A stretch of 64,000 nucleotides of DNA from Halorhabdus salina (GCF_013839425.1 NZ_JACDNP010000001.1:186001-250000), one strand, 5' to 3'. Positions 1 to 64,000 are shown, counted from the stretch's first letter. Notes: generated by a model from the letters alone, not told the origin. Numbers and translations are program-made.

Positions 1-893
1 GCTGGCCAATGCTGGACTTCCAGAGTGGCATCGACGACCACCTCACGGGGGTCACCCACATCATTCGTGGGATCGACCTCCAGGATTCGGCAAAGCGCCA
101 GCAGTTCGTCTATGACTACTTCAACTGGGAGTATCCCGAGGTGATCCACTGGGGCCACGTCCAGGTCGACGCCTTCGACGTGCCGATGAGCACCTCAACG
201 ATCAAGGAACTGATCGAGGGCGGCGAGCTGGACGGCTGGGACGACCCGCGCGCGCCGACGATCGCCAGCCTCCGCCGACGTGGGATCAGCGGGGAGGCTA
301 TCGTCGAGGCGATGACTGAACTCGGAACCTCGACCAGCAACGTCGACCTGGCGATGTCCTCGATCTACGCGACCAACCGCGAATTGATCGACGACGACGC
401 CGACCGGGCGTTTTTCGTCCGGGACGGGGTCGAAATGGATCTCTCCGGCGGCCCCGAACGCGGTCAACCACCGATCCATCCCAACCACGAGGAGCGCGGC
501 AAGCGGACGATCCCAGTCGGTTCGGCAGTGCTAATCGAGGCGGCGGACCTGCCGCCCGAGGGCGAACGCGTCTGGCTGAAAGGGTACGGCTGTGTCCGCC
601 GGACGGACGAGCGAGCGTTCGAATACACCGACGACGACATCGAGGTCGTTCGCGAGGGTGACGTGGACGTCATCCACTGGGTGCCGGCGACGACGAGTGT
701 CCGTGCGCGACTGCGGACGCCCGACGGTGACGTCACGGGTCACGTCGAACCTGGATTGCTCGGCTACGACGAAGACGACATGGTCCAGTTCGTCCGCATC
801 GGCTTCGCACGGCTAGACGCCGTACCCGAAGCGACCGACCCGACGGACATCGGTGCGGACGACGAACTGATCGCGTACTTCGCGCATCCGTGA
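1..893 (+). CDS. gltX: Glutamyl-tRNA synthetase, C-terminal part (cut by window edge)
   Basis: Charges tRNA-Glu in the cytoplasm. The frame is open back to base 3 and reads WPMLDFQSGIDDH at the edge, which matches the inside of an archaeal GluRS catalytic domain; the ATG at base 9 is internal, not a start. It continues through HIIRG and the 'PMSTSTIKELI' region (KMSKS-loop neighbourhood; the canonical lysines are not obvious) into the beta-barrel anticodon-binding half. About 296 residues are visible, roughly the C-terminal half of the family length. The Rossmann-fold start and HIGH motif lie outside the window. Family assignment is secure; tRNA specificity (discriminating or not) cannot be judged. 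Confidence 0.93.
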   Translation, partial: WPMLDFQSGIDDHLTGVTHIIRGIDLQDSAKRQQFVYDYFNWEYPEVIHWGHVQVDAFDVPMSTSTIKELIEGGELDGWDDPRAPTIASLRRRGISGEAIVEAMTELGTSTSNVDLAMSSIYATNRELIDDDADRAFFVRDGVEMDLSGGPERGQPPIHPNHEERGKRTIPVGSAVLIEAADLPPEGERVWLKGYGCVRRTDERAFEYTDDDIEVVREGDVDVIHWVPATTSVRARLRTPDGDVTGHVEPGLLGYDEDDMVQFVRIGFARLDAVPEATDPTDIGADDELIAYFAHP

Positions 894-1080
894 ACTGACC
901 GAGTACGGCCCGACAAAATACTGAAACGGACGAACTGTCACGGAGCCACTTCCATCAACGAATTCAGGCAACGTCCGAACGTTCCCACTGTTCCTGTCGT
1001 ACGAAGCGCTCCCAATGGACAGCCACCGTGGTTTTCGAGATGACTTCGAATGGCGGTTAAACTATCTCCCAGATGAAAGA

Positions 1081-1140
1081 GTGGCTATTAATAAATAAGT
1101 ACTATCTTATTCGCTATAGTCATCAAAAATATTATATAAT
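1081..1140 (+). promoter_or_regulatory. AT-rich promoter of the PEP-hydrolase-like/cupin/UPF0261 operon
   Basis: A strongly AT-rich stretch ends in a TATA-like element (attatataat, 1131-1140) centred about 32 bases before the ATG at 1167. That is the usual archaeal distance for a short-leader transcript. The whole 894-1166 gap holds no convincing gene. Confidence 0.6.
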
Positions 1141-1166
1141 AGGTGAGTGATGACAACGAGTGACGT

Positions 1167-2000
1167 ATGAAATTCACACGTCAGGAATCACAGGAGCGAC
1201 TTCAGGAAACGGTGTCGAACGGCGAGCCGATCATCGGTGCGGGCGCGGGCACTGGCATCTCCGCGAAGTTCGCCGAACGTGGTGGGGTAGACCTGTTGAT
1301 TATTTATAATTCCGGGCGGTACCGGATGAACGGTCGTGGATCGCTGGCAGGCCTGTTGCCGTACGGCGATGCCAACGAGATCGTTGTCGAGATGGGTCAC
1401 GAAGTCATCCCGGTCGTCGAGGACACGCCAGTACTTGCGGGTGTCAACGGGACGGACCCCTTCAGGGAGATGGACGTGTTCATCGAAGATCTGAAACATC
1501 GCGGGTTCTCGGGCGTTCAGAACTTTCCGACGGTGGGGCTTATCGATGCTGACAGCGGGTTCCGCCAGAACCTGGAGGAGACAGGTATGGGTTACGACAA
1601 AGAGGTGGACATGATCCAGGAAGCAGCCGAGCAGGACATGTTGACCTGTCCGTACGTCTTCACCGAGGAGCAAGCCCGCGAGATGGCCGAAGTCGGCGCT
1701 GATGTGATCGTCTCGCATATGGGTCTGACGACGTCGGGAGATATCGGAGCAGAAACGTCTCTCGACCTCGAGACTGCAGCGGATCGAGTCCAGGCCCATC
1801 ACGACGCTGCCACGGCGGTCGACGAAGATGTCATGGTGATCTGCCACGGTGGCCCGATCGCCTGGCCCGAGGACGCGAGATACGTTCTGGAAAACACCGA
1901 GGGCGTCGTCGGGTTCTTCGGTGCGTCCAGCATCGAACGTCTCCCTACCGAGGAAGCCATCGAGAACCAGGCCCGGGAGTTCAAGGAGATCGATCTCTGA
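1167..2000 (+). CDS. PEP-hydrolase-like TIM-barrel protein (Tm-1 C-terminal domain family)
   Basis: 277 residues forming one (beta/alpha)8-barrel domain of the PEP_hydrolase-like family (PF09370). Visible family features are the N-terminal GAGAGTG glycine loop (about residues 24-30), [10 protein letters not shown], the central [12 protein letters not shown] segment, and late barrel strands VIVSHMG and VICHGGP. The reaction is not established for archaeal members; the family name comes from homology to PEP mutase/hydrolase-type barrels. It is first in a tight operon: the cupin starts 2 bases after its stop, and that gene overlaps the UPF0261 gene. In plants the same barrel is fused to UPF0261 in the Tm-1 protein, so a joint function is likely. 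Family call strong, enzymatic activity unknown. Confidence 0.85.
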
Positions 2001-2001
2001 A

Positions 2002-2433
2002 ATGTCCGATCACGAGTTCTTCGTCGAACCGGACGACGTCGAGAGTCAGTTGTTCGAGTGGGGTGTACTGAAGTGGTTGAGCACGCCGGACAGTACCGGC
2101 AGTGAACGATTCAGTGCGGGCGTAGTCAAACTCGAACCCGGAAAGGGTCACGACAGACATACTCATCCAGACAGCGACGAGATACTTTTTGTCATCCGTG
2201 GAGAAGGAAAACAGGAAGTCGCCGACCGGACCCGTGAGATAGAAGCCGGTGAGATGGTCTTCGTCCCGGAAGGAGTCGAGCACGGAACGGTCAATACGGG
2301 CTGGGAACCGCTCGTGTTGCTCGCGGTCTACGCGCCGCCCGGTCCCGAAGAAGTTCTCAGAGACCATCCTGACTGTGAGATCGTTCCACCGGGGAAACTC
2401 CCGCTTTCGGAGAACGTCGAGAAGAACGCATGA
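2002..2433 (+). CDS. Single-domain cupin protein
   Basis: 143 residues. The ATG at 2002 is chosen because upstream in-frame sequence lies inside the previous gene and does not read as protein. A conserved cupin barrel carries likely metal ligands His53, His55 and Glu60 in motif 1 (DRHTHPDSDE) and His94 in motif 2 (PEGVEHGTVN). It lies between the PEP-hydrolase-like barrel and the UPF0261 protein, overlapping the latter by 4 bases (2430-2433), so all three are probably co-translated. Substrate unknown. Its small size suggests an accessory enzyme or small-molecule sensor for whatever the other two do. Confidence 0.85.
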   Translation: MSDHEFFVEPDDVESQLFEWGVLKWLSTPDSTGSERFSAGVVKLEPGKGHDRHTHPDSDEILFVIRGEGKQEVADRTREIEAGEMVFVPEGVEHGTVNTGWEPLVLLAVYAPPGPEEVLRDHPDCEIVPPGKLPLSENVEKNA

Positions 2434-3656
2434 GTGTCGTCATTGTCGGAACCCTCGACACAAAAGGCGAGGAGATCGGCTTCGCCAGGGACGTGCTTGA
2501 AGCGGAGGGTGTTGACGTTCATCTCGTCGATACGGGAGTGGTAGACGACCCGCAGATCGAACCGGACACCGACGCGAGCGAAGTCGCGGAGGCGGCCGGG
2601 ACAGAACTCGCACACTTACGAGGGGAAGCAACGCGTGGCGAGGCGATGGAAGCGATGGGAGAGGGCGCGGCTAGCATCGTCCAGCGCATGTACGAGGACG
2701 GGGAACTGGACGGCGTGCTCGGACTCGGCGGTTCGGGCAACACGTCGATCGCTACGTCGGCGATGCGGACGCTGCCGGTCGGCGTCCCCAAGGTGATGGT
2801 CTCGACGATGGCTTCCGGCGATACCGAACCATACGTCGGTTCGAAGGACGTGATGATGATGTACTCCGTCGCCGACATCGAGGGACTCAACCAGCTCTCC
2901 CGGAAGGTGATCGCCAACGCCGCACTGGCGATGGTCGGGATGGTCAGCAACCAACCCGACGTCAATGTCGACGAGCGACCGACGATCGGGCTCACGATGT
3001 TCGGGGTCACGACGCCGTGCGTCCAGACCGCTCGCGAGTATCTCGAAGACCGTGGATACGAGACAGTTGTCTTTCACGCCACCGGCACGGGGGGACAGGC
3101 GATGGAAAACCTGATTCGCCAGGGTGTCATCGACGGCGTCCTCGACGTGACGACCACGGAATGGGCCGACGAACTCGTCGGAGGGGTACTCAGCGCCGGC
3201 CCGGAACGGCTGGACGCTGGCGCCGAAACGGGAACGCCACAGGTCGTCTCGACCGGCGCCCTGGACATGGTAAACTTCGGCCCACGAGATTCCGTGCCCG
3301 AGGAGTTCGAAGGTCGGCAGTTCCACGTCCACAATCCACAGGTCACACTGATGCGCACCACGCCCGAAGAAAACGCCGAGATCGGGGAGATCATCGCTGA
3401 AAAACTCTCGATGGCGAGCGGACCGACGGCGCTTTACCTGCCACTGGAAGGCGTCTCGATGCTCGACGTCGCTGGAGAGGATTTCTACGACCCGGAAGCC
3501 GACGAGGCGTTGTTCGACGCGATCCGGGCGAACCTCGACGAATCGATCGAACTTGTCGAGATGGAAACCGACATCAACGACGACGATTTCGCGGTGGCAA
3601 TGGCGAAGAAACTCGACGAGTACATGCAAGCAGCGGGCCTCGGACCGAACGAGTAG
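2430..3656 (+). CDS. UPF0261 / Tm-1-like ATP-binding domain protein
   Basis: 408 residues, full length for the UPF0261 family. It opens with VVIVGTLDTKGEE and contains GLGGSGNTSIATSAM, the PKVMVSTMASGDTEPYVG block and MMMYSVADIEGLN, all typical of the ATP-binding half of the tomato antiviral protein Tm-1 and its microbial homologues. The biochemical role in microbes is not known. It is the last gene of a three-gene operon, sharing ATGA with the cupin stop. Its partner barrel (1167-2000) corresponds to the other half of plant Tm-1, so this is a natural split of that fusion. Confidence 0.85.
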   Translation: MSVVIVGTLDTKGEEIGFARDVLEAEGVDVHLVDTGVVDDPQIEPDTDASEVAEAAGTELAHLRGEATRGEAMEAMGEGAASIVQRMYEDGELDGVLGLGGSGNTSIATSAMRTLPVGVPKVMVSTMASGDTEPYVGSKDVMMMYSVADIEGLNQLSRKVIANAALAMVGMVSNQPDVNVDERPTIGLTMFGVTTPCVQTAREYLEDRGYETVVFHATGTGGQAMENLIRQGVIDGVLDVTTTEWADELVGGVLSAGPERLDAGAETGTPQVVSTGALDMVNFGPRDSVPEEFEGRQFHVHNPQVTLMRTTPEENAEIGEIIAEKLSMASGPTALYLPLEGVSMLDVAGEDFYDPEADEALFDAIRANLDESIELVEMETDINDDDFAVAMAKKLDEYMQAAGLGPNE

Positions 3657-3845
3657 AGCTGGTTTCGACTCCAGAACAATCTCTCTTGGACATCGATCAC
3701 TTGGCCATTGGTTTCGCCGTCAGTTGCGTGTTCAGCAACCACGGTAGACGTTCGATGACGTCCGTTCCCGCTTCACGTGTACTCGTCAGTCAGCCGAATT
3801 TGCGAACGCGTCCGCAGCGGTCGTCTATCGTGGACGTTTCGCCTG

Positions 3846-4376
3846 CTATCGTGGCTCAGCCAACAGTTCCTCGAACCGTTCACGCACCTTCTGGACCTTC
3901 GGTGCGGCGTGCATCTGACAGTAAGCATCAGTCGGGTTCTTCTCGAAGTAGTCCTGGTGTTTCTCCTCGGCACGGTAGAACTCCGCTAACTCGGTGAGTT
4001 CCGTCACGACCTCGTCGTCGTACTCCGCGTCCAGCGCCTCGATATAGGCGGCGGCCGTTTCCCGTTGCTCGTCATCGTGATAGAGCACGATCGAACGATA
4101 CTGCGTGCCCACGTCGGGGCCCTGGCGATTGAGTTGGGTCGGGTCGTGGGTCGCGAAGAACACCTCGAGCAACTCGTCGTAAGTGATCACGTCGGGATCG
4201 TATTCGACCTGTACTACCTCGGCGTGACCAGTGTTACCGGAACAGACCTGCCGGTAAGACGGATCCTCGACGTGGCCGCCGGCGTAGCCCGACGTGACCG
4301 ACTCGATGCCATCCAGTGGTTTCATGGCGGCCTCGGTACACCAGAAACACCCGCCGCCGAATGTGGCCGTTGTCAT
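3846..4376 (-). CDS. msrA: Peptide-methionine (S)-S-oxide reductase MsrA
   Basis: 176 residues. Repairs oxidised methionine (S-sulfoxide) in proteins, using thioredoxin as reductant. The N-terminal GGGCFWC motif carries the catalytic cysteine (Cys10) and a second Cys13; SGYAGG, GHAEVVQVEYDP and HDPTQLNRQG are all family blocks. A C-terminal AYCQMHA cysteine may serve as resolving residue. It is followed on the same strand by nothing, and preceded on the same strand by trxB (stop 4457), which fits a shared thiol-redox role. The gap from the convergent UPF0261 gene (3657-3845) holds nothing recognisable. Confidence 0.95.
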   Translation of the reverse strand: MTTATFGGGCFWCTEAAMKPLDGIESVTSGYAGGHVEDPSYRQVCSGNTGHAEVVQVEYDPDVITYDELLEVFFATHDPTQLNRQGPDVGTQYRSIVLYHDDEQRETAAAYIEALDAEYDDEVVTELTELAEFYRAEEKHQDYFEKNPTDAYCQMHAAPKVQKVRERFEELLAEPR

Positions 4377-4456
4377 ACACTCCGGTAGGGTCGCGACGCG
4401 TATCAGGGTGACGAGCGCGGCGAAAGCCGCGGAGACCGAGCGGACGGTGCTCGCAG

Positions 4457-5509
4457 TCAGTCGTCGGTCTCGGCGACGCCGGCCTCGGCGGCCGTCGCTT
4501 CGGCCTCGTCTTCGAGGAAATCATCGGCATCCAGGGCAGCCTTCGAACCCATGCCACCGGCAGTGATCGCCTGCTGGTAGTGGTGGTCGACGACGTCGCC
4601 GGCGCCGAAAATACCGGGCACGGCCGTCTTGGTCTGGCCGCCGTCCCGACCGCCTTGCGTGTGGATGTAGCCCGTTTCGTCGAGTTTCACGTCGGAGTCT
4701 TCCAGATAGTCGGTGTTGGGCGTGTGCCCGATTGCGAGGAAGACAGCCCCGACGTCCTGTTCGAAGTGTTCGACCTCATCGGCACGGTCCGAATCGAGTT
4801 TCTCCGTGGGATGCCCGTCGGGGTGGCGGACCAGCGAGACGCCGTCGATCCCATCCTCACGGGTGCCGTGGATCTCGACGGCCTCCGTGTTACGCATGAT
4901 CTCGACGTCGCCCGCATCGACGTGTTCCATGATGCGATCGACCCAGTAATCCTCGGCGCGGAATTCCTCGCGGCGGTGGGCCAGATAGACCGTGTCGGCG
5001 AACTTCGTCAGGAAGGAAGCCTCCTCCATAGCAGCGTCCCCACCGCCAACGACGAGCATGTCCTCATCGCGGAAGAACGCGCCGTCGCAGGTTGCACACG
5101 TCGAGACGCCATAGCCCATGAGTTCGTCCTCGCCGGGAATGGCGAGGGTGCGTGCGCTCGCGCCACTGGCGGCGATAAAGGCGTCACAGGTGTAGACGGT
5201 TCCATCCGTCAGTTCCACGCGGAACGGGCGTGCGCTGTCGTCGATCGATTCGACGATCCCGTTTTCGACCTCGGCCCCGAAGTTCGTCGCCTGGTCTTTC
5301 ATGCGGTTGACCAACTCGGTGCCGTTGATCCCATCGGGAAAGCCGGGGTAATTAGCGACATCCGTCGTCAGTGTCAACTGGCCACCCGGTTCATCACCCT
5401 CCAAGACCAGGGGATCGTTGTTCGCGCGGCCGGCATAGACGGCCGCCGTCATGCCGGCGATACCCGAGCCGGCAATGATCAGCCGGCGGTGTTCAGCTTG
5501 CTCAGACAT
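4457..5509 (-). CDS. trxB: Thioredoxin reductase (NAD(P)H, FAD)
   Basis: 350 residues from the ATG at 5509. The frame stays open further upstream, but that extension is low-complexity and lies before the conserved FAD-binding GSGIAGMTAA (residues 14-23). The redox-active CATC is at 138-141, the second nucleotide-binding GGGDAAMEEA follows it, and a GIFGAGDV motif sits near the C-terminus. The length is slightly above bacterial TrxB because of a Glu/Ala-rich tail. It lies upstream of msrA on the same strand; together they can move electrons from NAD(P)H to methionine-sulfoxide repair through thioredoxin. Confidence 0.94.
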   Translation of the reverse strand: MSEQAEHRRLIIAGSGIAGMTAAVYAGRANNDPLVLEGDEPGGQLTLTTDVANYPGFPDGINGTELVNRMKDQATNFGAEVENGIVESIDDSARPFRVELTDGTVYTCDAFIAASGASARTLAIPGEDELMGYGVSTCATCDGAFFRDEDMLVVGGGDAAMEEASFLTKFADTVYLAHRREEFRAEDYWVDRIMEHVDAGDVEIMRNTEAVEIHGTREDGIDGVSLVRHPDGHPTEKLDSDRADEVEHFEQDVGAVFLAIGHTPNTDYLEDSDVKLDETGYIHTQGGRDGGQTKTAVPGIFGAGDVVDHHYQQAITAGGMGSKAALDADDFLEDEAEATAAEAGVAETDD

Positions 5510-6002
5510 ACCAATTTGTACAAGAGGGCGGCGTTTGTAGCTTGCGCACGCGATCCTACCGCTCGGCCAGTCAGGGCGCGTCGGTACCGTCGTGTTACCC
5601 ATACTCCGCAGGGATCGGCTCTCAGTCGTCGAACGCATGACTTGTTGGTGGATGACATCATTGCTCGCTGTCTGAGAACCGCTTGTGTGCAACAGATTCC
5701 GGTATGAGTGGCTCGAACCCACGACGAGTCCGAACCTGCCCGAGCCAATTGAAGATAGCGGAAAAGAGCAGCCAAAAGTACCAGCCCAACATTCTCACGA
5801 AGGAATTAAATCAGATACCTATCTTGATACTAGTGGGAGGACAATTGCGGTTCGAGTACACATACCACGGCCATTTGTGGTATATTTTGCCGTATCAGAT
5901 CGCTCTGATAAGTTTCATATCCCCGGGGGACAGAGATCCCTAGGAATGGCGAGCACCGTCAGCGGACGGCGGCCGTCACCCTCCCTCAGGGGGAACTAAC
6001 AA
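5510..6002. other. Intergenic region between divergent trxB and pyk
   Basis: 493 bases with no convincing gene. Short open frames here lack haloarchaeal composition. The right part is AT-rich and holds the pyk promoter with an inverted repeat (5862-5883). A GGCTCG/CGAGCC inverted pair (5710-5746) looks slightly like a tRNA T-arm but does not fold as a tRNA. GC-rich leader sequence runs up to the pyk start. Confidence 0.6.
5862..5888 (+). promoter_or_regulatory. pyk promoter region with 7-bp inverted repeat overlapping a TATA element
   Basis: ataccac (5862-5868) and gtggtat (5877-5883) form a perfect inverted repeat with an 8-base spacer. Its right arm runs straight into tatatttt (5881-5888). 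The pyk ATG is at 6003, so if this TATA is used the mRNA has a leader of about 90 bases. Such placement is typical of an operator that blocks or aids transcription-factor binding; the regulator is unknown. Confidence 0.45.
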
Positions 6003-7757
6003 ATGCGAAACGCCAAAATCGTCTGTACGCTCGGACCAGCATCGGAGTCGAAAGAAGACATCAAAGACCTGGCCGAGGCCGGCATGTCCGTCGCCCGGCT
6101 CAACGCCAGCCACGGATCACCCGAACACCGACGGACGATGGTCGATCGAATCCGCGAGGTTGACGCGGAACTCGATAAGTCCGTCGCAGTCATGCACGAT
6201 ATTCCCGGGCCGGAAGTTCGGACTGCCCCGATTCGGGAGCCGATCGAACTGGAGGCTGGGACAACGGTTCGGTTCCACAAGGGCGACGACGCCACACCCG
6301 AGAACGTCGGACTGTCGGTCGACATTTCGGTCGTCGAACCGGGCGACAGTGTCTTGCTCGACGACGGTCGCATCGAGACGACCGTCGAGAAAGTCGAGGA
6401 CGGCGACGTCTACGCACATGTCGAGAACGGCGGCGAACTCGGTGCACGCAAAGGCGTCAACGTCCCCGGCGTCGAGCTCGGCCTGCCGTTCCCGACCGAG
6501 AAAGACCGGACCGAACTGCAGGTTGCCGCCGAGGAGGAAGTCGATCTGGTGGCAGCGAGTTTCGTCCGAGACGGCGACGACGTTCGCAAGATCAGCGAGT
6601 ACCTCGAAGAACAGGGCACGGAAGTCCCGGTCATCTCGAAGATCGAACGGAAAGGTGCCGTCGAGAACTTGGACAGTATCATCGACGCCTCCTACGGCGT
6701 GATGGTCGCCCGCGGGGACCTGGGCGTCGAGCTCCCCTTAGAAGAAGTGCCGCTCTACCAGAAACGGATTATCCGGAAGTGCAACGAAGCAGGCGTTCCC
6801 GTCATCACGGCGACGGAGATGCTCGACTCAATGAAAGAGTCCCGCCGCCCGACGCGGGCGGAAGCCTCCGACGTCGCCAACGCGATCTTCGACGGCACCG
6901 ATGCCGTCATGCTCAGCGGCGAGACGGCGATCGGCGAGCACCCACCCCGAGTCGTCAGGACGATGGGCAATATTGTCAAAGAAGTCGAACAAAGCGGAGA
7001 GTTCGCCCAACTCCGTGAACAGCGCGTCCCGACATCCGACGAGACGCGGACCGATGCACTGGCACACGCCGCCCGAACGCTCTCTGAAGACATCGACGCT
7101 GAGGCGATCGTCGCAGCCAGCGAATCCGGCTATACGGCCCTTCGCGTCGCCAAGTTCCGGCCGCCGATCCCGATCATCGCCTCGACGCCCAGCGAGCGGG
7201 TCCGGCGACAACTCGCGCTCTCGCGTGGCGTTTACCCGACGACAGCACCGTACACCACCGAAGGGGCTGACGCGATCATCCAGAACGCGGTCCAGTCAGC
7301 ACTCGAAACTGGCATCGCGGAGAACGGCGACACTGTCGTCGTCATCTCGGGGATGATGACCGAACTGGACGGTGTCGACACGTCGAACATGCTGAAGGTC
7401 CACGTCGCGGCCGAGACTGTCTCCTCCGGCGAGTCGATCGTCGACGGACTCGTCACAAACAAAGTGGTCACATCCACTGATGGGGATCTCAGTGACGTCC
7501 CCGACGGGGCAATTCTGGCCCTGTCTGACTCCTTCGACGGCGAATTCGCAGGCGATCCTGCCAAACTCAGCGGCATCATCGACGGGAGTGACGACCGGCG
7601 CAGTCACGCAGCTGTCGTCGGGCGAGAACTCGACCTCCCGACGGTCAGCCACATGGCTGTCCCGGAGGACCTCGAAGATGGAACAACAGTCACACTCGAC
7701 GCCGAGCGCGGCGTCCTGTATAAAGGTCCGCTGGGGACACGTGCAGACGAGAACTGA
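6003..7757 (+). CDS. pyk: Pyruvate kinase with C-terminal PEP-utiliser-like domain
   Basis: 584 residues. Transfers phosphate from PEP to ADP at the end of glycolysis. N-terminal KIVCTLGPAS, RLNASHG, ISKIER (catalytic Lys region), MVARGDLGVE and ATEMLDSM are classical pyruvate kinase signatures; the alpha/beta C-domain follows (VAASESGYTA). Residues about 502-584 are an additional swivelling domain like that of PEP synthase/PPDK, with SHAAVVGRELDLP (His535) and GTTVTLDAERGVLYKG. This makes the protein about 110 residues longer than minimal kinases and similar in plan to Bacillus pyruvate kinases. The ROK kinase gene follows 124 bases downstream on the same strand. Confidence 0.96.
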   Translation: MRNAKIVCTLGPASESKEDIKDLAEAGMSVARLNASHGSPEHRRTMVDRIREVDAELDKSVAVMHDIPGPEVRTAPIREPIELEAGTTVRFHKGDDATPENVGLSVDISVVEPGDSVLLDDGRIETTVEKVEDGDVYAHVENGGELGARKGVNVPGVELGLPFPTEKDRTELQVAAEEEVDLVAASFVRDGDDVRKISEYLEEQGTEVPVISKIERKGAVENLDSIIDASYGVMVARGDLGVELPLEEVPLYQKRIIRKCNEAGVPVITATEMLDSMKESRRPTRAEASDVANAIFDGTDAVMLSGETAIGEHPPRVVRTMGNIVKEVEQSGEFAQLREQRVPTSDETRTDALAHAARTLSEDIDAEAIVAASESGYTALRVAKFRPPIPIIASTPSERVRRQLALSRGVYPTTAPYTTEGADAIIQNAVQSALETGIAENGDTVVVISGMMTELDGVDTSNMLKVHVAAETVSSGESIVDGLVTNKVVTSTDGDLSDVPDGAILALSDSFDGEFAGDPAKLSGIIDGSDDRRSHAAVVGRELDLPTVSHMAVPEDLEDGTTVTLDAERGVLYKGPLGTRADEN

Positions 7758-7881
7758 CGCGATACCGGAGTAAGCGAGATTTTCCTGCGCTTTCACGTCC
7801 GTTCGGTAGCCACAAATTGGGCGATCCCCGCCGTCCGGAAATATGTGCAATTAAGTGTTGGAGTGCCATCTGTGTGCGCAT

Positions 7882-8856
7882 ATGGCCGCGTATGCAGGGA
7901 TCGACCTCGGTGCAAGTTACGTCCGTGCCGTCGTCGGCGACGAAACTGGCGACGAACTCGGGAAGTACAAGCGCGAAACACCGCAGGGGCCGACAGGCAT
8001 CGCCGTCACAGACGCAGTCCTGGAGACCCTCAAAGACGCCTGCGGGGATGCCGGCGTCGAACCCTCGGCCCTGGAAGCGGTCGGTATGGGGACGATCGGT
8101 CCGCTGAACCTCGCAGAGGGTGAGATCGAGAACCCGGCGAACCTGCCCGATACGATCGACCGAATCCCGCTGACCGGACCGATCAGCAACCTCGCCGAAA
8201 CCGAGGACGTCCACTTGCACAACGACGCGATCGCCGGCGTGATCGGCGAGCGCTTCCATAGCGAGCGCAATCCCGACGACATGGTCTACCTGACGATTTC
8301 GACAGGAATCGGCGCTGGGATCGCCTGCGACGGACACATCCTCAGTGGCTGGGACGGTAACGCCGGCGAAGTCGGTCACATGACTCTCGACACAGAGGGC
8401 ACGATGGATTGTGGCTGTGGTCAGGATGGCCACTGGGAAGCCTACGCATCCGGACAGAACATCCCCCGGTACGCCCGCGAGTACTACGAGGCCGGCGACT
8501 GGGAGACGGACATGCCCATCATGGACGCGGATTTCACCGCCCCGGACCTCTTTGAGTACGCCGGCGAAGACGAGTTTGCCGACACGTTCATCGATCGGCT
8601 GGCCCGGTTTAACGCGATGGGCGTCGCCAATATCGTCCAGGCCTACGCGCCGTTGATTATCTACATCGGTGGTGGCGTCGCCGAGAACAATCCCGAGTTG
8701 GTCGTCGACAAGATTCGCCAGCAATTACCCGACATGGTGTTCGGGAATATCCCTGAGATCAAGATCACGACGCTGGGCGACGACGTCGTCCTCAAGGGAG
8801 CCCTCGCGAGCGCGATGACCGAGGGAACGGGCGACCGCGAGAAACTGCGTGGCTAA
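7882..8856 (+). CDS. ROK-family sugar kinase (glucokinase-like)
   Basis: 324 residues from the ATG at 7882, with a TATA-like caattaag about 30 bases before it. ATP-dependent phosphorylation of a hexose, most likely glucose, is inferred from the family and from its place next to pyk. The N-terminal phosphate-binding GIDLGASYVRA is intact; catalytic region HNDAIAG; GHM at 165-167 and the ROK zinc signature CGCGQDGHWE (Cys177, Cys179), in which the usual third Cys is His184. IYIGGGVAEN near the C-terminus is the adenosine-binding part. A transcriptional-regulator role is unlikely because there is no winged helix at the N-terminus. Confidence 0.88.
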   Translation: MAAYAGIDLGASYVRAVVGDETGDELGKYKRETPQGPTGIAVTDAVLETLKDACGDAGVEPSALEAVGMGTIGPLNLAEGEIENPANLPDTIDRIPLTGPISNLAETEDVHLHNDAIAGVIGERFHSERNPDDMVYLTISTGIGAGIACDGHILSGWDGNAGEVGHMTLDTEGTMDCGCGQDGHWEAYASGQNIPRYAREYYEAGDWETDMPIMDADFTAPDLFEYAGEDEFADTFIDRLARFNAMGVANIVQAYAPLIIYIGGGVAENNPELVVDKIRQQLPDMVFGNIPEIKITTLGDDVVLKGALASAMTEGTGDREKLRG

Positions 8857-8978
8857 GTCGTTTCGAGAGTGGCGACAGTGACACCCCACTCGATATTCTC
8901 AGACGAGGGTGTGGTCTCGACCAACTCCCGCGGTTCCGTTCGCTGCCTGTGTGTCTGGAGACGGCTGAACAACAGTTA

Positions 8979-10148
8979 TCAGTCCGCCCCGAGGTCGTAC
9001 AGTTTCCGGAACGCGATCGTCGGAAACCGTGGTTCCAGGCGGCTCGGTGGACGACCGGACCCGCTTGTCCGCTCGGCGGTGACGCGATGGAAGATATCGG
9101 CGTCTGCGAGTTCGTAGAGAAACCGCCTGATGGTTCCGGTCGAGAGGTCAACCCGTGTCGAGTCTGCGATCGCCTCGGTGGTCTCGCTGACTGATGAGAG
9201 ATATGTATCATCAAGTTCCAGAAACGCTCGCAACACGCGTCGTCGATTCGGTGCGAGTGCCAGGACGGTCCCCAGTGATGTACCTCCCTTCGGGACGGCT
9301 TCGATACCTGCTTCGATGTCTGCCGACCGGAGCGTTTCTCGGCCGTTATCCTCGGCGAGGACTGTCGCACCGAACAGCGCGGCGAGGGCATCGTGTGCGT
9401 TCCCGCCCGCCCGGGAAGCGATTTGGCGGGCCTGATCGTACGTCAGGACGTCGTCCGCGAGACCGGAGGAACCACGCGTCATCAACACGTCGATCAACAC
9501 TTGCTGGCCGTAGCCCGGTATTTCTATCTCTGCGAGGTCTGGTGCTCCGTCGACGTCACTCGGCGGCGTTTGGCCGATGAAGACTATCGCGATTGCGTCA
9601 TCGAGTGTTGCTAGTGCAGCATGGATATCAGTCGGCGACTGTTCGAGGGCGTCAGCGTGATCGACAGCGATCACCGCCCCAGGCCGGTCCGAAAGCAGTG
9701 ACTGGAGTCGAGCGGTGACTGTATCCGTACTGACACCACGCGAGGGCCCGTCACCGCCGGTCATATCAGAGAGGATCTGACGATACAGCTGGAATTCGCT
9801 ATCGACTTCACGACCGTTTACGTAGACTGACCGCGGCAATTCGACGCTCTGGGCTCTCGTCGTGGTTTGGATAGCTGTTCGTGGCTGCATCGCCGGCGTC
9901 TCCAGGTGGGAAAACACCGCGGAGACAACAGCTGACTTGCCGCTGCCCGGTGGCCCCCACACGTACCCATCTGGTGGGAGCGAGCCGTCGAAAACGGGAT
10001 TGAGGTGGTCGAGGAGGCGTTCGACGACCGGACCCCGACCGACAGGCTCTGGGACGTGTACGGCCGGATTGAGCAGGTCGTAGTCGAGGACCAACGTCTG
10101 ATCCGTCCCGCGTTGCCGTCGTCGTCTGATTCGGGCCTCGATGTCCAT
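8979..10148 (-). CDS. Divergent Orc1/Cdc6-like AAA ATPase
   Basis: 389 residues, close to archaeal Orc1/Cdc6 length. After a basic start (RIRRRRQR) and an LLNP/VPEP...GR segment there is a good Walker A, GPPGSGKS (65-72). The Walker B region reads VIAVDHAD (159-166), with His where Orc1/Cdc6 has the catalytic Glu. The lid (AGGNAHDAL) and a C-terminal winged-helix domain (from about 300) are recognisable. True Orc1/Cdc6 proteins bind origin boxes; this divergent version may be a regulator or a non-initiator paralogue. It stands alone, convergent with the ROK kinase, and its promoter carries a 19-bp palindrome. Confidence 0.72.
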   Translation of the reverse strand: MDIEARIRRRRQRGTDQTLVLDYDLLNPAVHVPEPVGRGPVVERLLDHLNPVFDGSLPPDGYVWGPPGSGKSAVVSAVFSHLETPAMQPRTAIQTTTRAQSVELPRSVYVNGREVDSEFQLYRQILSDMTGGDGPSRGVSTDTVTARLQSLLSDRPGAVIAVDHADALEQSPTDIHAALATLDDAIAIVFIGQTPPSDVDGAPDLAEIEIPGYGQQVLIDVLMTRGSSGLADDVLTYDQARQIASRAGGNAHDALAALFGATVLAEDNGRETLRSADIEAGIEAVPKGGTSLGTVLALAPNRRRVLRAFLELDDTYLSSVSETTEAIADSTRVDLSTGTIRRFLYELADADIFHRVTAERTSGSGRPPSRLEPRFPTIAFRKLYDLGAD

Positions 10149-10174
10149 TGTCGATGTATCGTTTTGTATATCGT

Positions 10175-10193
10175 TTTTGATCGCCGATCAAAA
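10175..10193. promoter_or_regulatory. 19-bp palindrome upstream of the Orc1/Cdc6-like gene
   Basis: ttttgatcg-c-cgatcaaaa is a perfect 9+1+9 inverted repeat starting 27 bases upstream of the minus-strand ATG at 10148, where the TATA/BRE of a leaderless gene would lie. A second short inverted repeat, aaaccg-ctc-cggttt (10191-10205), adjoins it. Best explained as an operator, possibly autoregulatory. It does not resemble the G-string-containing haloarchaeal origin boxes I know. Confidence 0.5.
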
Positions 10194-10395
10194 CCGCTCC
10201 GGTTTGAGGGATGGCCGAAAGCAACTATCGAAGTGCAATCTCTGCCAGGGCATCCAGTATCGTCCCGTCGCTCCGAACGCAGCGACGGACAGCTGAGTTC
10301 TCCGCGAGGTGACCCTCTCCAACCGTCCGTTCGGCCGGTGAGAGCACTTCCCGAGACGTTCGAGTCTTCTCTTCAAATAGAAAGTAAACTCTGAT

Positions 10396-11478
10396 CTAGA
10401 GGTAACCAGCGTTCGGCAGGACGCCGACAATTGACAACACGGCGACGATGAACATGACGATCGCGATGGCCATCGCCGGCGGGTCGACGTGGGTACCCGA
10501 ATGGGCGTAGAACAGCCGCTGGGTCAATTCACCGAACAGACCGGTGACTGCACCGAAGACGCCCGCGGCGAGTAACGCGATGACGGGGCTAAACTCGGGC
10601 AGCAAGACGGCTGCCCCGACCGATCCCAGAAGTGTAATGTGGTGGGTCACCGGGATCTTCTCGACGCCAAGATTCAGGAACAGCAGACTCATCGCCGAGA
10701 TGCCATAGCCCATGAAGATGCTCCCGGTTTTGATGTAGATGAAACCAGCGAGGATACCGCCGACGAGCCCGATCGCCGTGACGCCTGACCACCGGTACTG
10801 GTGGGGGAGCCACGGTTCAGTCGCCAGTCGACCGGCATGTTCCTCGCGCCCACTGTCGGCCTTTGGATGTGATTCCTCCTGCTCGAACGGCGACATGTCG
10901 AGATACCCGTTCCCCTTCGACGTCCCGATGATCGGGTAGCCAAAGACCGGGCGCGCGAGAAACGCGGTCGCGAAGACCGAAAACGCGATGAAGTCGGTCA
11001 CTGCGGTTCCATCGACGACGACGACCGCATACCCAACTTCAGTGATCAACATACCGATCGCCCCGAAGATTGCGCCCACAGCGAGAATATCGGGTTTCGT
11101 CCCGAAGGCGTACGAGATGTCTTTCCCGAAGTGATAATCCCAGCCGTTGGGTTCCATCTCGGGATATTTCTTGGCTGCGTAGGCGGTCGCCGCGACGCCA
11201 CCCGCGAAGGCGATGTGGGGGCCGGTGATCGCCCCGAACCCGATGACGCCAGTCACGTCGCCCGTGAAGGCGGTTCCGGGGACGGCCTCGAGACCGAAGA
11301 CGCGAGTGACGATGTCGATCCCTTCACCGAGAAAGACCACGAAGCCGGTGAAGATGAAGGCGGGGAGCGCACCGAGGGCGGCACCGAACGCGCCGCCTGC
11401 AAGCGCCGTGATGAGTAAGAGGGCAAAGTCCTCCCAGGAGCCGCCGATCACCGGAACCGCGAGGAAGACGTCGAGCAT
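10396..11478 (-). CDS. Polytopic membrane protein of the glycerol operon (putative glycerol uptake protein, GlpX-like of haloarchaea)
   Basis: 360 residues from the ATG at 11478, two bases after the glpK stop, so the genes are almost certainly co-transcribed. About nine to ten hydrophobic segments with many Gly/Ala (AGGAFGAALGALPAF, GAIFGAIGMLITEVGYA, VGGILAGFIYIKTG) and one long hydrophilic loop in the middle (around residues 205-240). It is not an aquaporin: I see no NPA motifs. The same kind of protein accompanies glpK in other haloarchaea, where a glycerol facilitator role was proposed from context. Function here is therefore by neighbourhood only. Confidence 0.7.
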   Translation of the reverse strand: MLDVFLAVPVIGGSWEDFALLLITALAGGAFGAALGALPAFIFTGFVVFLGEGIDIVTRVFGLEAVPGTAFTGDVTGVIGFGAITGPHIAFAGGVAATAYAAKKYPEMEPNGWDYHFGKDISYAFGTKPDILAVGAIFGAIGMLITEVGYAVVVVDGTAVTDFIAFSVFATAFLARPVFGYPIIGTSKGNGYLDMSPFEQEESHPKADSGREEHAGRLATEPWLPHQYRWSGVTAIGLVGGILAGFIYIKTGSIFMGYGISAMSLLFLNLGVEKIPVTHHITLLGSVGAAVLLPEFSPVIALLAAGVFGAVTGLFGELTQRLFYAHSGTHVDPPAMAIAIVMFIVAVLSIVGVLPNAGYL

Positions 11479-11480
11479 GG

Positions 11481-13022
11481 TTACTCGTCTCCCTCGTCCT
11501 GTGCCCACCCGAGTGATCGCTCGACGGCGTCGTCCCAGCGATCGTAGAGAGTGTGCGCTTCCCCGGCGTCGATCTCGGGGGAGAATTCACGGTCGACGAC
11601 CCAATTGTCACGGAGTTCCTCCTGGGTTTCCCAGTAGCCGACGGCGAGCCCGGCGGCGTAGGCGGCACCGAGTGCGGTCGTCTCGTCGACCTCAGGCCGG
11701 ACGATGTCCGTCTGGATGATGTCCGATTGGAGCTGACAGAGGAAGTTGTTCTTGACCGCGCCACCGTCCACCCGGAGTGACGTTGTTTCGACCCCGGAAT
11801 CCGCTTCCATGGCCTCGGCGACATCCCGCGTCAGATAGCCGATCGATTCCAGCGTCGCACGCACGATGTGTTCCTTTTGAGTGCCACGGGTCATTCCTAC
11901 AATGGTCCCGCGGGCCCGGCCGTCCCAGTGTGGCGCTCCGAGACCGGTGAAGGCAGGGACCATGTAGACGCCGTCGGTCGAGTCGACAGAGCTGGCGAGT
12001 TCAGCCGTCTGTGCGGCATTGTTGATCAGATCGACATCCTCCAGCCACTCGATCGCCGCGCCGGTCACGAAGATCGATCCCTCCAGAGCGTACTGGACGG
12101 GTTCGCCGGACATCTGGAACCCGATCGTGGTCAATAGTCCGTGTTCGGACTCGACGGCTTCAGTCCCCGTGTTCATCAGGTAGAACGACCCGGTCCCGTA
12201 GGTGTTTTTGGCATCACCCTTATCGAAACAGGTCTGACCGAACAGTGCGGCCTGTTGGTCACCCAACGCCCCCGCGACCGGGATCGCTTCGCCGAGGAAC
12301 CCGTCCGGGTCCGTGTGCCCGTAGTAGTTCCCGTCCGAAGAGGGACGTACCTCGGGTAGCATCGGTTCGGGAACGTCGAACTCCTCAAGAAGTTCGTCGT
12401 CCCACTCGAGGTCGTGGATGTTGTACAACATCGTCCGGGAGGCGTTGGTCACGTCCGTGATGTGATTGCCGGTGAGGTTGTGGATGAGCCAGGAGTCGGG
12501 GGTGCCCATCAGAAGCTCGCCGGCTGCTGCCCGGTCCCGGACGTTCTCTGCGCGAGTACTCTGTAACTTGAGCGGTTCGGCGTTATCTAAGAGCCACTCC
12601 GTTTTCGTCGCCGAGAAGTACGCGTCGGCCTCCAGTCCGGTCTTCGAACGGATCCACTCGACTTTCTCGTCGTCCTGGAGCTCCTCGACCCGATCGGTCG
12701 TCCGGCGGTCTTGCCAGACGATCGCGTTGTGGATCGGCCGACCCGAGGGCTCGTCCCAGACGATTGTGGTCTCGCGTTGGTTGGTGATCCCGATCCCCTC
12801 GAGTTGGGCAGGTTCGACAGACGCCTTTTCGAGCCCTTTCAAGACGACATCCTGGGTGTTCTCCCAGATCTCTATCGGATCGTGTTCGACCCACCCGGGC
12901 TCCGGGTAAATCTGTTCGTGTGTCTCGTATGCGTTTGAAACGATCTGCCCACTGTGATCGAAGACCATGAACCGAGTCCCAGTCGTCCCTTGGTCGATGG
13001 CGCCGATGTACGTGTCTGTCAT
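11481..13022 (-). CDS. glpK: Glycerol kinase
   Basis: 513 residues, the usual length. Phosphorylates glycerol to glycerol-3-phosphate with ATP, which traps it in the cell. FGGY-family features: N-terminal AIDQGTTGTRF, WVEHDPIEIW, ITNQRET, IVWQDRRT, YGTGSFYLMNTG, the GAPHW turn and SLRVDGGAVKNNF. Divergently transcribed from glpABC, with a 201-base promoter region between, and followed by the putative glycerol uptake protein. Together they form the standard haloarchaeal glycerol catabolism locus. Confidence 0.97.
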   Translation of the reverse strand: MTDTYIGAIDQGTTGTRFMVFDHSGQIVSNAYETHEQIYPEPGWVEHDPIEIWENTQDVVLKGLEKASVEPAQLEGIGITNQRETTIVWDEPSGRPIHNAIVWQDRRTTDRVEELQDDEKVEWIRSKTGLEADAYFSATKTEWLLDNAEPLKLQSTRAENVRDRAAAGELLMGTPDSWLIHNLTGNHITDVTNASRTMLYNIHDLEWDDELLEEFDVPEPMLPEVRPSSDGNYYGHTDPDGFLGEAIPVAGALGDQQAALFGQTCFDKGDAKNTYGTGSFYLMNTGTEAVESEHGLLTTIGFQMSGEPVQYALEGSIFVTGAAIEWLEDVDLINNAAQTAELASSVDSTDGVYMVPAFTGLGAPHWDGRARGTIVGMTRGTQKEHIVRATLESIGYLTRDVAEAMEADSGVETTSLRVDGGAVKNNFLCQLQSDIIQTDIVRPEVDETTALGAAYAAGLAVGYWETQEELRDNWVVDREFSPEIDAGEAHTLYDRWDDAVERSLGWAQDEGDE

Positions 13023-13223
13023 GTGTAGTCCAGTGGAGACAATACTTTATTAGCATGCCTCCATCCGAGAGTATACAACAGAATCATTAATTATAAATCT
13101 GCCGAATGGATCGGATAATACAGGATTTTATTGCCCATTTCGAAGTATCGAATTCAAAGTTCACTATCGGCCCGGGACTGGAGTAACAATAAAGTGGGAG
13201 TGGACCGTTATTAATGATATTAA
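13023..13223. promoter_or_regulatory. Divergent glpK / glpA promoter region
   Basis: AT-rich 201 bases separating the two halves of the glycerol locus. On the plus strand aataaagt near 13188 lies about 35 bases before the glpA ATG at 13224; the minus strand has the same aataaagt word (13044-13051 region) a similar distance before glpK. The shared word suggests both directions use alike core promoters and may be co-regulated, as expected for glycerol induction. No operator can be named. Confidence 0.55.
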
Positions 13224-14972
13224 ATGAACAACACACCTCACGTGGTCGTCGTCGGTGGCGGGTCGACGGGCGTCGGCATCGCTCGCGACGCGGCGATGCG
13301 CGGGTTCGAGGTGACCCTCGTCGAGAAGGGGAATCTCACCCACGGCACGACCGGACGGATGCACGGGTTGTTGCACAGCGGCGGCCGATACGCCGTCTCA
13401 GATCAGGAGAGCGCACGCGAGTGTATCGAGGAGAACATGATTCTCCGGGAGATCGCGACCCACTGCGTCGAAGATACCGGGGGACTTTTCGTCAAACGGC
13501 CCGAAGATACCGAGGAGTACTATCAAGAGAAACTTGAGGGCTTACGGGCGTGTTCGATTCCGGCGACCGAACTCACCGCGGCGGAAGCACGGGCGCGCGA
13601 GCCGTATCTCGCGAAAGACATCGACAAAGCCATCGAAGTACCCGACGGCGCGATCGATCCGTTCCGGCTCTGTGTGGCCAACGCCAAGAGCGCCCAGAAC
13701 CACGGCGCGCGCGTCGAGACGTTCTCGGAAGTAACCGACCTACTGGTCGAAGACGGCGAGATCGTCGGCGTCGAAGTCACCCACGAGAGTGGCTCCGGCA
13801 ACCACGTCCATGGCGTCGAAGGGGCTGTCGAGGAAATTCGCGCCGATCACGTCGTCAACGCGGCCGGGGCCTGGACGGGCGAACTCGCTGCGATGGCGGA
13901 CATCGACGTCGAAGTCCGCCCCTCGAAGGGCGTCATGACGATCATGAACGTCCGGCAGGTCGACACCGTGATCAACCGCTGTAAACCCAAGGGCGATGCC
14001 GACATCGTCGTCCCCCACGAGACGACCGCAATCCTCGGGACGACCGACGAGGAGGTTAGCGATCCCGCCGAGTACCCCGAAGAACAGTGGGAAGTCGACC
14101 TGATGATCGAGGAACTCGGCAAACTCGTGCCGATCCTCGAGGACGCCCGGACGATCCGCTCTTTTTGGGGCGTGCGACCGCTGTACGAACCGCCCGACAC
14201 TGGGACCGACGACCCGACAGACATCACTCGACAGTTCTTCCTGCTCGATCACGACGAACGCGATGATCGGCCGGGCATGACGACCATCGTCGGCGGAAAG
14301 CTAACGACCTACCGGCTCATGGCCGAGCAACTCGTCGACCATCTGGCCGAGAAATTCGGGATCGAGGCGGCCTGCCGGACGGCCGAGGAACCACTCCCCG
14401 GCAGCGAGGACGAGGGAGCCATCGAGGCCGCCATGAACGAGTTCGGCCTTCGGTCCCCGATCGGCAAGCGCAGCGCCGAACGCCTCGGTTCACGGACTGC
14501 GGACGTTCTCGACACCGACGAGCCGAACCCGGTCGTCTGTGGGTGTGAGGCAGTGACGCGGGCCGAGGTACAGGACGCCATCGAAGAGTCTGGCAGCAAC
14601 CTCAACGCGGTCCGAATCCGGACCCGCGCCTCGATGGGGAACTGTCAGGGCGGGTTCTGCTCTCACCGGATGGCGAACGAACTCCACCCCGACTACGACG
14701 AGCGACAGGCCCGGACAGCACTAGACGAACTCTACCAGGAACGCTGGAAGGGCCAACGCCACGCGCTTTGGGGTGAACAACTCGGACAGGCGATGATTAC
14801 CTACGCGATGCACGCCTTGACGATGAACCGTGACCGCGATCCGGCAGCGACCGAGGACTCGCTGGATTTCGGTGCCTTTGACGCGGGACCGAGCACCGAG
14901 GCCAGGACAACGGCGGATGAGTCGGCGGGCATCGCCACCGACGGTGGCGAGGAGGGCACCCATGGCGATTGA
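13224..14972 (+). CDS. glpA: Anaerobic-type glycerol-3-phosphate dehydrogenase subunit A
   Basis: 582 residues. FAD subunit that oxidises glycerol-3-phosphate to DHAP. N-terminal dinucleotide motif [31 protein letters not shown] is the substrate-side signature; GVRPLYEPP and [14 protein letters not shown] follow. The C-terminal third has a BFD-like [2Fe-2S] domain with Cys residues in [12 protein letters not shown] and MGNCQGGFC. It overlaps glpB by 11 bases. Electrons pass through GlpB/GlpC to the membrane quinone pool; that route is known for E. coli GlpABC and assumed here. Confidence 0.95.
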
Positions 14973-16248
14973 CTCGGATGTCCTGGTGATCGGCGGTGGA
15001 ATCGCCGGGATCTCGTCGGCGCTGGCGGCTCGGCAAGCAGGGGCCGACGTGCGCCTCGTCAGCGAGGCTGAGACGACGCTGCATCACGCAAGCGGTCTGC
15101 TCGATGTGCTTGGATACCACCCGAACGCGGCTGGCGAGGGGCCGGTTGTCGACCCGTTCGACGCCATCGCGGACCTCCCGGACAGCCATCCCTATGCGAT
15201 CGTGGGCGAGAGCGCGGTTCGAGACGGACTCGCGCTTCTCGACGACGCTCTGGGCGAGGCATATCAGGGGAGTTACACCGACGCGAACGCCCTGGTTCCG
15301 ACCCACGGCGGGACGGTCAAGCCCACAGCACGGTATCCAGCGAGCGTCGCGGCGGGCCTCGCCAGCGACGACCGCGAAATGGTGCTGGTTGACTTCGAAC
15401 GTCTCACGGGCTTCGACGCCGGCGTCGCCGCCGACCACCTCGCAGCTGCGGGGATTCCCGCCGACACGAGCGCCGCGACCGTCGAATTCCCGATTGTCGT
15501 GCGCGACGACGCGAAAGTAACTCGCTATGCCCATCTGCTGGACGAGAACCCGACGGTCACAGTCGAGGGACGCGAACGGCGTGTCCGGGCCGCTCTCGCC
15601 GACGCCATCGAACCACACGTCGGCGATGCCGAACGGGTCGGGTTCCCTGCCGTGCTGGGGGTCGATCATCCGGCGGAGATCCGGGCGGAACTCCAAGACC
15701 GCCTCGACGCGGCGATCTTCGAGGTGCCGATGGGGCCGCCCAGCGTCCCCGGACTCCGACTGGAAGATCGGCTCTATGCCGCCCTCGATGATGCGGGCGG
15801 ACGGATCGAGGCCGGCGGTGGCCCGATCGTGGGATTCGACGCCACCGAGGGGACGATCTCGGAAGTGTATCTGGATCGCTCCGGGAGCCCAATCCCCTAC
15901 GCGGCAGACCAATACGTCCTCGCAACGGGCGACGTGGCCGGTGGCGGTATCGACTCCGACCGGGAGGGCGTCACCGAGCCGATTTTCGGCTGTCACGTTC
16001 CCCACCCAACGGATCGCTACGAGTGGTTCGACGAAGCGGCCTTTGGCGATCACGACTTCGCGGAGTTTGGTGTGGTCATCGACGAGATGCTTCGGCCAGT
16101 CGCAGAGACTGGTGACCCCGAGTTCTCGAACCTCCGGGCGGCGGGGGCCGTGATCGGTGGCTACGACTATCCTGCGGAGAAATCGGCGAGCGGTGTTTCG
16201 ATCGCGACCGGCTACGCTGCCGGTCGCCAAGCGGCGAGGGAGGCTTGA
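14962..16248 (+). CDS. glpB: Glycerol-3-phosphate dehydrogenase subunit B
   Basis: 428 residues from the ATG at 14962, overlapping the end of glpA. Flavoprotein subunit of GlpABC: N-terminal [21 protein letters not shown], then the GlpB-typical [14 protein letters not shown] region, and a C-terminal [23 protein letters not shown] motif shared with the family. It serves as an electron-transfer partner between GlpA and GlpC. Spacing to glpC is 4 bases, so the three genes form one operon. Confidence 0.92.
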
Positions 16249-16252
16249 TCCA

Positions 16253-17626
16253 ATGAGTGATACACAGCGCGGCGATACCGGGACGGATCGTGACGAGGCC
16301 GAGACCGAGTCGGACCCACCGGAGGGCTACGAACCACTCGACGTCTTTGGCACGACGACCGAGATGGATCTCAGGTCCGGGGCCGACAACTGTACGAAGG
16401 TCGGGACCTGTGACGCCGAGTGTCCCGTCGCCGAAGTCAATGACGACTTTCCTGGCCCGCAGTTCCAGGGACCCGAACAGTGGCGACTCTCTGAGAAGGA
16501 CGACGTCGAGATCGACGATTCGATCACTGAGTGCTCGAACTGTCTCCAATGTGATAGCGGGTGTCCCTCCGGGGTGCCCTTCAGCGAGATGCACAACACC
16601 GCACGGGCGAAGTACGTCATGGAGGACCAGCCCCTTTCGATCAAGAAGATCCGCAATCGGATCCTCGCCAACTACCGGACTTCGGCCTGGCTGGCCTCGA
16701 AGCTCCCCCGGACGGCGAATTTCTTCATGAACAACGGGGTCGTCCGATGGGCCATGGAGAAGACGATGAAGATCCCAAGCGAACGGGAGTTTCCGGAGTT
16801 TGCCACCCAGACGTTTCGGGAATGGTGGGGAAAGCGAGGCGGCGAAGCCGCCTCGAAAGAGCGAGCGCGGGCGGCGCGAACAGAGCGAGGGGAGGAGCGG
16901 GACGCGGACAAGCGCGTCGCGTACTTCCACGGCTGCTATTCGAACTACAACACGACCGAGGTCGCCAAAGCGATGGTTCGGGTCTATGAATCACTGGGCT
17001 ATGAGATCACGGTCCCGAAACAGAAGTGCTCGGGGACGCCGATGTTCGCCAACGGCCGCGTTGATGACGCCCGGCGACACGCGAAAGTCAATGTCGAACA
17101 CATGGGCAACGCGATCGCTGAGGGCTACGACGTGATCTGCACCTGTTCATCGTGTTCGCTTGCGCTCCGCCAGGAATACCCCGATCTGTTCGACTTAGAG
17201 GGGATCGACGAACTCGCCGCCCACACCTACGATGCCATGGAGTACCTCCGGATCCACGAGGATCTCGAAGCCGAACTCGCTGGGGCCGAGGTCGAGGAGT
17301 TCCCCGACGTCGCCTATCACGCGCCGTGTCACTCACGGAATCAGGGCCTGGGCCGCCAGGCCGTCGAACTCTTCGAAGACGTCGAAGGCGTCACCGTCAC
17401 CGATGTCGGTGACTCCTGTTCGGGCATCTCGGGGACCTACGGCTGGAAATCGGAAAAGTACGAGACCTCGATGGAGATCGGCGAAGAGATGTTCGATCAC
17501 ATGGAAGAAGCCGACGCTCAGGCCGGCATGACCGAGTGTCCGACCTGCTCGATGCAGATGGAACACGGGACGGGCTACGAGATTTCCCACCCGATGGAGT
17601 TACTTGAAGCCGTACTCGTCGACTGA
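16253..17626 (+). CDS. glpC: Glycerol-3-phosphate dehydrogenase subunit C (iron-sulfur, CCG domains)
   Basis: 457 residues from the ATG at 16253. It anchors GlpAB and passes electrons to quinone. Two N-terminal Fe-S motifs: the first reads C47-x5-C53-x3-C57 with Val50 where a Cys is usual; the second, CSNCLQCDSGCP (Cys94, 97, 100, 104), is complete. Two CCG-type domains follow (HGCYSNYN...KCSGTP; APCHSRNQG...SCSGISGTYG), ending CPTCSMQMEHG. Residues about 194-220 are a charged low-complexity insert (KERARAARTERGEERDADK) encoded by a palindromic stretch. Some haloarchaeal relatives probably lack it. Confidence 0.92.
   Translation: MSDTQRGDTGTDRDEAETESDPPEGYEPLDVFGTTTEMDLRSGADNCTKVGTCDAECPVAEVNDDFPGPQFQGPEQWRLSEKDDVEIDDSITECSNCLQCDSGCPSGVPFSEMHNTARAKYVMEDQPLSIKKIRNRILANYRTSAWLASKLPRTANFFMNNGVVRWAMEKTMKIPSEREFPEFATQTFREWWGKRGGEAASKERARAARTERGEERDADKRVAYFHGCYSNYNTTEVAKAMVRVYESLGYEITVPKQKCSGTPMFANGRVDDARRHAKVNVEHMGNAIAEGYDVICTCSSCSLALRQEYPDLFDLEGIDELAAHTYDAMEYLRIHEDLEAELAGAEVEEFPDVAYHAPCHSRNQGLGRQAVELFEDVEGVTVTDVGDSCSGISGTYGWKSEKYETSMEIGEEMFDHMEEADAQAGMTECPTCSMQMEHGTGYEISHPMELLEAVLVD
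16835..16855. repeat. Perfect 9-bp hairpin inside glpC
   Basis: cgaggcggc-gaa-gccgcctcg is a perfect inverted repeat with a 3-base loop, followed by GC-rich purine-biased sequence up to about 16900. It sits in the middle of the reading frame and encodes the start of a charged insert between the Fe-S and CCG domains. It may be a palindromic element captured in the gene. Confidence 0.5.
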
Positions 17627-17729
17627 TGACGATCAGGTGATCTCCAATCCGACATGCGTGCCGTGGGACGACGCTTGTCCGCCTTGGGCGGGGCGAAATC
17701 GCTATTTCGATCGTTCCTGATCGGGTCGA

Positions 17730-18182
17730 TCAGTCGTCTCCTTTGACAAACGTGACTGGGCAGGACGCATCCAGCATGATGTCCTGGGCGACGCTACCGA
17801 ACACTGCTTTCCCGCTCGGCGAGCGTTTGCTCCCGCCGACAACGATCCGGTCGGCCCCGATCTCGGCCGCGTGGTCGACAATTTCAGTCGCGTGATCGCC
17901 CTTTCGGCCACGGATATCGTACTCGATGCCCGCCGAGTCAAGAACCCCCGTCAAGTCCTTTATCGTCCCGTGGCGACGGGCGACCTCGGAGGGGTCAGGC
18001 GCCGTGTGCTCATCGAAGTCGAGCCGATCGATCACGTCGTCGAACTCACTCGGCGTGAATACGTGTACGAGGTCAACGGTCGCGTCGCTTGGCCCGGCGA
18101 CTTCGACGACGGTTTCGGCGAGTTCGTCGGCACGATCACTATCTTTCGGCCCGACGGCCAGCAGAACGGTTTCGAGCGTCAT
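17730..18182 (-). CDS. UspA-family universal stress protein
   Basis: 150 residues from the ATG at 18182; an upstream in-frame extension is hydrophobic and atypical. Single Usp domain: N-terminal TVLLAVGPKDSD and the C-terminal nucleotide loop IVVGGSKRSPSGKAVFGS, so ATP/AMP binding is plausible, with Lys at one of the usual Gly positions. The C-terminal strand CPVTFVKGDD is typical. It lies 83 bases downstream of the ppc stop on the same strand. The role is probably general stress or energy sensing; no partner can be named. Confidence 0.9.
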   Translation of the reverse strand: MTLETVLLAVGPKDSDRADELAETVVEVAGPSDATVDLVHVFTPSEFDDVIDRLDFDEHTAPDPSEVARRHGTIKDLTGVLDSAGIEYDIRGRKGDHATEIVDHAAEIGADRIVVGGSKRSPSGKAVFGSVAQDIMLDASCPVTFVKGDD

Positions 18183-18265
18183 AGTTACAGATACGAGCCA
18201 GATAATAAGAAACCACGTGTTCTTGTGCGCCAATCGGGCCAGGAAGGCCATCGAGACCGGACGGC

Positions 18266-20962
18266 CTAGCCGGTGTTTTTCATCCCGGCGGCGATGCCGT
18301 GGACGGTCAGGCGGAGGGTGCGGCGCTCGGTCTCTGTTAAGTGTGACTGGGCGAGCAAACGGGTCTGGAGGAGATTCAGCGGGTCGACGTAGGGATTACG
18401 GCGCTCGAGATTCTCCTGGAGCCAACCTCGGTTGAGCAGCGTTTGCTGCCCGGATATCTCTTGGAGGAGTGAGACGGATTCTTCGTACTCCTGACGGATG
18501 CGCGGGAAGATGCGCTCGCGGACGTCGTCGTCAGCCAGGTTAGCGTACTCGGTCGCGATTTCCATGTCGGACTTGGCCAAGGCCATCCCGGCGTGGTCGA
18601 TGATCGTCCCGAAGTACGGCCACTCCTCGTACATTTCCTGAAGCGTCTCCATATCGCCGCCGTCGTCGAGGTATCCCTGGATACCCGTGGCAACGGAGTA
18701 CCAGCCGGGGACGATACAGCGGGCCTGCGTCCAAGAGAACACCCACGGAATGGCTCGCAGGTCTTCGACGGAACGGTCTTCGCTACGGGAGGCCGGCCGC
18801 GAACCCATGTTGAGATTCTCGATGACCGTGATCGGGGTCGCCTGCTCGAAGTACTTGACGAACCCGTCGGTCTCTAAGAGGTCGCGATACTCCGTACTGG
18901 CGTAGTCAGCTGCCGTCTGGAAGGCGTTAATCCACTCCTCAGGGATGTCCTCGACAGGGTTCTCCATGGCGTTGTGTCGCGCCAGGATCTGCGCGTTGAG
19001 CATCTGTTCGAGGTTGCGTTCTGCGACCTCCGGATTACCGTACTTCTCGGCGATGGCCTCGCCCTGCTCGGTGAACTTGATCTGACCGTTGACTGTTTCG
19101 TTAGGCAAGGCGAGCATCGCTTCGTGCATCGGCACGCCACCGCGGGAGATCGAGCCACCGCGGCCGTGGAACAGCCGTAGATCGACGTCGAAGTCGTTAC
19201 AGATGCTGGCCATCCGCTTTTGATTCCGGTACAGCTCCCAGTTGGCGGCCAGGTAGCCGTTCTCCTTCGAGGAGTCCGAATAGCCAAGCAAGATCTCTTG
19301 GATGTTATCCCGAGCGTCCAGAGCCTGGCTGTAGGCCTCGTTCTCGAAGAGCGTGCTCAGCATCTCCCGAACACGCGTGAGTGCGTACTCGCTTTCGAAC
19401 AGCGGGACGATATCAAACCCACAGTAGCCCGGCAGGTCGACGATACCGGCCTGATCGCCCAGGAAGAGGACTTCTAGCGCGTGAGAGGCCTCCTCGAACC
19501 AGCTGATCGCATAGGTGTCGATCGCGTCGACACCGTATTCGCGCTGCCAGTCGGCGGCCTCGGAGAACAGCGTCAGGACTTTTTCCGAGTCCTCGGAGAG
19601 CCCCTCGATGTCTTCGATATCGATGACCGGATCGTCCTGCAAAATCGCCTCGGTCAGGAACTCGACGCGCTCGTCTTCTGCCATCGACTCGTAGTCGATC
19701 CCCTCCCGATCGAGGGTCTCGACGAGCGCGTTCGTGTGTTTCTCGCGGTGATCCCGCAAGTCGAGGCTGGCAAGCGTAAACCCGAAGGTTTCTACTTTCC
19801 GGATCAGCGGTTCGACGTGGGCCTCGACGATGTCCTCGGCGTTGTTCGCCCGAAGGCTGTCGGCGATAAGCTCCAGATCGCGGATGAGCTGCCCGTCGGC
19901 GTCGTACTCGCCCGATCGAACGTCATCAACCCGGAGCACGCTCTCACGCATCAACTTCAGCTTCTGCCGGTAGGGTTCGTCCGGGTAGCGATCATCGATC
20001 TCGTCGGCAACGCCCGGAAGGTGTTCCTTGTGGGTCTCGAGGCTCTCCTCGAAGGCCTCGCTCATCTCTAGATTATCGACGTCCTGACTCAGCACACCGG
20101 AGAGACTTTTGAGGTCGTCCCGATACAGATCAAGCACAACACTCCGCTGGCGGTCGAGCGTTTCCTTCGTGACCTCAGGCGTGACGAAGGGGTTCCCGTC
20201 ACGGTCACTGCCGGCCCACGACCGGAACTCGTACAGTTTCGGCACCTCGACATCACCATCGTAGGTCTCCTCGATGGCATGCTCGAGTTCGTCGTAGACC
20301 TCACTGATCACGTCGAAAAGGCTGTTCTCAAGGTACCACTGAATGTTCAGCGTCTCGTCAGTGACGTCGGGACGTCGGTCACGGACTTGGGGCGTCTGCC
20401 AGAGACTCGTCACTTCGGCGCTGAGTTCCCGTTTGATTCGTCGCTCTTCCCGATCCGTGAAACTGATCTCATCCAGATCCTGGATTATCTTCCCGACCGA
20501 CCAAAGCTTGGCTTTGGTCGTCTTGCGCCGCGCTTCGGTCGGATGGGCCGTAAACGTCGGTTCGATGATGACGTCATCGAGAATGTCCTCGACAGTTTCG
20601 GGATCGACGTCCTCGGCCGCCAGTTGTTCGACGGCTTTCCCGACCGTGTCCGAGAGTTCACTGTTCTGGACGCCCTCCCTGATCTCGCGGACGCGTTCGC
20701 GTTCCTCGGCCAAGTTGACCAGTTCGAAGTAGGTCGTAAACGCTCGGGCAACGACGTCTTGCATCTCCGGAGACAACCGGTCGAGTTCGTCGTGGATCGG
20801 CTCACGGGACTCGGCTTTCCCACGCCGATAGCCGATGGCATTGTTCCGGATCGTCTCGACGACATCGAATGCTTCACTCGAGCTTTGACTTTCAATAACG
20901 GTTCCCAGGAGTTCCCCCAGTTCGCGGACGTCCTGGTTGAGCTCCCTGGCGTGTAAAGTCAT
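18266..20962 (-). CDS. ppc: Phosphoenolpyruvate carboxylase
   Basis: 898 residues, the bacterial-type long PEPC. It makes oxaloacetate from PEP and bicarbonate to refill the TCA cycle. The signatures are intact: FTAHPTEARR (catalytic His region), SWAGSDRDGNPFVTPEVT, LGYSDSSKENGYLAANWELY, FHGRGGSISRGG, GSRPASRS, AIPWVFSWTQAR and the C-terminal AAGMKNTG. It stands among pyruvate-node genes (pyk, por), so it is part of anaplerosis. The start at 20962 is the first ATG and gives MTLHARELNQDVREL, typical of haloarchaeal PEPC. Confidence 0.96.
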   Translation of the reverse strand: MTLHARELNQDVRELGELLGTVIESQSSSEAFDVVETIRNNAIGYRRGKAESREPIHDELDRLSPEMQDVVARAFTTYFELVNLAEERERVREIREGVQNSELSDTVGKAVEQLAAEDVDPETVEDILDDVIIEPTFTAHPTEARRKTTKAKLWSVGKIIQDLDEISFTDREERRIKRELSAEVTSLWQTPQVRDRRPDVTDETLNIQWYLENSLFDVISEVYDELEHAIEETYDGDVEVPKLYEFRSWAGSDRDGNPFVTPEVTKETLDRQRSVVLDLYRDDLKSLSGVLSQDVDNLEMSEAFEESLETHKEHLPGVADEIDDRYPDEPYRQKLKLMRESVLRVDDVRSGEYDADGQLIRDLELIADSLRANNAEDIVEAHVEPLIRKVETFGFTLASLDLRDHREKHTNALVETLDREGIDYESMAEDERVEFLTEAILQDDPVIDIEDIEGLSEDSEKVLTLFSEAADWQREYGVDAIDTYAISWFEEASHALEVLFLGDQAGIVDLPGYCGFDIVPLFESEYALTRVREMLSTLFENEAYSQALDARDNIQEILLGYSDSSKENGYLAANWELYRNQKRMASICNDFDVDLRLFHGRGGSISRGGVPMHEAMLALPNETVNGQIKFTEQGEAIAEKYGNPEVAERNLEQMLNAQILARHNAMENPVEDIPEEWINAFQTAADYASTEYRDLLETDGFVKYFEQATPITVIENLNMGSRPASRSEDRSVEDLRAIPWVFSWTQARCIVPGWYSVATGIQGYLDDGGDMETLQEMYEEWPYFGTIIDHAGMALAKSDMEIATEYANLADDDVRERIFPRIRQEYEESVSLLQEISGQQTLLNRGWLQENLERRNPYVDPLNLLQTRLLAQSHLTETERRTLRLTVHGIAAGMKNTG

Positions 20963-21535
20963 ACCACCCTCTGATAGTCCGAAGGGTATAACACTAGCGG
21001 AATTGGAAGAACGTACGATAGGCCCTAATTAATAATTTGTGAGACTCCCTTCTTGCGATTTGACGACCAAATTTACCACGATCTATAAGGCTCATATAAA
21101 AAGATATATGTTTATAGTGGTGAATATTGCCGCCGTCGCGGGTGTCGATTGACGCCGGGCACGAGACGGATCGCCCGACTAGGTGACCGTCCGGTGGACC
21201 CCCTATATCGCGGGATCGACGATTGACAAATGTAAATACAGCAATCGTCGAAGAAATATAGCAGAATCCCGGTACTGCGCCCGAATGGCGGGCAAATATA
21301 TTAATGATTGTTCGTTTTAAAACCACCTACTTCGTTACATTCGTTTCGATAAAATCGTGAAAAACCAGTTCTCGCCCCCTTAAACACCCCGAATTATGGG
21401 GGTAGGGTTTAGTTATTGTTTGTTACATACTATAGTAGTAGGTGGACTCTCTGATGACCGATGACGCAACTGGACGCGACAAAGGGGGTCAGCCAGGAGC
21501 CCACCGCGAATTGATGACTAACTTAGGTGATTACG
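20963..21535. other. AT-rich intergenic region between divergent ppc and por operon
   Basis: 573 bases, far more AT-rich than the genes, with many TATA-like words (tataaaaagatatatg near 21097-21113; gttttaaaac palindrome 21314-21323). Two 8-base words form an inverted pair: ccacctac (21323-21330) and gtaggtgg (21438-21445). A perfect 10-bp palindrome, tactatagta, lies at 21428-21437. A minus-strand open frame (20994-21326) is not convincing as a gene. The region probably carries promoters and operators for both directions. Confidence 0.55.
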
Positions 21536-21543
21536 ATGGATGA
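21454..21543 (+). CDS. Possible 29-codon upstream ORF overlapping porG
   Basis: ATG at 21454 with a GGTGG word about 10 bases upstream opens a 29-residue hydrophilic frame (MTDDATGRDKGGQPGAHREL...) that stops at 21541-21543, eight bases inside porG. A small leader peptide translationally coupled to porG is possible; chance cannot be excluded because the frame is short. Confidence 0.25.
   Translation: MTDDATGRDKGGQPGAHRELMTNLGDYDG
21525..21530 (+). promoter_or_regulatory. Ribosome binding site of porG
   Basis: aggtga(tt) matches the haloarchaeal anti-Shine-Dalgarno (GGAGGTGATC) and lies five bases before the ATG at 21536. This favours ATG 21536 over the in-frame GTG at 21527, which lies within the site. 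Shine-Dalgarno sites are uncommon for first genes in haloarchaea, which implies a leadered transcript. Confidence 0.6.
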
Positions 21544-22075
21544 AATACGGATTCACGGACGCGGCGGACAGGGTTCAGTAACGCTGGCACAGCTGCTGGC
21601 ACAGGCAGCCCACGAAGAAGGTACGTGGGCACAGGCGTTCCCGGCGTTCGGTGTCGAACGCCGTGGAGCGCCCGTCGAGGCGTTCGCCCGCTTTGACGAA
21701 GAAAAGATCACGGACCGCAGTCAAGTCGACGAACCGGACTACGTGATCGTCCAGGACACCAGTCTTCTGGAGTATGTCGACGTCACCGAAGGCCTCGCAG
21801 ATGACGGCTTAGTCTTAGTCAACACCAGCGCGGATCCCGAAGATGTCGACATCGAAACTGACGCCGAGGTCGCGACAGTCGACGCGACGGAAATCGCGCT
21901 CGAACACCTCGGCAAGCCGATCATGAACACCGCGTTGCTGGGCGCGTTCGCCGGTGGGACCGGCCTGCTATCCCAGGATAGCCTCGAAGCAGTCATTACG
22001 CAGAAATTCGGCGGCGAAATCGGCGAGCAGAACGTCGCCGCGACCAACGACGCCTTCACGGAGGTATCAGCATGA
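21536..22075 (+). CDS. porG: Pyruvate:ferredoxin oxidoreductase, gamma subunit
   Basis: 179 residues from the ATG at 21536. Catalytic-domain III type subunit of 2-oxoacid:ferredoxin oxidoreductases: IRIHGRGGQGSVTLAQLLA at the N-terminus, FPAFGVERRGAPVEAFAR, a central VDATEIALEHLGKPIMNTALLGAF and GLLSQDSLEAVI. It is the first gene of a four-gene operon with 4-base ATGA overlap to porD. This subunit is fused to alpha in the two-subunit enzymes usual in haloarchaea. Confidence 0.93.
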   Translation: MDEIRIHGRGGQGSVTLAQLLAQAAHEEGTWAQAFPAFGVERRGAPVEAFARFDEEKITDRSQVDEPDYVIVQDTSLLEYVDVTEGLADDGLVLVNTSADPEDVDIETDAEVATVDATEIALEHLGKPIMNTALLGAFAGGTGLLSQDSLEAVITQKFGGEIGEQNVAATNDAFTEVSA

Positions 22076-22365
22076 GCCAATCAGACGACCCATACGAGAA
22101 CCTCACGATTACGACCGGTGCCGTCGTCGAACCGAACACGTCCCGAGTGAACAAAACGGGGTCATGGCGGCAGTTCAAGCCCGTCATCGACATCGATGCC
22201 TGTATCGCCTGCGGACAGTGTGATACGTACTGTCCCGACCAGGCGGCAAAGCCGGTCGAGGGCGAGGACTACTACGGATTCGATCTAGATTACTGCAAGG
22301 GCTGTGGGATCTGTGAGGAAGTCTGCCCGACTGACGCTATTGAGATGATTCGAGAGGTGAAGTGA
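22072..22365 (+). CDS. porD: Pyruvate:ferredoxin oxidoreductase, delta subunit (2x[4Fe-4S])
   Basis: 97 residues. Ferredoxin-like subunit with two complete cluster motifs, CIACGQCDTYCP (Cys44, 47, 50, 54) and CKGCGICEEVCP (Cys75, 78, 81, 85). An N-terminal extension contains NKTGSWRQFKPVID, typical of PorD of thermophiles. It carries electrons from the TPP site to external ferredoxin. One base separates its stop from the porA ATG. Confidence 0.94.
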   Translation: MSQSDDPYENLTITTGAVVEPNTSRVNKTGSWRQFKPVIDIDACIACGQCDTYCPDQAAKPVEGEDYYGFDLDYCKGCGICEEVCPTDAIEMIREVK

Positions 22366-22366
22366 C

Positions 22367-23593
22367 ATGGCCAAAGCTGAACAGAACCCCTCTGACGAGC
22401 AGGAGGTTATGAAGGGGACATCGGCAGTCGCGAAAGGTGTCATGGCCGCAGATCCCGACGTCGTCTCGGCGTATCCGATCACGCCCCAGACCGGGGTTGT
22501 CGAGAAGCTCTCGGAACTCGTGGCCGACGGCCAACTCGACAGTGAGTTCATCAAGGTCGACAGCGAATTCAACGCCGCCTCGACGTGTATCGGTGCGTCA
22601 GCCGCTGGCGCACGAGCATTCTCCGCGACGTCGAGTCAGGGGTTGAAGCTGATGAGCGAACCCCTATTCACGGCGGCGGGCATGCGCCTGCCGATCGTAA
22701 TGGCGGTCGCCAACCGGTCGTTGTCGGCTCCGCTCTCGATCTGGGCCGACCACACTGACGCCTTCGCCGAACGGGATGGCGGCATGCTGCAGTTTCACGC
22801 CGAGGACGTTCAGGAGGCCATCGACCACGTCCTGATGGGCTTTCGAGTCGCCGAGCAGGTCAACCTGCCCGTACTCTCGAACTTCGACGGCTTCATTCTG
22901 ACCCACGTTCAAGAACCCGCAGACATCCCTACCGAGGAAGAAGTCAACGAATTCCTCCCGCCGCGTGATCCCGAGTTCACCCTCGATCCGTCGGACCCGA
23001 AGACGATGGGTGCCTTCGCCCGGCCGGAACACTGGACTGAGACGCGGTACGCGATCCAGGAAGCGATGATGGAGTCGAAGGACGTCTGGGCCCAGACGGT
23101 CCAGGAGTTCAAGGAGGTCTTCGGCCGAGATTACACCGAGTACAACGGGATGCTCGATACCTACCACGGCGATGCTGATTACCGCCTCGTGGCACTGGGC
23201 TCTATCTGTGGAACGATCCGTGGCGTCATCGACGAGTACCGCGAGCAGGGCGTCGACGTCGGCCTCGTCCGACCGCGCGTCCACCGGCCGTTCCCGACCG
23301 AGGAACTCCGCGAAGCACTGGGTGACGCCGAGGCCGTCGGCGTCCTGACCAAGGAGATGTCCCCCGGCTACGAGAGTGCTCTGGCCGGCGAGATCAAGGG
23401 CACGCTGTACCACGCCGAGAACCAGCCGCCGATCAAGAGCTTCGTCATCGGGATGGCTGGCCGGGACGTCAACGCCCCGGAGATCGGGACAATGATCGAG
23501 GAGACCATGGAGGCATCGGCCCCGATGACCTTCGAAGAGCAGGAATCGTGGCCGCAACTGCGTGAGAAGCTCCTCAACGGAGGCGATCAGTAA
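22367..23593 (+). CDS. porA: Pyruvate:ferredoxin oxidoreductase, alpha subunit
   Basis: 408 residues. Contains the YPITPQTGVVEKL motif, DSEFNAASTCIGASAAGARAFSATSSQGL and the MAVANRSLSAPLSIWADHTD block, which is specific to pyruvate-type rather than 2-oxoglutarate-type enzymes; C-terminal half VGLVRPRVHRPFP and GVLTKEMSPGYE. The stop overlaps the porB start (TAATG). Pyruvate specificity is inferred from these blocks and from the pyk/ppc neighbourhood. Confidence 0.94.
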   Translation: MAKAEQNPSDEQEVMKGTSAVAKGVMAADPDVVSAYPITPQTGVVEKLSELVADGQLDSEFIKVDSEFNAASTCIGASAAGARAFSATSSQGLKLMSEPLFTAAGMRLPIVMAVANRSLSAPLSIWADHTDAFAERDGGMLQFHAEDVQEAIDHVLMGFRVAEQVNLPVLSNFDGFILTHVQEPADIPTEEEVNEFLPPRDPEFTLDPSDPKTMGAFARPEHWTETRYAIQEAMMESKDVWAQTVQEFKEVFGRDYTEYNGMLDTYHGDADYRLVALGSICGTIRGVIDEYREQGVDVGLVRPRVHRPFPTEELREALGDAEAVGVLTKEMSPGYESALAGEIKGTLYHAENQPPIKSFVIGMAGRDVNAPEIGTMIEETMEASAPMTFEEQESWPQLREKLLNGGDQ

Positions 23594-24549
23594 TGAGTTC
23601 AGACCGACAAGACCAGGACTTCACTGACGAGGTTGAACACGGCGAGGAACTGTGGAACCCCGGCCACCGCGCATGTGCCGGATGTGGTCCCGCCCTGGCG
23701 ATGAAATACATCACCGAGGCAGCCGGGCCGAACACGATCGTCACGAACGCCACAGGTTGTATGGAAGTCGTCTCGACGCCCTTCCCCGAGAGTTCCTGGG
23801 GGACGAGCTACATCCACAACATCTTCGAAAACGCTGCCTCGGTCGCCGCCGGCGTCGAGGCCGCCTACCAGTCGTTCGACCGCCGGGATCCCGATCATCT
23901 CGACGTCAGCGACGAGGATGACCTCAACATCATCGCGATCGGTGGTGACGGGGCCACGGCCGACATCGGCTTCCGTGCTCTCTCGGGCATGATGGAACGC
24001 GGGCACGACGTTACCTACGTGATGTACGACAACGAGGCGTACATGAACACGGGCGTCCAGCGCTCTAGCCAGACGCCACTGGGCGCGTCGACGACGACGT
24101 CGCCCGCAGGCACGGAGAGCATTGGGAACGACACCAACAAGAAAGACATGGCTTCGATCGCGGCCGATCACGGCGTCGAGTACGTTGCAACGGCCTCGAT
24201 TTCGAACCCCCACGACTTCAAGCAGAAAGTCGAAAAGGCCCTCGAGATCGACGGGCCGAAGTTCCTGCACGTCTACTCGCCGTGCCCGGTCGGTTGGAGC
24301 TACGAGTCCTCGAAGACGGTCGAACTCGCCGAGTTAGCCGTCGAAACTGGTCTGTTCCCCGTCTTCGAGATGGAGAACGGCGAGATCACCAGTGTCAACA
24401 AGATTAGCGACCGCAAGCCTGTTCGAGAATGGCTCGAAACGCAGGGTCGCTTCAAGCACCTCTTCGACGGCGAAGAGGGCGAGGAAACGATCGAAGCACT
24501 CCAAGAGTGGATCGACGGCCGAGCCGAAGACCTCGGACTAGACGCCTGA
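23593..24549 (+). CDS. porB: Pyruvate:ferredoxin oxidoreductase, beta subunit (TPP-binding)
   Basis: 318 residues. TPP-binding subunit: HRACAGCGPALAMKY and ATGCMEVVSTPFPESSW at the N-terminus, GGDGATADIGFRAL with the later YDNEAYMNTGVQRSSQTP (TPP/metal motif GDG-x(n)-N), then KFLHVYSPCPVGW. Cysteines in CAGC, ATGC and SPCP are those that bind a proximal [4Fe-4S] cluster in thermophilic POR. It completes a GDAB operon, with a T-rich stretch about 26 bases after the stop. Confidence 0.95.
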   Translation: MSSDRQDQDFTDEVEHGEELWNPGHRACAGCGPALAMKYITEAAGPNTIVTNATGCMEVVSTPFPESSWGTSYIHNIFENAASVAAGVEAAYQSFDRRDPDHLDVSDEDDLNIIAIGGDGATADIGFRALSGMMERGHDVTYVMYDNEAYMNTGVQRSSQTPLGASTTTSPAGTESIGNDTNKKDMASIAADHGVEYVATASISNPHDFKQKVEKALEIDGPKFLHVYSPCPVGWSYESSKTVELAELAVETGLFPVFEMENGEITSVNKISDRKPVREWLETQGRFKHLFDGEEGEETIEALQEWIDGRAEDLGLDA

Positions 24550-24574
24550 GCTGACCCCCAATCAGTCGCGTCTA

Positions 24575-24579
24575 TTTTT
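24575..24579 (+). terminator. T-tract after porB
   Basis: tctatttttcccctttcg downstream of the porB stop; a run of five T, as used for intrinsic termination by archaeal RNA polymerase. Confidence 0.4.
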
Positions 24580-24770
24580 CCCCTTTCGTCGTCTCCGGTG
24601 AGCGTCGCGACTCGCTCGTGGTATCTCGCCAGCCACCACAGCCCCACGGATAGCACTGCCCCACCGGCGAATTGTGCTGTCAGTCATGACGAGCGCTCAC
24701 CTTCGCTTGAGTGACGGTTGAACATCACAAGTGGATGGCCACCAATATTAGAAAGTGAAACGGTGGTAGA

Positions 24771-24780
24771 AGGATATATA
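24771..24780 (+). promoter_or_regulatory. TATA box of the transducer gene
   Basis: gatatatatg lies about 30 bases before the ATG at 24805. This fits a near-leaderless transcript and supports that start. Confidence 0.6.
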
Positions 24781-24804
24781 TGCCTCATCTTTTAAGATTC
24801 ATAT

Positions 24805-26274
24805 ATGGTTGATTTGCGCACGCGAAAGATCCGCGCTGTGCTTTCGTTACAGATCCTGCACGTGGTTTGGCAAGCCATGCTTCCCTTCCTTGCCCCGGGG
24901 TCGCTGTACCCGTTCCTGGCCGGTGGTGGGTTCGTCCTCGCGGCCGGGGTGCTCGGCTATGGGTACATCACACAGCGGCGACGGATCGAAGCGCTCTCGA
25001 GTGCACGCGAAACGTTGCGCTCGCGAGTGACAGACCTCGAGTCCGAGCGGACCACACTCGAAGAAGAGCTCACCGAGGCCCGTGACGAACTCGAATTACA
25101 ACGATCTCAGCGCGAGGCCAGTTCCCAGTCAGCGCCAGTACCACTGACGCCGGACGGCGGCATCGCCGCCTCCACTGGCAACTCTTTCGAGGAGATCAAC
25201 GAATACATCGCTCGGAGTGCATCGACACTGGATGCGGCTAGTGAAGGTGACCTCACGGTCCGACTCGACGCCGAGACGCCCATGGACGCACTCAACGAAC
25301 TTGCAGCCGAGTTCAACGAGATGGCGGCCGCCTTCGAACAGACGATCGACACGGCAGGGGACTTCAGTGGTGACGTCTCGGGATCGAGCGAGCAGGTCAC
25401 AACGGCGACAGAAGCCGTCCGGGAGGCCAGCGAGAGCATGGCCGACAGCGTCCAGGAACTCGCCGACGCCTTCCACGAGCAACACGGACAGATCAACCAG
25501 ATCTCCGACGAGATGAGCGAGATGTCCGCGACGATCGAGGAAATCGCAGCATCCTCCGACGAAGTCGCCGAAAAAGCAGATCAGACCGAACAGCGGACTG
25601 TCGAAGGGATCGAGGCCGCCCGGGACGTCAGCGACGCAATGGACGAGGTCGACGACCAGACTGAATCCGTCGTCGGCACCGTCGAGACGCTCGACGATCA
25701 GATGGGTGAAGTCGGCCAGATCGTCGAGCTGATCGACGACATCGCCGAACAGACGAACATTCTCGCACTGAACGCCTCGATCGAGGCCGCCCATGCCTCC
25801 AGCGGCGACAACAACGGATTCACCGTCGTCGCCGACGAGGTCAAAAGCCTCGCCGAGGAGACGAAAGACGCGACCAACGAGATCGAAACCCTCATCAACG
25901 ACATCCAGGCCCAGACCACCCAGACGGTCGAAGAGATCCAGACGATGCGCGAGACGGTCAGTGAGGGCCAGGACACGATGGACGAGGGCCTCGAAGCGCT
26001 GGAATCGGTCCTCGACTACGTTCAGGACACCTCCAGTGGCGTCAAAGAGATTTCGAGTGCTACTGACGACCAGGCATCGTCCTCTGAAGAAGTCGCCAGC
26101 ATCGCTGACAGCGCGGCCAAAGTCAGTCGCGAAAACATGCAGGAAGCCGAAAACGTCGCGGCCATCGCCGAAGAGCAGACGCTCGCACTCGGCGAAATGT
26201 ACGTCAACGCGAAGATGCTGACGATGCGAGCCCAGCAGCTCTCGGCCCTATTCGAGCGCTACACGACAGAATAG
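24805..26274 (+). CDS. Methyl-accepting chemotaxis transducer (Htr family) without sensory domain
   Basis: 489 residues. Two hydrophobic segments close together (about 12-30 and 34-54) with almost no outside loop, then a coiled coil (55-105), a HAMP/linker region (about 135-185) and a long helical signalling domain. The hairpin tip ILALNASIEAAHASSGDNNGF...VADEVKSLAEE (near 315-350) is the CheA/CheW contact region. Glu/Gln-rich helices hold likely methylation sites. With no extracellular ligand domain, it may sense membrane state or a partner integral protein. CheC is encoded 1.5 kb downstream. Confidence 0.9.
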   Translation: MVDLRTRKIRAVLSLQILHVVWQAMLPFLAPGSLYPFLAGGGFVLAAGVLGYGYITQRRRIEALSSARETLRSRVTDLESERTTLEEELTEARDELELQRSQREASSQSAPVPLTPDGGIAASTGNSFEEINEYIARSASTLDAASEGDLTVRLDAETPMDALNELAAEFNEMAAAFEQTIDTAGDFSGDVSGSSEQVTTATEAVREASESMADSVQELADAFHEQHGQINQISDEMSEMSATIEEIAASSDEVAEKADQTEQRTVEGIEAARDVSDAMDEVDDQTESVVGTVETLDDQMGEVGQIVELIDDIAEQTNILALNASIEAAHASSGDNNGFTVVADEVKSLAEETKDATNEIETLINDIQAQTTQTVEEIQTMRETVSEGQDTMDEGLEALESVLDYVQDTSSGVKEISSATDDQASSSEEVASIADSAAKVSRENMQEAENVAAIAEEQTLALGEMYVNAKMLTMRAQQLSALFERYTTE

Positions 26275-26318
26275 AGCGAGATCCAACGGGAGCGGCTTCC
26301 GGGCAGTCGGACGCGCAC

Positions 26319-26324
26319 TTTTTT
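26319..26324 (+). terminator. T6 tract after the transducer gene
   Basis: gcgcacttttttgttcgg, six T, 44 bases after the stop codon at 26274 and in the gap to the convergent bactofilin-like gene. Confidence 0.45.
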
Positions 26325-26422
26325 GTTCGGATGATTATCGTTTCCTGGTCATTGCCGGGACACTCCCCATAGAATTCGTGCTGTGTTCACTGGCGTCGGA
26401 AGTACAGGCACCCATCGCCGTC

Positions 26423-27418
26423 TTACTCCGTCGGCGACGATTCGGGAGCGGCGCCCTCGACATCGGTCTCGGTGGCTGGCTCAGTGGGACCCATCGACTG
26501 GCCGTCCGCCGGGAGATCTCCCTCGGTTGCCAACCGCTCGGCTGCGTTGGCCATCGCTTGGGCAGTCTGGTCGACGTCGTCGAGTACGTCCGTGGCGTGC
26601 AGCTCCATCTCGCCACGGGCGCGGATCGTCCCTTCGACAGTGGCGTTCTCGTGGAGGGCGACATCTTCGGCGGCGATATCTCCCCAGACGTGAACGCCGG
26701 GACCGATCCGGACCGTCCCGCCGCGGGTTGTCACGTCGCCTTTGATTTCAGTCGCCCGGCCAACGGTCACGTCCTCACGCGCCCGAAGACTGCCAAAGAC
26801 GGTCGTATCCCGGCCGACGGTAAGCGATTCGGCCCGGAGATTGCCGTGCAACCGGCAGTCGTCGCCGATGAGGGCGGGCGCGGAGACGCGCCAGGCGTCG
26901 TCGCTGACATGGGCGTTTCGGGGAATGATGAGCGGGTCGTGCTCGGAGTCAGACCCGACGACCGATTCGAGGGCTTCTTCGGCGGCTTCCTGTTCGCCCA
27001 TCCGGAGCAGGTGGCTCAGATAGACGAACAGGAACACGATCGTCGGCATCGGATTCCGAATGACGATCCAGCCGTTTGCCTCGAATCCGTCTTCGATCTC
27101 GACGTCGTCCCCGATATCCAGATCACCGGCGACTTTCAACTCGCCACCGATGTGGACCCGCTCGCCGAGATAGGCATCCCCGCCGACCAGGACATCTTCC
27201 TCGACGTCACACCACACGTCGAGTCGACAGTCGCTCGCCGCCTCGATGTGACCCCCAAACCGGACGCGCTCGCCCGCGACAACTGTGTCGCCGCGAACGC
27301 CGAACTCGACCGTACTCTGGCCACCGACGATCACGTCGCCGTCGGTGACGAGATCGTGTTCCTCGACGGTCGTCCCGTCGGGAATGGCGAGTTCGTCCAG
27401 CGGCGTCGATCGAAGCAC
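26423..27418 (-). CDS. Bactofilin-like polymer-forming protein with internal membrane segment
   Basis: 331 residues from a GTG at 27418. That start is chosen because atttaaga is centred about 27 bases upstream, giving a leaderless transcript; the longer frame starts with TTG. Two blocks of short repeated beta turns (GDVIVGGQSTVEFGVRGD..., ESLTVGRDTTVFGSLRARED...) have the hexapeptide-like rhythm of bactofilins. Between them is a hydrophobic helix MPTIVFLFVYLSHLL. The tail is acidic and disordered. The family forms cytoskeletal filaments in bacteria; the role in archaea is unknown. It is convergent with the chemotaxis transducer. Confidence 0.7.
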   Translation of the reverse strand: MLRSTPLDELAIPDGTTVEEHDLVTDGDVIVGGQSTVEFGVRGDTVVAGERVRFGGHIEAASDCRLDVWCDVEEDVLVGGDAYLGERVHIGGELKVAGDLDIGDDVEIEDGFEANGWIVIRNPMPTIVFLFVYLSHLLRMGEQEAAEEALESVVGSDSEHDPLIIPRNAHVSDDAWRVSAPALIGDDCRLHGNLRAESLTVGRDTTVFGSLRAREDVTVGRATEIKGDVTTRGGTVRIGPGVHVWGDIAAEDVALHENATVEGTIRARGEMELHATDVLDDVDQTAQAMANAAERLATEGDLPADGQSMGPTEPATETDVEGAAPESSPTE

Positions 27419-27508
27419 ACATCTAAAAGGGAAATCAGACGTCTTAAATCCCAAGCCTGCGTCTGACTGGCGTCTGACGGACAGCGTGGATGAGAGTCGA
27501 TACGTAGT

Positions 27509-27520
27509 CCGCGATACTTA
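27509..27520 (+). promoter_or_regulatory. TATA box of the DUF5800 gene
   Basis: cgatacttatattc, centred about 32 bases before the ATG at 27546, in the short divergent gap shared with the bactofilin-like gene. Confidence 0.5.
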
Positions 27521-27545
27521 TATTCGGGAACACGTAGGACCTACC

Positions 27546-27743
27546 ATGACCGCCCTATCCTTCGACGAGCACGGCGTCGACGTCGTCTACGAGGGGACTG
27601 ACTTTCGCTTAGAGAAGCCGTTGATCGAAGACGCCGTCGGCAAGTCCTATCCGGACGTGACCGATCACGAAGTATTACAGCTCGTCGACCCGGAGCCGTC
27701 ACTTTCGGGAGAGCCACAGCGTATCGCGGAGATTATCGACTGA
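27546..27743 (+). CDS. Small conserved haloarchaeal protein (DUF5800-like)
   Basis: 65 residues from the ATG at 27546, chosen from the TATA position; the open frame extends much further upstream without conserved sequence. Acidic, with the pattern LSFDEHGVDVVYEGTDFRLEKPLIEDA...YPDVTDHEVLQLV that I associate with DUF5800. No catalytic motif and no membrane segment. It precedes cheC by 75 bases on the same strand, but a common transcript is not certain. Function unknown. Confidence 0.65.
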   Translation: MTALSFDEHGVDVVYEGTDFRLEKPLIEDAVGKSYPDVTDHEVLQLVDPEPSLSGEPQRIAEIID

Positions 27744-27818
27744 CCGAGACGACGAAATTCCGCAGCCGTCGTGGACCCAACCACTAAGTAGCAGTTGTGA
27801 GTGTCTTGAGACGAATAG

Positions 27819-28457
27819 ATGCCGCTGCTTATCGACGTCAGGAAACTGCGGGTCATCAACCAGTTGATCAAGGCTGGGGCGGAAAACGCGGCAACGTCGC
27901 TCGGGTCGCTGGCAGGAGTCGACGCCACCGTCGAGATCAAGAGCCTCTCGTTCGTCGAACCGCCGGATATCGGGGCTCAGATCGGTAGTGAAGAACTCTA
28001 CAGCGCCAGTATTCGACTCAAAGAACCGCCTTACGGAATCTTTCTGATGACCTTCTACGAGGAGACGGCGTCCGAGATGGCCGAATTGCTGACTGGGACG
28101 ACTGTTGAGGGCGAGTTCAACCAGTTCCAGCAAAGTGCCCTCCAGGAAGTCTGTAACATCCTTACCTCGGGATTCGTCGACGGGATCGCCAATACGCTGG
28201 GGACGACCATCGACATGAGTACGCCGACTCTCAAGGAGGCCTGCGGCGAGGAGATCGCCGAAGAAATGCTCTCACACGTTCGCGTCGACTCGGTTTCGAT
28301 CGTCCTCGACAGCATCGTCGACGTGACGGACCAGGACGAGGAATTCAAGATCCGCCTGTTCTTGATTCCCGATCCCGGCGCGTTCGTCAACCTGCTCGAT
28401 CACCTTTCTGTCGGCGAAATAGACGATGACGATACGGAAGCCGATCCAGTGTTTTGA
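27819..28457 (+). CDS. cheC: CheC-type chemotaxis phosphatase
   Basis: 212 residues. CheC-family proteins dephosphorylate CheY-P and bind CheD in archaeal chemotaxis. One clear active-site signature S-x3-E-x2-N-x22-P is present: Ser106, Glu110, Asn113 and Pro136 (QQSALQEVCN...MSTP). The first half (NQLIKAGAENAATSL) resembles the first CheC motif but lacks its Glu/Asn pair, so only the second site is likely active. It is near a transducer gene (24805-26274); cheA, cheW and cheY are not in the window. Confidence 0.85.
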   Translation: MPLLIDVRKLRVINQLIKAGAENAATSLGSLAGVDATVEIKSLSFVEPPDIGAQIGSEELYSASIRLKEPPYGIFLMTFYEETASEMAELLTGTTVEGEFNQFQQSALQEVCNILTSGFVDGIANTLGTTIDMSTPTLKEACGEEIAEEMLSHVRVDSVSIVLDSIVDVTDQDEEFKIRLFLIPDPGAFVNLLDHLSVGEIDDDDTEADPVF

Positions 28458-28482
28458 AAGGTCGCGACCTCGATGCCCGCCT

Positions 28483-28935
28483 ATGGCACTGACAGACGCC
28501 CTAATCGCCGGATTACACATGACCTTCGCTGCATTGTGGACAGGGAGTGTGTTGTTCGTCACCGTCGCCGTCGTGCCGACCGCACTGGACGGCCGCATCG
28601 ATAGCGAACCGCTCGCGGCTATCGCCGGTCGATTCAAACTGATCACGCGAGCGAGTGTGCTCGTGACGCTGCTGACAGGTGCCCACCAGGCGGCGACAGG
28701 CTACACCGTCGACGGGCTGTTGTCCACGCCACAGGGGCACCTGGTCGTGTCAATGGTCGTGCTGTGGCTGGTCCTGGCTGGCCTCTCTGAGGTGGGGGCG
28801 GCACGGTTGACCGACGGAACCCAGCGACAGAAAGTTCGGACCCCGGCCGCCAACGCGCGACCGTTCTTCCTCGCTGGGTCACTCGTCGCCTTGCTCCTTT
28901 TGCTCAACGCCGGCGCACTGGGCACGCCGCTGTGA
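28483..28935 (+). CDS. Four-helix integral membrane protein (CopD-like)
   Basis: 150 residues from the ATG at 28483. Four hydrophobic segments: about 4-26 (LIAGLHMTFAALWTGSVLF), 50-68, 85-106 and 127-147. His in the first helix (GLHMTF) and in TGAHQAATG could bind haem or metal, as in CopD/DUF2269-like proteins, but this is weak evidence. It begins 25 bases after cheC and could be on the same transcript. No function can be assigned. Confidence 0.65.
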   Translation: MALTDALIAGLHMTFAALWTGSVLFVTVAVVPTALDGRIDSEPLAAIAGRFKLITRASVLVTLLTGAHQAATGYTVDGLLSTPQGHLVVSMVVLWLVLAGLSEVGAARLTDGTQRQKVRTPAANARPFFLAGSLVALLLLLNAGALGTPL

Positions 28936-28984
28936 CGCCGTTGGAAAACGTCTAAATTCGAGAAGAAAACAGACGACAGCGACC

Positions 28985-30556
28985 TCAGATATCCTCGGTC
29001 GGAGCCCCCGGTGCGTTGGTTTTCACGCTCTCGATGGCGTCCCAGGTACCCGATCGGTCCGCATACCCTTCGCCGCTGTCGGCGATGATGTTCCCGTTAC
29101 GGTGGCGGAGTCGCCAGCGCCACTCGCCACCCGCGTCTTCGTAGACTTCGAACGCGGCGGGGGTGACGTCGAGGACATCCGCGTCTGGGGCGTAGTTTTC
29201 GACGCGTTCGACGGCATTCTTCGCCTCACCTCGGTCGGTGTATCCCTCGCCGCTGTCGGCGACGATGCGATCGTTCGTCGACTGGAGGCGCCAACGATAC
29301 TCCCCGGCATTGTCCTCGAAGACCTCGAACGCGAGGGTGTCTAGATCATCTTGTATGCGATCGACCGCCCGACGAGCGTCGTGGTACCGTGAGTACCCCT
29401 CGCCACCGTCGGCGAGGATGTTTCCATTCCGGTGGACTAGCCGCCAGCGCCATTCGCTGGCGGCGTCCTGATAGATCTCGAATGCCGTCGGATCGAATCG
29501 GAGATACTGGGCCGGCCCAACGTACTCCGTGACGCTGTCGATCGCCCGGGTAAGGTTCGACCGTGAGTCATAACCCTCGCCGCCGTCGGCGAGAATGTGC
29601 CCGTTGTCGTGGCGGAGGCGCCAGCGATACTCGCCAGCGTTGTCCTCGTATGCCTCGAACGTGGCCTGACTCTCGCGGTCTTCGACGGGTTCGAACGGCT
29701 CGTCTTCCGGCGGAAGTTCCGCTTCCTCGGCAATGAGCGTGACAGCCGCGCCATGTGCGTCCCGACGAATGCTAGCGATGCCATTTTGGGCATTGTGTTT
29801 TTGGGTATATCCCTCGCCCGACGTTGCTGTAATGTTCCCGTTGCGATGGCGTAGCCGCCAGCGCCACTCGCCGCCCGCATCCGCATAGAGTTCGAATCGG
29901 GCTTGACTCTCCCGTAGCGTTCGGAGTTGTCCGGCCAGATCCGCTTCGTCAGCAGTGGTGTCCGAAAGCTCCGCACGGAGTGTGTCCAGTTCCCGAGCGA
30001 GGTCCGCCTCGTCGGCTTTGGCGTCCGCAATGGCCGCCCGCAAGTCGCCAATAACCGATGCCAAATCGGTCTCGTCGGCGATCGTATCGGCGAGTTGGTC
30101 CTGAAGCTTCGAGACTTCTTCCTCAGCACGCGTGGTGAGTAGCGGCGCAAAGACACCTCCGAACGTCATCAAGAGCAACCCGAGCGCATAGACGACGATA
30201 ATCGGACTCGACTGTGGTCGCCAGTTGTCCGGATACGCGACGAGAAACCAAATGATCCCCGCGATGGTCGCCAGCACGCCGACAAACACCAACAGGGAAC
30301 TATACTCCCGGAGTGGCAACCGGATTATCGATCCGGCGAGCAGCAACGACAGCCCCAGCGCGGCAGTGACGACCGCCCAGCCGCGGATTGCACTGGCTGG
30401 TTCGCTCGGGATCAATAACAGAATGCCCAGGATGCCAAGCAACGTCCCGAGGACGAATATCCAGTATCCCATCACTTCGTCCTCAGTGGATGGGTCGCCG
30501 ATCCGCTCGCGGTACCACGTGACGAGCAAGTCGTTCGCCGATGAATCAGTTGCCAT
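28985..30556 (-). CDS. Four-TM membrane protein with coiled coil and five DUF1508 (HVO_2922-type) repeats
   Basis: 523 residues from the ATG at 30556 (an upstream GTG/ATG adds five residues). Order: four membrane helices (about 31-50, 59-79, 88-108, 118-140), a coiled coil with repeating ADEADLA heptads (143-218), then five copies of the DUF1508/YegP-like beta-beta-alpha domain at about 221-266, 300-345, 359-402, 410-452 and 469-512. Each repeat reads FE-x-Y/F-x-D-(A/N)-x-x-E-(W/Y)-RWRL...SGEGY. DUF1508 proteins usually have one or two copies and no membrane anchor. The soluble part is predicted to be cytoplasmic. Function unknown; possibly a membrane-linked stress or scaffold protein. Confidence 0.85.
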   Translation of the reverse strand: MATDSSANDLLVTWYRERIGDPSTEDEVMGYWIFVLGTLLGILGILLLIPSEPASAIRGWAVVTAALGLSLLLAGSIIRLPLREYSSLLVFVGVLATIAGIIWFLVAYPDNWRPQSSPIIVVYALGLLLMTFGGVFAPLLTTRAEEEVSKLQDQLADTIADETDLASVIGDLRAAIADAKADEADLARELDTLRAELSDTTADEADLAGQLRTLRESQARFELYADAGGEWRWRLRHRNGNITATSGEGYTQKHNAQNGIASIRRDAHGAAVTLIAEEAELPPEDEPFEPVEDRESQATFEAYEDNAGEYRWRLRHDNGHILADGGEGYDSRSNLTRAIDSVTEYVGPAQYLRFDPTAFEIYQDAASEWRWRLVHRNGNILADGGEGYSRYHDARRAVDRIQDDLDTLAFEVFEDNAGEYRWRLQSTNDRIVADSGEGYTDRGEAKNAVERVENYAPDADVLDVTPAAFEVYEDAGGEWRWRLRHRNGNIIADSGEGYADRSGTWDAIESVKTNAPGAPTEDI

Positions 30557-30772
30557 AGTATGTACGTTCACTTATACAGACAGACAATACTTATAGATTG
30601 GTGCAGATATGTTCGAAAATCCACTCCACGGTCATAAGATCGGCCAAGAGACAGTATTGCCAATATGTATGACAACGCGCTATTACATAGACAAGTTACT
30701 CCATTGAGGCGTACGATCATCAGACAGTCCCGATCACGGCATCACCCGTTCCCAGAACGTCAGCGGTCGAAA

Positions 30773-31687
30773 TCAGTCGTCTTCGAAGAGATCCGTCGAG
30801 AGATAGCGCTCGCCAGTGTCCGGGAGGACCGTCGCGACGACCGCGTCGTCGGGGTATCCCTCAGCCACACGCTTTGCAGCGTGGGCGGCCGCGCCGGAAG
30901 AGATCCCAACCGCGAGTCCTTCCTCACTGGCGAGTCGACGTGCCTCAGCGAGTGAATCCTCGCGTTCGACAGTGACGACCTCGTCGAGGAGTTCGGTCCG
31001 GAGGATTTCGGGGACGAATCCGGCCCCGATTCCCTGGATTCCGTGACTCCCCGGCTCGCCACCGGAGAGTACAGCCGAATCGGCCGGTTCGATCCCGACG
31101 ATGTCCACGTCGGCCTCGACGTCCTCGGTGAGGTACTCAGCGACGCCCGTGATCGTCCCGCCCGTGCCGATCCCGGCGACGAAGGCGTCGAGCCTGCCAT
31201 CTGTGTCGGCCCACAGTTCCGGACCCGTCGTCTCGCGATGTGCGCCCGGATTGGCCGGGTTCTCGAACTGCTGAGGGATGAACGTGTCCCCGTATTCCGC
31301 GGCAAGTTCCTCGGCCCGCTCGATAGCACCGTTCATCCCACCGTCGGCGTCGGTGAGTTCGAGCTCCGCTCCGAGGCCGGCGAGCAGTTGCCGGCGCTCC
31401 TCACTCATCGATTCCGGCATGGCGAGTACGAGATCGTATCCTTTGGCCGCACAGACACTGGCGAGTCCGATTCCAGTGTTTCCACTGGTCGGTTCGATGA
31501 CGACCGTGTCGTCAGTGATCTCGCCCGCGTCCTCGGCGGCTTCGATCATCGACCGACCGATCCGATCTTTGACTGAATACGGATTGAACGATTCAACTTT
31601 GGCGAGAACTGTGGTCCCGGAGCCGTCGTCGAGGCGAAGCAACGGCGTCTCGCCTATCAATGCAGTGACGTCGTCTACGACGTTCAT
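30773..31687 (-). CDS. cysK: Cysteine synthase (O-acetylserine sulfhydrylase family)
   Basis: 304 residues from the ATG at 31687; ttaaatac lies about 31 bases upstream, so the longer open frame is not used. PLP enzyme: Lys40 in [10 protein letters not shown] is the Schiff-base residue, TSGNTG (67-72) binds substrate carboxylate, and [10 protein letters not shown] binds PLP phosphate; the [13 protein letters not shown] segment is also typical. Makes cysteine from O-acetylserine and sulfide. An HTH_10 regulator gene lies just upstream on the same strand. Confidence 0.93.
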
Positions 31688-31808
31688 CGTAGTCGTTAGT
31701 TTTGCAGATCCGTATTTAAGGTCAGCCGAAACTCCCAGCAGGCGGGAATCCACGTCGCGAAAACAGTACCACGCGAAGCAATGAGACACGTCGAACCAGC
31801 GTCGGGAG

Positions 31809-32438
31809 TTACAGTTCGGCGACCAGTTCGTCCATCAACTTCGACTGGGCGGCCGCGAGATGCTCGGTGAACGTCGAGGAATCGATCCCCAGTTCGTCAG
31901 CGACGTCGGTCGCGTTTGCCTCGCGGGGATACGAGAAGTAGCCCATCCGGTAGGCCGTTTCGAGGACTTCTTGCTGGCGGTCAGTCAACCGGTTGCGGTT
32001 GATCGGCACGACGTCAGCACTGCCTTCCTCGTCGCTTTCGACCTGCAGAAGATACCGAATCCGGACTGAGCCGTATCGTTCCCGGAGATCAGTCACCAGA
32101 TCACGGAGATCCTGGATCTCTGTGAGATGTAGCGAGAGGATAAGCGAACCATCCTGGGCACGGATCTCCGAAATGGGGTGGTTACTCTCCTCGACGAACT
32201 CACAGACACAATCGAGTGGCTCGTGACTGAACCGATAGACGCTGGCCGATCGGTACTCGAACAGTTGCGAGAGGCGATCGTCAGAGAGTCCCATCTCGCC
32301 GCTCGCGGTAAACTCCTCGGTAATTGCGTCCCCGTCTTGCCCCGCCCGTGAAACCGACGTGAGAGGTCCCTCCGCTCGCTCGGAGAATTCAGCGACCGGA
32401 CAGGTCTCTGGTGAGAGGACCTCAACTTCGGCGCGCAT
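31809..32438 (-). CDS. HTH_10 (Bat-type) transcriptional regulator
   Basis: 209 residues from the ATG at 32438 (an in-frame ATG at 32447 adds three residues and fits the upstream TATA slightly better). The C-terminal domain from [18 protein letters not shown] to the end ([10 protein letters not shown]) is the PF04967 helix-turn-helix found in haloarchaeal Bat-like regulators. The N-terminal part is a small alpha/beta sensor region with two Cys near residue 75 ([10 protein letters not shown]) and one in ETCPVAEF. It lies 121 bases upstream of cysK in the same direction; the cysteines and position suggest it may control sulfur metabolism, which is inference. Confidence 0.85.
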
Positions 32439-32643
32439 TCCCGGCATCAGTACTTCTAGATCTGTTCGGACAGGACATAACCGAACGGGTCATTCCCATC
32501 GACTGAAAACGGTGTCAGAGGCCCGTAAAGAGGCAATATCGACCGATTGTCTGTGTCGGCCCGCTTCGCGACCGGGAGTTCGAGATGGCGATCGACCGGA
32601 CAAATGGAAAAGAACTTGCCACGGGGGCCGCGAAACCCAGGGT

Positions 32644-33612
32644 ATGAAAGCCGTGGTACTCGCCGGCGGGTATGCGACGCGACTGTGGCCAGTAACCCGA
32701 AATCGACCGAAAATGTTGCTCCCGATCGGGGAGACAACCGTCATCGACCGGATTCTCGAAGAGTTGGAGTCCGACGACCGGATCAACGACGTGTTCGTTA
32801 GTACCAACGAGCGCTTCGCGGACGATTTCCTCGATCACATCGCAGCGACGGACCTCCAGAAACCGACGCTTTCGGTCGAGGAGACGGTCGAAGAGGACGA
32901 GAAATTCGGCGTGATTGGCGCGCTCGCCCAGCTGGTCGAGCGGGAAGGCCTCGAAGGCGAAGACCTCCTGGTCGTCGCCGGAGACAACCTGATTAGCTTC
33001 GATCTGAGTGAGTTCCTCGACACCTTCGAGCAGCGCGAACAGCCGACGCTTGCAGCCTACGACGTTGGCTCCCGCGAGCGAGCCAAATCCTACGGGCTGA
33101 TCAACGTCGAAGGCGACCGTGTCGTCGACTTTCAGGAGAAGCCAGACGACCCGGACAGTACGCTCGTCTCGATTGCGTGTTATGCCTTCCCCGCAGAAGA
33201 CGTCCGATTCGAGGAGTACCTCGAGGGCGGCAACAACCCCGACGAGCCCGGCTGGTTCATCGAATGGCTCGTCGACCGTGGTGACGTCTACTCGTTCACG
33301 TTCGACGGGGCCTGGTTCGACATCGGGACGCCCGAAAGCTATCTCGAAGCGATACGATGGACTCTTGAGGGCGACAGCGTCATAGCCGACAGCGCGACCG
33401 TCGAAGATTCGACCATCGGCGAGAACGTCCACGTCCTCCCCGGCGCGACCGTCGAAGACTCGACGGTCTCGAAGTCGATCATCTTCTCTGATGCCACTGT
33501 CAGAGACTGTGAGATCCACGACACGATTATCGATCAGGGGACACACGTCGAGCACCTCGACCTGGCTGGTGCGCTCATCGGCGCTCATACCCAGATCACG
33601 AACGGCGCCTGA
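32644..33612 (+). CDS. NDP-sugar pyrophosphorylase (glucose-1-phosphate thymidylyltransferase-like)
   Basis: 322 residues from the ATG at 32644. Nucleotidyltransferase signature VLAGGYATRLWPVTRNRPKMLLPIG at the N-terminus, GDNL for metal, a central EKPDDPDSTLVSI sugar-binding stretch and WFDIGTPESY. From about 255 on there are left-handed beta-helix turns (SATVEDSTIGENVHVLPGATVEDS), as in archaeal bifunctional-length enzymes. It makes an activated sugar for surface glycans or S-layer glycosylation; the exact sugar and nucleotide cannot be told. It is divergent from the HTH_10 gene. Confidence 0.88.
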   Translation: MKAVVLAGGYATRLWPVTRNRPKMLLPIGETTVIDRILEELESDDRINDVFVSTNERFADDFLDHIAATDLQKPTLSVEETVEEDEKFGVIGALAQLVEREGLEGEDLLVVAGDNLISFDLSEFLDTFEQREQPTLAAYDVGSRERAKSYGLINVEGDRVVDFQEKPDDPDSTLVSIACYAFPAEDVRFEEYLEGGNNPDEPGWFIEWLVDRGDVYSFTFDGAWFDIGTPESYLEAIRWTLEGDSVIADSATVEDSTIGENVHVLPGATVEDSTVSKSIIFSDATVRDCEIHDTIIDQGTHVEHLDLAGALIGAHTQITNGA

Positions 33613-33660
33613 TAACCTCCCGCGTGAGATCGATACGGTTCAAGAGACAACGGCGACTGG

Positions 33661-34380
33661 CTAGGCTAACCTGGCGTCGTCGATCCGGAGATGCCCGCGC
33701 GTTCCGTCCCACACCGTCCCATATTCGAGTTCGATCGCTCGGTCCAGATGTGGCCCATCGGTCACCAGTGTTTCGAACTCGCCACCCTCACCCAGGACGT
33801 GGACGCCATACTCGTCGTTGAGTGCGAGGAGCTCATCGAGTGCAGCCTCGTCGAGTTGTCGACCGAGCCACGACTCGTCCAGTCCGGCAGCGGCGACCTG
33901 GATGATGCGAATCTCGAAGCCAGCATCGAGCATCTCCCTGGCGAGCGTTTCGGGATCACGCTGCCAGAGGGGGGCAAAAAGATCGGCGTCGACTCGCTCA
34001 CAGAGACCCTCGATGCGAGAGGTCTGGAACTCGCTTTCGACCGCCCCGGCGACGACTCCCGCGACCCCATCGGGCAGTTCGGCATCGAGTTCACGGACGG
34101 CTGCTTCGAGTGGTTCGAGTTCGGCATTACCTTGCTCGGAGACATCAGTAGCGTCCTCGGCTTCGAAGGCATCCGGGTAGATGTCGACCAGCGGAATACC
34201 GACGCTATCCGCAGCCAGAGTGGCCAGATCCGTCGCCGGAACGTGATACATGTAGGAGTCGCCCTGCGGGTGGACCGTCAGGAGTCGCTCGACTGGGATA
34301 TCCTCCGTGAGTGCCTGATAGAGCGCCCACGAGGAATCCTTGCCGCCCGAAAAGAGACTAAGCCACGCGCCGTTAGTCAT
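33661..34380 (-). CDS. dph6: Diphthine--ammonia ligase (Dph6 family)
   Basis: 239 residues. Last step of diphthamide formation on elongation factor 2: ATP-dependent amidation of diphthine. PP-loop SGGKDSSWALY near the N-terminus, HPQGDSYMYH, AGAVESEFQTSR and the family-specific GEGGEFETLV near the C-terminus. The length matches archaeal Dph6. It is convergent with the nucleotidyltransferase gene, which ends 48 bases away. Confidence 0.9.
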   Translation of the reverse strand: MTNGAWLSLFSGGKDSSWALYQALTEDIPVERLLTVHPQGDSYMYHVPATDLATLAADSVGIPLVDIYPDAFEAEDATDVSEQGNAELEPLEAAVRELDAELPDGVAGVVAGAVESEFQTSRIEGLCERVDADLFAPLWQRDPETLAREMLDAGFEIRIIQVAAAGLDESWLGRQLDEAALDELLALNDEYGVHVLGEGGEFETLVTDGPHLDRAIELEYGTVWDGTRGHLRIDDARLA

Positions 34381-34705
34381 ACACCAGCGTCGCGCGCGGC
34401 CGGGTATAGACTTGCCGGTCGGGGTTGCTTATCGGTGGACTGTGATCGTCACCGCGCCACTCCAACACTCCGAAACGTGCCGAGTGCCGCCGGGCGATTC
34501 AGAGACCAGCCGCCCGTTGTCGGCCTCGAGGGGCGGATCGCACCCGTTTGCCCCGCAGGCCGGCGTGAGTGATTCAATCATACCAGAAATTCGAGTGCCG
34601 ATCATCAATAAGGCGGGCCAACCCAGTGGCGAAAGTGAGAGTACAGGCCGGCAGTGGATTTGGGATAGATTGCCAACTGCCCCAAACGCTGGGTACGTAA
34701 AGGCT

Positions 34706-36589
34706 ATGCCCGCGGCGTTCCCCGTATATAGTATGTTGCGCGAGTGGCGTGCGGGGACAGTCGAGCCGGGCGGCGATAGCCCCGTGCCTGACGACTGGCT
34801 CACCGTCGATGTCCCGGGCAAGCCTGCCGAATTCACCGGCGCTGACGCGGTGGCTTATCAGACGACGTTTCCAGACCCCCGTGGAGACGAAGACGAGCAC
34901 GCACTGTTGGTACTCGAAGGCGTCTACGCACACGCACGGGTATGGCTCAACGACTCGTTTCTGGGCGAACACGACGCCTACTTCGAACCCTGCCGGCTCC
35001 GACTCGATGCGGATCTTCACGCTGAAAACGAACTGATCGTCGAGTGTCGGCGGCCGGACGACCGGTTTGGTGGAAGCTACGAGAGCGACCGCGTCCCGGA
35101 TTCGAAGTCCGTCCCTGGCATCTGGTGGGGTGCCGACGTCGAAACCTACGGTGACAGCCGGATTCTGGATCTGTCGGCGCGCCCACGGATCGACGACGAG
35201 GGCGCTCGCTTCGAAGTCCGGACGACGGTACTGGCCGAACGGGCACTCGAGGACAGCGTGACGTTCTCGGTCAAGCCAGAAGGCAGTCGCCGCGGGCGCG
35301 GGATGATGCAACGAACTGCCGTCGAGGCCGCACCCGGCGAGCGAACGACCGTCGAGCACACGATCGACATTCGCGATCCGGCGCTGTGGTGGCCTCACGA
35401 ATTCGGCGACCAGTCCAGATACGTCCTCCGGGCAAAGCTCGGCGACGACGAGCGGACAGTCACGACTGGACTGTGTTCGGTCGAGTACGACGAGGACGGA
35501 CTAGCTGTCAACGGCGTCCCAGTGACCGCCCGCGGCGTCAACCTGCTCGTTGCCGATCCCGCAGATGTACAGCACGCCGTCGATCTCAATGCGACGGTCG
35601 TTCGGGCACAGGCACACGTCCCCAGTCCGGAGGTCTACGAAGCAGCCGACGAGGCCGGCGTCCTCGTCTGGCAGGACCTGCCGTTGACCGGCCCAGGACC
35701 GTTCGACGTCGAACGCGGCCGGGATATAGCGACACGACTTGTCGCCACCAACGAACACCATCCGAGTCTGGCTGCCGTCGGTGTCCACGACGATCCCACC
35801 TCGCTGGCCGAGGACAGCCTCGGATCTGGCGTGATTGATCGACTCCGGCTCCGTTGGCGGCTGTGGCGAAGCGAGTACGATCGCGATGGGGCGGACGCTG
35901 TCGCCGGCGCAGTCCCCGACTGGCTGGTGACGTTCCCCGTGATCGGCCAACCGGGTATCGACGCAGATGCGACGACTCTCTTCCCAGGTTGGGAATACGG
36001 CGCGGCAACGGACGCCGACTGGTTACTCGATCGGTATCCCGCGATCGGTGACGTCGTCGCCGATTACGGGGCTGGGTCGCTCGGGAGTGCCGAGGCCGGC
36101 GAAGACATCCCCGGATTCGACCACGAACGCCACAATCAACGGGTGGACGGCGACCGAGACGCTTCCCGAGCATATCAGAGCGATGTACTCAAAACCGTCA
36201 CTGAATCCCTCCGCCTCCACGACGCAGACCTGTTGATCGCCAGCGGGTTACGGGACGTAGCCGGCGCTGGGATGGGGGTCATCGCTGACGACGGGGAACC
36301 AAAAGCAGGATACGACGCCCTCAAAACGGCATTCGAGCCGCTGCAAGCGATAATGGACGCACCGACGGCTGGCACCGAAACAGAGCTGCTCGTTCGCAAC
36401 GATCTACCCGAGGGTGTCTCGGGCCGCGTAGCCTGGGAGACTGGTGACGTCAGCGGCGACGAAGAATTTGCTGTCGAAGGAAACGAAATGACGACGATCG
36501 AATCGGTCACGGTCCCGTCGGACGCAACGCGGATCGCTGTCTCTCTGGCCACCCCTGAGCGATCCGTGTCGAATACGTATCGCTTATAA
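34706..36589 (+). CDS. Glycoside hydrolase family 2-like protein with altered catalytic residues
   Basis: 627 residues from the ATG at 34706; the ATG at 34733 (MLREWRAG) is equally possible, and the long upstream open frame is not protein-like. Order: sugar-binding jelly roll (about 11-165, VLEGVYAHARVWLND), immunoglobulin-like domain (166-260) and a TIM-barrel part (265-540). In GH2 enzymes the acid/base Glu sits in HPS-x6-GNE; here residues 352-363 read HPSLAAVGVHDD. The nucleophile Glu of the SE(F/Y)G motif corresponds to VADYG (Asp454). Both catalytic Glu thus appear to be Asp. No signal peptide. Either a changed chemistry or a non-catalytic sugar-binding protein. Confidence 0.72.
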   Translation: MPAAFPVYSMLREWRAGTVEPGGDSPVPDDWLTVDVPGKPAEFTGADAVAYQTTFPDPRGDEDEHALLVLEGVYAHARVWLNDSFLGEHDAYFEPCRLRLDADLHAENELIVECRRPDDRFGGSYESDRVPDSKSVPGIWWGADVETYGDSRILDLSARPRIDDEGARFEVRTTVLAERALEDSVTFSVKPEGSRRGRGMMQRTAVEAAPGERTTVEHTIDIRDPALWWPHEFGDQSRYVLRAKLGDDERTVTTGLCSVEYDEDGLAVNGVPVTARGVNLLVADPADVQHAVDLNATVVRAQAHVPSPEVYEAADEAGVLVWQDLPLTGPGPFDVERGRDIATRLVATNEHHPSLAAVGVHDDPTSLAEDSLGSGVIDRLRLRWRLWRSEYDRDGADAVAGAVPDWLVTFPVIGQPGIDADATTLFPGWEYGAATDADWLLDRYPAIGDVVADYGAGSLGSAEAGEDIPGFDHERHNQRVDGDRDASRAYQSDVLKTVTESLRLHDADLLIASGLRDVAGAGMGVIADDGEPKAGYDALKTAFEPLQAIMDAPTAGTETELLVRNDLPEGVSGRVAWETGDVSGDEEFAVEGNEMTTIESVTVPSDATRIAVSLATPERSVSNTYRL

Positions 36590-36835
36590 ATATTTGTGGT
36601 ACCGACTCACATTCATGCGTACGAGGGCCAAGGCTATGATATGCCACGGCATGCCCCGAATTGACCGGAATCTTTAAACCCAGTCCTCTTGTAGTAGCAG
36701 TTACCTGAACGCTTCGAGCGTTCGGCAGTATCGTGCGACGCCCAGAATGACAGGGAACCTACTTATCAGGAGTCAGCACGCCTGGAGTCGCGAGACTGTC
36801 AAACGCCGAGGCGGGAACGGCACAGAGAGTCAACT
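36590..36835. other. Intergenic region with TATA box and hairpin before the coiled-coil gene
   Basis: 246 bases without a gene. ctttaaacc (36672-36680) looks like a TATA box. About 27-30 bases later a perfect 7-bp hairpin gaacgct-tcg-agcgttc (36707-36723) would lie at the 5' end of the RNA. A leader of roughly 130 bases then runs to the ATG at 36836. Confidence 0.45.
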
Positions 36836-37726
36836 ATGACAGATTCGATAGACCAATCCAAGAACGTATCAGTAACAGACGACGACCTCGAGAACAAATC
36901 CAAAGGCGAACTTATCAAGCTCGCCGGACAGCTGCGAGATCGACGGAACGATCTCAACCAGATGGCCTCCGAGCGGGCCTCCGAGCGTGACGACCTCAAC
37001 GCAAAGACCCGCGAGAAGGTCGACGAGGCCCAGGAACATCGCGAGAAGCGCGACGACCTCAACGAGCAGGTTCAGGAACACAAGGAAAGCCGCAACGAAC
37101 TCAACGCCAAAGCTAACGAGCTGTTCGACGAAGTCGAGCAGAAAAAGGAGGACCTCGAACTCGATGAGGGCAAGAGCGTCGACCAGCTCGAAGAGGAAAT
37201 CGAGGACCTCGAGTTCAAACAGCAGACGGAAGTACTCAGTACCGAGGACGAGCGCGAGCTAATCGAGAAGATCGAGGAAAAGCGGGAGAAGCTCGCCGAC
37301 CGGAAAGAAAAGCTCGATCAGACTGGCGATGTCGATGAGATCAAATCTGAGGCCCAAGAGATCCGTTCCGAAGCCAGCCAACACCACCAGAAGGTGACCG
37401 AACTGGCCGACGAAGCCCAGGAACACCACAACCAGATGATCGAGGCGTATCGCGAAGCTGACGAGGTCCGCGACGAGGCCGACGAGATGCACGAGAAGTT
37501 CGTCGAGGCCCAAGAAGCAGCCGACCAACACCACGAGGACTTCGTCCGCGTCCAGAAGCGCCTGCGCGAACTCGACGAGAAAGAGGAAGAAGAGGAGCGG
37601 TCGCGCCGCGAGGAAGAGAAAGAAGCTGCCCGCGAGGAAGCCGAAGAGATCTACCAGCAGTTCAAGGATGGCGAGACCCTCGAAACCGAGGACCTGATGA
37701 AACTCCAGAAGACCGGCCTGCTCTGA
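36836..37726 (+). CDS. Long coiled-coil protein (COG1340-like)
   Basis: 296 residues, almost entirely charged helix: continuous coiled coil from about 20 to 275, with repeated (R/K)(D/N)(D/E)LN steps (RNDLNQM, RDDLNAK, RDDLNEQ, RNELNAK) and a His-rich middle (SQHHQKV, QEHHNQM, DQHHEDF). The tail FKDGETLETEDLMKLQKTGLL is conserved in archaeal homologues and may be a docking peptide. No membrane segment. Homologues have been misnamed phosphoserine phosphatase; no catalytic motif supports that. Role unknown, probably structural or scaffold. Confidence 0.8.
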   Translation: MTDSIDQSKNVSVTDDDLENKSKGELIKLAGQLRDRRNDLNQMASERASERDDLNAKTREKVDEAQEHREKRDDLNEQVQEHKESRNELNAKANELFDEVEQKKEDLELDEGKSVDQLEEEIEDLEFKQQTEVLSTEDERELIEKIEEKREKLADRKEKLDQTGDVDEIKSEAQEIRSEASQHHQKVTELADEAQEHHNQMIEAYREADEVRDEADEMHEKFVEAQEAADQHHEDFVRVQKRLRELDEKEEEEERSRREEEKEAAREEAEEIYQQFKDGETLETEDLMKLQKTGLL

Positions 37727-37813
37727 TCGAGTCCGACACGATAGTTCTGCGACCGGAGTCTGTGGGAGAGCGAGTGACGAGGATTTTTATGGAATCGCAG
37801 CCACCACTCGATT

Positions 37814-38956
37814 GTGAGCACCCTGGTGGTGTGTCTGGACCGCGGTGGGGACCTCGCGACAGCCACCGAACCGCCCGTCGTCGGGTACGACGCCGTCGAG
37901 TCGCTCGTGACTGAATTCGGTATCGAGGATCCGGAGGACAGCCGGGTGAACTGTCTGCTCGAAGGGCTCCGGGTTACCCGTCGCCTGGAAAACGACGGCG
38001 AGAAGGCAACCGTCGCGGTCGTCTCCGCCGGGAACGATGCCATGGGCCTCGACCGGACTGTCGCCCGACAGACGGACGAACTCCTGGACACGTACGATCC
38101 AGACTCGGCGATCGTCGTGACCGACAGCGCCGAAGATCAACGGTTGGTGCCGATCATCGAGAGTCGGGTCACAGTCGATGCCGTCGACCGGGTTGTCGTC
38201 CGCCAGGCCCGGGACATCGAATCGACGTATTACCTGCTCAAACAGTTCCTGGCGGACGAGGAACTCCGGGAGACGGTTCTCGTACCGATCGGAGCCGCAC
38301 TCTTAGCGTTACCGATCTTGCTGGTTGTCCTCAACAGCGTCACGATGACTATCGGTGCGATTGCCGCGGCAGTCGGCCTCCTGTTGCTCTATAAGGGGCT
38401 GGGGGTCGACGAGTACGTCGCCACCCTCCCGCGCCAGGTACACAATGCCCTGTATTCGGGACAGGTATCGCTGGTGACCTACGTCGTCGCGGCCGGGCTG
38501 GCGTTGATCGGGCTGTTTGTCGGTGCACTGGGCGTTTCGGCCACTGCCTCGGATGCCGAAGTCATCTTGGCAATGCGGTTCGGATTCGACAGCGTGCCGT
38601 GGCTGACGGCCGCCGCGCTGGCAGCCAGTACCGGGCGGTTACTCGACGAACTGATCCGCCGCGAAGGCATCCGGAGTGCCTACCTGAATCTCCCCTTCGG
38701 CGTCGTCGCTGTCGGCCTCGTCGTCAGGGGCGTGACCGGGTACTTCCTCGAACGGGCGGCCGTCTTTGCATCAGTGACCGTCTCGTCGTTCGACCTCGGG
38801 CCGATCGTCGTCGAAGGATTCACACTCTCACCGAGCGCCCGCCTCGCGATGTTCCTGCTTGCCGGCATCGTCGTCAGCCTCGTCGGCGTCCGGTTTTCGG
38901 CCTACGTCAGCGGAACGGGCGTCGAGGAAGAACTCGCCAACGAGGGCCAGCCCTGA
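37814..38956 (+). CDS. DUF373 family integral membrane protein
   Basis: 380 residues from a GTG at 37814. The N-terminal soluble part (1-150) starts LVVCLDRGGDLA and contains VVSAGNDAMGLDRTVARQ, the alpha/beta nucleotide-like half typical of DUF373. The C-terminal part has about six membrane helices (from 154 on: LVPIGAALLALPILLVVL, IGAIAAAVGLLLLY, VVAAGLALIGLFVGALG and others). The family is archaeal and its function unknown. It is followed 38 bases later by DUF371. Confidence 0.88.
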   Translation: MSTLVVCLDRGGDLATATEPPVVGYDAVESLVTEFGIEDPEDSRVNCLLEGLRVTRRLENDGEKATVAVVSAGNDAMGLDRTVARQTDELLDTYDPDSAIVVTDSAEDQRLVPIIESRVTVDAVDRVVVRQARDIESTYYLLKQFLADEELRETVLVPIGAALLALPILLVVLNSVTMTIGAIAAAVGLLLLYKGLGVDEYVATLPRQVHNALYSGQVSLVTYVVAAGLALIGLFVGALGVSATASDAEVILAMRFGFDSVPWLTAAALAASTGRLLDELIRREGIRSAYLNLPFGVVAVGLVVRGVTGYFLERAAVFASVTVSSFDLGPIVVEGFTLSPSARLAMFLLAGIVVSLVGVRFSAYVSGTGVEEELANEGQP

Positions 38957-38994
38957 AACGCGGTCCTCAAGTGACCCTGCCCGAACGGACGTGC

Positions 38995-39408
38995 ATGGAC
39001 GAGGTCATCCGCGCACGCGGCCACGAACACGTCACGGCGACCCACCAGAGTACGCTTGAGTTCACCAGCGACGACTACCTGACGCCCGCGGGCGACTGCA
39101 TTCTCGGTATCGACGCCGACCGCGTCCCCACCGATTTCGATGTGGCGTTCGTCACCGCTTGCCAAAATCGCGACGCGACGATCACAGCGACGATCGAAAC
39201 AGACGCCCATCGACACGTGATCACGGGGAGCGGTCACCCGGATCTCAGCTTCGAGAACGAACGGAGCCTGGTGGTCCGAACGAGTGACTACGTCGACGAT
39301 CGGACGGTCATGGTCGGGGCCGAGGGGGCCGCTGCCGACGTAGATCGTGACCTCATCGACGCACTGTCGGCGGGCGCATCGGTGACGCTGACACTCAGCG
39401 TGGAGTGA
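38995..39408 (+). CDS. DUF371 family protein
   Basis: 137 residues from the ATG at 38995; the upstream open frame is inside DUF373. Small beta-rich archaeal protein with RARGHEHVTATHQSTLEFT at the N-terminus and SGHPDLSFENERSLVVRTSDYVDDRTVMVGA in the second half, the DUF371 pattern. No known catalytic residues, although conserved His (GHEHV, GSGHPD) suggest metal binding. Probably co-transcribed with the DUF373 gene. Function unknown. Confidence 0.85.
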   Translation: MDEVIRARGHEHVTATHQSTLEFTSDDYLTPAGDCILGIDADRVPTDFDVAFVTACQNRDATITATIETDAHRHVITGSGHPDLSFENERSLVVRTSDYVDDRTVMVGAEGAAADVDRDLIDALSAGASVTLTLSVE

Positions 39409-39454
39409 ATTCGCATACCGGCTGTTTTTGGAATTGGGGCCCGGACCGAACCGT

Positions 39455-40288
39455 ATGAGTCAGGAACCGGATCGAAACATCAGCGGCGGGGCCGATGGCG
39501 GCGGGACGACGGCGACATTCGGAGCCGACAGCGCCGAAACCCGTGCGGCGGCGGTCGTGAATCGGCTCGGGGACCTGTACTGGCAGAAGACCTACGGCGG
39601 GCGGGACGCCTTCGAAACGCTCGTCCGGACAATCCTGAGCCAGAACACCAGTGACGCGGCGAGCCAACCGGCCCACGACGCCCTGCTGGAGCGGTACGCT
39701 TCCGGTAGGGATGCCAACGCAGACGATGGGAGCGAAGTCGATCTCGTCGACGCGCTCGCCGACGCCGACCAGGCGACCCTCGCGGAGACGATATCCGGGG
39801 CCGGACTCCACAATCAGAAGTCGACCCGGATCATCGACATCGCCGAGCGGATTCGGTCGGAGTACGGGGGCGAGGCCGAGTTCGACGCGTTTGTCCGAGA
39901 GCAGCCGGCCGAGTCTGTCCGGGAGACGCTACTCGCGATGACTGGGGTTGGCCCGAAGACCGCAGACTGTGTCCTGCTGTTCGCGGGTGGCCAGGATGGG
40001 GTCTTTCCGGTCGATACGCACGTCCACCGGATCTATCGTCGGCTGGGGATCGCACCGCCGGAGGCCGATCACGAAGACGTGCGGGAGATTCTCGAACGTG
40101 ATGTGCCCAGCGAGAAGTGTGGCTTCGGCCACACGGCGAGCATCCAGTTCGGCCGCGAGTACTGCTCAGCGCGGAAGCCAGCCTGTCTCGACGGACCTGA
40201 AGCCTGCCCGCTATACGACCTGTGTGACAGGGTCGGGCTCGATCCAGTTGCCGGCGAGGTCGTCGACCCTGCAGACGCAAACCAGTAA
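39455..40288 (+). CDS. nth: Endonuclease III-like DNA glycosylase/AP lyase
   Basis: 277 residues from the ATG at 39455. Base-excision repair of oxidised pyrimidines. The helix-hairpin-helix AMTGVGPKTADCV holds the catalytic Lys168, and FPVDTHVHRI holds Asp187. The C-terminal [4Fe-4S] ligands are Cys237, 244, 251 and 257, spaced 6-6-5, whereas E. coli Nth is 6-2-5, so four extra residues lie in the loop. The N-terminal 28 residues are a glycine-rich, probably disordered extension. A T6 run follows the stop. Confidence 0.92.
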   Translation: MSQEPDRNISGGADGGGTTATFGADSAETRAAAVVNRLGDLYWQKTYGGRDAFETLVRTILSQNTSDAASQPAHDALLERYASGRDANADDGSEVDLVDALADADQATLAETISGAGLHNQKSTRIIDIAERIRSEYGGEAEFDAFVREQPAESVRETLLAMTGVGPKTADCVLLFAGGQDGVFPVDTHVHRIYRRLGIAPPEADHEDVREILERDVPSEKCGFGHTASIQFGREYCSARKPACLDGPEACPLYDLCDRVGLDPVAGEVVDPADANQ

Positions 40289-40312
40289 CTGCAAACCGGC
40301 CAGCGACCCTAA

Positions 40313-40318
40313 TTTTTT
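40313..40318 (+). terminator. T6 tract after nth, before the DUF6602-like gene
   Basis: ctaattttttatcag, 24 bases after the nth stop. It also lies about 28 bases before the ATG at 40344, so the same AT-rich spot may serve as the promoter of the next gene. Confidence 0.35.
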
Positions 40319-40343
40319 ATCAGTATTAATCGTAGACTAGCGC

Positions 40344-41048
40344 ATGGCACCGTTCGACGAGTATTTTCGCACCGTCTCGACGGAATTGCTCGACGCGTAC
40401 GCGGCGGCCGACGGCTTCGAACACCAGCGAGACGCCCGAGACACCTTCGTCGAGACGTTTCTCGAAGCGGTCTATCCGACAGCGTACGTCAACGTTGGCG
40501 GCGAGATTGTCGACGCCAGCGGCGAGACGAGCAATCGCGCCGAGATCGTCCTCTACGATCAGCACCTGCCAGTCCTGACCGTCGGCGGGAACGATCGGTA
40601 CCTGAGTGCCGGCGTCCACGCACATATCGACGTCAAAGCGGACCTCTTTGGCGAAATCGATCACGCACTGAGTAAGGTAGACTCGATCAAGCGACTCGAC
40701 ACCGATCGGATGCCCGTCGACGAGGATCTCGACCGGCGAAACCACCACTTTTCGGCCATTGTTGCGTACGACGGTCCCGATCCGGAGGTGTTCAAGGAGA
40801 CCGTCCTCAGACACTACGCCAACCGGAACGACCTGAGTGGTTGCGCGGACCTGATCTGCGTGCCCGGCGAGTACGTAATGCTCACCACGTATACCGGGCA
40901 GAATCCGGGGTTGACATTCCTCAAAACCGATGAAGACAGTCTGATGGTGTTTTTCGTCAATTTGGCCGGGGCCGTCTCGGCGAACTACTGGCGTCGACGG
41001 CCAGTCATCTCGGCGTACATGAGCCGCACCGAAGCCGAACAGTTCTAG
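40344..41048 (+). CDS. DUF6602-like protein (possible nuclease-fold domain)
   Basis: 234 residues with its own AT-rich promoter. The middle segment VGGEIVDASGETSNRAEIVLYDQHLPVL resembles the DUF6602 pattern (G-x-I-x-D...S/N-x-x-D/E-IV-x-YD...P), which recalls a restriction-endonuclease-like core (E-x-V, D/E...). The central part (HAHIDVKADL) carries a second candidate acidic/Lys site. No membrane segment. It is not embedded in a defence island here. The assignment rests on the short motif only; function unknown. Confidence 0.55.
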   Translation: MAPFDEYFRTVSTELLDAYAAADGFEHQRDARDTFVETFLEAVYPTAYVNVGGEIVDASGETSNRAEIVLYDQHLPVLTVGGNDRYLSAGVHAHIDVKADLFGEIDHALSKVDSIKRLDTDRMPVDEDLDRRNHHFSAIVAYDGPDPEVFKETVLRHYANRNDLSGCADLICVPGEYVMLTTYTGQNPGLTFLKTDEDSLMVFFVNLAGAVSANYWRRRPVISAYMSRTEAEQF

Positions 41049-41060
41049 GGGCGTCGGCCG

Positions 41061-42035
41061 TCAGTCCATGGCCGCGTCGATTCGCTCGAACTGCTCGTCG
41101 GTAAGTTCGACGTCGACAGCGCCGAGGTTCTCGTCGAGTTGGTCAACCGTCCGAGCCCCGATGATCGGGACGATGGTCAGGTCCTCGTGGGCCAACAGCC
41201 AGGCCAGTGAGATCTGTGCCGGCGAGGCGTCGGTCTCGTCGGCGACGGCCCGAATCTCCTCGAGGACGTCCCAGGCCTCTTCCCGGAGGTACCAGTCTTC
41301 GAAGTGGTCGTCGATGTCGCCCCGTGATCCGTCCGGCGCGCGAACCTCGCCGTCGCCGACGCGTTCGTACTTGCCCGTCAGGAAGCCGCCGTGCAGCGGC
41401 GAGTACGGACAGACCGCCAGATCCTGGTCGGCACAGACGTCAAGGTACTCCGCGACTGGCTCGCGGTGGACCGCCGAGTACTGTGGCTGCGTGACGGTGA
41501 ATGCCTCGTAGTTGTTGACGTCCGCTTTCCAGAGCCCTTTGGTGAGTTTCCAGGCATCGGCCGTCGATAGGCCGACGTGGTGGACCTTCCCCTCACTGAT
41601 CAGGTCGTCGATCGTCCGCAGGGTCTTCTCGATGGGCGTCTCATCGTCGAAGCGGTGGAGATAGAGAATATCTAGGTACTCCGTGTCGAGTTTCTCGAGG
41701 GACCCCTCGACCTCGGCGCGCACGTTCTTCGACGAGAGGTTCTCCTGAAATCGGGAAACGTCCGACCAGTAGCACTTCGAAGCCACGACGAAGTCCTCTC
41801 GATCCTGTTCGTCGAGCCACTCGCCGATCCAGCGCTCGCTGTCGCCGCCACCATAGCCGTTGGCGGTGTCGATGAAGTTCCCGCCCATCTCCGCGTAGGC
41901 GTCGAGCAGCTCGTGGGCCTCTTCCCGACCCGTCTCGACGACACCCGTTTCCTCGTGTTCCATCCCGAATCGCCACGTCCCCAGTGCGATGGGCGATACT
42001 TCGAGTCCAGTGTTGCCGAGTCTGACGTACTCCAT
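41061..42035 (-). CDS. Aldo/keto reductase
   Basis: 324 residues from the ATG at 42035. A ttaaaa element is centred about 27 bases upstream; the in-frame GTG two codons earlier is less likely. NAD(P)H-dependent oxidoreductase with an (alpha/beta)8 barrel. The catalytic tetrad is visible: Asp and Tyr in FIDTANGYGGG, Lys in VASKCYW, His in LYLHRFD. The cofactor-binding PIIGARTVDQLDENLGA follows near the C-terminus. Resembles the voltage-gated-K-channel-beta/Tas-like clade. Physiological substrate unknown. Confidence 0.9.
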   Translation of the reverse strand: MEYVRLGNTGLEVSPIALGTWRFGMEHEETGVVETGREEAHELLDAYAEMGGNFIDTANGYGGGDSERWIGEWLDEQDREDFVVASKCYWSDVSRFQENLSSKNVRAEVEGSLEKLDTEYLDILYLHRFDDETPIEKTLRTIDDLISEGKVHHVGLSTADAWKLTKGLWKADVNNYEAFTVTQPQYSAVHREPVAEYLDVCADQDLAVCPYSPLHGGFLTGKYERVGDGEVRAPDGSRGDIDDHFEDWYLREEAWDVLEEIRAVADETDASPAQISLAWLLAHEDLTIVPIIGARTVDQLDENLGAVDVELTDEQFERIDAAMD

Positions 42036-42131
42036 ATCCACTGGCTAGGGTGCCCCCCTTTTAATTCTGATGTGATAGTTCGTATCATCTTCGATCCCCC
42101 CCAGGAGACGGCGATCCATCCACGACACCGA

Positions 42132-42590
42132 TCACCGGGCTGGTCGAACGGCGAGGACGAGCATCGAGACCGTAATGAGGACGAACGCAAGCAGCGAAAG
42201 GTTCGGAATCGAGAGGCCGAACACCCGCAACAATACGGTCCCGCACCCGCCACCCCCGAGTGTACACTGACTCCCGCTTGTGGCCGCCAGTTGCAACAGC
42301 GAGTGATAGGCCGCGATCGCGCCACCGATCACCGACAGTGGGAGGGCGGTCCGGTAGACCTCGCGGCGACCCTCGACGGCAGCCATCCCGAGAACGACCA
42401 CCAGCGGGTACATCAGAATCCGTTGATACCAGCAGAGTCGGCAGGGAATCAGTCCAAGGCCGAGACTAAGATAGAGGCTGCCGGCCGTGGCAACGACGGC
42501 AACAAGCGTCCCAATCGCCAAGAGCGGGCGAGGTGGTTCGTCGATCCACGCTCGAATCGACCACGTTGACTGGGCCGTCTGTTCGGTCAT
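42132..42590 (-). CDS. DsbB-like disulfide bond formation protein
   Basis: 152 residues, four membrane helices (about 22-46, 56-72, 80-100, 124-146). Both DsbB cysteine pairs are present: CxxC at Cys50/Cys53 (IPCRLCWYQRI) and a loop pair Cys109/Cys116. The WYQR stretch after the first pair is the quinone-side signature. It oxidises an extracytoplasmic thiol oxidase and passes electrons to quinone. Its partner DsbA-like protein is not in the window. Confidence 0.9.
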   Translation of the reverse strand: MTEQTAQSTWSIRAWIDEPPRPLLAIGTLVAVVATAGSLYLSLGLGLIPCRLCWYQRILMYPLVVVLGMAAVEGRREVYRTALPLSVIGGAIAAYHSLLQLAATSGSQCTLGGGGCGTVLLRVFGLSIPNLSLLAFVLITVSMLVLAVRPAR

Positions 42591-42659
42591 GTCAGCGGGG
42601 ACTCCTGGCCCAACCCTAAATCACACGCATCGGAGCCGAACTGACGTCGGCAAAAGCGA

Positions 42660-44579
42660 TCAGACGAACCGGAAGGTTTCGAGGTTCTTCGGCGCGAACG
42701 TCCGCATATTGTACTCGTGGTAGAGTGCCGAGGAGAGGTCCTGAACGGACGATTCGTCACCGTGGACACAGAGGATCTTCTCGGGGCGAGGGTTCATCGT
42801 CTTCACGAAGTTCTCCAACCCCTGCCGGTCTGCGTGACCGGAGAACCCGTCGACCGTCTCGACGTTCATTTTCAGCTTCAGGGTGCTGGCACGACCGTTC
42901 CCGTTGCCGAGCGGAATCTCGTCCCACCCGTTCTGGATGCGCTGGCCGAGCGTCCCCTGGGCCTGGTAACCGACGAACGCAAGCGTCGAGTCCGGATCGG
43001 GACCGAGGTGCTCGATCCAGGACATGATCGGCCCGCCTTCCATCATCCCGGAGGTCGAAAGAATGATCGACGGCCCTTCGTCGACGACTTCCTGACGCTC
43101 GTCTTCCCCGCCGTCGATATGATTGAACTGGTCGGCCAGGAAGGGATTCTCGTCCTCGTGGAAGATCCGATCCCGAAGATCGTCACGCAAATATTCGGGA
43201 TACGTGCTGTGAATGGCCGTCGCCTCCCAGATCATCCCGTCGAGGTGGACCGGCATCTCTGGAATATCTCCCTCGCGCATCGCCTCTTCTAAGACGAGCA
43301 TGAGTTCCTGGGAACGCCCGACAGCGAATGCCGGAATCAATATTTTCCCACCCCGGTCGTAGGTGTTCTGGATGACCTGTTGGAGTTTCTGCTCGGAATC
43401 GGCCTGATCGGTCTGGTAGTCGTTGCGACCGCCGTAGGTCGATTCAAGCACCAGCGTCTCGACGCGCGGGAACTCGTTTACGGCCCCGTTGAACAGCCGG
43501 GTGTCCTCGTAGTGGATGTCGCCCGAGAATGCGACGTTGTACAGTCCCTCACCGATATGGAAGTGTGCAACCGACGACCCAAGAATGTGCCCGGCGTTGT
43601 GCAGGGTGAGTTTGATATCCGGCGAGATGTCTGTGACGTCGCCGTACTCGATCGGAATGGTGTGTTTGATCGCCTCCCGAACCATTTCGGAGTCATAGGG
43701 CGGCGATCGCCCCTCTTTGGCCGCGACGTCGAGATAGTCAAGCGTCAGCAAGCCCATTAGATCTCGAGTCGGTTCGGTCGTGTAGATCGGCCCATCGTAC
43801 CCGTACTTGAACAGGAGCGGAATGAGCGCGGAGTGATCGAGGTGAGCGTGCGTGAGCACGACCGCGTCGAGCGAACTCGCCCCTGATCCCAGCGCTTCCG
43901 GGACCTGAAGGTATGGAACTTCATCCTCGGCGCCCGGCTTGTCGCCGCAGTCGATCAGGACGCGGGTCTCCGGCGTCGAAAGGATGAACGCGGCCCGGCC
44001 GACCTCCCGGCAACAGCCAAGCGTCGTGATGCGGACCCACTCGTCGTCGGACATCTCTTCGCGATGGATCTGTCGACCGACCCGTTCGAGAATGTCCCGG
44101 CGCTCGTCGCGTTCCTGGGTGAGAAAGCTCCGGACGTTCGAGACCGTCGAGGACTCGATCGGTGGCGTTCGGACGACATCGGGTGTCCAGCCGACCTCTC
44201 TGGTTATCTCCCGGAGGGTCGCGCCGTGGCGGCCGATCACCATTCCTGGCTTCTCGGCTTCCACGATGACTTCGCCAGTGTCTTCGTGGAAATCCAAGTC
44301 GGAGACCGTTGCCTCGTCAGGGATCACAGACATGATCTCCTCTCTGGCTTCCGGTGGGGAAGTCAAGACGTCAGGATCGGGCCGAACAGTGATTCGTTTG
44401 CGGAGTTTCGAAGCCAGTCGACGGATCAAATCACCGTTGTCCGCGAACGTCTTCGGATCCCGCGTGTATACGATCAGTTTCGGCCCTTCGTAAGTGACGT
44501 CCGTGATCGAGATGTTGTTCGGTACTTCGCTTTCGATCGTCTTCTTGGCGTCATCGAGTTGCTGATCTACGTTGCTCAT
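42660..44579 (-). CDS. aCPSF1 / FttA: KH-domain beta-CASP ribonuclease, transcription termination factor
   Basis: 639 residues, full length for archaeal CPSF1. Two N-terminal KH-like domains (about 1-75 and 76-145, with GMVIGRHGATL as the GxxG loop), a metallo-beta-lactamase core (HAHLDH at 244-249 as motif II, later NAGHILGS and FSGDIHYEDT), and a beta-CASP domain with STSGMMEGG and FSGHADRQGL near the C-terminus. In archaea this protein cuts nascent RNA after U-rich sites and ends transcription with Spt4/5. A TATA-like tgattaataatg (44678-44689) about 100 bases upstream implies a leadered mRNA. Confidence 0.95.
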   Translation of the reverse strand: MSNVDQQLDDAKKTIESEVPNNISITDVTYEGPKLIVYTRDPKTFADNGDLIRRLASKLRKRITVRPDPDVLTSPPEAREEIMSVIPDEATVSDLDFHEDTGEVIVEAEKPGMVIGRHGATLREITREVGWTPDVVRTPPIESSTVSNVRSFLTQERDERRDILERVGRQIHREEMSDDEWVRITTLGCCREVGRAAFILSTPETRVLIDCGDKPGAEDEVPYLQVPEALGSGASSLDAVVLTHAHLDHSALIPLLFKYGYDGPIYTTEPTRDLMGLLTLDYLDVAAKEGRSPPYDSEMVREAIKHTIPIEYGDVTDISPDIKLTLHNAGHILGSSVAHFHIGEGLYNVAFSGDIHYEDTRLFNGAVNEFPRVETLVLESTYGGRNDYQTDQADSEQKLQQVIQNTYDRGGKILIPAFAVGRSQELMLVLEEAMREGDIPEMPVHLDGMIWEATAIHSTYPEYLRDDLRDRIFHEDENPFLADQFNHIDGGEDERQEVVDEGPSIILSTSGMMEGGPIMSWIEHLGPDPDSTLAFVGYQAQGTLGQRIQNGWDEIPLGNGNGRASTLKLKMNVETVDGFSGHADRQGLENFVKTMNPRPEKILCVHGDESSVQDLSSALYHEYNMRTFAPKNLETFRFV

Positions 44580-44862
44580 AGCTGCAAAAAGTCCGCACTG
44601 CCGTGCCCGCCGGTAGGCCGACAGAGCGTTGCCCGCGATCCGGTGGACAACTGCCGTCGGTATGCGGGACGGCGGCTGATTAATAATGTCATGATGCGAT
44701 AGTGCTGCGCTCGCGATCGTGCTAGTCCGGACCCATCTGAGTAACCAAGAGAGCCCGGAAAACCGATCTCGACTGAAGATATTCGTCTCGGATTATAAAA
44801 ACCTTCGGAAAATGCAGGACACGGCCAACCCTGAATCGGGCATAGGCCAGACACCCGCCATC

Positions 44863-45172
44863 GTGGATGCAGAGCGAGCGCGCCTGCTAGAACGGGTCGA
44901 AATCGTCGTCCCGTTGATCAACAACGTGAGACAGCAACTCGGTAACGCCTTCGAGACTGGGATCGCGTCAGTAACGGGCGAGCAGTATCGGCGACCGATC
45001 AGAAATATTCGCCGATGGCGATCGAGCGGTCAACGTCGCTGCACTGGCGGGCCTGCTTTGGAACCTCGACATCGAAGGCGACTACCCGGGTTGTCTCGTC
45101 GGCGAACTTCTGGGCGGGAGTTGGCGGCCACAATCGCTAGCGAGCAGCCACGGTCACCTCCTGCCAAAGTGA
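44863..45172 (+). pseudogene. Frameshifted gene remnant of unknown family
   Basis: From a GTG at 44863 one frame reads DAERARLLERVEIVVPLINN...ETGIASVTG and then turns into Arg/Ser-rich nonsense. The adjacent frame, open from 44975 after a TAA, reads RSEIFADGDRAVNVAALAGL then LWNLDIEGDYPGCLVGELLG and stops at 45170. Both parts look like real haloarchaeal protein, and the change of frame lies near 44975-45001. A strong TATA (44796-44804) precedes it. I do not recognise the family. A single frameshift or sequencing error would explain the pattern. Confidence 0.4.
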
Positions 45173-45181
45173 CAGTTCACT

Positions 45182-45286
45182 ATGCGGATAGTCACACACG
45201 GAAAAGAGGACCCAACAGCCGGCCGGGATGCCCTCGACGCCGCGCTGGCAGCCGGCGTCCAAACGCGATTGTCTGGCTGGGAGTGA
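45182..45286 (+). CDS. 34-codon open frame, possible truncated gene
   Basis: ATG at 45182, nine bases after the preceding remnant stop and in the same frame. The protein begins MRIVTHGKEDPTAGRDALDA and ends in AALAAGVQTRLSGWE, with plausible haloarchaeal composition but no recognisable domain. It may be the N-terminal stub of a deleted gene or a true microprotein. Confidence 0.25.
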   Translation: MRIVTHGKEDPTAGRDALDAALAAGVQTRLSGWE

Positions 45287-45379
45287 TGCGCCACGGAGAG
45301 TCCGTTCACCGTCGATCCGACCGATGAGTGATCGACCGCGATCCAATGGCTCTTGACGCTGGCCGGCCTATCAACTCCC

Positions 45380-46198
45380 ATGCGTGTCGAGCAACTCGGG
45401 GAGGGGGAGCCGGATCTGGCGATCGTCGCGGCGATCCACGGCGACGAACCCTGTGGCGTCCGTGCGGTCGAGCGACTGCTGGCAGACGAGTCGACCGTCG
45501 AACGCCCGGTTCGGTTGATCGTCGCCAACGAGACGGCCCTCGAAGAAAACGTGCGCTACGTCGATACGGACCTCAACCGGGCATTCGACGAGGAAACGCC
45601 AGGGGACGCCCACGAGCGGGAACTGGCCGGCGAACTCGCCGACGCCGTCCGCGGCTGTACGGTCCTCTCGATCCATTCGACTCGATCGGCCGCCAAACCA
45701 TTCGCGATCACGTCCGGGCTCGACGAAATCGCCCGCCGGATCGTTCCCCATCTCTCCGTCCGGGCTCTGGTCGAAACCGGCATCAACGTCGAAGGACGAC
45801 TGTTCGCCGCAGCAGCCGACATCATCGAGGTCGAAGCCGGCTACCAGGGCTCCGAGGAAGCCGCCGAGAACGCCTATCGGCTCGCCCGGGAGTTCCTGAC
45901 GACGACGGGCGCGTTAGCCGGCGACACGATCGCCCACGATCTGGAAGTCTACGAGCAAGGGGAGCCGGTCGAGAAGCCGACAGCTGACGAGTACGAGGTC
46001 TTCGCGGAGAACTTCGTCCACGTCGACGCCGGGGAAACCTACGCGGCGGTTGACGGCGAGGGGCTCGCAGCCGAGGACGGGTTCGACCCGATCCTGTTTT
46101 CGGCCTATGGCTACGAGCACATTTTCGGATATCGCGGCGCGTTCGTGGGAACGCTCCGGACCACTGAAGACGGAACATCGACGCTGACGGCCGACTGA
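45380..46198 (+). CDS. Succinylglutamate desuccinylase/aspartoacylase-family (AstE-like) protein
   Basis: 272 residues from the ATG at 45380. Zinc amidohydrolase fold of the M14-like AstE/AspA family: IVAAIHGDEPCGVRA gives the His/Glu zinc ligands, DLNRAF the substrate Arg, LSIHST the third ligand His and VEAGYQGSEEA the catalytic Glu. The C-terminal beta domain (FENFV-like VFAENFVHVDAGETYAA) is also typical. It removes an acyl group from an amino acid or similar; the substrate is unknown. It precedes proS by 76 bases on the same strand. Confidence 0.85.
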   Translation: MRVEQLGEGEPDLAIVAAIHGDEPCGVRAVERLLADESTVERPVRLIVANETALEENVRYVDTDLNRAFDEETPGDAHERELAGELADAVRGCTVLSIHSTRSAAKPFAITSGLDEIARRIVPHLSVRALVETGINVEGRLFAAAADIIEVEAGYQGSEEAAENAYRLAREFLTTTGALAGDTIAHDLEVYEQGEPVEKPTADEYEVFAENFVHVDAGETYAAVDGEGLAAEDGFDPILFSAYGYEHIFGYRGAFVGTLRTTEDGTSTLTAD

Positions 46199-46274
46199 GT
46201 TGACAATCTCGGGCCCGCGAGAGCTGGCGTCCCGAACACGGCGACTTTAAGCCTGTTCTCCCGGACGTACGTGT

Positions 46275-47729
46275 ATGAGCGGCGAGCAGGAACTCGGCAT
46301 CACCGAGAGCAAGGAACACGCGACGGGCGAGTGGTACGCGGAACTGGTCCAGAAGGCAAAACTCGCGGATTACGCCCCGATGGGCGGATTCATCGTCACC
46401 CGGCCCCGCGGCTACGCTATCTGGGAGCGCCTCCAGAACCACCTCGATGGCTGGTTCAAAGAAACTGGCGTCCAGAACGCCTACTTCCCGATGTTTATCC
46501 CGGAGTCGTATCTCGAAAAGGAGAAAGATATCGTCGAGGGGTTCGACCCCGAAGTGGCATGGGTCACCAAGGGCGGCTACGACGAACTCGAAGAACAACT
46601 GGCCGTCCGGCCGACCAGCGAGAGCATCATCACCCCGTTTCTCGCCCAGTGGACGCGATCCCACCGCGATCTGCCGATTCGCGTCAACCAGTGGTGTAGC
46701 GTCGTCCGATGGGAAGCCACCGAGACCAAACCGTTCTTCCGAACCAAGGAGTTCCTCTGGCAGGAGGGTCACACCGCCCATCACGATGCCGAAGACGCCT
46801 GGGCGGAGATGGCAACGCGCCTCGACCAGTACGAGCGCCTCTATGAGGACGTGCTGGCGATGCCGGTGCTTTCGGGCCGCAAGCCCGAACACGACAAGTT
46901 CCCGGGCGCCCACACGACCATGTCGGTCGAGGCCCTGATGCCCGACGGCAAGTCAGTCCAGGGCGGGACCTCCCACTATCTGGGCACCTCCTTCGCGGAG
47001 GCCTACGACGTCACGTACATCGACGAAGACGAGGAAGAACGAACAGCCCACACGACCTCCTGGGGGCTGTCCTGGCGGGCACTGGGTGCGCTGTTCATGA
47101 CCCACAGCGACGACCAGGGGCTCGTCCTCCCACCCGCGCTTGCGGACCCCCAGGTCGCGATCGTCCCGATCTGGGACGACGAGAGCAAAGACGACGTGCT
47201 CGAATACGCCGAAGACGTCGCCGAGGACCTCGAGGACGCCGGCGTCCGGGTCGAACTCGACGACCGCGAGCACCGCAATCCCGGCTTCAAGTACAACGAG
47301 TGGGAGCTGTATGGCGTTCCGCTCCGCATCGAGATCGGCTCCTACGAGGTCGAAGACGACGAGGTCACGCTCGTCCACCGCCCCGACGGCAAGGAGGTCA
47401 CGGAAGAGCGGGATGGTGTCATCGAGACCGTCGAGGAACATCTCGACACCGTCTTCGCGAAACTGTACGCCAGCGCGGAAGAGACACTGGAAGGTGAGAT
47501 CCGCGAGGCCGAGTCCCGCGAGGAGATTCTGGGCACGATCGGCCAGCACGGCGGCTACGTCAAATGTGGCTGGTGTGGCGACGAAGACTGTGAGGAACCG
47601 ATCAAAGACGCCATCGCTGCCGAAATCGTGATGGTCCCCAAGGACCGCGACGAAGAACCGATCCACGACGAGTGTGCCATTTGTGGCGACGACGCCGAGG
47701 AGACGGCCTACTTCGCCAAAACCTACTAG
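46275..47729 (+). CDS. proS: Prolyl-tRNA synthetase, archaeal/eukaryal type
   Basis: 484 residues. Class II synthetase: motif 1 region YAIWERLQNHLDGWFKETG, motif 2 RVNQWCSVVRWE...RTKEFLWQEGHTAH, motif 3 TSWGLSWRALGALFMTHSDDQGLVLPP. The anticodon-binding domain (about 285-380) is followed by the archaeal C-terminal domain with CGWCGDEDC and CAICGD, potential zinc sites. No bacterial editing insert, as expected for this type. A TTTAAG sequence about 27 bases before the ATG supports the start. Confidence 0.96.
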   Translation: MSGEQELGITESKEHATGEWYAELVQKAKLADYAPMGGFIVTRPRGYAIWERLQNHLDGWFKETGVQNAYFPMFIPESYLEKEKDIVEGFDPEVAWVTKGGYDELEEQLAVRPTSESIITPFLAQWTRSHRDLPIRVNQWCSVVRWEATETKPFFRTKEFLWQEGHTAHHDAEDAWAEMATRLDQYERLYEDVLAMPVLSGRKPEHDKFPGAHTTMSVEALMPDGKSVQGGTSHYLGTSFAEAYDVTYIDEDEEERTAHTTSWGLSWRALGALFMTHSDDQGLVLPPALADPQVAIVPIWDDESKDDVLEYAEDVAEDLEDAGVRVELDDREHRNPGFKYNEWELYGVPLRIEIGSYEVEDDEVTLVHRPDGKEVTEERDGVIETVEEHLDTVFAKLYASAEETLEGEIREAESREEILGTIGQHGGYVKCGWCGDEDCEEPIKDAIAAEIVMVPKDRDEEPIHDECAICGDDAEETAYFAKTY

Positions 47730-47735
47730 ACCATC

Positions 47736-47740
47736 TTTTT
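47736..47740 (+). terminator. T5 tract after proS
   Basis: ccatctttttcttcg, seven bases after the proS stop, followed by a series of hairpins. Confidence 0.4.
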
Positions 47741-47748
47741 CTTCGTCG

Positions 47749-47864
47749 GGTGTCCTCGCTCACTTCGTTCGCTTCGGGCACCTCTCCTCGAAAAACATGG
47801 GTGAAAAAGTCTGAAGCCTCACTTCGTTCGGCTTCAGTGAACCGCGCTCGCTTCGCTCGCGCGG
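47749..47864. repeat. Cluster of three inverted repeats with cttcg-rich loops
   Basis: Three stems in 116 bases: 7 bp with one G-T pair, 8 bp perfect and 6 bp. The arms and loops share cttcg/ttcgct words, so they resemble one another. Such elements are seen between haloarchaeal genes; function unknown. Confidence 0.5.
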
Positions 47865-48090
47865 ACAACCGCCCGCATATACGTTTTAGTCTGTCATAGA
47901 AACATTCACAGCCGATTACCTGCGGTGCACTCCGAGTGGTCTAATGTTTCGATCGATATGGGTTCGGAAAGCAGTGCAAAATGTAGAGGTATAATCCGCA
48001 GGTGCGATTGCATTCAAGAGCCCACTACTCTCCTATACGACTGAAACAAATTTCCAACTGTCAGCCATAAGCTCCACCCAAACCGAACTC

Positions 48091-48558
48091 CTACTCGACG
48101 ATCTCGACGTCAAACATGCTTCGCCAGCGGTAGCGCCGCCCGCCCCAGTGGAACGTCCGGCGGGCCAGTGCGTACGCGAACAGTGGCAGGTCGGCCACCG
48201 TCGCCGGCACCGCTAGGAGGAATGTCCACCGGTGGATACCAAAGGCCGCGTAGACGAGGCCATACGCCAGCGTCACTGCAACCGTCGTGAGGACCAGGAA
48301 GAGCACGAAGACTGTCGTGATGGCGAGCAGTGCGAGGCCGTTGAACACAGTGATTCCCGGGCCGTGAAACCGGACGATCTTGATGAACCGGACAAATCGT
48401 TCGAGTGACTCCCGCATCGTCCCACCGGCCTCGTCGACGGTCGGCTCGACACCCGCGTCCGCGAGTGTCTCGACGAGCAAGCGACGCATCGCTGTCACGT
48501 CCTCGTGGGAGGGTGTCAGGACAGCACGCTCGTGAAAGTCCAGCGTGTCAAACGCCAT
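48091..48558 (-). CDS. Small membrane protein at the end of the lysine operon
   Basis: 155 residues. The ATG at 48558 shares one base with the lysA stop, so the genes are translationally coupled. A soluble N-terminal 60 residues (VLTPSHEDVTAMRRLLVETLADAGVEP) is followed by two to three hydrophobic segments and an ending FHWGGRRYRWRSMFDVEIVE. That WGGRRYR-like tail after membrane helices resembles the C-terminus of membrane-bound family 2 glycosyltransferases, but no catalytic domain is present. It may be a remnant that became fixed in the operon. Function unknown. Confidence 0.7.
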   Translation of the reverse strand: MAFDTLDFHERAVLTPSHEDVTAMRRLLVETLADAGVEPTVDEAGGTMRESLERFVRFIKIVRFHGPGITVFNGLALLAITTVFVLFLVLTTVAVTLAYGLVYAAFGIHRWTFLLAVPATVADLPLFAYALARRTFHWGGRRYRWRSMFDVEIVE

Positions 48559-49829
48559 CACTCCCGCTCCGGTTCGGGTGCGCCGGACGCTTCGTCCTCG
48601 ACGCGCGTGACGTCGGCCATGGTCTCCCGCCGGCGGACGACTCGATGACCGTCACCCTCGATCGCAACCTCTGCGGGCCGGGGCTGAGAGTGGAAGTTAT
48701 TGGCCAGTTCGTAGCCGTAGGCCCCAGCATTCCCGATCGCGAGCACGTCACCGCATTCGGGTCGAGCGATCGGTCGATCGGTGGCGAAGACATCCGCACT
48801 GGTACAACAAGGGCCACCGATCGAGACTGGCTCACCATCACGATCGGGAGCGGAGACGTTCCGGATCGGATGATAGGCGTCGAACATCGCCGGTCGGATG
48901 AGCGTCGACAGCGACGCGTCCACACCGACGACGGTCGCGTCGGGCGTCTCCTTGACCGTGTTGACTTCCGTGAGGATCAGTTCGGCATCGGCGACGACGT
49001 ACCGGCCCGGCTCGAATTTCGGCGTCGCCGCCAGGTCGCCGATCGCCTCGCTGACGGTCTCGGCGACGTACTCGATATCCAGTGGCGGTTCGTCCTCCCG
49101 GTAGGGGACACCGAACCCGCCGCCGAAGTCAACGAACTCCAAGTCCCCGTCGCCGACCGCCCGAGCCAGATCGGCAACCTTGCCGAGTGCGCGGGCGTGG
49201 TCGTCGACTTCGTCCGTCAGTACTCCACTTCCCACGTGGGCATGAATTCCGACAAGATCGAAGCGGTCCCGGAGATCGTCGGCGAGTTCGGGGACGCTAT
49301 CGTATGGGATCCCGAACTTGGCGTCCTTACCAGTCGCGACCTTCTCGTGGTGGCCGGTCCCGATACCGGGATTGATCCGGATGGCGACGCGGCCGTCGTA
49401 CCCGCGCGCTTCGAGTCGATCGAACGTGTCTTCGGCCCCGCCGGTGATTGTCAGCCCCGGATAGTCCTCGGCCAGGTCGACTGCATAATCGAGGTCGGCA
49501 TCCGGCGGATTGACGGCCGTGTACTGCAGCGTGTTCGGGTCAGCACCCGCCTGGATCGCCCGCTGGAGTTCGCCACGCGCGGCACACTCGATGGGTGCAC
49601 CGGCATCCAGCAGTACGGAAAGAACCGCTCGGCCGGTGTGGGCCTTCGCGGCGTACATGACTTCGACGTTTGGGAAAGCTGCCTCGAAGGCCTCCTCGAA
49701 GCGGCGATAGTTCGCGGCGGCGCGATCGGGGTCGAGGACGTACAGTGGCGTTTCGTACCCGTCCGCGAGCGTGAGTAGTCGCTCGTGATTCCAGTCAGCG
49801 AGACGGGCGACCGGCGTCGAGTGGATCAT
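48558..49829 (-). CDS. lysA: Diaminopimelate decarboxylase
   Basis: 423 residues. Converts meso-diaminopimelate to lysine. PLP-binding Lys62 in MYAAKAHTG, the HAHVGSGV strand, FGGGFGVPY glycine loop, and GGPCCTSADVF (substrate Cys at the dimer interface) near 340. The C-terminal tail after about 400 is acidic. Fourth gene of a minus-strand operon dapA-dapB-dapD-lysA; 61 bases separate it from dapD. Confidence 0.95.
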   Translation of the reverse strand: MIHSTPVARLADWNHERLLTLADGYETPLYVLDPDRAAANYRRFEEAFEAAFPNVEVMYAAKAHTGRAVLSVLLDAGAPIECAARGELQRAIQAGADPNTLQYTAVNPPDADLDYAVDLAEDYPGLTITGGAEDTFDRLEARGYDGRVAIRINPGIGTGHHEKVATGKDAKFGIPYDSVPELADDLRDRFDLVGIHAHVGSGVLTDEVDDHARALGKVADLARAVGDGDLEFVDFGGGFGVPYREDEPPLDIEYVAETVSEAIGDLAATPKFEPGRYVVADAELILTEVNTVKETPDATVVGVDASLSTLIRPAMFDAYHPIRNVSAPDRDGEPVSIGGPCCTSADVFATDRPIARPECGDVLAIGNAGAYGYELANNFHSQPRPAEVAIEGDGHRVVRRRETMADVTRVEDEASGAPEPERE

Positions 49830-49890
49830 TGGCTAGCAGGGAGGCAGCACGGCTAACAAGAGTTCCGATCGTCTCGGTCAAACCCAGTTC

Positions 49891-50718
49891 TTATTCCCGC
49901 AAGGCATCCTCGCGCTCGGCCCCCTCTAGGGTCTCTTCTTCGACGTGAGTCGCCACCACGGCTGGCTTGTACGCGCCACCATCGAACAGATCGTGCTCGC
50001 CGATCGAAGACTCGACGAATCGCTGGAATGCTCGCCGTTCCGGTGGCAGTTCGCCGTAGAGAATCTCCTCTTCGACGAGATCGTAGACCGGGATCCGTGG
50101 CGACAAGAGCGTATTTTCGCCGACGACCGAGTTCTCGCCGACGACAAATCCCGAGGTGACCCGACTCCCCGCCCCGAGCGCGACCCCGTCCTCGACGATC
50201 ACCGGTGCGTCCTCGACGGGTTCGAGCACGCCGCCGATGACGGTGTTGGCACCCAGCTTCACGTCGTCACCGATCTGTGCACAGGATCCAACGACGTCAT
50301 TGGAGTCGACGAGCGTGCCGTCGCCGACGTGTGCACCGATGTTCACGAACGCGGGGCTCATCAGGATCGCGTCGCTGCCCACGTAGGCACCACGTCGAAT
50401 GACTGTCCCGTCGGGCGTGTTGCGCGTTCCGCGCTCGCCGAGATCAGCCGTCTCACGGAGGGGGAGCACGTCGTGGTAGGTCACGTCGCCGTATTCTCGT
50501 GGTTGGGTTTCTCGGAGAGTGAAGTTGAGCAGAATGCCTTGCTTGACCCACTCGTTGGCTTCCCAAGCACCGTCGCGATTCTCGGCGGCCCGCACGTCGC
50601 CGGCTTCCAATGCTTCGAGGAACCGGTCGAGAGTGGCCTTCTGGTCCTCGGAAATGTCGGCTGCCGTCAGGTCGTCCGATCGATCCCAGAGCGTCTCGAT
50701 ATCGGCTTGGAGACTCAT
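49891..50718 (-). CDS. dapD: Tetrahydrodipicolinate N-succinyltransferase
   Basis: 275 residues. Succinylates tetrahydrodipicolinate in the DAP branch of lysine synthesis. N-terminal helical domain, then a left-handed beta-helix of hexapeptide turns (VIRRGAYVGSDAILMSPAFVNIGAHVGDGTLVDS and on), with GSCAQIGDDVKLGAN typical of DapD. It starts one base after the dapB stop. Its presence shows this organism uses the succinylase variant and should need DapC, DapE and DapF elsewhere. Confidence 0.94.
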   Translation of the reverse strand: MSLQADIETLWDRSDDLTAADISEDQKATLDRFLEALEAGDVRAAENRDGAWEANEWVKQGILLNFTLRETQPREYGDVTYHDVLPLRETADLGERGTRNTPDGTVIRRGAYVGSDAILMSPAFVNIGAHVGDGTLVDSNDVVGSCAQIGDDVKLGANTVIGGVLEPVEDAPVIVEDGVALGAGSRVTSGFVVGENSVVGENTLLSPRIPVYDLVEEEILYGELPPERRAFQRFVESSIGEHDLFDGGAYKPAVVATHVEEETLEGAEREDALRE

Positions 50719-50719
50719 A

Positions 50720-51478
50720 TTAGCCTTCGATTACGTCCCCGAATGTATAGAGTCCCTGATCGCGGCCATCGAGCCAAACGGCTGCGTCGAGGGCGCCAGC
50801 GGCGAAGACGCCACGATCCTCGGCGCGGTGGGTCAGGGTCAGGACCTCGTCGTTGCCGGCGAACATGATCTCGTGCTCGCCCCGGACGTCGCCCGCGCGT
50901 CGGACGTGGACGCCCACCTCGCCCTCTTGGCGTGGTTGCATCCCTTCACGGCCGTAGGTTTCCTCGAAGTCACGTTCCTCCGCAAGGGCGTCGAGAATGG
51001 TCGTAGCGGTACCGCTCGGTGCGTCCTGTTTCCTGTTGTGATGGGTCTCGGTCAGTTCGACGTCGTATCCCGGCAATGCACAGGCGGCAGCTCGAACCGT
51101 CTCCAGGAGTGCCTGGATCCCCCGTGCGAAGTTCGCCGCCTTCAATATCGGAACGTCCTCGCTGGCCGCTTTGAGGTCGGCGACCTGGTTGTCGGTCATC
51201 CCCGTCGTGCCGGTGACCAGGGGGACGCCTGCGTCCGCACAGGCGTCTGCCAGGGAGACTGTCGCGTCCGGGACGGAGAAGTCGACGATCGCGTCGGGTT
51301 CGTGGGTCGAAAGCAATGCCGGGACGTCCGCCGGGTCGTGGGCGGGTTTGTCGGCGACTGTCTCGACGTCGGCGGCGTCGATCGCCAGGACGACCGCTAC
51401 GTCCTCTCGCTCGGTGGCTGTCTCGATAACTGTCCGTCCCATGCGTCCGGCTGCGCCGGAGACGCCGATGCGTATCAT
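50720..51478 (-). CDS. dapB: 4-hydroxy-tetrahydrodipicolinate reductase
   Basis: 252 residues from the ATG at 51478; an ATG two codons earlier (51484) is also possible. N-terminal NAD(P)-binding IRIGVSGAAGRMG, substrate motif ELTETHHNRKQDAPSGTA, and C-terminal RAEDRGVFAAGAL. It reduces the DapA product with NAD(P)H. Spacing is 31 bases from the dapA stop and one base to dapD. Confidence 0.95.
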   Translation of the reverse strand: MIRIGVSGAAGRMGRTVIETATEREDVAVVLAIDAADVETVADKPAHDPADVPALLSTHEPDAIVDFSVPDATVSLADACADAGVPLVTGTTGMTDNQVADLKAASEDVPILKAANFARGIQALLETVRAAACALPGYDVELTETHHNRKQDAPSGTATTILDALAEERDFEETYGREGMQPRQEGEVGVHVRRAGDVRGEHEIMFAGNDEVLTLTHRAEDRGVFAAGALDAAVWLDGRDQGLYTFGDVIEG

Positions 51479-51509
51479 GTCCATCGCTCCGTGCTCGGTC
51501 CCGGAATGG

Positions 51510-52433
51510 CTATCGGTCCGTTGTCTCGACGGGTGTCTCAACGTCGATCGGTTCGAGAGCTCCAAGTGCGTCCCGGAGATGCTGGCGATGTTGCTCCGAG
51601 AGCCGGGTCAGCGGTGACCGGAGTTCCGGCGAGTCGTGTCCGCGAATCGCCATCGCCTCCTTGACCGGGATCGGGTTGGTCTCGACGAACAGTGCCCGCG
51701 TGAGCGGGCCGAGTTCGTGATGTAACTCGCGAGCGCGCTCGAAGTCACCGGCCAGGGCCGCCCCGACCATCGCGCAGGTCCGGACGGGTTCGACGTTCGC
51801 GACGACGCTGATCGCCCCGCGCGCGCCGATCGACACCATCGGAACCGTCACCGGATCGTCGCCCGACAGGACTGCGAAATCCAGCTCGCGAGTCCGTTCG
51901 ACAATCTCGGATATCTGACCGAGATCGCCCGAGGCGGCCTTGAACGCCTGAATATTCTCGTGTGCGGCGAGTTCGACCGCGGTATCAGGTTCGATGTTCC
52001 GACCCGTTCGAGAAGGAACGTTGTAGACGATCTGTGGGAGGTCGATCGCGTCCGCGATCGTCCGATAGTGTTCGACCAGCCCACGCTGTTCGGGCTTGTT
52101 GTAATACGGCGAGATGAGCAAAAGAGCGTCGGCACCGGCGTCGGCCGCCCGCCGTGACAGCGACAGCGCCTCACGCGTGTTGTTCGAGCCCGTTCCGGCG
52201 ATTACTGGCACGTCCGCGACGGCGTCGGCGACGGCCTCGATCACCTCGACGTGCTCGTCGTGGCTGAGCGTGGCGCTCTCGCCGGTCGAACCCACGGGGA
52301 CGACGCCGTCGACGCCGGCGGCTTCGAGGCGTCGGGCGTTCGCCCGCAGTTGGTCGAAGTCGATGCTCCCGTCCGCGCTGAAGGGCGTCGTCATGGCTGG
52401 ATAGACGCCCTCAAACAGTGGTTGTGGTGTCAT
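51510..52433 (-). CDS. dapA: 4-hydroxy-tetrahydrodipicolinate synthase
   Basis: 307 residues from the ATG at 52433. Class I aldolase fold: GSTGESATLSHDEH near residue 50, TGSNNTREAL, LLISPYYNKPEQRG with the catalytic Tyr, and the Schiff-base Lys in AFKAASGDLG. Condenses pyruvate with aspartate semialdehyde. First gene of the lysine operon; the upstream gap has a 14-bp palindrome (52523-52536) 90 bases before the start. Confidence 0.94.
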   Translation of the reverse strand: MTPQPLFEGVYPAMTTPFSADGSIDFDQLRANARRLEAAGVDGVVPVGSTGESATLSHDEHVEVIEAVADAVADVPVIAGTGSNNTREALSLSRRAADAGADALLLISPYYNKPEQRGLVEHYRTIADAIDLPQIVYNVPSRTGRNIEPDTAVELAAHENIQAFKAASGDLGQISEIVERTRELDFAVLSGDDPVTVPMVSIGARGAISVVANVEPVRTCAMVGAALAGDFERARELHHELGPLTRALFVETNPIPVKEAMAIRGHDSPELRSPLTRLSEQHRQHLRDALGALEPIDVETPVETTDR

Positions 52434-52767
52434 AGGTCGTGATACGGTATAGTCGACGGGCGATACCAAAAAACCGGCCCCGGACGGGACGCCACCCCGC
52501 CAGGAGCCACTCACGCACGTTTCGGTTTCGAAACCGGACTAACGGCCAGCTCCATCGACAGCCCGGGAACACCCACGCCCGACTGTATCGGTGACCGACT
52601 TTGAGTGTTCCCGATCATATCCGTTGGGGTGACTGGCAGGGACTTAGGGGTTACGCTCGATCGCCGCCGAACACAGCGTATTCGTGTCGGTGGCCGGGAA
52701 ATGGATTATTGAACCTGAGAAATGGGACAGTAATCTATTACGTACTCACGGTGAGAGTTTCGAACGG
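52434..52767. other. Divergent region between dapA and the sensor kinase, with palindrome and long stem-loop
   Basis: 334 bases without a gene. It contains a perfect 14-bp palindrome cggtttcgaaaccg (52523-52536), an 8-bp stem gggaacac/gtgttccc (52565-52572 and 52605-52612) enclosing a short tcggt-g-accga palindrome (52588-52598), and a TATA-like taatctatta (about 52728-52737) before the kinase start. Confidence 0.5.
52523..52536. promoter_or_regulatory. Perfect 14-bp palindrome upstream of dapA
   Basis: cggtttcgaaaccg equals its own reverse complement. It lies 90 bases from the dapA start and 232 bases from the kinase start. A likely protein-binding site; regulator unknown. Confidence 0.4.
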
Positions 52768-54456
52768 ATGGGTTGGCAGGTCACGAGCCAGGCGGTGCCG
52801 CTGTTCGTCGCAGCAGCGCTCGCGGGAGCCGCCGCCGTGGTTGCCGTCCGCCAGCGCGAGCAACACGGCTCCCGGCTGTTCGTCGGTTTTGTTCTCGCCG
52901 CAGCATGGTGGTCGCTCGGGGCCGGACTCGAACTCCTTCGGACAGACATGCCCTCAAGCACACTTCTGACGAAGGCGACATACCTCGGTATCATCGTCGT
53001 GCCGATCGCCTGGGTGCTGTTCATCCTCGAGTACACGGGCCGACGACAGTGGTTCGACCGGCGACGGCTCGGCTTGCTCGTCGTCGTGCCAGTGATCTCG
53101 ACGGTTGCAGTGGCGACCAACGAACCGTTCGGCGTCCATACACTCTTCTGGATTGAGCCCGAACTGGCCATCGAGGGATCGGTCCGTAGCTTCGACGGGA
53201 CGTACGGCCCGCTGTTCTGGGTGCACGCGCTGTACTCGTATGCCCTGCTCACATTAGGATCCTACTGGCTACTCGAACTCGCGATCTTCTCCGAACACCG
53301 CTATCGCTCCCAGGCGATCGGATTGCTGGGTGCGGTAGCGGCACCCGTGGGCGTGAATGCCCTCTACATCTTCGACGTGATCCAGACGCCGTACGATCCG
53401 ACGGTGCTTGGCATCGTCCTCAGCTCCGTGCTTATCCTCGGAAGCTTCCGGCGACACAACCTCCTCGATGTGGTTCCCGCCGCCCGGGAACTCGCTCGCT
53501 CGGAACTCCTTGAGAACCTCGACGACCCGATCATCGTGCACAACGATGACGAGCGGGTCGTCGACGTGAATCCGGCCGCGACTCACGTCTTCGGAATCGA
53601 CCGCCGCGACGCTATCGGGGAGGATATCGAGACGGTAAGCCAGGAGCTACATCGGTTTCTCGACAGCGACAAATCCACCGACACGCTCACCCGAGATGTC
53701 GATGACGTGACGCGGTATTACGACGTCAACGTCACATCCCTCTCGACGGGGACCGATGCCGAAGTCGGGCAGTTGCTCGCACTCCGGGACGTCACGGCAC
53801 GCGAACACAACCGACAGCAGATCAACGTCCTCAACCGACTGCTCCGGCACAACTTCTCCAACGCGATCACCGTCATTCTGGGCAACGCCGAGCACGCCAG
53901 AGACGCAGTGACCGACGAAACCATCGAACAGCGACTCGCTACTGTCGTCGAGCACGCCGAAACCGTCATGGGTAAACGCGAGCGACTCACGCGGGTCCTG
54001 CAGAGTTTGGAGGGCGAACAGTACGAACGCGGCGAGGTAGGTGACGTGATCGAGACAGTCACAGCGGCGATCCGGGAAAACAATCCGGACGCCGATCTGC
54101 GAGTCGAAGGTCCGAACGCACCGCTCGAAATCGACGGTCGCGACCGACTCTACATCGCCATCGAGGAACTGCTCGTCAACGCCATCGAGCACAACGACGG
54201 ATCGATGTCGAAAGTCGGATGCGAGACCAGCGTCGTCGACGGCGTGGCGAAAATCACAGTCACTGACAACGGCCCCGGCATCCCACAGCACGAACTCAAT
54301 CCGATCACGAACGGTGGGGAGACACAACTCGCTCACGGCGACGGGGTCGGGCTGTGGCTCGTCTCCTGGATCGTCCACTCGCTTGCCGGCACGATCGACG
54401 TCCAGACTAACGACAGCGGGACGACCGTGACGATAACTGTGCCCGGGTGCGAGTGA
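52768..54456 (+). CDS. Sensor histidine kinase with N-terminal 7TM region and PAS domain
   Basis: 562 residues from the ATG at 52768, chosen because a TATA-like taatctatta lies about 33 bases upstream; a GTG at 52684 would add 28 residues. Order: seven hydrophobic segments (about 8-220) like the 7TM histidine-kinase sensor family, a PAS domain (about 245-350, IIVHNDDERVVDVNPAA), a His-box RLLRHNFSNAI, and an HATPase domain with NAIEHNDG (N box), DNGPGIP (G1) and GDGVGLWLV (G2). No receiver domain and no cognate response regulator nearby. It senses a membrane or internal signal; ligand unknown. Confidence 0.9.
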   Translation: MGWQVTSQAVPLFVAAALAGAAAVVAVRQREQHGSRLFVGFVLAAAWWSLGAGLELLRTDMPSSTLLTKATYLGIIVVPIAWVLFILEYTGRRQWFDRRRLGLLVVVPVISTVAVATNEPFGVHTLFWIEPELAIEGSVRSFDGTYGPLFWVHALYSYALLTLGSYWLLELAIFSEHRYRSQAIGLLGAVAAPVGVNALYIFDVIQTPYDPTVLGIVLSSVLILGSFRRHNLLDVVPAARELARSELLENLDDPIIVHNDDERVVDVNPAATHVFGIDRRDAIGEDIETVSQELHRFLDSDKSTDTLTRDVDDVTRYYDVNVTSLSTGTDAEVGQLLALRDVTAREHNRQQINVLNRLLRHNFSNAITVILGNAEHARDAVTDETIEQRLATVVEHAETVMGKRERLTRVLQSLEGEQYERGEVGDVIETVTAAIRENNPDADLRVEGPNAPLEIDGRDRLYIAIEELLVNAIEHNDGSMSKVGCETSVVDGVAKITVTDNGPGIPQHELNPITNGGETQLAHGDGVGLWLVSWIVHSLAGTIDVQTNDSGTTVTITVPGCE

Positions 54457-54516
54457 TCGCCGAGGGGCTGGCGGTGACCGATCACGTCTGGTCCCCGTCG
54501 CAGGGCTGAAGCTCGG

Positions 54517-55674
54517 TTAGGCCTCGCCCAACCCAACCGCCTCGGCGTCCGCCCGTGCCCGATCGGCCGCCGCCTCGACATCGAACTCTCTGACGATCTC
54601 CCCATCACGAACGAGTGGTTCCATGAGCGATTCGCCGTCGGCCGGCCCCGGCTGACTCGCGAGACCGACCTCGTGGCCGCCATCGGGCGTCCGGTAGACG
54701 GCTTTCTTCCCGGAGAGCTTCCCGCGCTTGGCGACTGGTTCGCCGTCGATTGCGACGATATCCAGGGCGAAGTCCTTCGGGTCAGCGTTGGAGACGTACC
54801 CGCCGACGCCGAACCCGTCGGCGACGTCACCCAACGCCCGCAACGCCGCGGGATCGAGGCCGCCGCTGAGGAAGATGTCGACGTCGTCGTACCCGCGGGC
54901 GTCGAGTTCCCAGCGCACTTCCTGGACGATCCGTCGGAAGTCACCCCGCCGGGAGCTGGTCGTATCGAGCCGGATACTATCGAGGCCCGCAACGGCTTCG
55001 ACGGCACGGATCGCTTCATCGACTTCGTCGCTGTAGGTGTCACATAGGGCCACTCGCGGGACATCGGTACCGACTGCCTCGTCGAAGCCACGCCAGGCGG
55101 CTTCCTGGTTGCCGCGCCCGAAGCAAATCACCAGCGCGTGGGGCATCGTGCCGCCGGCTTCCCGATCGATCACGTCACCAGCAGCGACGTTCGAGATGCC
55201 ATCGAGGCCGCCGAGCAAGGCGCTCCGTTCGATCATCGCCCCCAGTGAGGGGTGGACGTGCCGGGAGCCGAAACTCAGGACTGTCGAGTCCGGCGCAGCC
55301 AACCGGGCGCGCACAGCGTTGGTGGCGACGCCGGTCGGATGGGAGAGAAAGCCCAGTAATGCAGTCTCCAGCCTGGCGAACTCCCGATACCGGCCTTCGA
55401 TCCGCATGACTGGCCCGTGATCGAACAGTTGGCCCTCGGGTAGGGCATCGACATCGACGGGATGGCCTTCGAGCAGGTGGGCAGCGTCTTTCAATCCAGC
55501 CAGAACGGCGAACTTCCCGGTCGGAAACTGATCAGCCGAGACCTCCGCGACGACCTGGGGGTCCTTTCCGGCGTGTTCTAAGGTCTCCATCGTCCGGTCG
55601 AAATAGGCGTCCGTCGCTCGGCCCGACGCGATCGCCGACGGGGGCACAATGTCGAACGGCGACTCTTCAGTCAT
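54517..55674 (-). CDS. Nicotinate phosphoribosyltransferase
   Basis: 385 residues. Makes nicotinate mononucleotide from nicotinate and PRPP in NAD salvage. Contains TDAYFDRTMETL near the N-terminus, ALLGFLSHPTGVATNA, FGSRHVHPSLGAMIERSALLGG, VALCDTYSDEVDEAI, SIRLDTTSSRRGDFRRI and FLSGGLDPAAL, which mark the archaeal/short clade of the family. Nicotinamidase (61097-61669) in this window would supply its substrate, although the surface-protein array lies between them. Confidence 0.93.
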   Translation of the reverse strand: MTEESPFDIVPPSAIASGRATDAYFDRTMETLEHAGKDPQVVAEVSADQFPTGKFAVLAGLKDAAHLLEGHPVDVDALPEGQLFDHGPVMRIEGRYREFARLETALLGFLSHPTGVATNAVRARLAAPDSTVLSFGSRHVHPSLGAMIERSALLGGLDGISNVAAGDVIDREAGGTMPHALVICFGRGNQEAAWRGFDEAVGTDVPRVALCDTYSDEVDEAIRAVEAVAGLDSIRLDTTSSRRGDFRRIVQEVRWELDARGYDDVDIFLSGGLDPAALRALGDVADGFGVGGYVSNADPKDFALDIVAIDGEPVAKRGKLSGKKAVYRTPDGGHEVGLASQPGPADGESLMEPLVRDGEIVREFDVEAAADRARADAEAVGLGEA

Positions 55675-55707
55675 GGTATCGGTCGCTTCGCGCCCAGCGG
55701 CAAAAAC

Positions 55708-57444
55708 CTACCCGTCCCAACCCGCATCACGTACGCGCCACACCGCGAGAAGAGCCACCGAAAGCAGACTGACGACCGCTCCGACGACCGCGAATCCGGG
55801 TCCGCTGGTAGTCGTCGCTGTCTCAGCCATGGGCCCGTTGCTGGCAGTTGCTGTCTTGGCACTGGTCCCGTTGCTGGCAGTAGTCGTCTCTTCGACCGCC
55901 GGAGCAGCACCCGCCCGAACCGCCGAGAGCGCGCTGACGGTGGGCGCGTTGACGATGACGAACTGGTCGCCAGTCTGATTCAGGTAGAACGCGTCACCGA
56001 ACGCCTTCTCAGTAGGGATCCGGTAGGTATCACGGTGGCCATCGACTGGCTGGGCACCGTAATAGGCGAGCAGATCCGTATATCCCGCGGCAAACTCGGC
56101 GGCGTCCCCCTCGCTATCCCAGACGGTCTTCCAGACGTAGCCCGTCTCGTTGGTCGTCGCAGAATCGTTCGTGATGTAGGGATACAGCCGGTCGTTGTCC
56201 CAGCCGTCCGTGACGTCGAGACCGTAATTGAGCGGATCGACGCTGCTCACCTCACCCGAATCAGTGTAATTGTAGAACTCAACCGGCCCGACGACAGGTG
56301 TCGCCATGCCACTGGAAGCAAAGACCGGCCGCATGAACATGGCGCTGAGGCCAGCCTGACCGAACCGGGCATACTCGGCACTCCCGTTCCCGAGATCAGG
56401 ACTGCGCCAGGCGTCCGCGCTGGTGTCGATAACCGTGAGATTGTGCGGCTCTTCGTCCGGGTACTTCTCGGGATGAATCGTCTGCTCCGTCGAGGCCGGT
56501 GGGTTCTCGTAGATGTCGTTTACCGCGTCCCACCCGCCCGTGGCGCGGATCTCGGTGACGAAGGTGGGGCCGTCGCTGTAGGGCTGGTACTGGGTCAAGT
56601 AGACCCCGTAATTGATAGCTGGCTCACTGTCGCCCGCGTCGCTATCCGTCTCGTCGTCGGCACTGTCACTGCCGTCCGTGCCAGTCCCGGGCTGGAGACA
56701 GTTCCACTCGGCCCCACAGCGTTGCTGGTACAGTTGATCGACGAGGTTGGCGTCACCTTCGACGATCCCGTTACCGGCGTTGTGTCCTTCCTCTGTCAGC
56801 CGATCGAACGAAAGATTGAATTGCTGGTCCTGAAGAGCGTGAAACAGTTCCTGTGAGAGCGTGATCTCGTCCATTTTCGGGACCGATTCGTTTGCCGAGA
56901 CGATGACGATCTGCTCGTTCCCGGGCGAGTAGAAGCCCCCGACAGTCGCTGATTGAGTCGACCGGTAGCCAGCCAGTGCGTCCTCGTCTTCGCCGATCGA
57001 GAGCAGCGCTTCCCACTTGACGTTCTGGTGGAGGCGATTGGCCGTCGACGTATTCGGCGTACTCGCATTCGTTCCCCACCGGTTGCGGTACTCCTGGCGC
57101 GAGACGACCTCTACGCTCACTGTCGTCTCGAATTCCAGGCGACGGATCTGCTCGACGCGGGCCATCGATCGCCCGACCACGGCTTCGAGTTCCGAATCGT
57201 TGAGGCCGTTTTCGGGCGTCACGTCGATCGACTCGTTGTACCAGTAGCCGTTCTCCCACCCGAGACGGTCTGCCGGTGGGTCCGACTGGGAAGCCTCGAT
57301 GACTGAGACATTCGCGTCCGATGGGGCGGCACCCAGCCCGCTGTCGGTGCCCGGTGACGACGCGATCGACGCGGCTGCAGGTGCGAGGACCGTTCCTACC
57401 AGGACAGCGACGATCAGGACGGCAACGAAGCGACGAGAGACCAT
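55708..57444 (-). CDS. Hvo_1808-family surface protein, copy 1 (QEXXH variant)
   Basis: 578 residues. N-terminal Sec-type signal (RRFVAVLIVAVLVGTVLAPAAA), a family core beginning DRLGWENGYWYNESIDVTPENGLND (58-84), and a C-terminal Thr/Ser-rich spacer with a PGF-CTERM-like end: PGF, hydrophobic helix, then Arg. This fits export and lipid anchoring by archaeosortase. In the core, residues 198-202 read QELFH where copy 3 has HELVH, and Glu229 (VEGDA) matches a third zinc ligand. An acidic insert (about 250-275) is specific to this copy. Its own promoter has a 14-base element shared with copy 2. Confidence 0.85.
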   Translation of the reverse strand: MVSRRFVAVLIVAVLVGTVLAPAAASIASSPGTDSGLGAAPSDANVSVIEASQSDPPADRLGWENGYWYNESIDVTPENGLNDSELEAVVGRSMARVEQIRRLEFETTVSVEVVSRQEYRNRWGTNASTPNTSTANRLHQNVKWEALLSIGEDEDALAGYRSTQSATVGGFYSPGNEQIVIVSANESVPKMDEITLSQELFHALQDQQFNLSFDRLTEEGHNAGNGIVEGDANLVDQLYQQRCGAEWNCLQPGTGTDGSDSADDETDSDAGDSEPAINYGVYLTQYQPYSDGPTFVTEIRATGGWDAVNDIYENPPASTEQTIHPEKYPDEEPHNLTVIDTSADAWRSPDLGNGSAEYARFGQAGLSAMFMRPVFASSGMATPVVGPVEFYNYTDSGEVSSVDPLNYGLDVTDGWDNDRLYPYITNDSATTNETGYVWKTVWDSEGDAAEFAAGYTDLLAYYGAQPVDGHRDTYRIPTEKAFGDAFYLNQTGDQFVIVNAPTVSALSAVRAGAAPAVEETTTASNGTSAKTATASNGPMAETATTTSGPGFAVVGAVVSLLSVALLAVWRVRDAGWDG

Positions 57445-57463
57445 ACGGTCGGTCCGTGCGAGC

Positions 57464-57477
57464 GCCTTACAAATCTC
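57464..57477 (-). promoter_or_regulatory. Promoter element of Hvo_1808 copy 1
   Basis: gagatttgtaaggc (minus strand) starts 20 bases upstream of the ATG at 57444. The identical 14-mer lies at the same distance before copy 2. Confidence 0.5.
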
Positions 57478-57519
57478 TCGGATCGGCCCACTGAACGTGG
57501 CCCGGACAGGATACGCCCG

Positions 57520-59157
57520 TTAGCGACGACGAGTGACGATCACAAGCAGCCCAACGACAGCAAGGAGTGCTGTCGCGACCGTAAATCCACCACCAGTGGT
57601 GGTCGTGGTCCCGTCACTCTCGGTTGTCGTCCGGTCACCCTGTGGCGCTGCGCCGGCCCGGACCGCTGAGAGGTCCTCGACACTGGGCGCGTTGACGAGC
57701 ACCAGTCGATCCCCAGTCTGGGTGACGTAGAACGCGTCACCGAACCCCTGATCGTCTGGAATGCGATACGTGCCAATTCGCCCCTCGACTGGCTCGGCCC
57801 CGTTGAACTGGAGGAGTTCCGCGTAGGCATCCCGGAACTCGGCGGCGTCCGCAGACGAGTCCCAGACCATCTCGTAGACGTACCCCGTCTCGTTGGTCTC
57901 GCTGGAGTCGTCGGTCACGTACGGTACCAGCTTGTCGCCGTCCCAGCCTGCTATAGCGGTGTGGTTGTAATTGTACGGGTCGAACTGGTCGACATTGCCG
58001 GCATCGTCGTAATTGATGTGGTTCTGTAATGGAACGATCGAGGTCATTCCCTGGGTCTGGACCGCGGGATACCACAGCGTCACGTAGAGGCCAGCCTCGC
58101 CGAACGAGGCATGATCGACACTCCCGTTGGACTCGAGTGGCCGCCAGCGATCCGAACTCCGCTCTGGAACTGACACGTCAGTCGGTTCGTCCTCGCCGTA
58201 CTTTTCGGGGTGGATGGTCTGTTCCGTCGAGGCCGGTGGATTCTCGTAGATCGCATTGACCGCGTCCCATCCCCCCTCCTCGCGAATCCCTTCGACAAAC
58301 GGCGGGCCGTCACTGTACGGCTGGAGGAGGATCTGGTACAGTCCCAGATGTGGATCGAAGTCCGCGGGCGTGTTCTGTCCCGACGGTTCGAGGCAGGTCC
58401 CGTTCCAGGCCCCGTCACAGTGTTCCTGATAGAGGTGATCGACGTAGTTGCCATCCCCTTCGATGATACCGTCTTTCGCGTTGTGGAGTTCCTGCGTCGA
58501 CTGGTTGTACGCAGAGACGTTGAATCGCTGGTCCTGCAGGGCGTGAAACAGCTCCTGAGAGAGCGTGATTTCGTTCATCTGTGGCGTCTCCGTGTTCTCG
58601 GAGACGATCTTGATCTCGCCCGTCGAGGGATCGTAGAATCCACCGACGCCACCCGCGCGATTGTCCGCCTGCACCGCAACAGCATCGGTCGATTCGTTGA
58701 CCATAAACAGTGCCTCATACTTGACGTTCTGGTGGAGGCGCTGGGCATCGGTCGTATTCGTCGTCCCGTTTGCGACGCGCTGGCGGTAGTCCGCTCGACT
58801 GATGACCTCGACCGGCGGCGTCGTCTCGAACTCGAGGCGGCGAATCTCCTCGACCCGGGCCATCCCCCGGGCGACGACGGCCTCGAGTTCCGAGTCGTTC
58901 AGCCCGTCTTCGGGCGTCACGTCGAGGGTCTCGTTGTACCAGTAGCCGTTCTCCCAGCCCAGAACGTCAGTCTCGGGATCGGGGAAGTGCTGGTCGGCGA
59001 TGGAACTAGCATTCGTGACAGCAGCTTGCTGGGAATCGATGAACGTGTCGTGGACAGGACCGGAAACGGCGGGACTGGGACCGATCGCCCCAGCCACCGG
59101 CACGCCGGCCAATCCGACCGCGACGATAACAACGACCAATTCAGTTCGGGAGACCAT
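57520..59157 (-). CDS. Hvo_1808-family surface protein, copy 2 (QEXXH variant)
   Basis: 545 residues and closely similar to copy 1 through the core (VLGWENGYWYNETLDVTPED, EAVVARGMARVEEIRRLEFET, LHQNVKYEAL, IYENPPASTEQTIHPEKY). N-terminal signal helix VVVIVAVGLAGVPVAGAIG. Residues 201-205 read QELFH and Glu233 lies in IEGDG, so the first zinc His is again Gln. The end is GGGF, hydrophobic helix, RRR, a weakened PGF-CTERM. Shorter than copy 1 mainly because it lacks the acidic insert. It has its own promoter element. Confidence 0.85.
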   Translation of the reverse strand: MVSRTELVVVIVAVGLAGVPVAGAIGPSPAVSGPVHDTFIDSQQAAVTNASSIADQHFPDPETDVLGWENGYWYNETLDVTPEDGLNDSELEAVVARGMARVEEIRRLEFETTPPVEVISRADYRQRVANGTTNTTDAQRLHQNVKYEALFMVNESTDAVAVQADNRAGGVGGFYDPSTGEIKIVSENTETPQMNEITLSQELFHALQDQRFNVSAYNQSTQELHNAKDGIIEGDGNYVDHLYQEHCDGAWNGTCLEPSGQNTPADFDPHLGLYQILLQPYSDGPPFVEGIREEGGWDAVNAIYENPPASTEQTIHPEKYGEDEPTDVSVPERSSDRWRPLESNGSVDHASFGEAGLYVTLWYPAVQTQGMTSIVPLQNHINYDDAGNVDQFDPYNYNHTAIAGWDGDKLVPYVTDDSSETNETGYVYEMVWDSSADAAEFRDAYAELLQFNGAEPVEGRIGTYRIPDDQGFGDAFYVTQTGDRLVLVNAPSVEDLSAVRAGAAPQGDRTTTESDGTTTTTGGGFTVATALLAVVGLLVIVTRRR

Positions 59158-59176
59158 ACTGTCTCTGTGAGTGAGA

Positions 59177-59190
59177 GCCTTACAAATCTC
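59177..59190 (-). promoter_or_regulatory. Promoter element of Hvo_1808 copy 2
   Basis: gagatttgtaaggc (minus strand), identical to the copy 1 element and again starting 20 bases upstream of the ATG at 59157. Confidence 0.5.
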
Positions 59191-59228
59191 CCGGTGGTCC
59201 CGATCGGCGGCCGGGAAACGCTCCGGGG

Positions 59229-60929
59229 TCAGCGTCGGGTAGCGACAGCGAGCCCGAGGAAGGCCAAAAGCGCCGCCACGAATCCGAAGCCAGGGCCGCC
59301 GGTCGTCGTCGCGCCAGTGCGCTCATCGCGGTCGGTTGTCGTCGCTGCCGAAGTAGTCGTTGTCGTCTGGGTCGTGGTCGCTGTGCCGGTCGCCGTACTC
59401 GTCTCGGTTGGCGTCGCACCCTCCGGAGCAGCTCCTGCTCGCACGTCAGACAAGGCCGGGACACTGGGCGCGTTGACGACCAGCAGCTGGTCGGCCGTCT
59501 GGTTGACGTAAAATGCGTCACCGTAGGGATTCTCATCACGAACCCGATAGGTGTTCTCGTGGCCAGCAACCGGCTCAGCACCGCGATAGTCGAGGATATC
59601 GACGTACGCCTCCTCGAACGCCGCCGCGTCGGACGGACTGTCCCAGACCGTCGACCAGACGTAGCCGGTCTCGTTCGTCTTGGCAGACTCCGCAGTCACG
59701 TACGGTACCAGTTTGTCACCATCCCACCCCTGCGTCGCGTCGGAATTATAATCGTAGAAGAACGGTGATTGGGCGCGAAGTGACTGATTGAACGGTGCAG
59801 ATTGAGGTATGACGACCGACATACCGGACTCGTAGCTTGGGAACCACAGCAGTGTGTACAGGCCAGCTTCGCCGATCGTGTCCGCTGCCGTCTGGCCATC
59901 AACGGTGAGTGGCTGCCAGTCGGCACTGCTCCGGTCCGGGACGGTTACTGTCTGAGGTTCGTCCGACTGGTATGCTTCTGGGTGAATGACTTGCTCGGTG
60001 CTGTTGGGGAAGCTATCGTAGGCGTCGTTGACGGCGTCCCAGCCGCCGCGATCCCGCAACGTGGCGACAAACTCGGCCCCGTTGCTGTACTGGACGTAAT
60101 TGAGAAATGCGAGACCGACAGCCCCATCAGAGAAGCCAGGTCCGCCACCGCTGGCTGCTGGCGTAACACACTTCCAGTCGGCCCCACAGCGTTGTCCGTA
60201 CAGATAGCCCACGTGACTCGCGTCACCTTCGATCAGTCCACGGCGGGCGTTGAACGAATCCGTCGCCTGATTACCGCCCCTGAACGTGACGTTCAGCTCC
60301 TGAACTTGCAGCGCGTGAACGAGCTCGTGACCGAGCGTGAGTTCCGAAAACGACGCCTGTCCCTCATCCATGACGATCGTGACGTCACCTGCCTGCAAAT
60401 CGAGTTCCGGGACGGCATTGGGAACCACGAACGCGGCCGCAAAGCCACCCTGGCGCTCTCTGATCGCAGCGGTGGCGTTCCGATCCTCACCGCGAAACCC
60501 GAGGGCCTCCAGTTGGACGTTCGCCGACAACGGATCGACGTCGACCGATTCGGCGTACTCTACGTAGTCACTTCGATCGATGAAGTTGAGGTCGACCGGC
60601 TCGTCGAATTCGACGCCCCGAATCACCTCGACGCGCGCCATCGTCCGGTTCAGAAGGCTGGCGGCTTCAGCCCTGTCGATCCCGTCCGAGGCGTCGATGT
60701 CGATGGATTCGTTGTACCACACCCCGTTCTCCCACCCGAGCCGATCCGTCTCCGGATCGGGCGGGCTCGTCAAAACGGTCGCTTCCCCGTCACCAGCTCC
60801 CGTAGCCACCGATCGGTCGTCGAACTGTGCCGTCGAAACGCCTGCCTGCGTCGCCGCGGCCGTCACCGGTTGGAGGGCGAGGACTGCAACGGCGAGGACA
60901 GCCAGGAGTTGTGCGCGCTTAACTCGCAT
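59229..60929 (-). CDS. Hvo_1808-family surface protein, copy 3 (intact HEXXH)
   Basis: 566 residues from the ATG at 60929. Signal peptide AQLLAVLAVAVLALQPVTAAATQ; core starts DRLGWENGVWYNESIDID. Residues 201-205 are HELVH, followed 28 residues later by Glu234 in GLIEGDASH, the arrangement of a gluzincin-type metallopeptidase; the two downstream paralogues have lost the first His. The C-terminus has a Thr-rich spacer and GPGFGFVAALLAFLGLAVATRR, a good PGF-CTERM signal. It is the most divergent of the three and has a different promoter with a 16-base palindrome. Confidence 0.87.
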   Translation of the reverse strand: MRVKRAQLLAVLAVAVLALQPVTAAATQAGVSTAQFDDRSVATGAGDGEATVLTSPPDPETDRLGWENGVWYNESIDIDASDGIDRAEAASLLNRTMARVEVIRGVEFDEPVDLNFIDRSDYVEYAESVDVDPLSANVQLEALGFRGEDRNATAAIRERQGGFAAAFVVPNAVPELDLQAGDVTIVMDEGQASFSELTLGHELVHALQVQELNVTFRGGNQATDSFNARRGLIEGDASHVGYLYGQRCGADWKCVTPAASGGGPGFSDGAVGLAFLNYVQYSNGAEFVATLRDRGGWDAVNDAYDSFPNSTEQVIHPEAYQSDEPQTVTVPDRSSADWQPLTVDGQTAADTIGEAGLYTLLWFPSYESGMSVVIPQSAPFNQSLRAQSPFFYDYNSDATQGWDGDKLVPYVTAESAKTNETGYVWSTVWDSPSDAAAFEEAYVDILDYRGAEPVAGHENTYRVRDENPYGDAFYVNQTADQLLVVNAPSVPALSDVRAGAAPEGATPTETSTATGTATTTQTTTTTSAATTTDRDERTGATTTGGPGFGFVAALLAFLGLAVATRR

Positions 60930-60934
60930 CGTGT

Positions 60935-60950
60935 GTAAAGCCTGCTTTAC
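60935..60950. promoter_or_regulatory. 16-bp inverted repeat at the copy 3 promoter
   Basis: gtaaagc-ct-gctttac is a perfect 7+2+7 palindrome 6-21 bases upstream of the start codon at 60929, so it would overlap the transcription start. Likely operator. Confidence 0.5.
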
Positions 60951-61096
60951 CAATAGTAATAAGTATTTTCCTTCTTGTCGCGTTTACTTGCTTCGACGGG
61001 CGTGCGTGTTCCAGCCTCGGCCCAGGGATGACACAACCCAACTGGGACTGAAAGCCAGAACCTCTAATGGCCACAATCCCGAACGGGGAGACAACA

Positions 61097-61669
61097 ATGA
61101 CGTTCGAACCGGACCGGACTGCCGTCGTCGTGGTCGACATGCAGAACGGCTTCTGCCACCCTGAGGGGAGTCTCTACGCACCGGCAAGCGAAGACGCCAT
61201 CGAGCCGTGCGTCGACCTCGTCGATCGCGCACGCGAGGCCGATGCGACCGTCGTCTACACGCGCGACGTCCACACCGACGAGCAGTTCGAGGACGCTCAC
61301 TACTACGACGAGTTCGAGCGCTGGGGCGAACACGTCCTCGAGGGGAGCTGGGACGCCGAACTGATCGAGCAACTGCAGTCACGCGAGCCCGACCTCGCTA
61401 TCGAGAAACACACTTACGACGCTTTCCACGAGACCCAACTCGACGGCTGGCTCTCCGCCCGCGGGATCGACGATCTCCTTATCTGTGGAACGCTGGCGAA
61501 CGTCTGCGTCCTCCACACCGCTGCCAGCGCCGGCCTCCGGGACTACCGCCCGATCCTCGTCGAAGACGCCGTCGGGTTCATCGAGGACGACCACCGCGAG
61601 TACGCCCTCGATCACGCCGACTGGCTGTTCGGCGAGTTGACCGACCGCGAATCGATCACGTTCGCCTGA
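61097..61669 (+). CDS. pncA: Nicotinamidase (isochorismatase-family)
   Basis: 190 residues from the ATG at 61097; an ATG at 61067 would add ten weakly conserved residues. Converts nicotinamide to nicotinate. The catalytic triad is visible: Asp14 in VVVVDMQNGF, Lys in AIEKHTYDAF and Cys in TLANVCVLHTA, with the cis-peptide before the Cys helix. DVHTDEQF provides the metal-site His/Asp. The next gene overlaps its stop by one base. With the nicotinate phosphoribosyltransferase at 54517 it forms a salvage pair. Confidence 0.88.
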   Translation: MTFEPDRTAVVVVDMQNGFCHPEGSLYAPASEDAIEPCVDLVDRAREADATVVYTRDVHTDEQFEDAHYYDEFERWGEHVLEGSWDAELIEQLQSREPDLAIEKHTYDAFHETQLDGWLSARGIDDLLICGTLANVCVLHTAASAGLRDYRPILVEDAVGFIEDDHREYALDHADWLFGELTDRESITFA

Positions 61670-62118
61670 TGGTCCGACGATTCCGGCCGGGTGACAGGCC
61701 GGCAGTCAGGCACGTCCACCGTCGCGCACTCGCGGACGCGGGGACCGATCCGGACGACGTACCGGGTAACGCGGACCTCCGGTGGATCGAGGAGACGTAT
61801 CTGCGATCCGACGGGGCATTCCTGGTCGCGGAACGAGACGGAGAAATCGTGGCCTGCGGTGGCCTCCTCGTCGACGGGGCGGTCGCTGAGCTCATGCGGA
61901 TTGCCGTCGATCCGAGCCACCAACACGAGGGGCTGGGGACCGCGATCGTCGACCATCTGGAGGGTGTCGCCGAGCAGCGTGGCTGTGAGAAGGTCGTCCT
62001 CACGACCGCAAGCCGACAGGTAGCAGCGACCGAATTCTATCCGGCGCGGTGCTACGAGCGAGTCGACACGTGGCAGACGAACGGCTACGAGTTACTCGAC
62101 TTCGAAAAAGAACTGTGA
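61669..62118 (+). CDS. GNAT-family N-acetyltransferase
   Basis: 149 residues; ATG at 61669 overlaps the pncA stop (TGATG). GNAT fold with LRWIEETYL, FLVAERDGEIVACGGLLVDG (strands 2-4), ELMRIAVDPSHQHEGLGTAIVDHLE as the acetyl-CoA pyrophosphate loop (Q-x-x-G-x-G/A variant HQHEGLG), and TASRQVAATEFYPARCYERV at the end. Acetyl acceptor unknown. Probably co-translated with pncA. Confidence 0.85.
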   Translation: MVRRFRPGDRPAVRHVHRRALADAGTDPDDVPGNADLRWIEETYLRSDGAFLVAERDGEIVACGGLLVDGAVAELMRIAVDPSHQHEGLGTAIVDHLEGVAEQRGCEKVVLTTASRQVAATEFYPARCYERVDTWQTNGYELLDFEKEL

Positions 62119-62122
62119 GTTC

Positions 62123-63196
62123 TCAGGCGTCCCGTTCGACCGTCCCGTCGGGACCGATCCGGCTGACCCGCTCCCCGCCGTCGAACGTCTGTGCCACCAG
62201 CGACACTGTGACGGTCTCGCCCGGATCGAGCGAGCGCATCGAGCCGTTCTCCCGCTGGGCGTCCGGATACGAGTGGGCAGGATGAGTCGTCGTCGGTTCT
62301 AGCCCAGCCGTGTAGTTGCGTCCCCAGAACGGACTGGCCTCCAGACCGCCATAGGGCTGCCAGTACCACAGCGACTCGAAGTGTTCAGCCGGCCACTGCA
62401 GGCCAAAACCAAGGTCTAGCTCGGGATTCGTCACTGCGTACCACCCCTCGTCCAGATCGTGCAGGTACGCCATATCGTTGATCTCGGCGTCGATCGGCGG
62501 GAATTGAGAGAGGTCGACCGACTCGCCGTCGACGCCCGGTGCCGCTGGCCACTCGAAGGACGCCTCGCTCTCTAAGCGATGGTTCTCGTTGCCGGGATCG
62601 TACTCCTCGACGTAGCCGCCTTCGGCAGGTATATCCAGGTGGGCATCCGGGCCGATCAGCGGTCGCCCGAGCGTGAGATGTTGCTGGTGGGCGTACTCAA
62701 CGGGGACATCACCCTCGTTCGTGATCGACTCCTCGATGTCGAGGACGGCTTCGCCGGCCGGGAGCGTGAGTTCCCGCGTGACGGTAAACGGGTAGCGACG
62801 AAGCGACGTCGTAAGTTCAAGCGTCACCGCGTCCTCGTCGTCCTGCAGGATCGTCGCGTCCCACTGCAGCAGTGCTGTTTCGCCGTGGTGCTCGTAGCGC
62901 CCACCAGGGAATTCGAAGGGGCCGCCCGCCCCAGGAAGGTTGAGTTGCCAGCCGCCGGGATAGTATTCGTTCCAGGACCCCTCGATCGACGGCAGTTCGT
63001 TCGGTGGGGCCGACCAGTCGTGATCGGCATGCCAGAGCACGTCGATGTCGGTCCGCTTGTCCCGGAATTCAACGATATCACCGCCTTTGCCCTGGAGCAC
63101 CATAATCCGGAGATGACGGTTTTCGAGAATCGACGCGTCGATCCCCTGGTACTGATAGGCCGTCGAGATGCGCGGTCGCTTGTTCCAGTCGTCCAT
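62123..63196 (-). CDS. Aldose 1-epimerase-like (galactose mutarotase fold) protein
   Basis: 357 residues from the ATG at 63196, because the upstream open frame lies over the divergent pyrC start. A large beta-sandwich with GGDIVEFRDKRTDIDVLWH, YYPGGWQLNLPGAG, EYAHQQHLTLG (possible catalytic His), and WYWQPYGGLEASPFWGRNYTAGLEP (Glu base candidate) near 300. It probably changes the anomeric form of sugars or acts on a modified sugar, as DUF4432/mutarotase relatives do. Convergent with the GNAT gene and divergent from pyrC. Confidence 0.75.
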   Translation of the reverse strand: MDDWNKRPRISTAYQYQGIDASILENRHLRIMVLQGKGGDIVEFRDKRTDIDVLWHADHDWSAPPNELPSIEGSWNEYYPGGWQLNLPGAGGPFEFPGGRYEHHGETALLQWDATILQDDEDAVTLELTTSLRRYPFTVTRELTLPAGEAVLDIEESITNEGDVPVEYAHQQHLTLGRPLIGPDAHLDIPAEGGYVEEYDPGNENHRLESEASFEWPAAPGVDGESVDLSQFPPIDAEINDMAYLHDLDEGWYAVTNPELDLGFGLQWPAEHFESLWYWQPYGGLEASPFWGRNYTAGLEPTTTHPAHSYPDAQRENGSMRSLDPGETVTVSLVAQTFDGGERVSRIGPDGTVERDA

Positions 63197-63298
63197 GCCG
63201 AAAGTCGATGGCGGGTACTGTCTAAGGGTTTGTGGTGAACGCGGGCGACAGTACTGTGACTCCGGGACACTTAGGGTCGCGGGGTGCCCAGTCGAGGC

Positions 63299-64000
63299 AT
63301 GCTCATTCGGAACGCGACGCTGCCCGACGGGCGAACGCGAGACGTCCGTATCGAGGGCGAGCGGATCGCAGCCGTCGCCGAAGATCTGTCCGACCACGAG
63401 GGCCAAACGATCGATGCATCGGGCAAACGCCTCCTTCCCGGGATGGTCGACGCCCACGTCCACTTTCGGGAGCCGGGAGACAGCCACAAGGAGACCTGGA
63501 CCAGTGGGTCCCGAAGTGCCGCCGCCGGGGGCGTAACTACGGTCGTCGACCAGCCGAACACGACGCCGCCGACGATCGACGGCGAAACGTTCGACGAAAA
63601 AGAGTCAATCGCCGGAGACTCCCTGGTCGATTTCGGCCTCAATGGCGGCGTCTTGCCGGCGTGGGGGCCCGAGTCGCTTCTCGACCGACCAGTGTTTGCA
63701 CTCGGTGAGGTGTTCCTCGCGGACTCGACCGGCGAGATGGGGATCGACGAACGAGTGTTCCGGGACGCACTGGCTGTGGCCGAGCGCCGAAACGTGACCG
63801 TGACCGTCCACGCCGAGGATGCCAGCCGGTTCAACCGAGGTGCCCAGGAACGGACCGACGCCGACGCCTGGTCGGCCTACCGGGCGGCCCGCGCCGAGAT
63901 CGAAGCCGTCGAGCGAGTCTGTGAGCTTGCAGCGGAGTTCGACGCCGATCTACACATCGCCCACGCCTCGACCCCGGAAGCGATCGATGCCGCCGGACAA
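63299..64000 (+). CDS. pyrC: Dihydroorotase, N-terminal part (cut by window edge)
   Basis: 234 residues are visible from the ATG at 63299; the frame is open at the window edge. Closes N-carbamoyl-aspartate to dihydroorotate in pyrimidine synthesis. The metal motif VDAHVHFREPG is intact, followed by TWTSGSRSAAAGGVTTVVDQPNTTPP (QPNT in place of the usual MPNT). Later HAED and AHAST carry further metal-ligand His residues. The 102-base divergent gap from the mutarotase gene holds its promoter. Only the C-terminal half is missing. Confidence 0.93.
   Translation, partial: MLIRNATLPDGRTRDVRIEGERIAAVAEDLSDHEGQTIDASGKRLLPGMVDAHVHFREPGDSHKETWTSGSRSAAAGGVTTVVDQPNTTPPTIDGETFDEKESIAGDSLVDFGLNGGVLPAWGPESLLDRPVFALGEVFLADSTGEMGIDERVFRDALAVAERRNVTVTVHAEDASRFNRGAQERTDADAWSAYRAARAEIEAVERVCELAAEFDADLHIAHASTPEAIDAAGQ

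Follow-up and report, generated by a model that had tools for sequence, protein, structure and literature searches.

In the window, the 64,000-nucleotide stretch of Halorhabdus salina DNA analysed here, three minus-strand genes for surface proteins of the Hvo_1808 family (NCBIfam NF038145) follow one another head to tail (55708-60929). Read from the upstream gene, their putative metal-site motifs are HELVH, QELFH and QELFH. The array raises the question of whether the two copies with Gln in place of the first zinc-binding His are broken peptidases derived from their neighbor, or whether they carry a working site of a second kind.

The layout itself, an Hvo_1808 array with one HEXXH and two QEXXH copies, had been described in an earlier note on this DNA, and the open reading frames, motifs and profile scores confirm it (Table 1). 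All three proteins match the full NF038145 profile at 486-581 bits against a cut-off of 200 bits. Gaps of 71 bp (members 1 and 2) and 75 bp (members 2 and 3) separate the genes. The site reads GHELVHALQ...LIEGDASHV in member 1, SQELFHALQDQ...IIEGDGNYV in member 2 and SQELFHALQDQ...IVEGDANLV in member 3. Members 2 and 3, the two Gln proteins, are 53% identical, compared to 42-43% between member 1 and member 2. Outside the array, the same genome holds a fourth family gene (C1:119483-120856), which has the motif AHELVHVLQ.

Table 1. Positions of the array genes, their motifs and the flanking genes within the window.
Feature	Position	Strand	Description and basis
Isochorismatase/nicotinamidase-like gene	61067..61669	+	By sequence reading; divergent; conserved neighbor on the other side
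Family member 1, 566 aa	59229..60929	-	Signal peptide, HELVH...IEGDA, C-terminal PGF-type anchor; NF038145 486 bits
HELVH of member 1, residues 201-205	60315..60329	-	Sequence
Glu234 of member 1, predicted third ligand, first residue of EGDA	60228..60230	-	Sequence; helix 223-247 of model
Family member 2, 545 aa	57520..59157	-	QELFH...IEGDGN, weak C-terminal anchor (GGGF); NF038145 581 bits
QELFH of member 2, residues 201-205	58543..58557	-	Sequence; helix 196-212 of model
EGDGN of member 2, residues 233-237, second Gln-class motif	58447..58461	-	Sequence; helix 222-248 of model
Family member 3, 578 aa	55708..57444	-	QELFH...VEGDAN, PGF-CTERM anchor; NF038145 561 bits
QELFH of member 3	56839..56853	-	Sequence
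EGDAN of member 3	56746..56760	-	Sequence
Nicotinate phosphoribosyltransferase-like gene	54517..55674	-	By sequence reading; co-directional, 33 bp downstream of the array; conserved neighbor

The earlier description also gave all three proteins PGF-CTERM anchors, weakened in the second copy. This is roughly right, if generous. Against the TIGR04126 profile (cut-off 24.5 bits), member 3 scores 30.6 bits and lies above the cut-off, member 1 falls just under it at 18.3 bits, and the profile search gave no match for member 2, whose C-terminal end reads GGGF.... The genome does contain a gene for the archaeosortase ArtA. Across the family, a locus typically comprises one or two copies, of A-type upstream and of B-type downstream, and a crude regular-expression survey finds a lipobox in approximately half of both. 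In the same survey, a C-terminal hydrophobic anchor occurs mainly in Gln forms (27/66, without lipobox) and is rare in His forms.

To describe the putative metal site, we built AlphaFold2 models of members 1 and 2 with an alignment of family members. The model of member 2 has a mean pLDDT of 85.5 and a pTM of 0.83, with most core blocks at 90-98, and that of member 1 has a mean pLDDT of 81.9. In member 2, Q201-E202-x-x-H205 falls within helix 196-212, and E233 within the one that follows (222-248), with block pLDDT above 90 for both; in member 1, HELVH (201-205) also lies on helix 196-212 and Glu234 on helix 223-247. Throughout the family alignment, 26-30 residues separate the second His from the downstream Glu. 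Because (H/Q)ExxH occupies one helix and the Glu the following one in both models, the predicted arrangement is that of the gluzincins, clan MA(E), in which HExxH likewise sits on one helix and the third ligand, a Glu, on the next. Many family members also match the Pfam zincin families DUF6782, M78 and M76 weakly, with DUF6782 foremost (23/57 members at E 0.01, best 3.4e-6); members 1-3 themselves are assigned to no Pfam family, their best matches being below or near threshold. The helices of the models and these weak matches support the proposal that HELVH and a downstream Glu form a gluzincin-like site on a surface-anchored protein. We regard the gluzincin-like character of the family site as moderately supported, with metal and activity as predictions. 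Member 1 has the HExxH of the active-site helix, whereas members 2 and 3 have QELFH and, unlike gluzincins, lack the first ligand. Members 2 and 3 are thus relatives of gluzincins and not canonical members.

Comparison with solved structures gives little guidance. A sequence search of the PDB found no relative, and a Foldseek search of the PDB with the models of members 1 and 2 returned nothing at E ≤1e-3. The best match of the member 2 model is the peptidase domain of Collagenase H (7zoc; E 3.1e-3, probability 0.69, TM <0.25), which is a gluzincin, but the match is too weak to imply membership and is absent for the His model of member 1. Separately, residues ~405-500 of the member 2 model, a range inferred from secondary structure, bear a weak likeness to the PknH extracellular / TiME domain of mycobacteria (4esq; Foldseek probability 0.99 but E 0.04).

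The neighborhood of the array suggests one alternative to a peptidase. A tblastn search with the two flanking genes places both at 89/120 family loci across haloarchaea, and the nicotinate phosphoribosyltransferase-like gene shares the strand of the family genes at most of them. From these neighbors, we take the locus to be core and its orthology to be secure, and the gene order hints at a link with pyridine salvage. The proteins might then not be peptidases at all, their fold having been taken over for a different hydrolytic or binding function at the surface, tied to pyridine-nucleotide salvage. The flanking genes and the lack of a clearly similar solved structure in our searches favor such a role, but the synteny may be nothing more than inherited gene order, and the conserved HExxH...EG site and the weak matches to several zincin families point back to a peptidase. 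We consider a non-peptidase role unlikely.

The family is present in 390/391 genomes of the class, and among 229 distinct aligned domains the first-ligand position holds only two residues, His in 163 and Gln in 66. No variation occurs in the xExxH Glu, the second His or the downstream Glu (229/229), and all 66 Gln forms accordingly retain the general-base Glu, the second His and the third ligand. Within the Gln forms, 49/443 columns are invariant. The Gln class is also marked by residues around the predicted pocket: Phe or Tyr at +3 occurs in 66/66 Gln forms and 0/163 His forms, the glutamate motif is EGD[GA]N with Asn in every Gln form (66/66), and about a dozen further positions distinguish the class. 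The mixed pattern HEL[FY]H[AG]xQDQ is found in 0/391 class genomes. His with Phe is nonetheless possible in the wider superfamily, as HELFH occurs in L190, a distant paralogue outside the family cut-off. In terms of codons, the two states differ by a single third-position transversion (CAG/CAA versus CAC/CAT). Independent contrasts provide limited support for coupling between Gln and the pocket residues: four supported pairs all agree in direction (sign test p 0.125). A strict Gln pattern matches at least 53 genomes in 16 genera and six families, compared to 271 genomes for the strict His pattern; the Gln count is a lower bound, as genomes G001 and G007 carry QELFHAVQ, which the pattern misses.

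These counts bear directly on the main rival to a metal-binding Gln site, namely that the Gln forms are conserved pseudoenzymes whose fold and pocket bind a peptide or a cell-surface partner, with the metal lost and no catalysis. One of three zinc ligands is indeed missing, zincin pseudopeptidases usually arise through substitution at the zinc site (PMC11266112), and tandem copies are common at the family locus. In the zincin pseudopeptidases ADAM2/11/22/23, FtsHi and Gone early, the first zinc ligand is replaced too, often by Gln in the ADAMs (PMC11266112). However, loss of the general base or of several ligands is usual among documented zincin pseudopeptidases (PMC11266112), and none of the 66 Gln forms shows it. 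They change exactly one residue of the site, always to Gln, and keep the rest invariant across a wide divergence. The earlier reading of the Gln copies as derived pseudoproteases is not supported for a form that is ancient, conserved in many genera and intact at the base and the other ligands. We judge conserved pseudoenzymes to be possible but on the unlikely side, all the more so given the apparent repeated return to full HExxH described below.

Nor do the copies in this genus look recently broken. Their omega values (YN00) are 0.11-0.16, compared to 0.13 for the His copy, indicating that purifying selection acts on the Gln copies as it does on the His copy and on the flanking genes.

A narrower possibility is that the HELVH copy gave rise locally to the Gln copies, which act as its inhibitors, decoys or complex subunits. 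The tandem, co-directional genes with their short gaps suit such a partnership, and at many other loci a Gln copy likewise adjoins a His copy. But Gln forms occur in many genera, approximately half of the Gln loci have no His neighbor, and the tree does not derive the Gln copies from the HELVH copy. In four genomes, Halobacterium salinarum (G018), G001, G007 and G002, the Gln form is the only family member. Because it stands alone there, acting as an inhibitor or adaptor of the His paralogue cannot be its general role, and the same holds for the decoy and subunit roles suggested previously. A paired Gln-His heterocomplex as a general rule was rejected on the same grounds, many Gln loci and these four genomes having no His member. 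We therefore regard local derivation as very improbable.

How the two states arose can be read in part from phylogeny. B copies always carry His, and the Gln sequences are confined to the A clade. On our main tree (76 sequences, motif columns removed), the Gln forms are not one clade (AU p 8e-9, ΔlnL 167.5), and their distribution requires seven state changes, of which well-supported branches force four. Outgroup homologues from other archaea of the phylum are all HExxH, as are the distant haloarchaeal paralogues, and because of these homologues the root state is His. An equal-root Mk fit placed Gln at the root, in conflict with the HExxH outgroups, and the fit with a His root was used instead. 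With a His root, the two-rate model yields approximately one gain of Gln and several reversions to His, event numbers that are model-dependent and that rest on an A clade with weakly supported deep branches. A model that permits only His-to-Gln change fits far worse (lnL -39.9 versus -26.0). Together with the AU test, this rejects a single origin of Gln without reversal. An early gain of Gln took place in one paralogue clade of the haloarchaea, and reversion to His seems to have followed several times, in some cases between orthologues at a single syntenic locus.

The clearest return to His is found in Halorussus. Here the Gln copies L036, L037, L040 and L044 occupy a syntenic locus that, in one genome of the group, holds a His copy (L148). 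L148 is sister to a Gln copy (support 100/96), keeps 11/16 Gln-class residues away from the motif and has no visible recombined tract. Another His sequence, L025, from a short locus, is also sister to a Gln copy (100/98) and keeps 12/16 Gln-class residues. Gene conversion at the metal site was considered for L148 and L025 and rejected, as sliding identity is at least as close to Gln as to His relatives, even near the site. A third His group (L023/L006/L010) may be recombinant: its N-half and C-half trees disagree, and the N-half tree places it outside the Gln clade.

The array in the window may contain a further case. Member 1, with HELVH, nests among Gln copies on a long branch in the whole-domain, N-half and C-half trees, and forcing it out costs 19 log units (AU p 0.08, not formally rejected). 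The earlier note had derived the Gln copies from the HELVH copy; the polarity now looks reversed, with the HELVH copy arising out of Gln copies, though the tree is not decisive.

Homologues with HExxH...EG[DS]A (L176-L189), none of them Gln, occur in other lineages of the phylum, and because of them the family must predate the haloarchaea. Haloarchaea also contain distant HExxH paralogues of ~400-490 aa (L174, at G000:C6:7203-7925; G000:C19:140653-141135; L169; L191-L193) that share the family's domain order, although their NF038145 scores are far under the cut-off (69.8 bits for L174, against 200). Two of them, L174 and L169, have a lipobox.

A precedent for a working Gln site exists outside the archaea. 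VMP3 of Volvox carteri is described as a QEXXH metalloproteinase that prefers copper (Heitzer and Hallmann 2002, as cited in PMC7717551). VMP3 shares with the Gln forms the replacement of the first-ligand His by Gln and the retention of the general base and the second His. It differs in carrying the metzincin motif QEXXHXXGXXH, in which the third ligand is a His, whereas the family's predicted third ligand is a Glu of another helix; members 2 and 3, which read QELFHALQDQ, do not show the metzincin HxxGxxH extension.

Given these observations, the reading we prefer is that the array genes belong to a family of metallopeptidases found throughout the haloarchaeal class, gluzincin-like and anchored at the cell surface, whose metal site has two states. 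The starting state would be HExxH...E, and an early copy would have switched to a second stable state in which Gln takes the place of the first zinc-binding His, in concert with an aromatic residue at +3 and with EGD[GA]N on the helix of the Glu. Gln, the second His and the Glu could still hold a metal, possibly not zinc but, for example, copper, and with the conserved Glu as general base the protein would stay catalytic or at least metal-binding. Return to His would take one transversion (CAR to CAY) and changes at two neighboring pocket positions, and would apparently have happened several times, plausibly including member 1.

We put the chances at about even that the Gln site binds metal, is probably catalytic and possibly uses a metal other than zinc. 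A more specific version, in which His or Gln as first ligand and a three-part pocket module (H/V/A versus Q/F/G-N) form a reversible switch and the Gln form is an active non-zinc, most likely copper, protease, is more tentative, and we would sooner doubt it than rely on it. The data themselves show the motifs and their conservation, the coupled pocket residues, the paraphyly of Gln, the purifying selection and the genomes with a lone Gln copy. Metal binding, metal identity, catalysis and substrate are what we infer here, and several points weigh against the inference: Gln is a weak metal ligand, VMP3 is a metzincin and its precedent an analogy, and the frozen residues could serve folding or peptide binding.

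Previous work on the family is sparse. Hvo_1808 has been treated as a lipobox protein and substrate (PMC2945643); our literature search found it named only in that capacity and found no report of the His/Gln dimorphism. The NF038145 description mentions neither the metal site nor the dimorphism. What appears to be new is a naturally occurring switch between metal ligands, apparently reversible, within a gluzincin-like family. If the Gln form is indeed an active copper protease, it would be the gluzincin counterpart of the QEXXH enzyme from Volvox. A small number of substitutions may here have altered the metal specificity of HExxH enzymes. A replaced zinc ligand is usually taken to prove that an enzyme is dead, and the family offers a large natural data set against which to test that reading: one archaeal class, one position, two residues, coupled pocket changes and switches between syntenic orthologues. 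For this surface family, nearly universal in haloarchaea and almost without published work, it also provides a functional hypothesis that can be tested.
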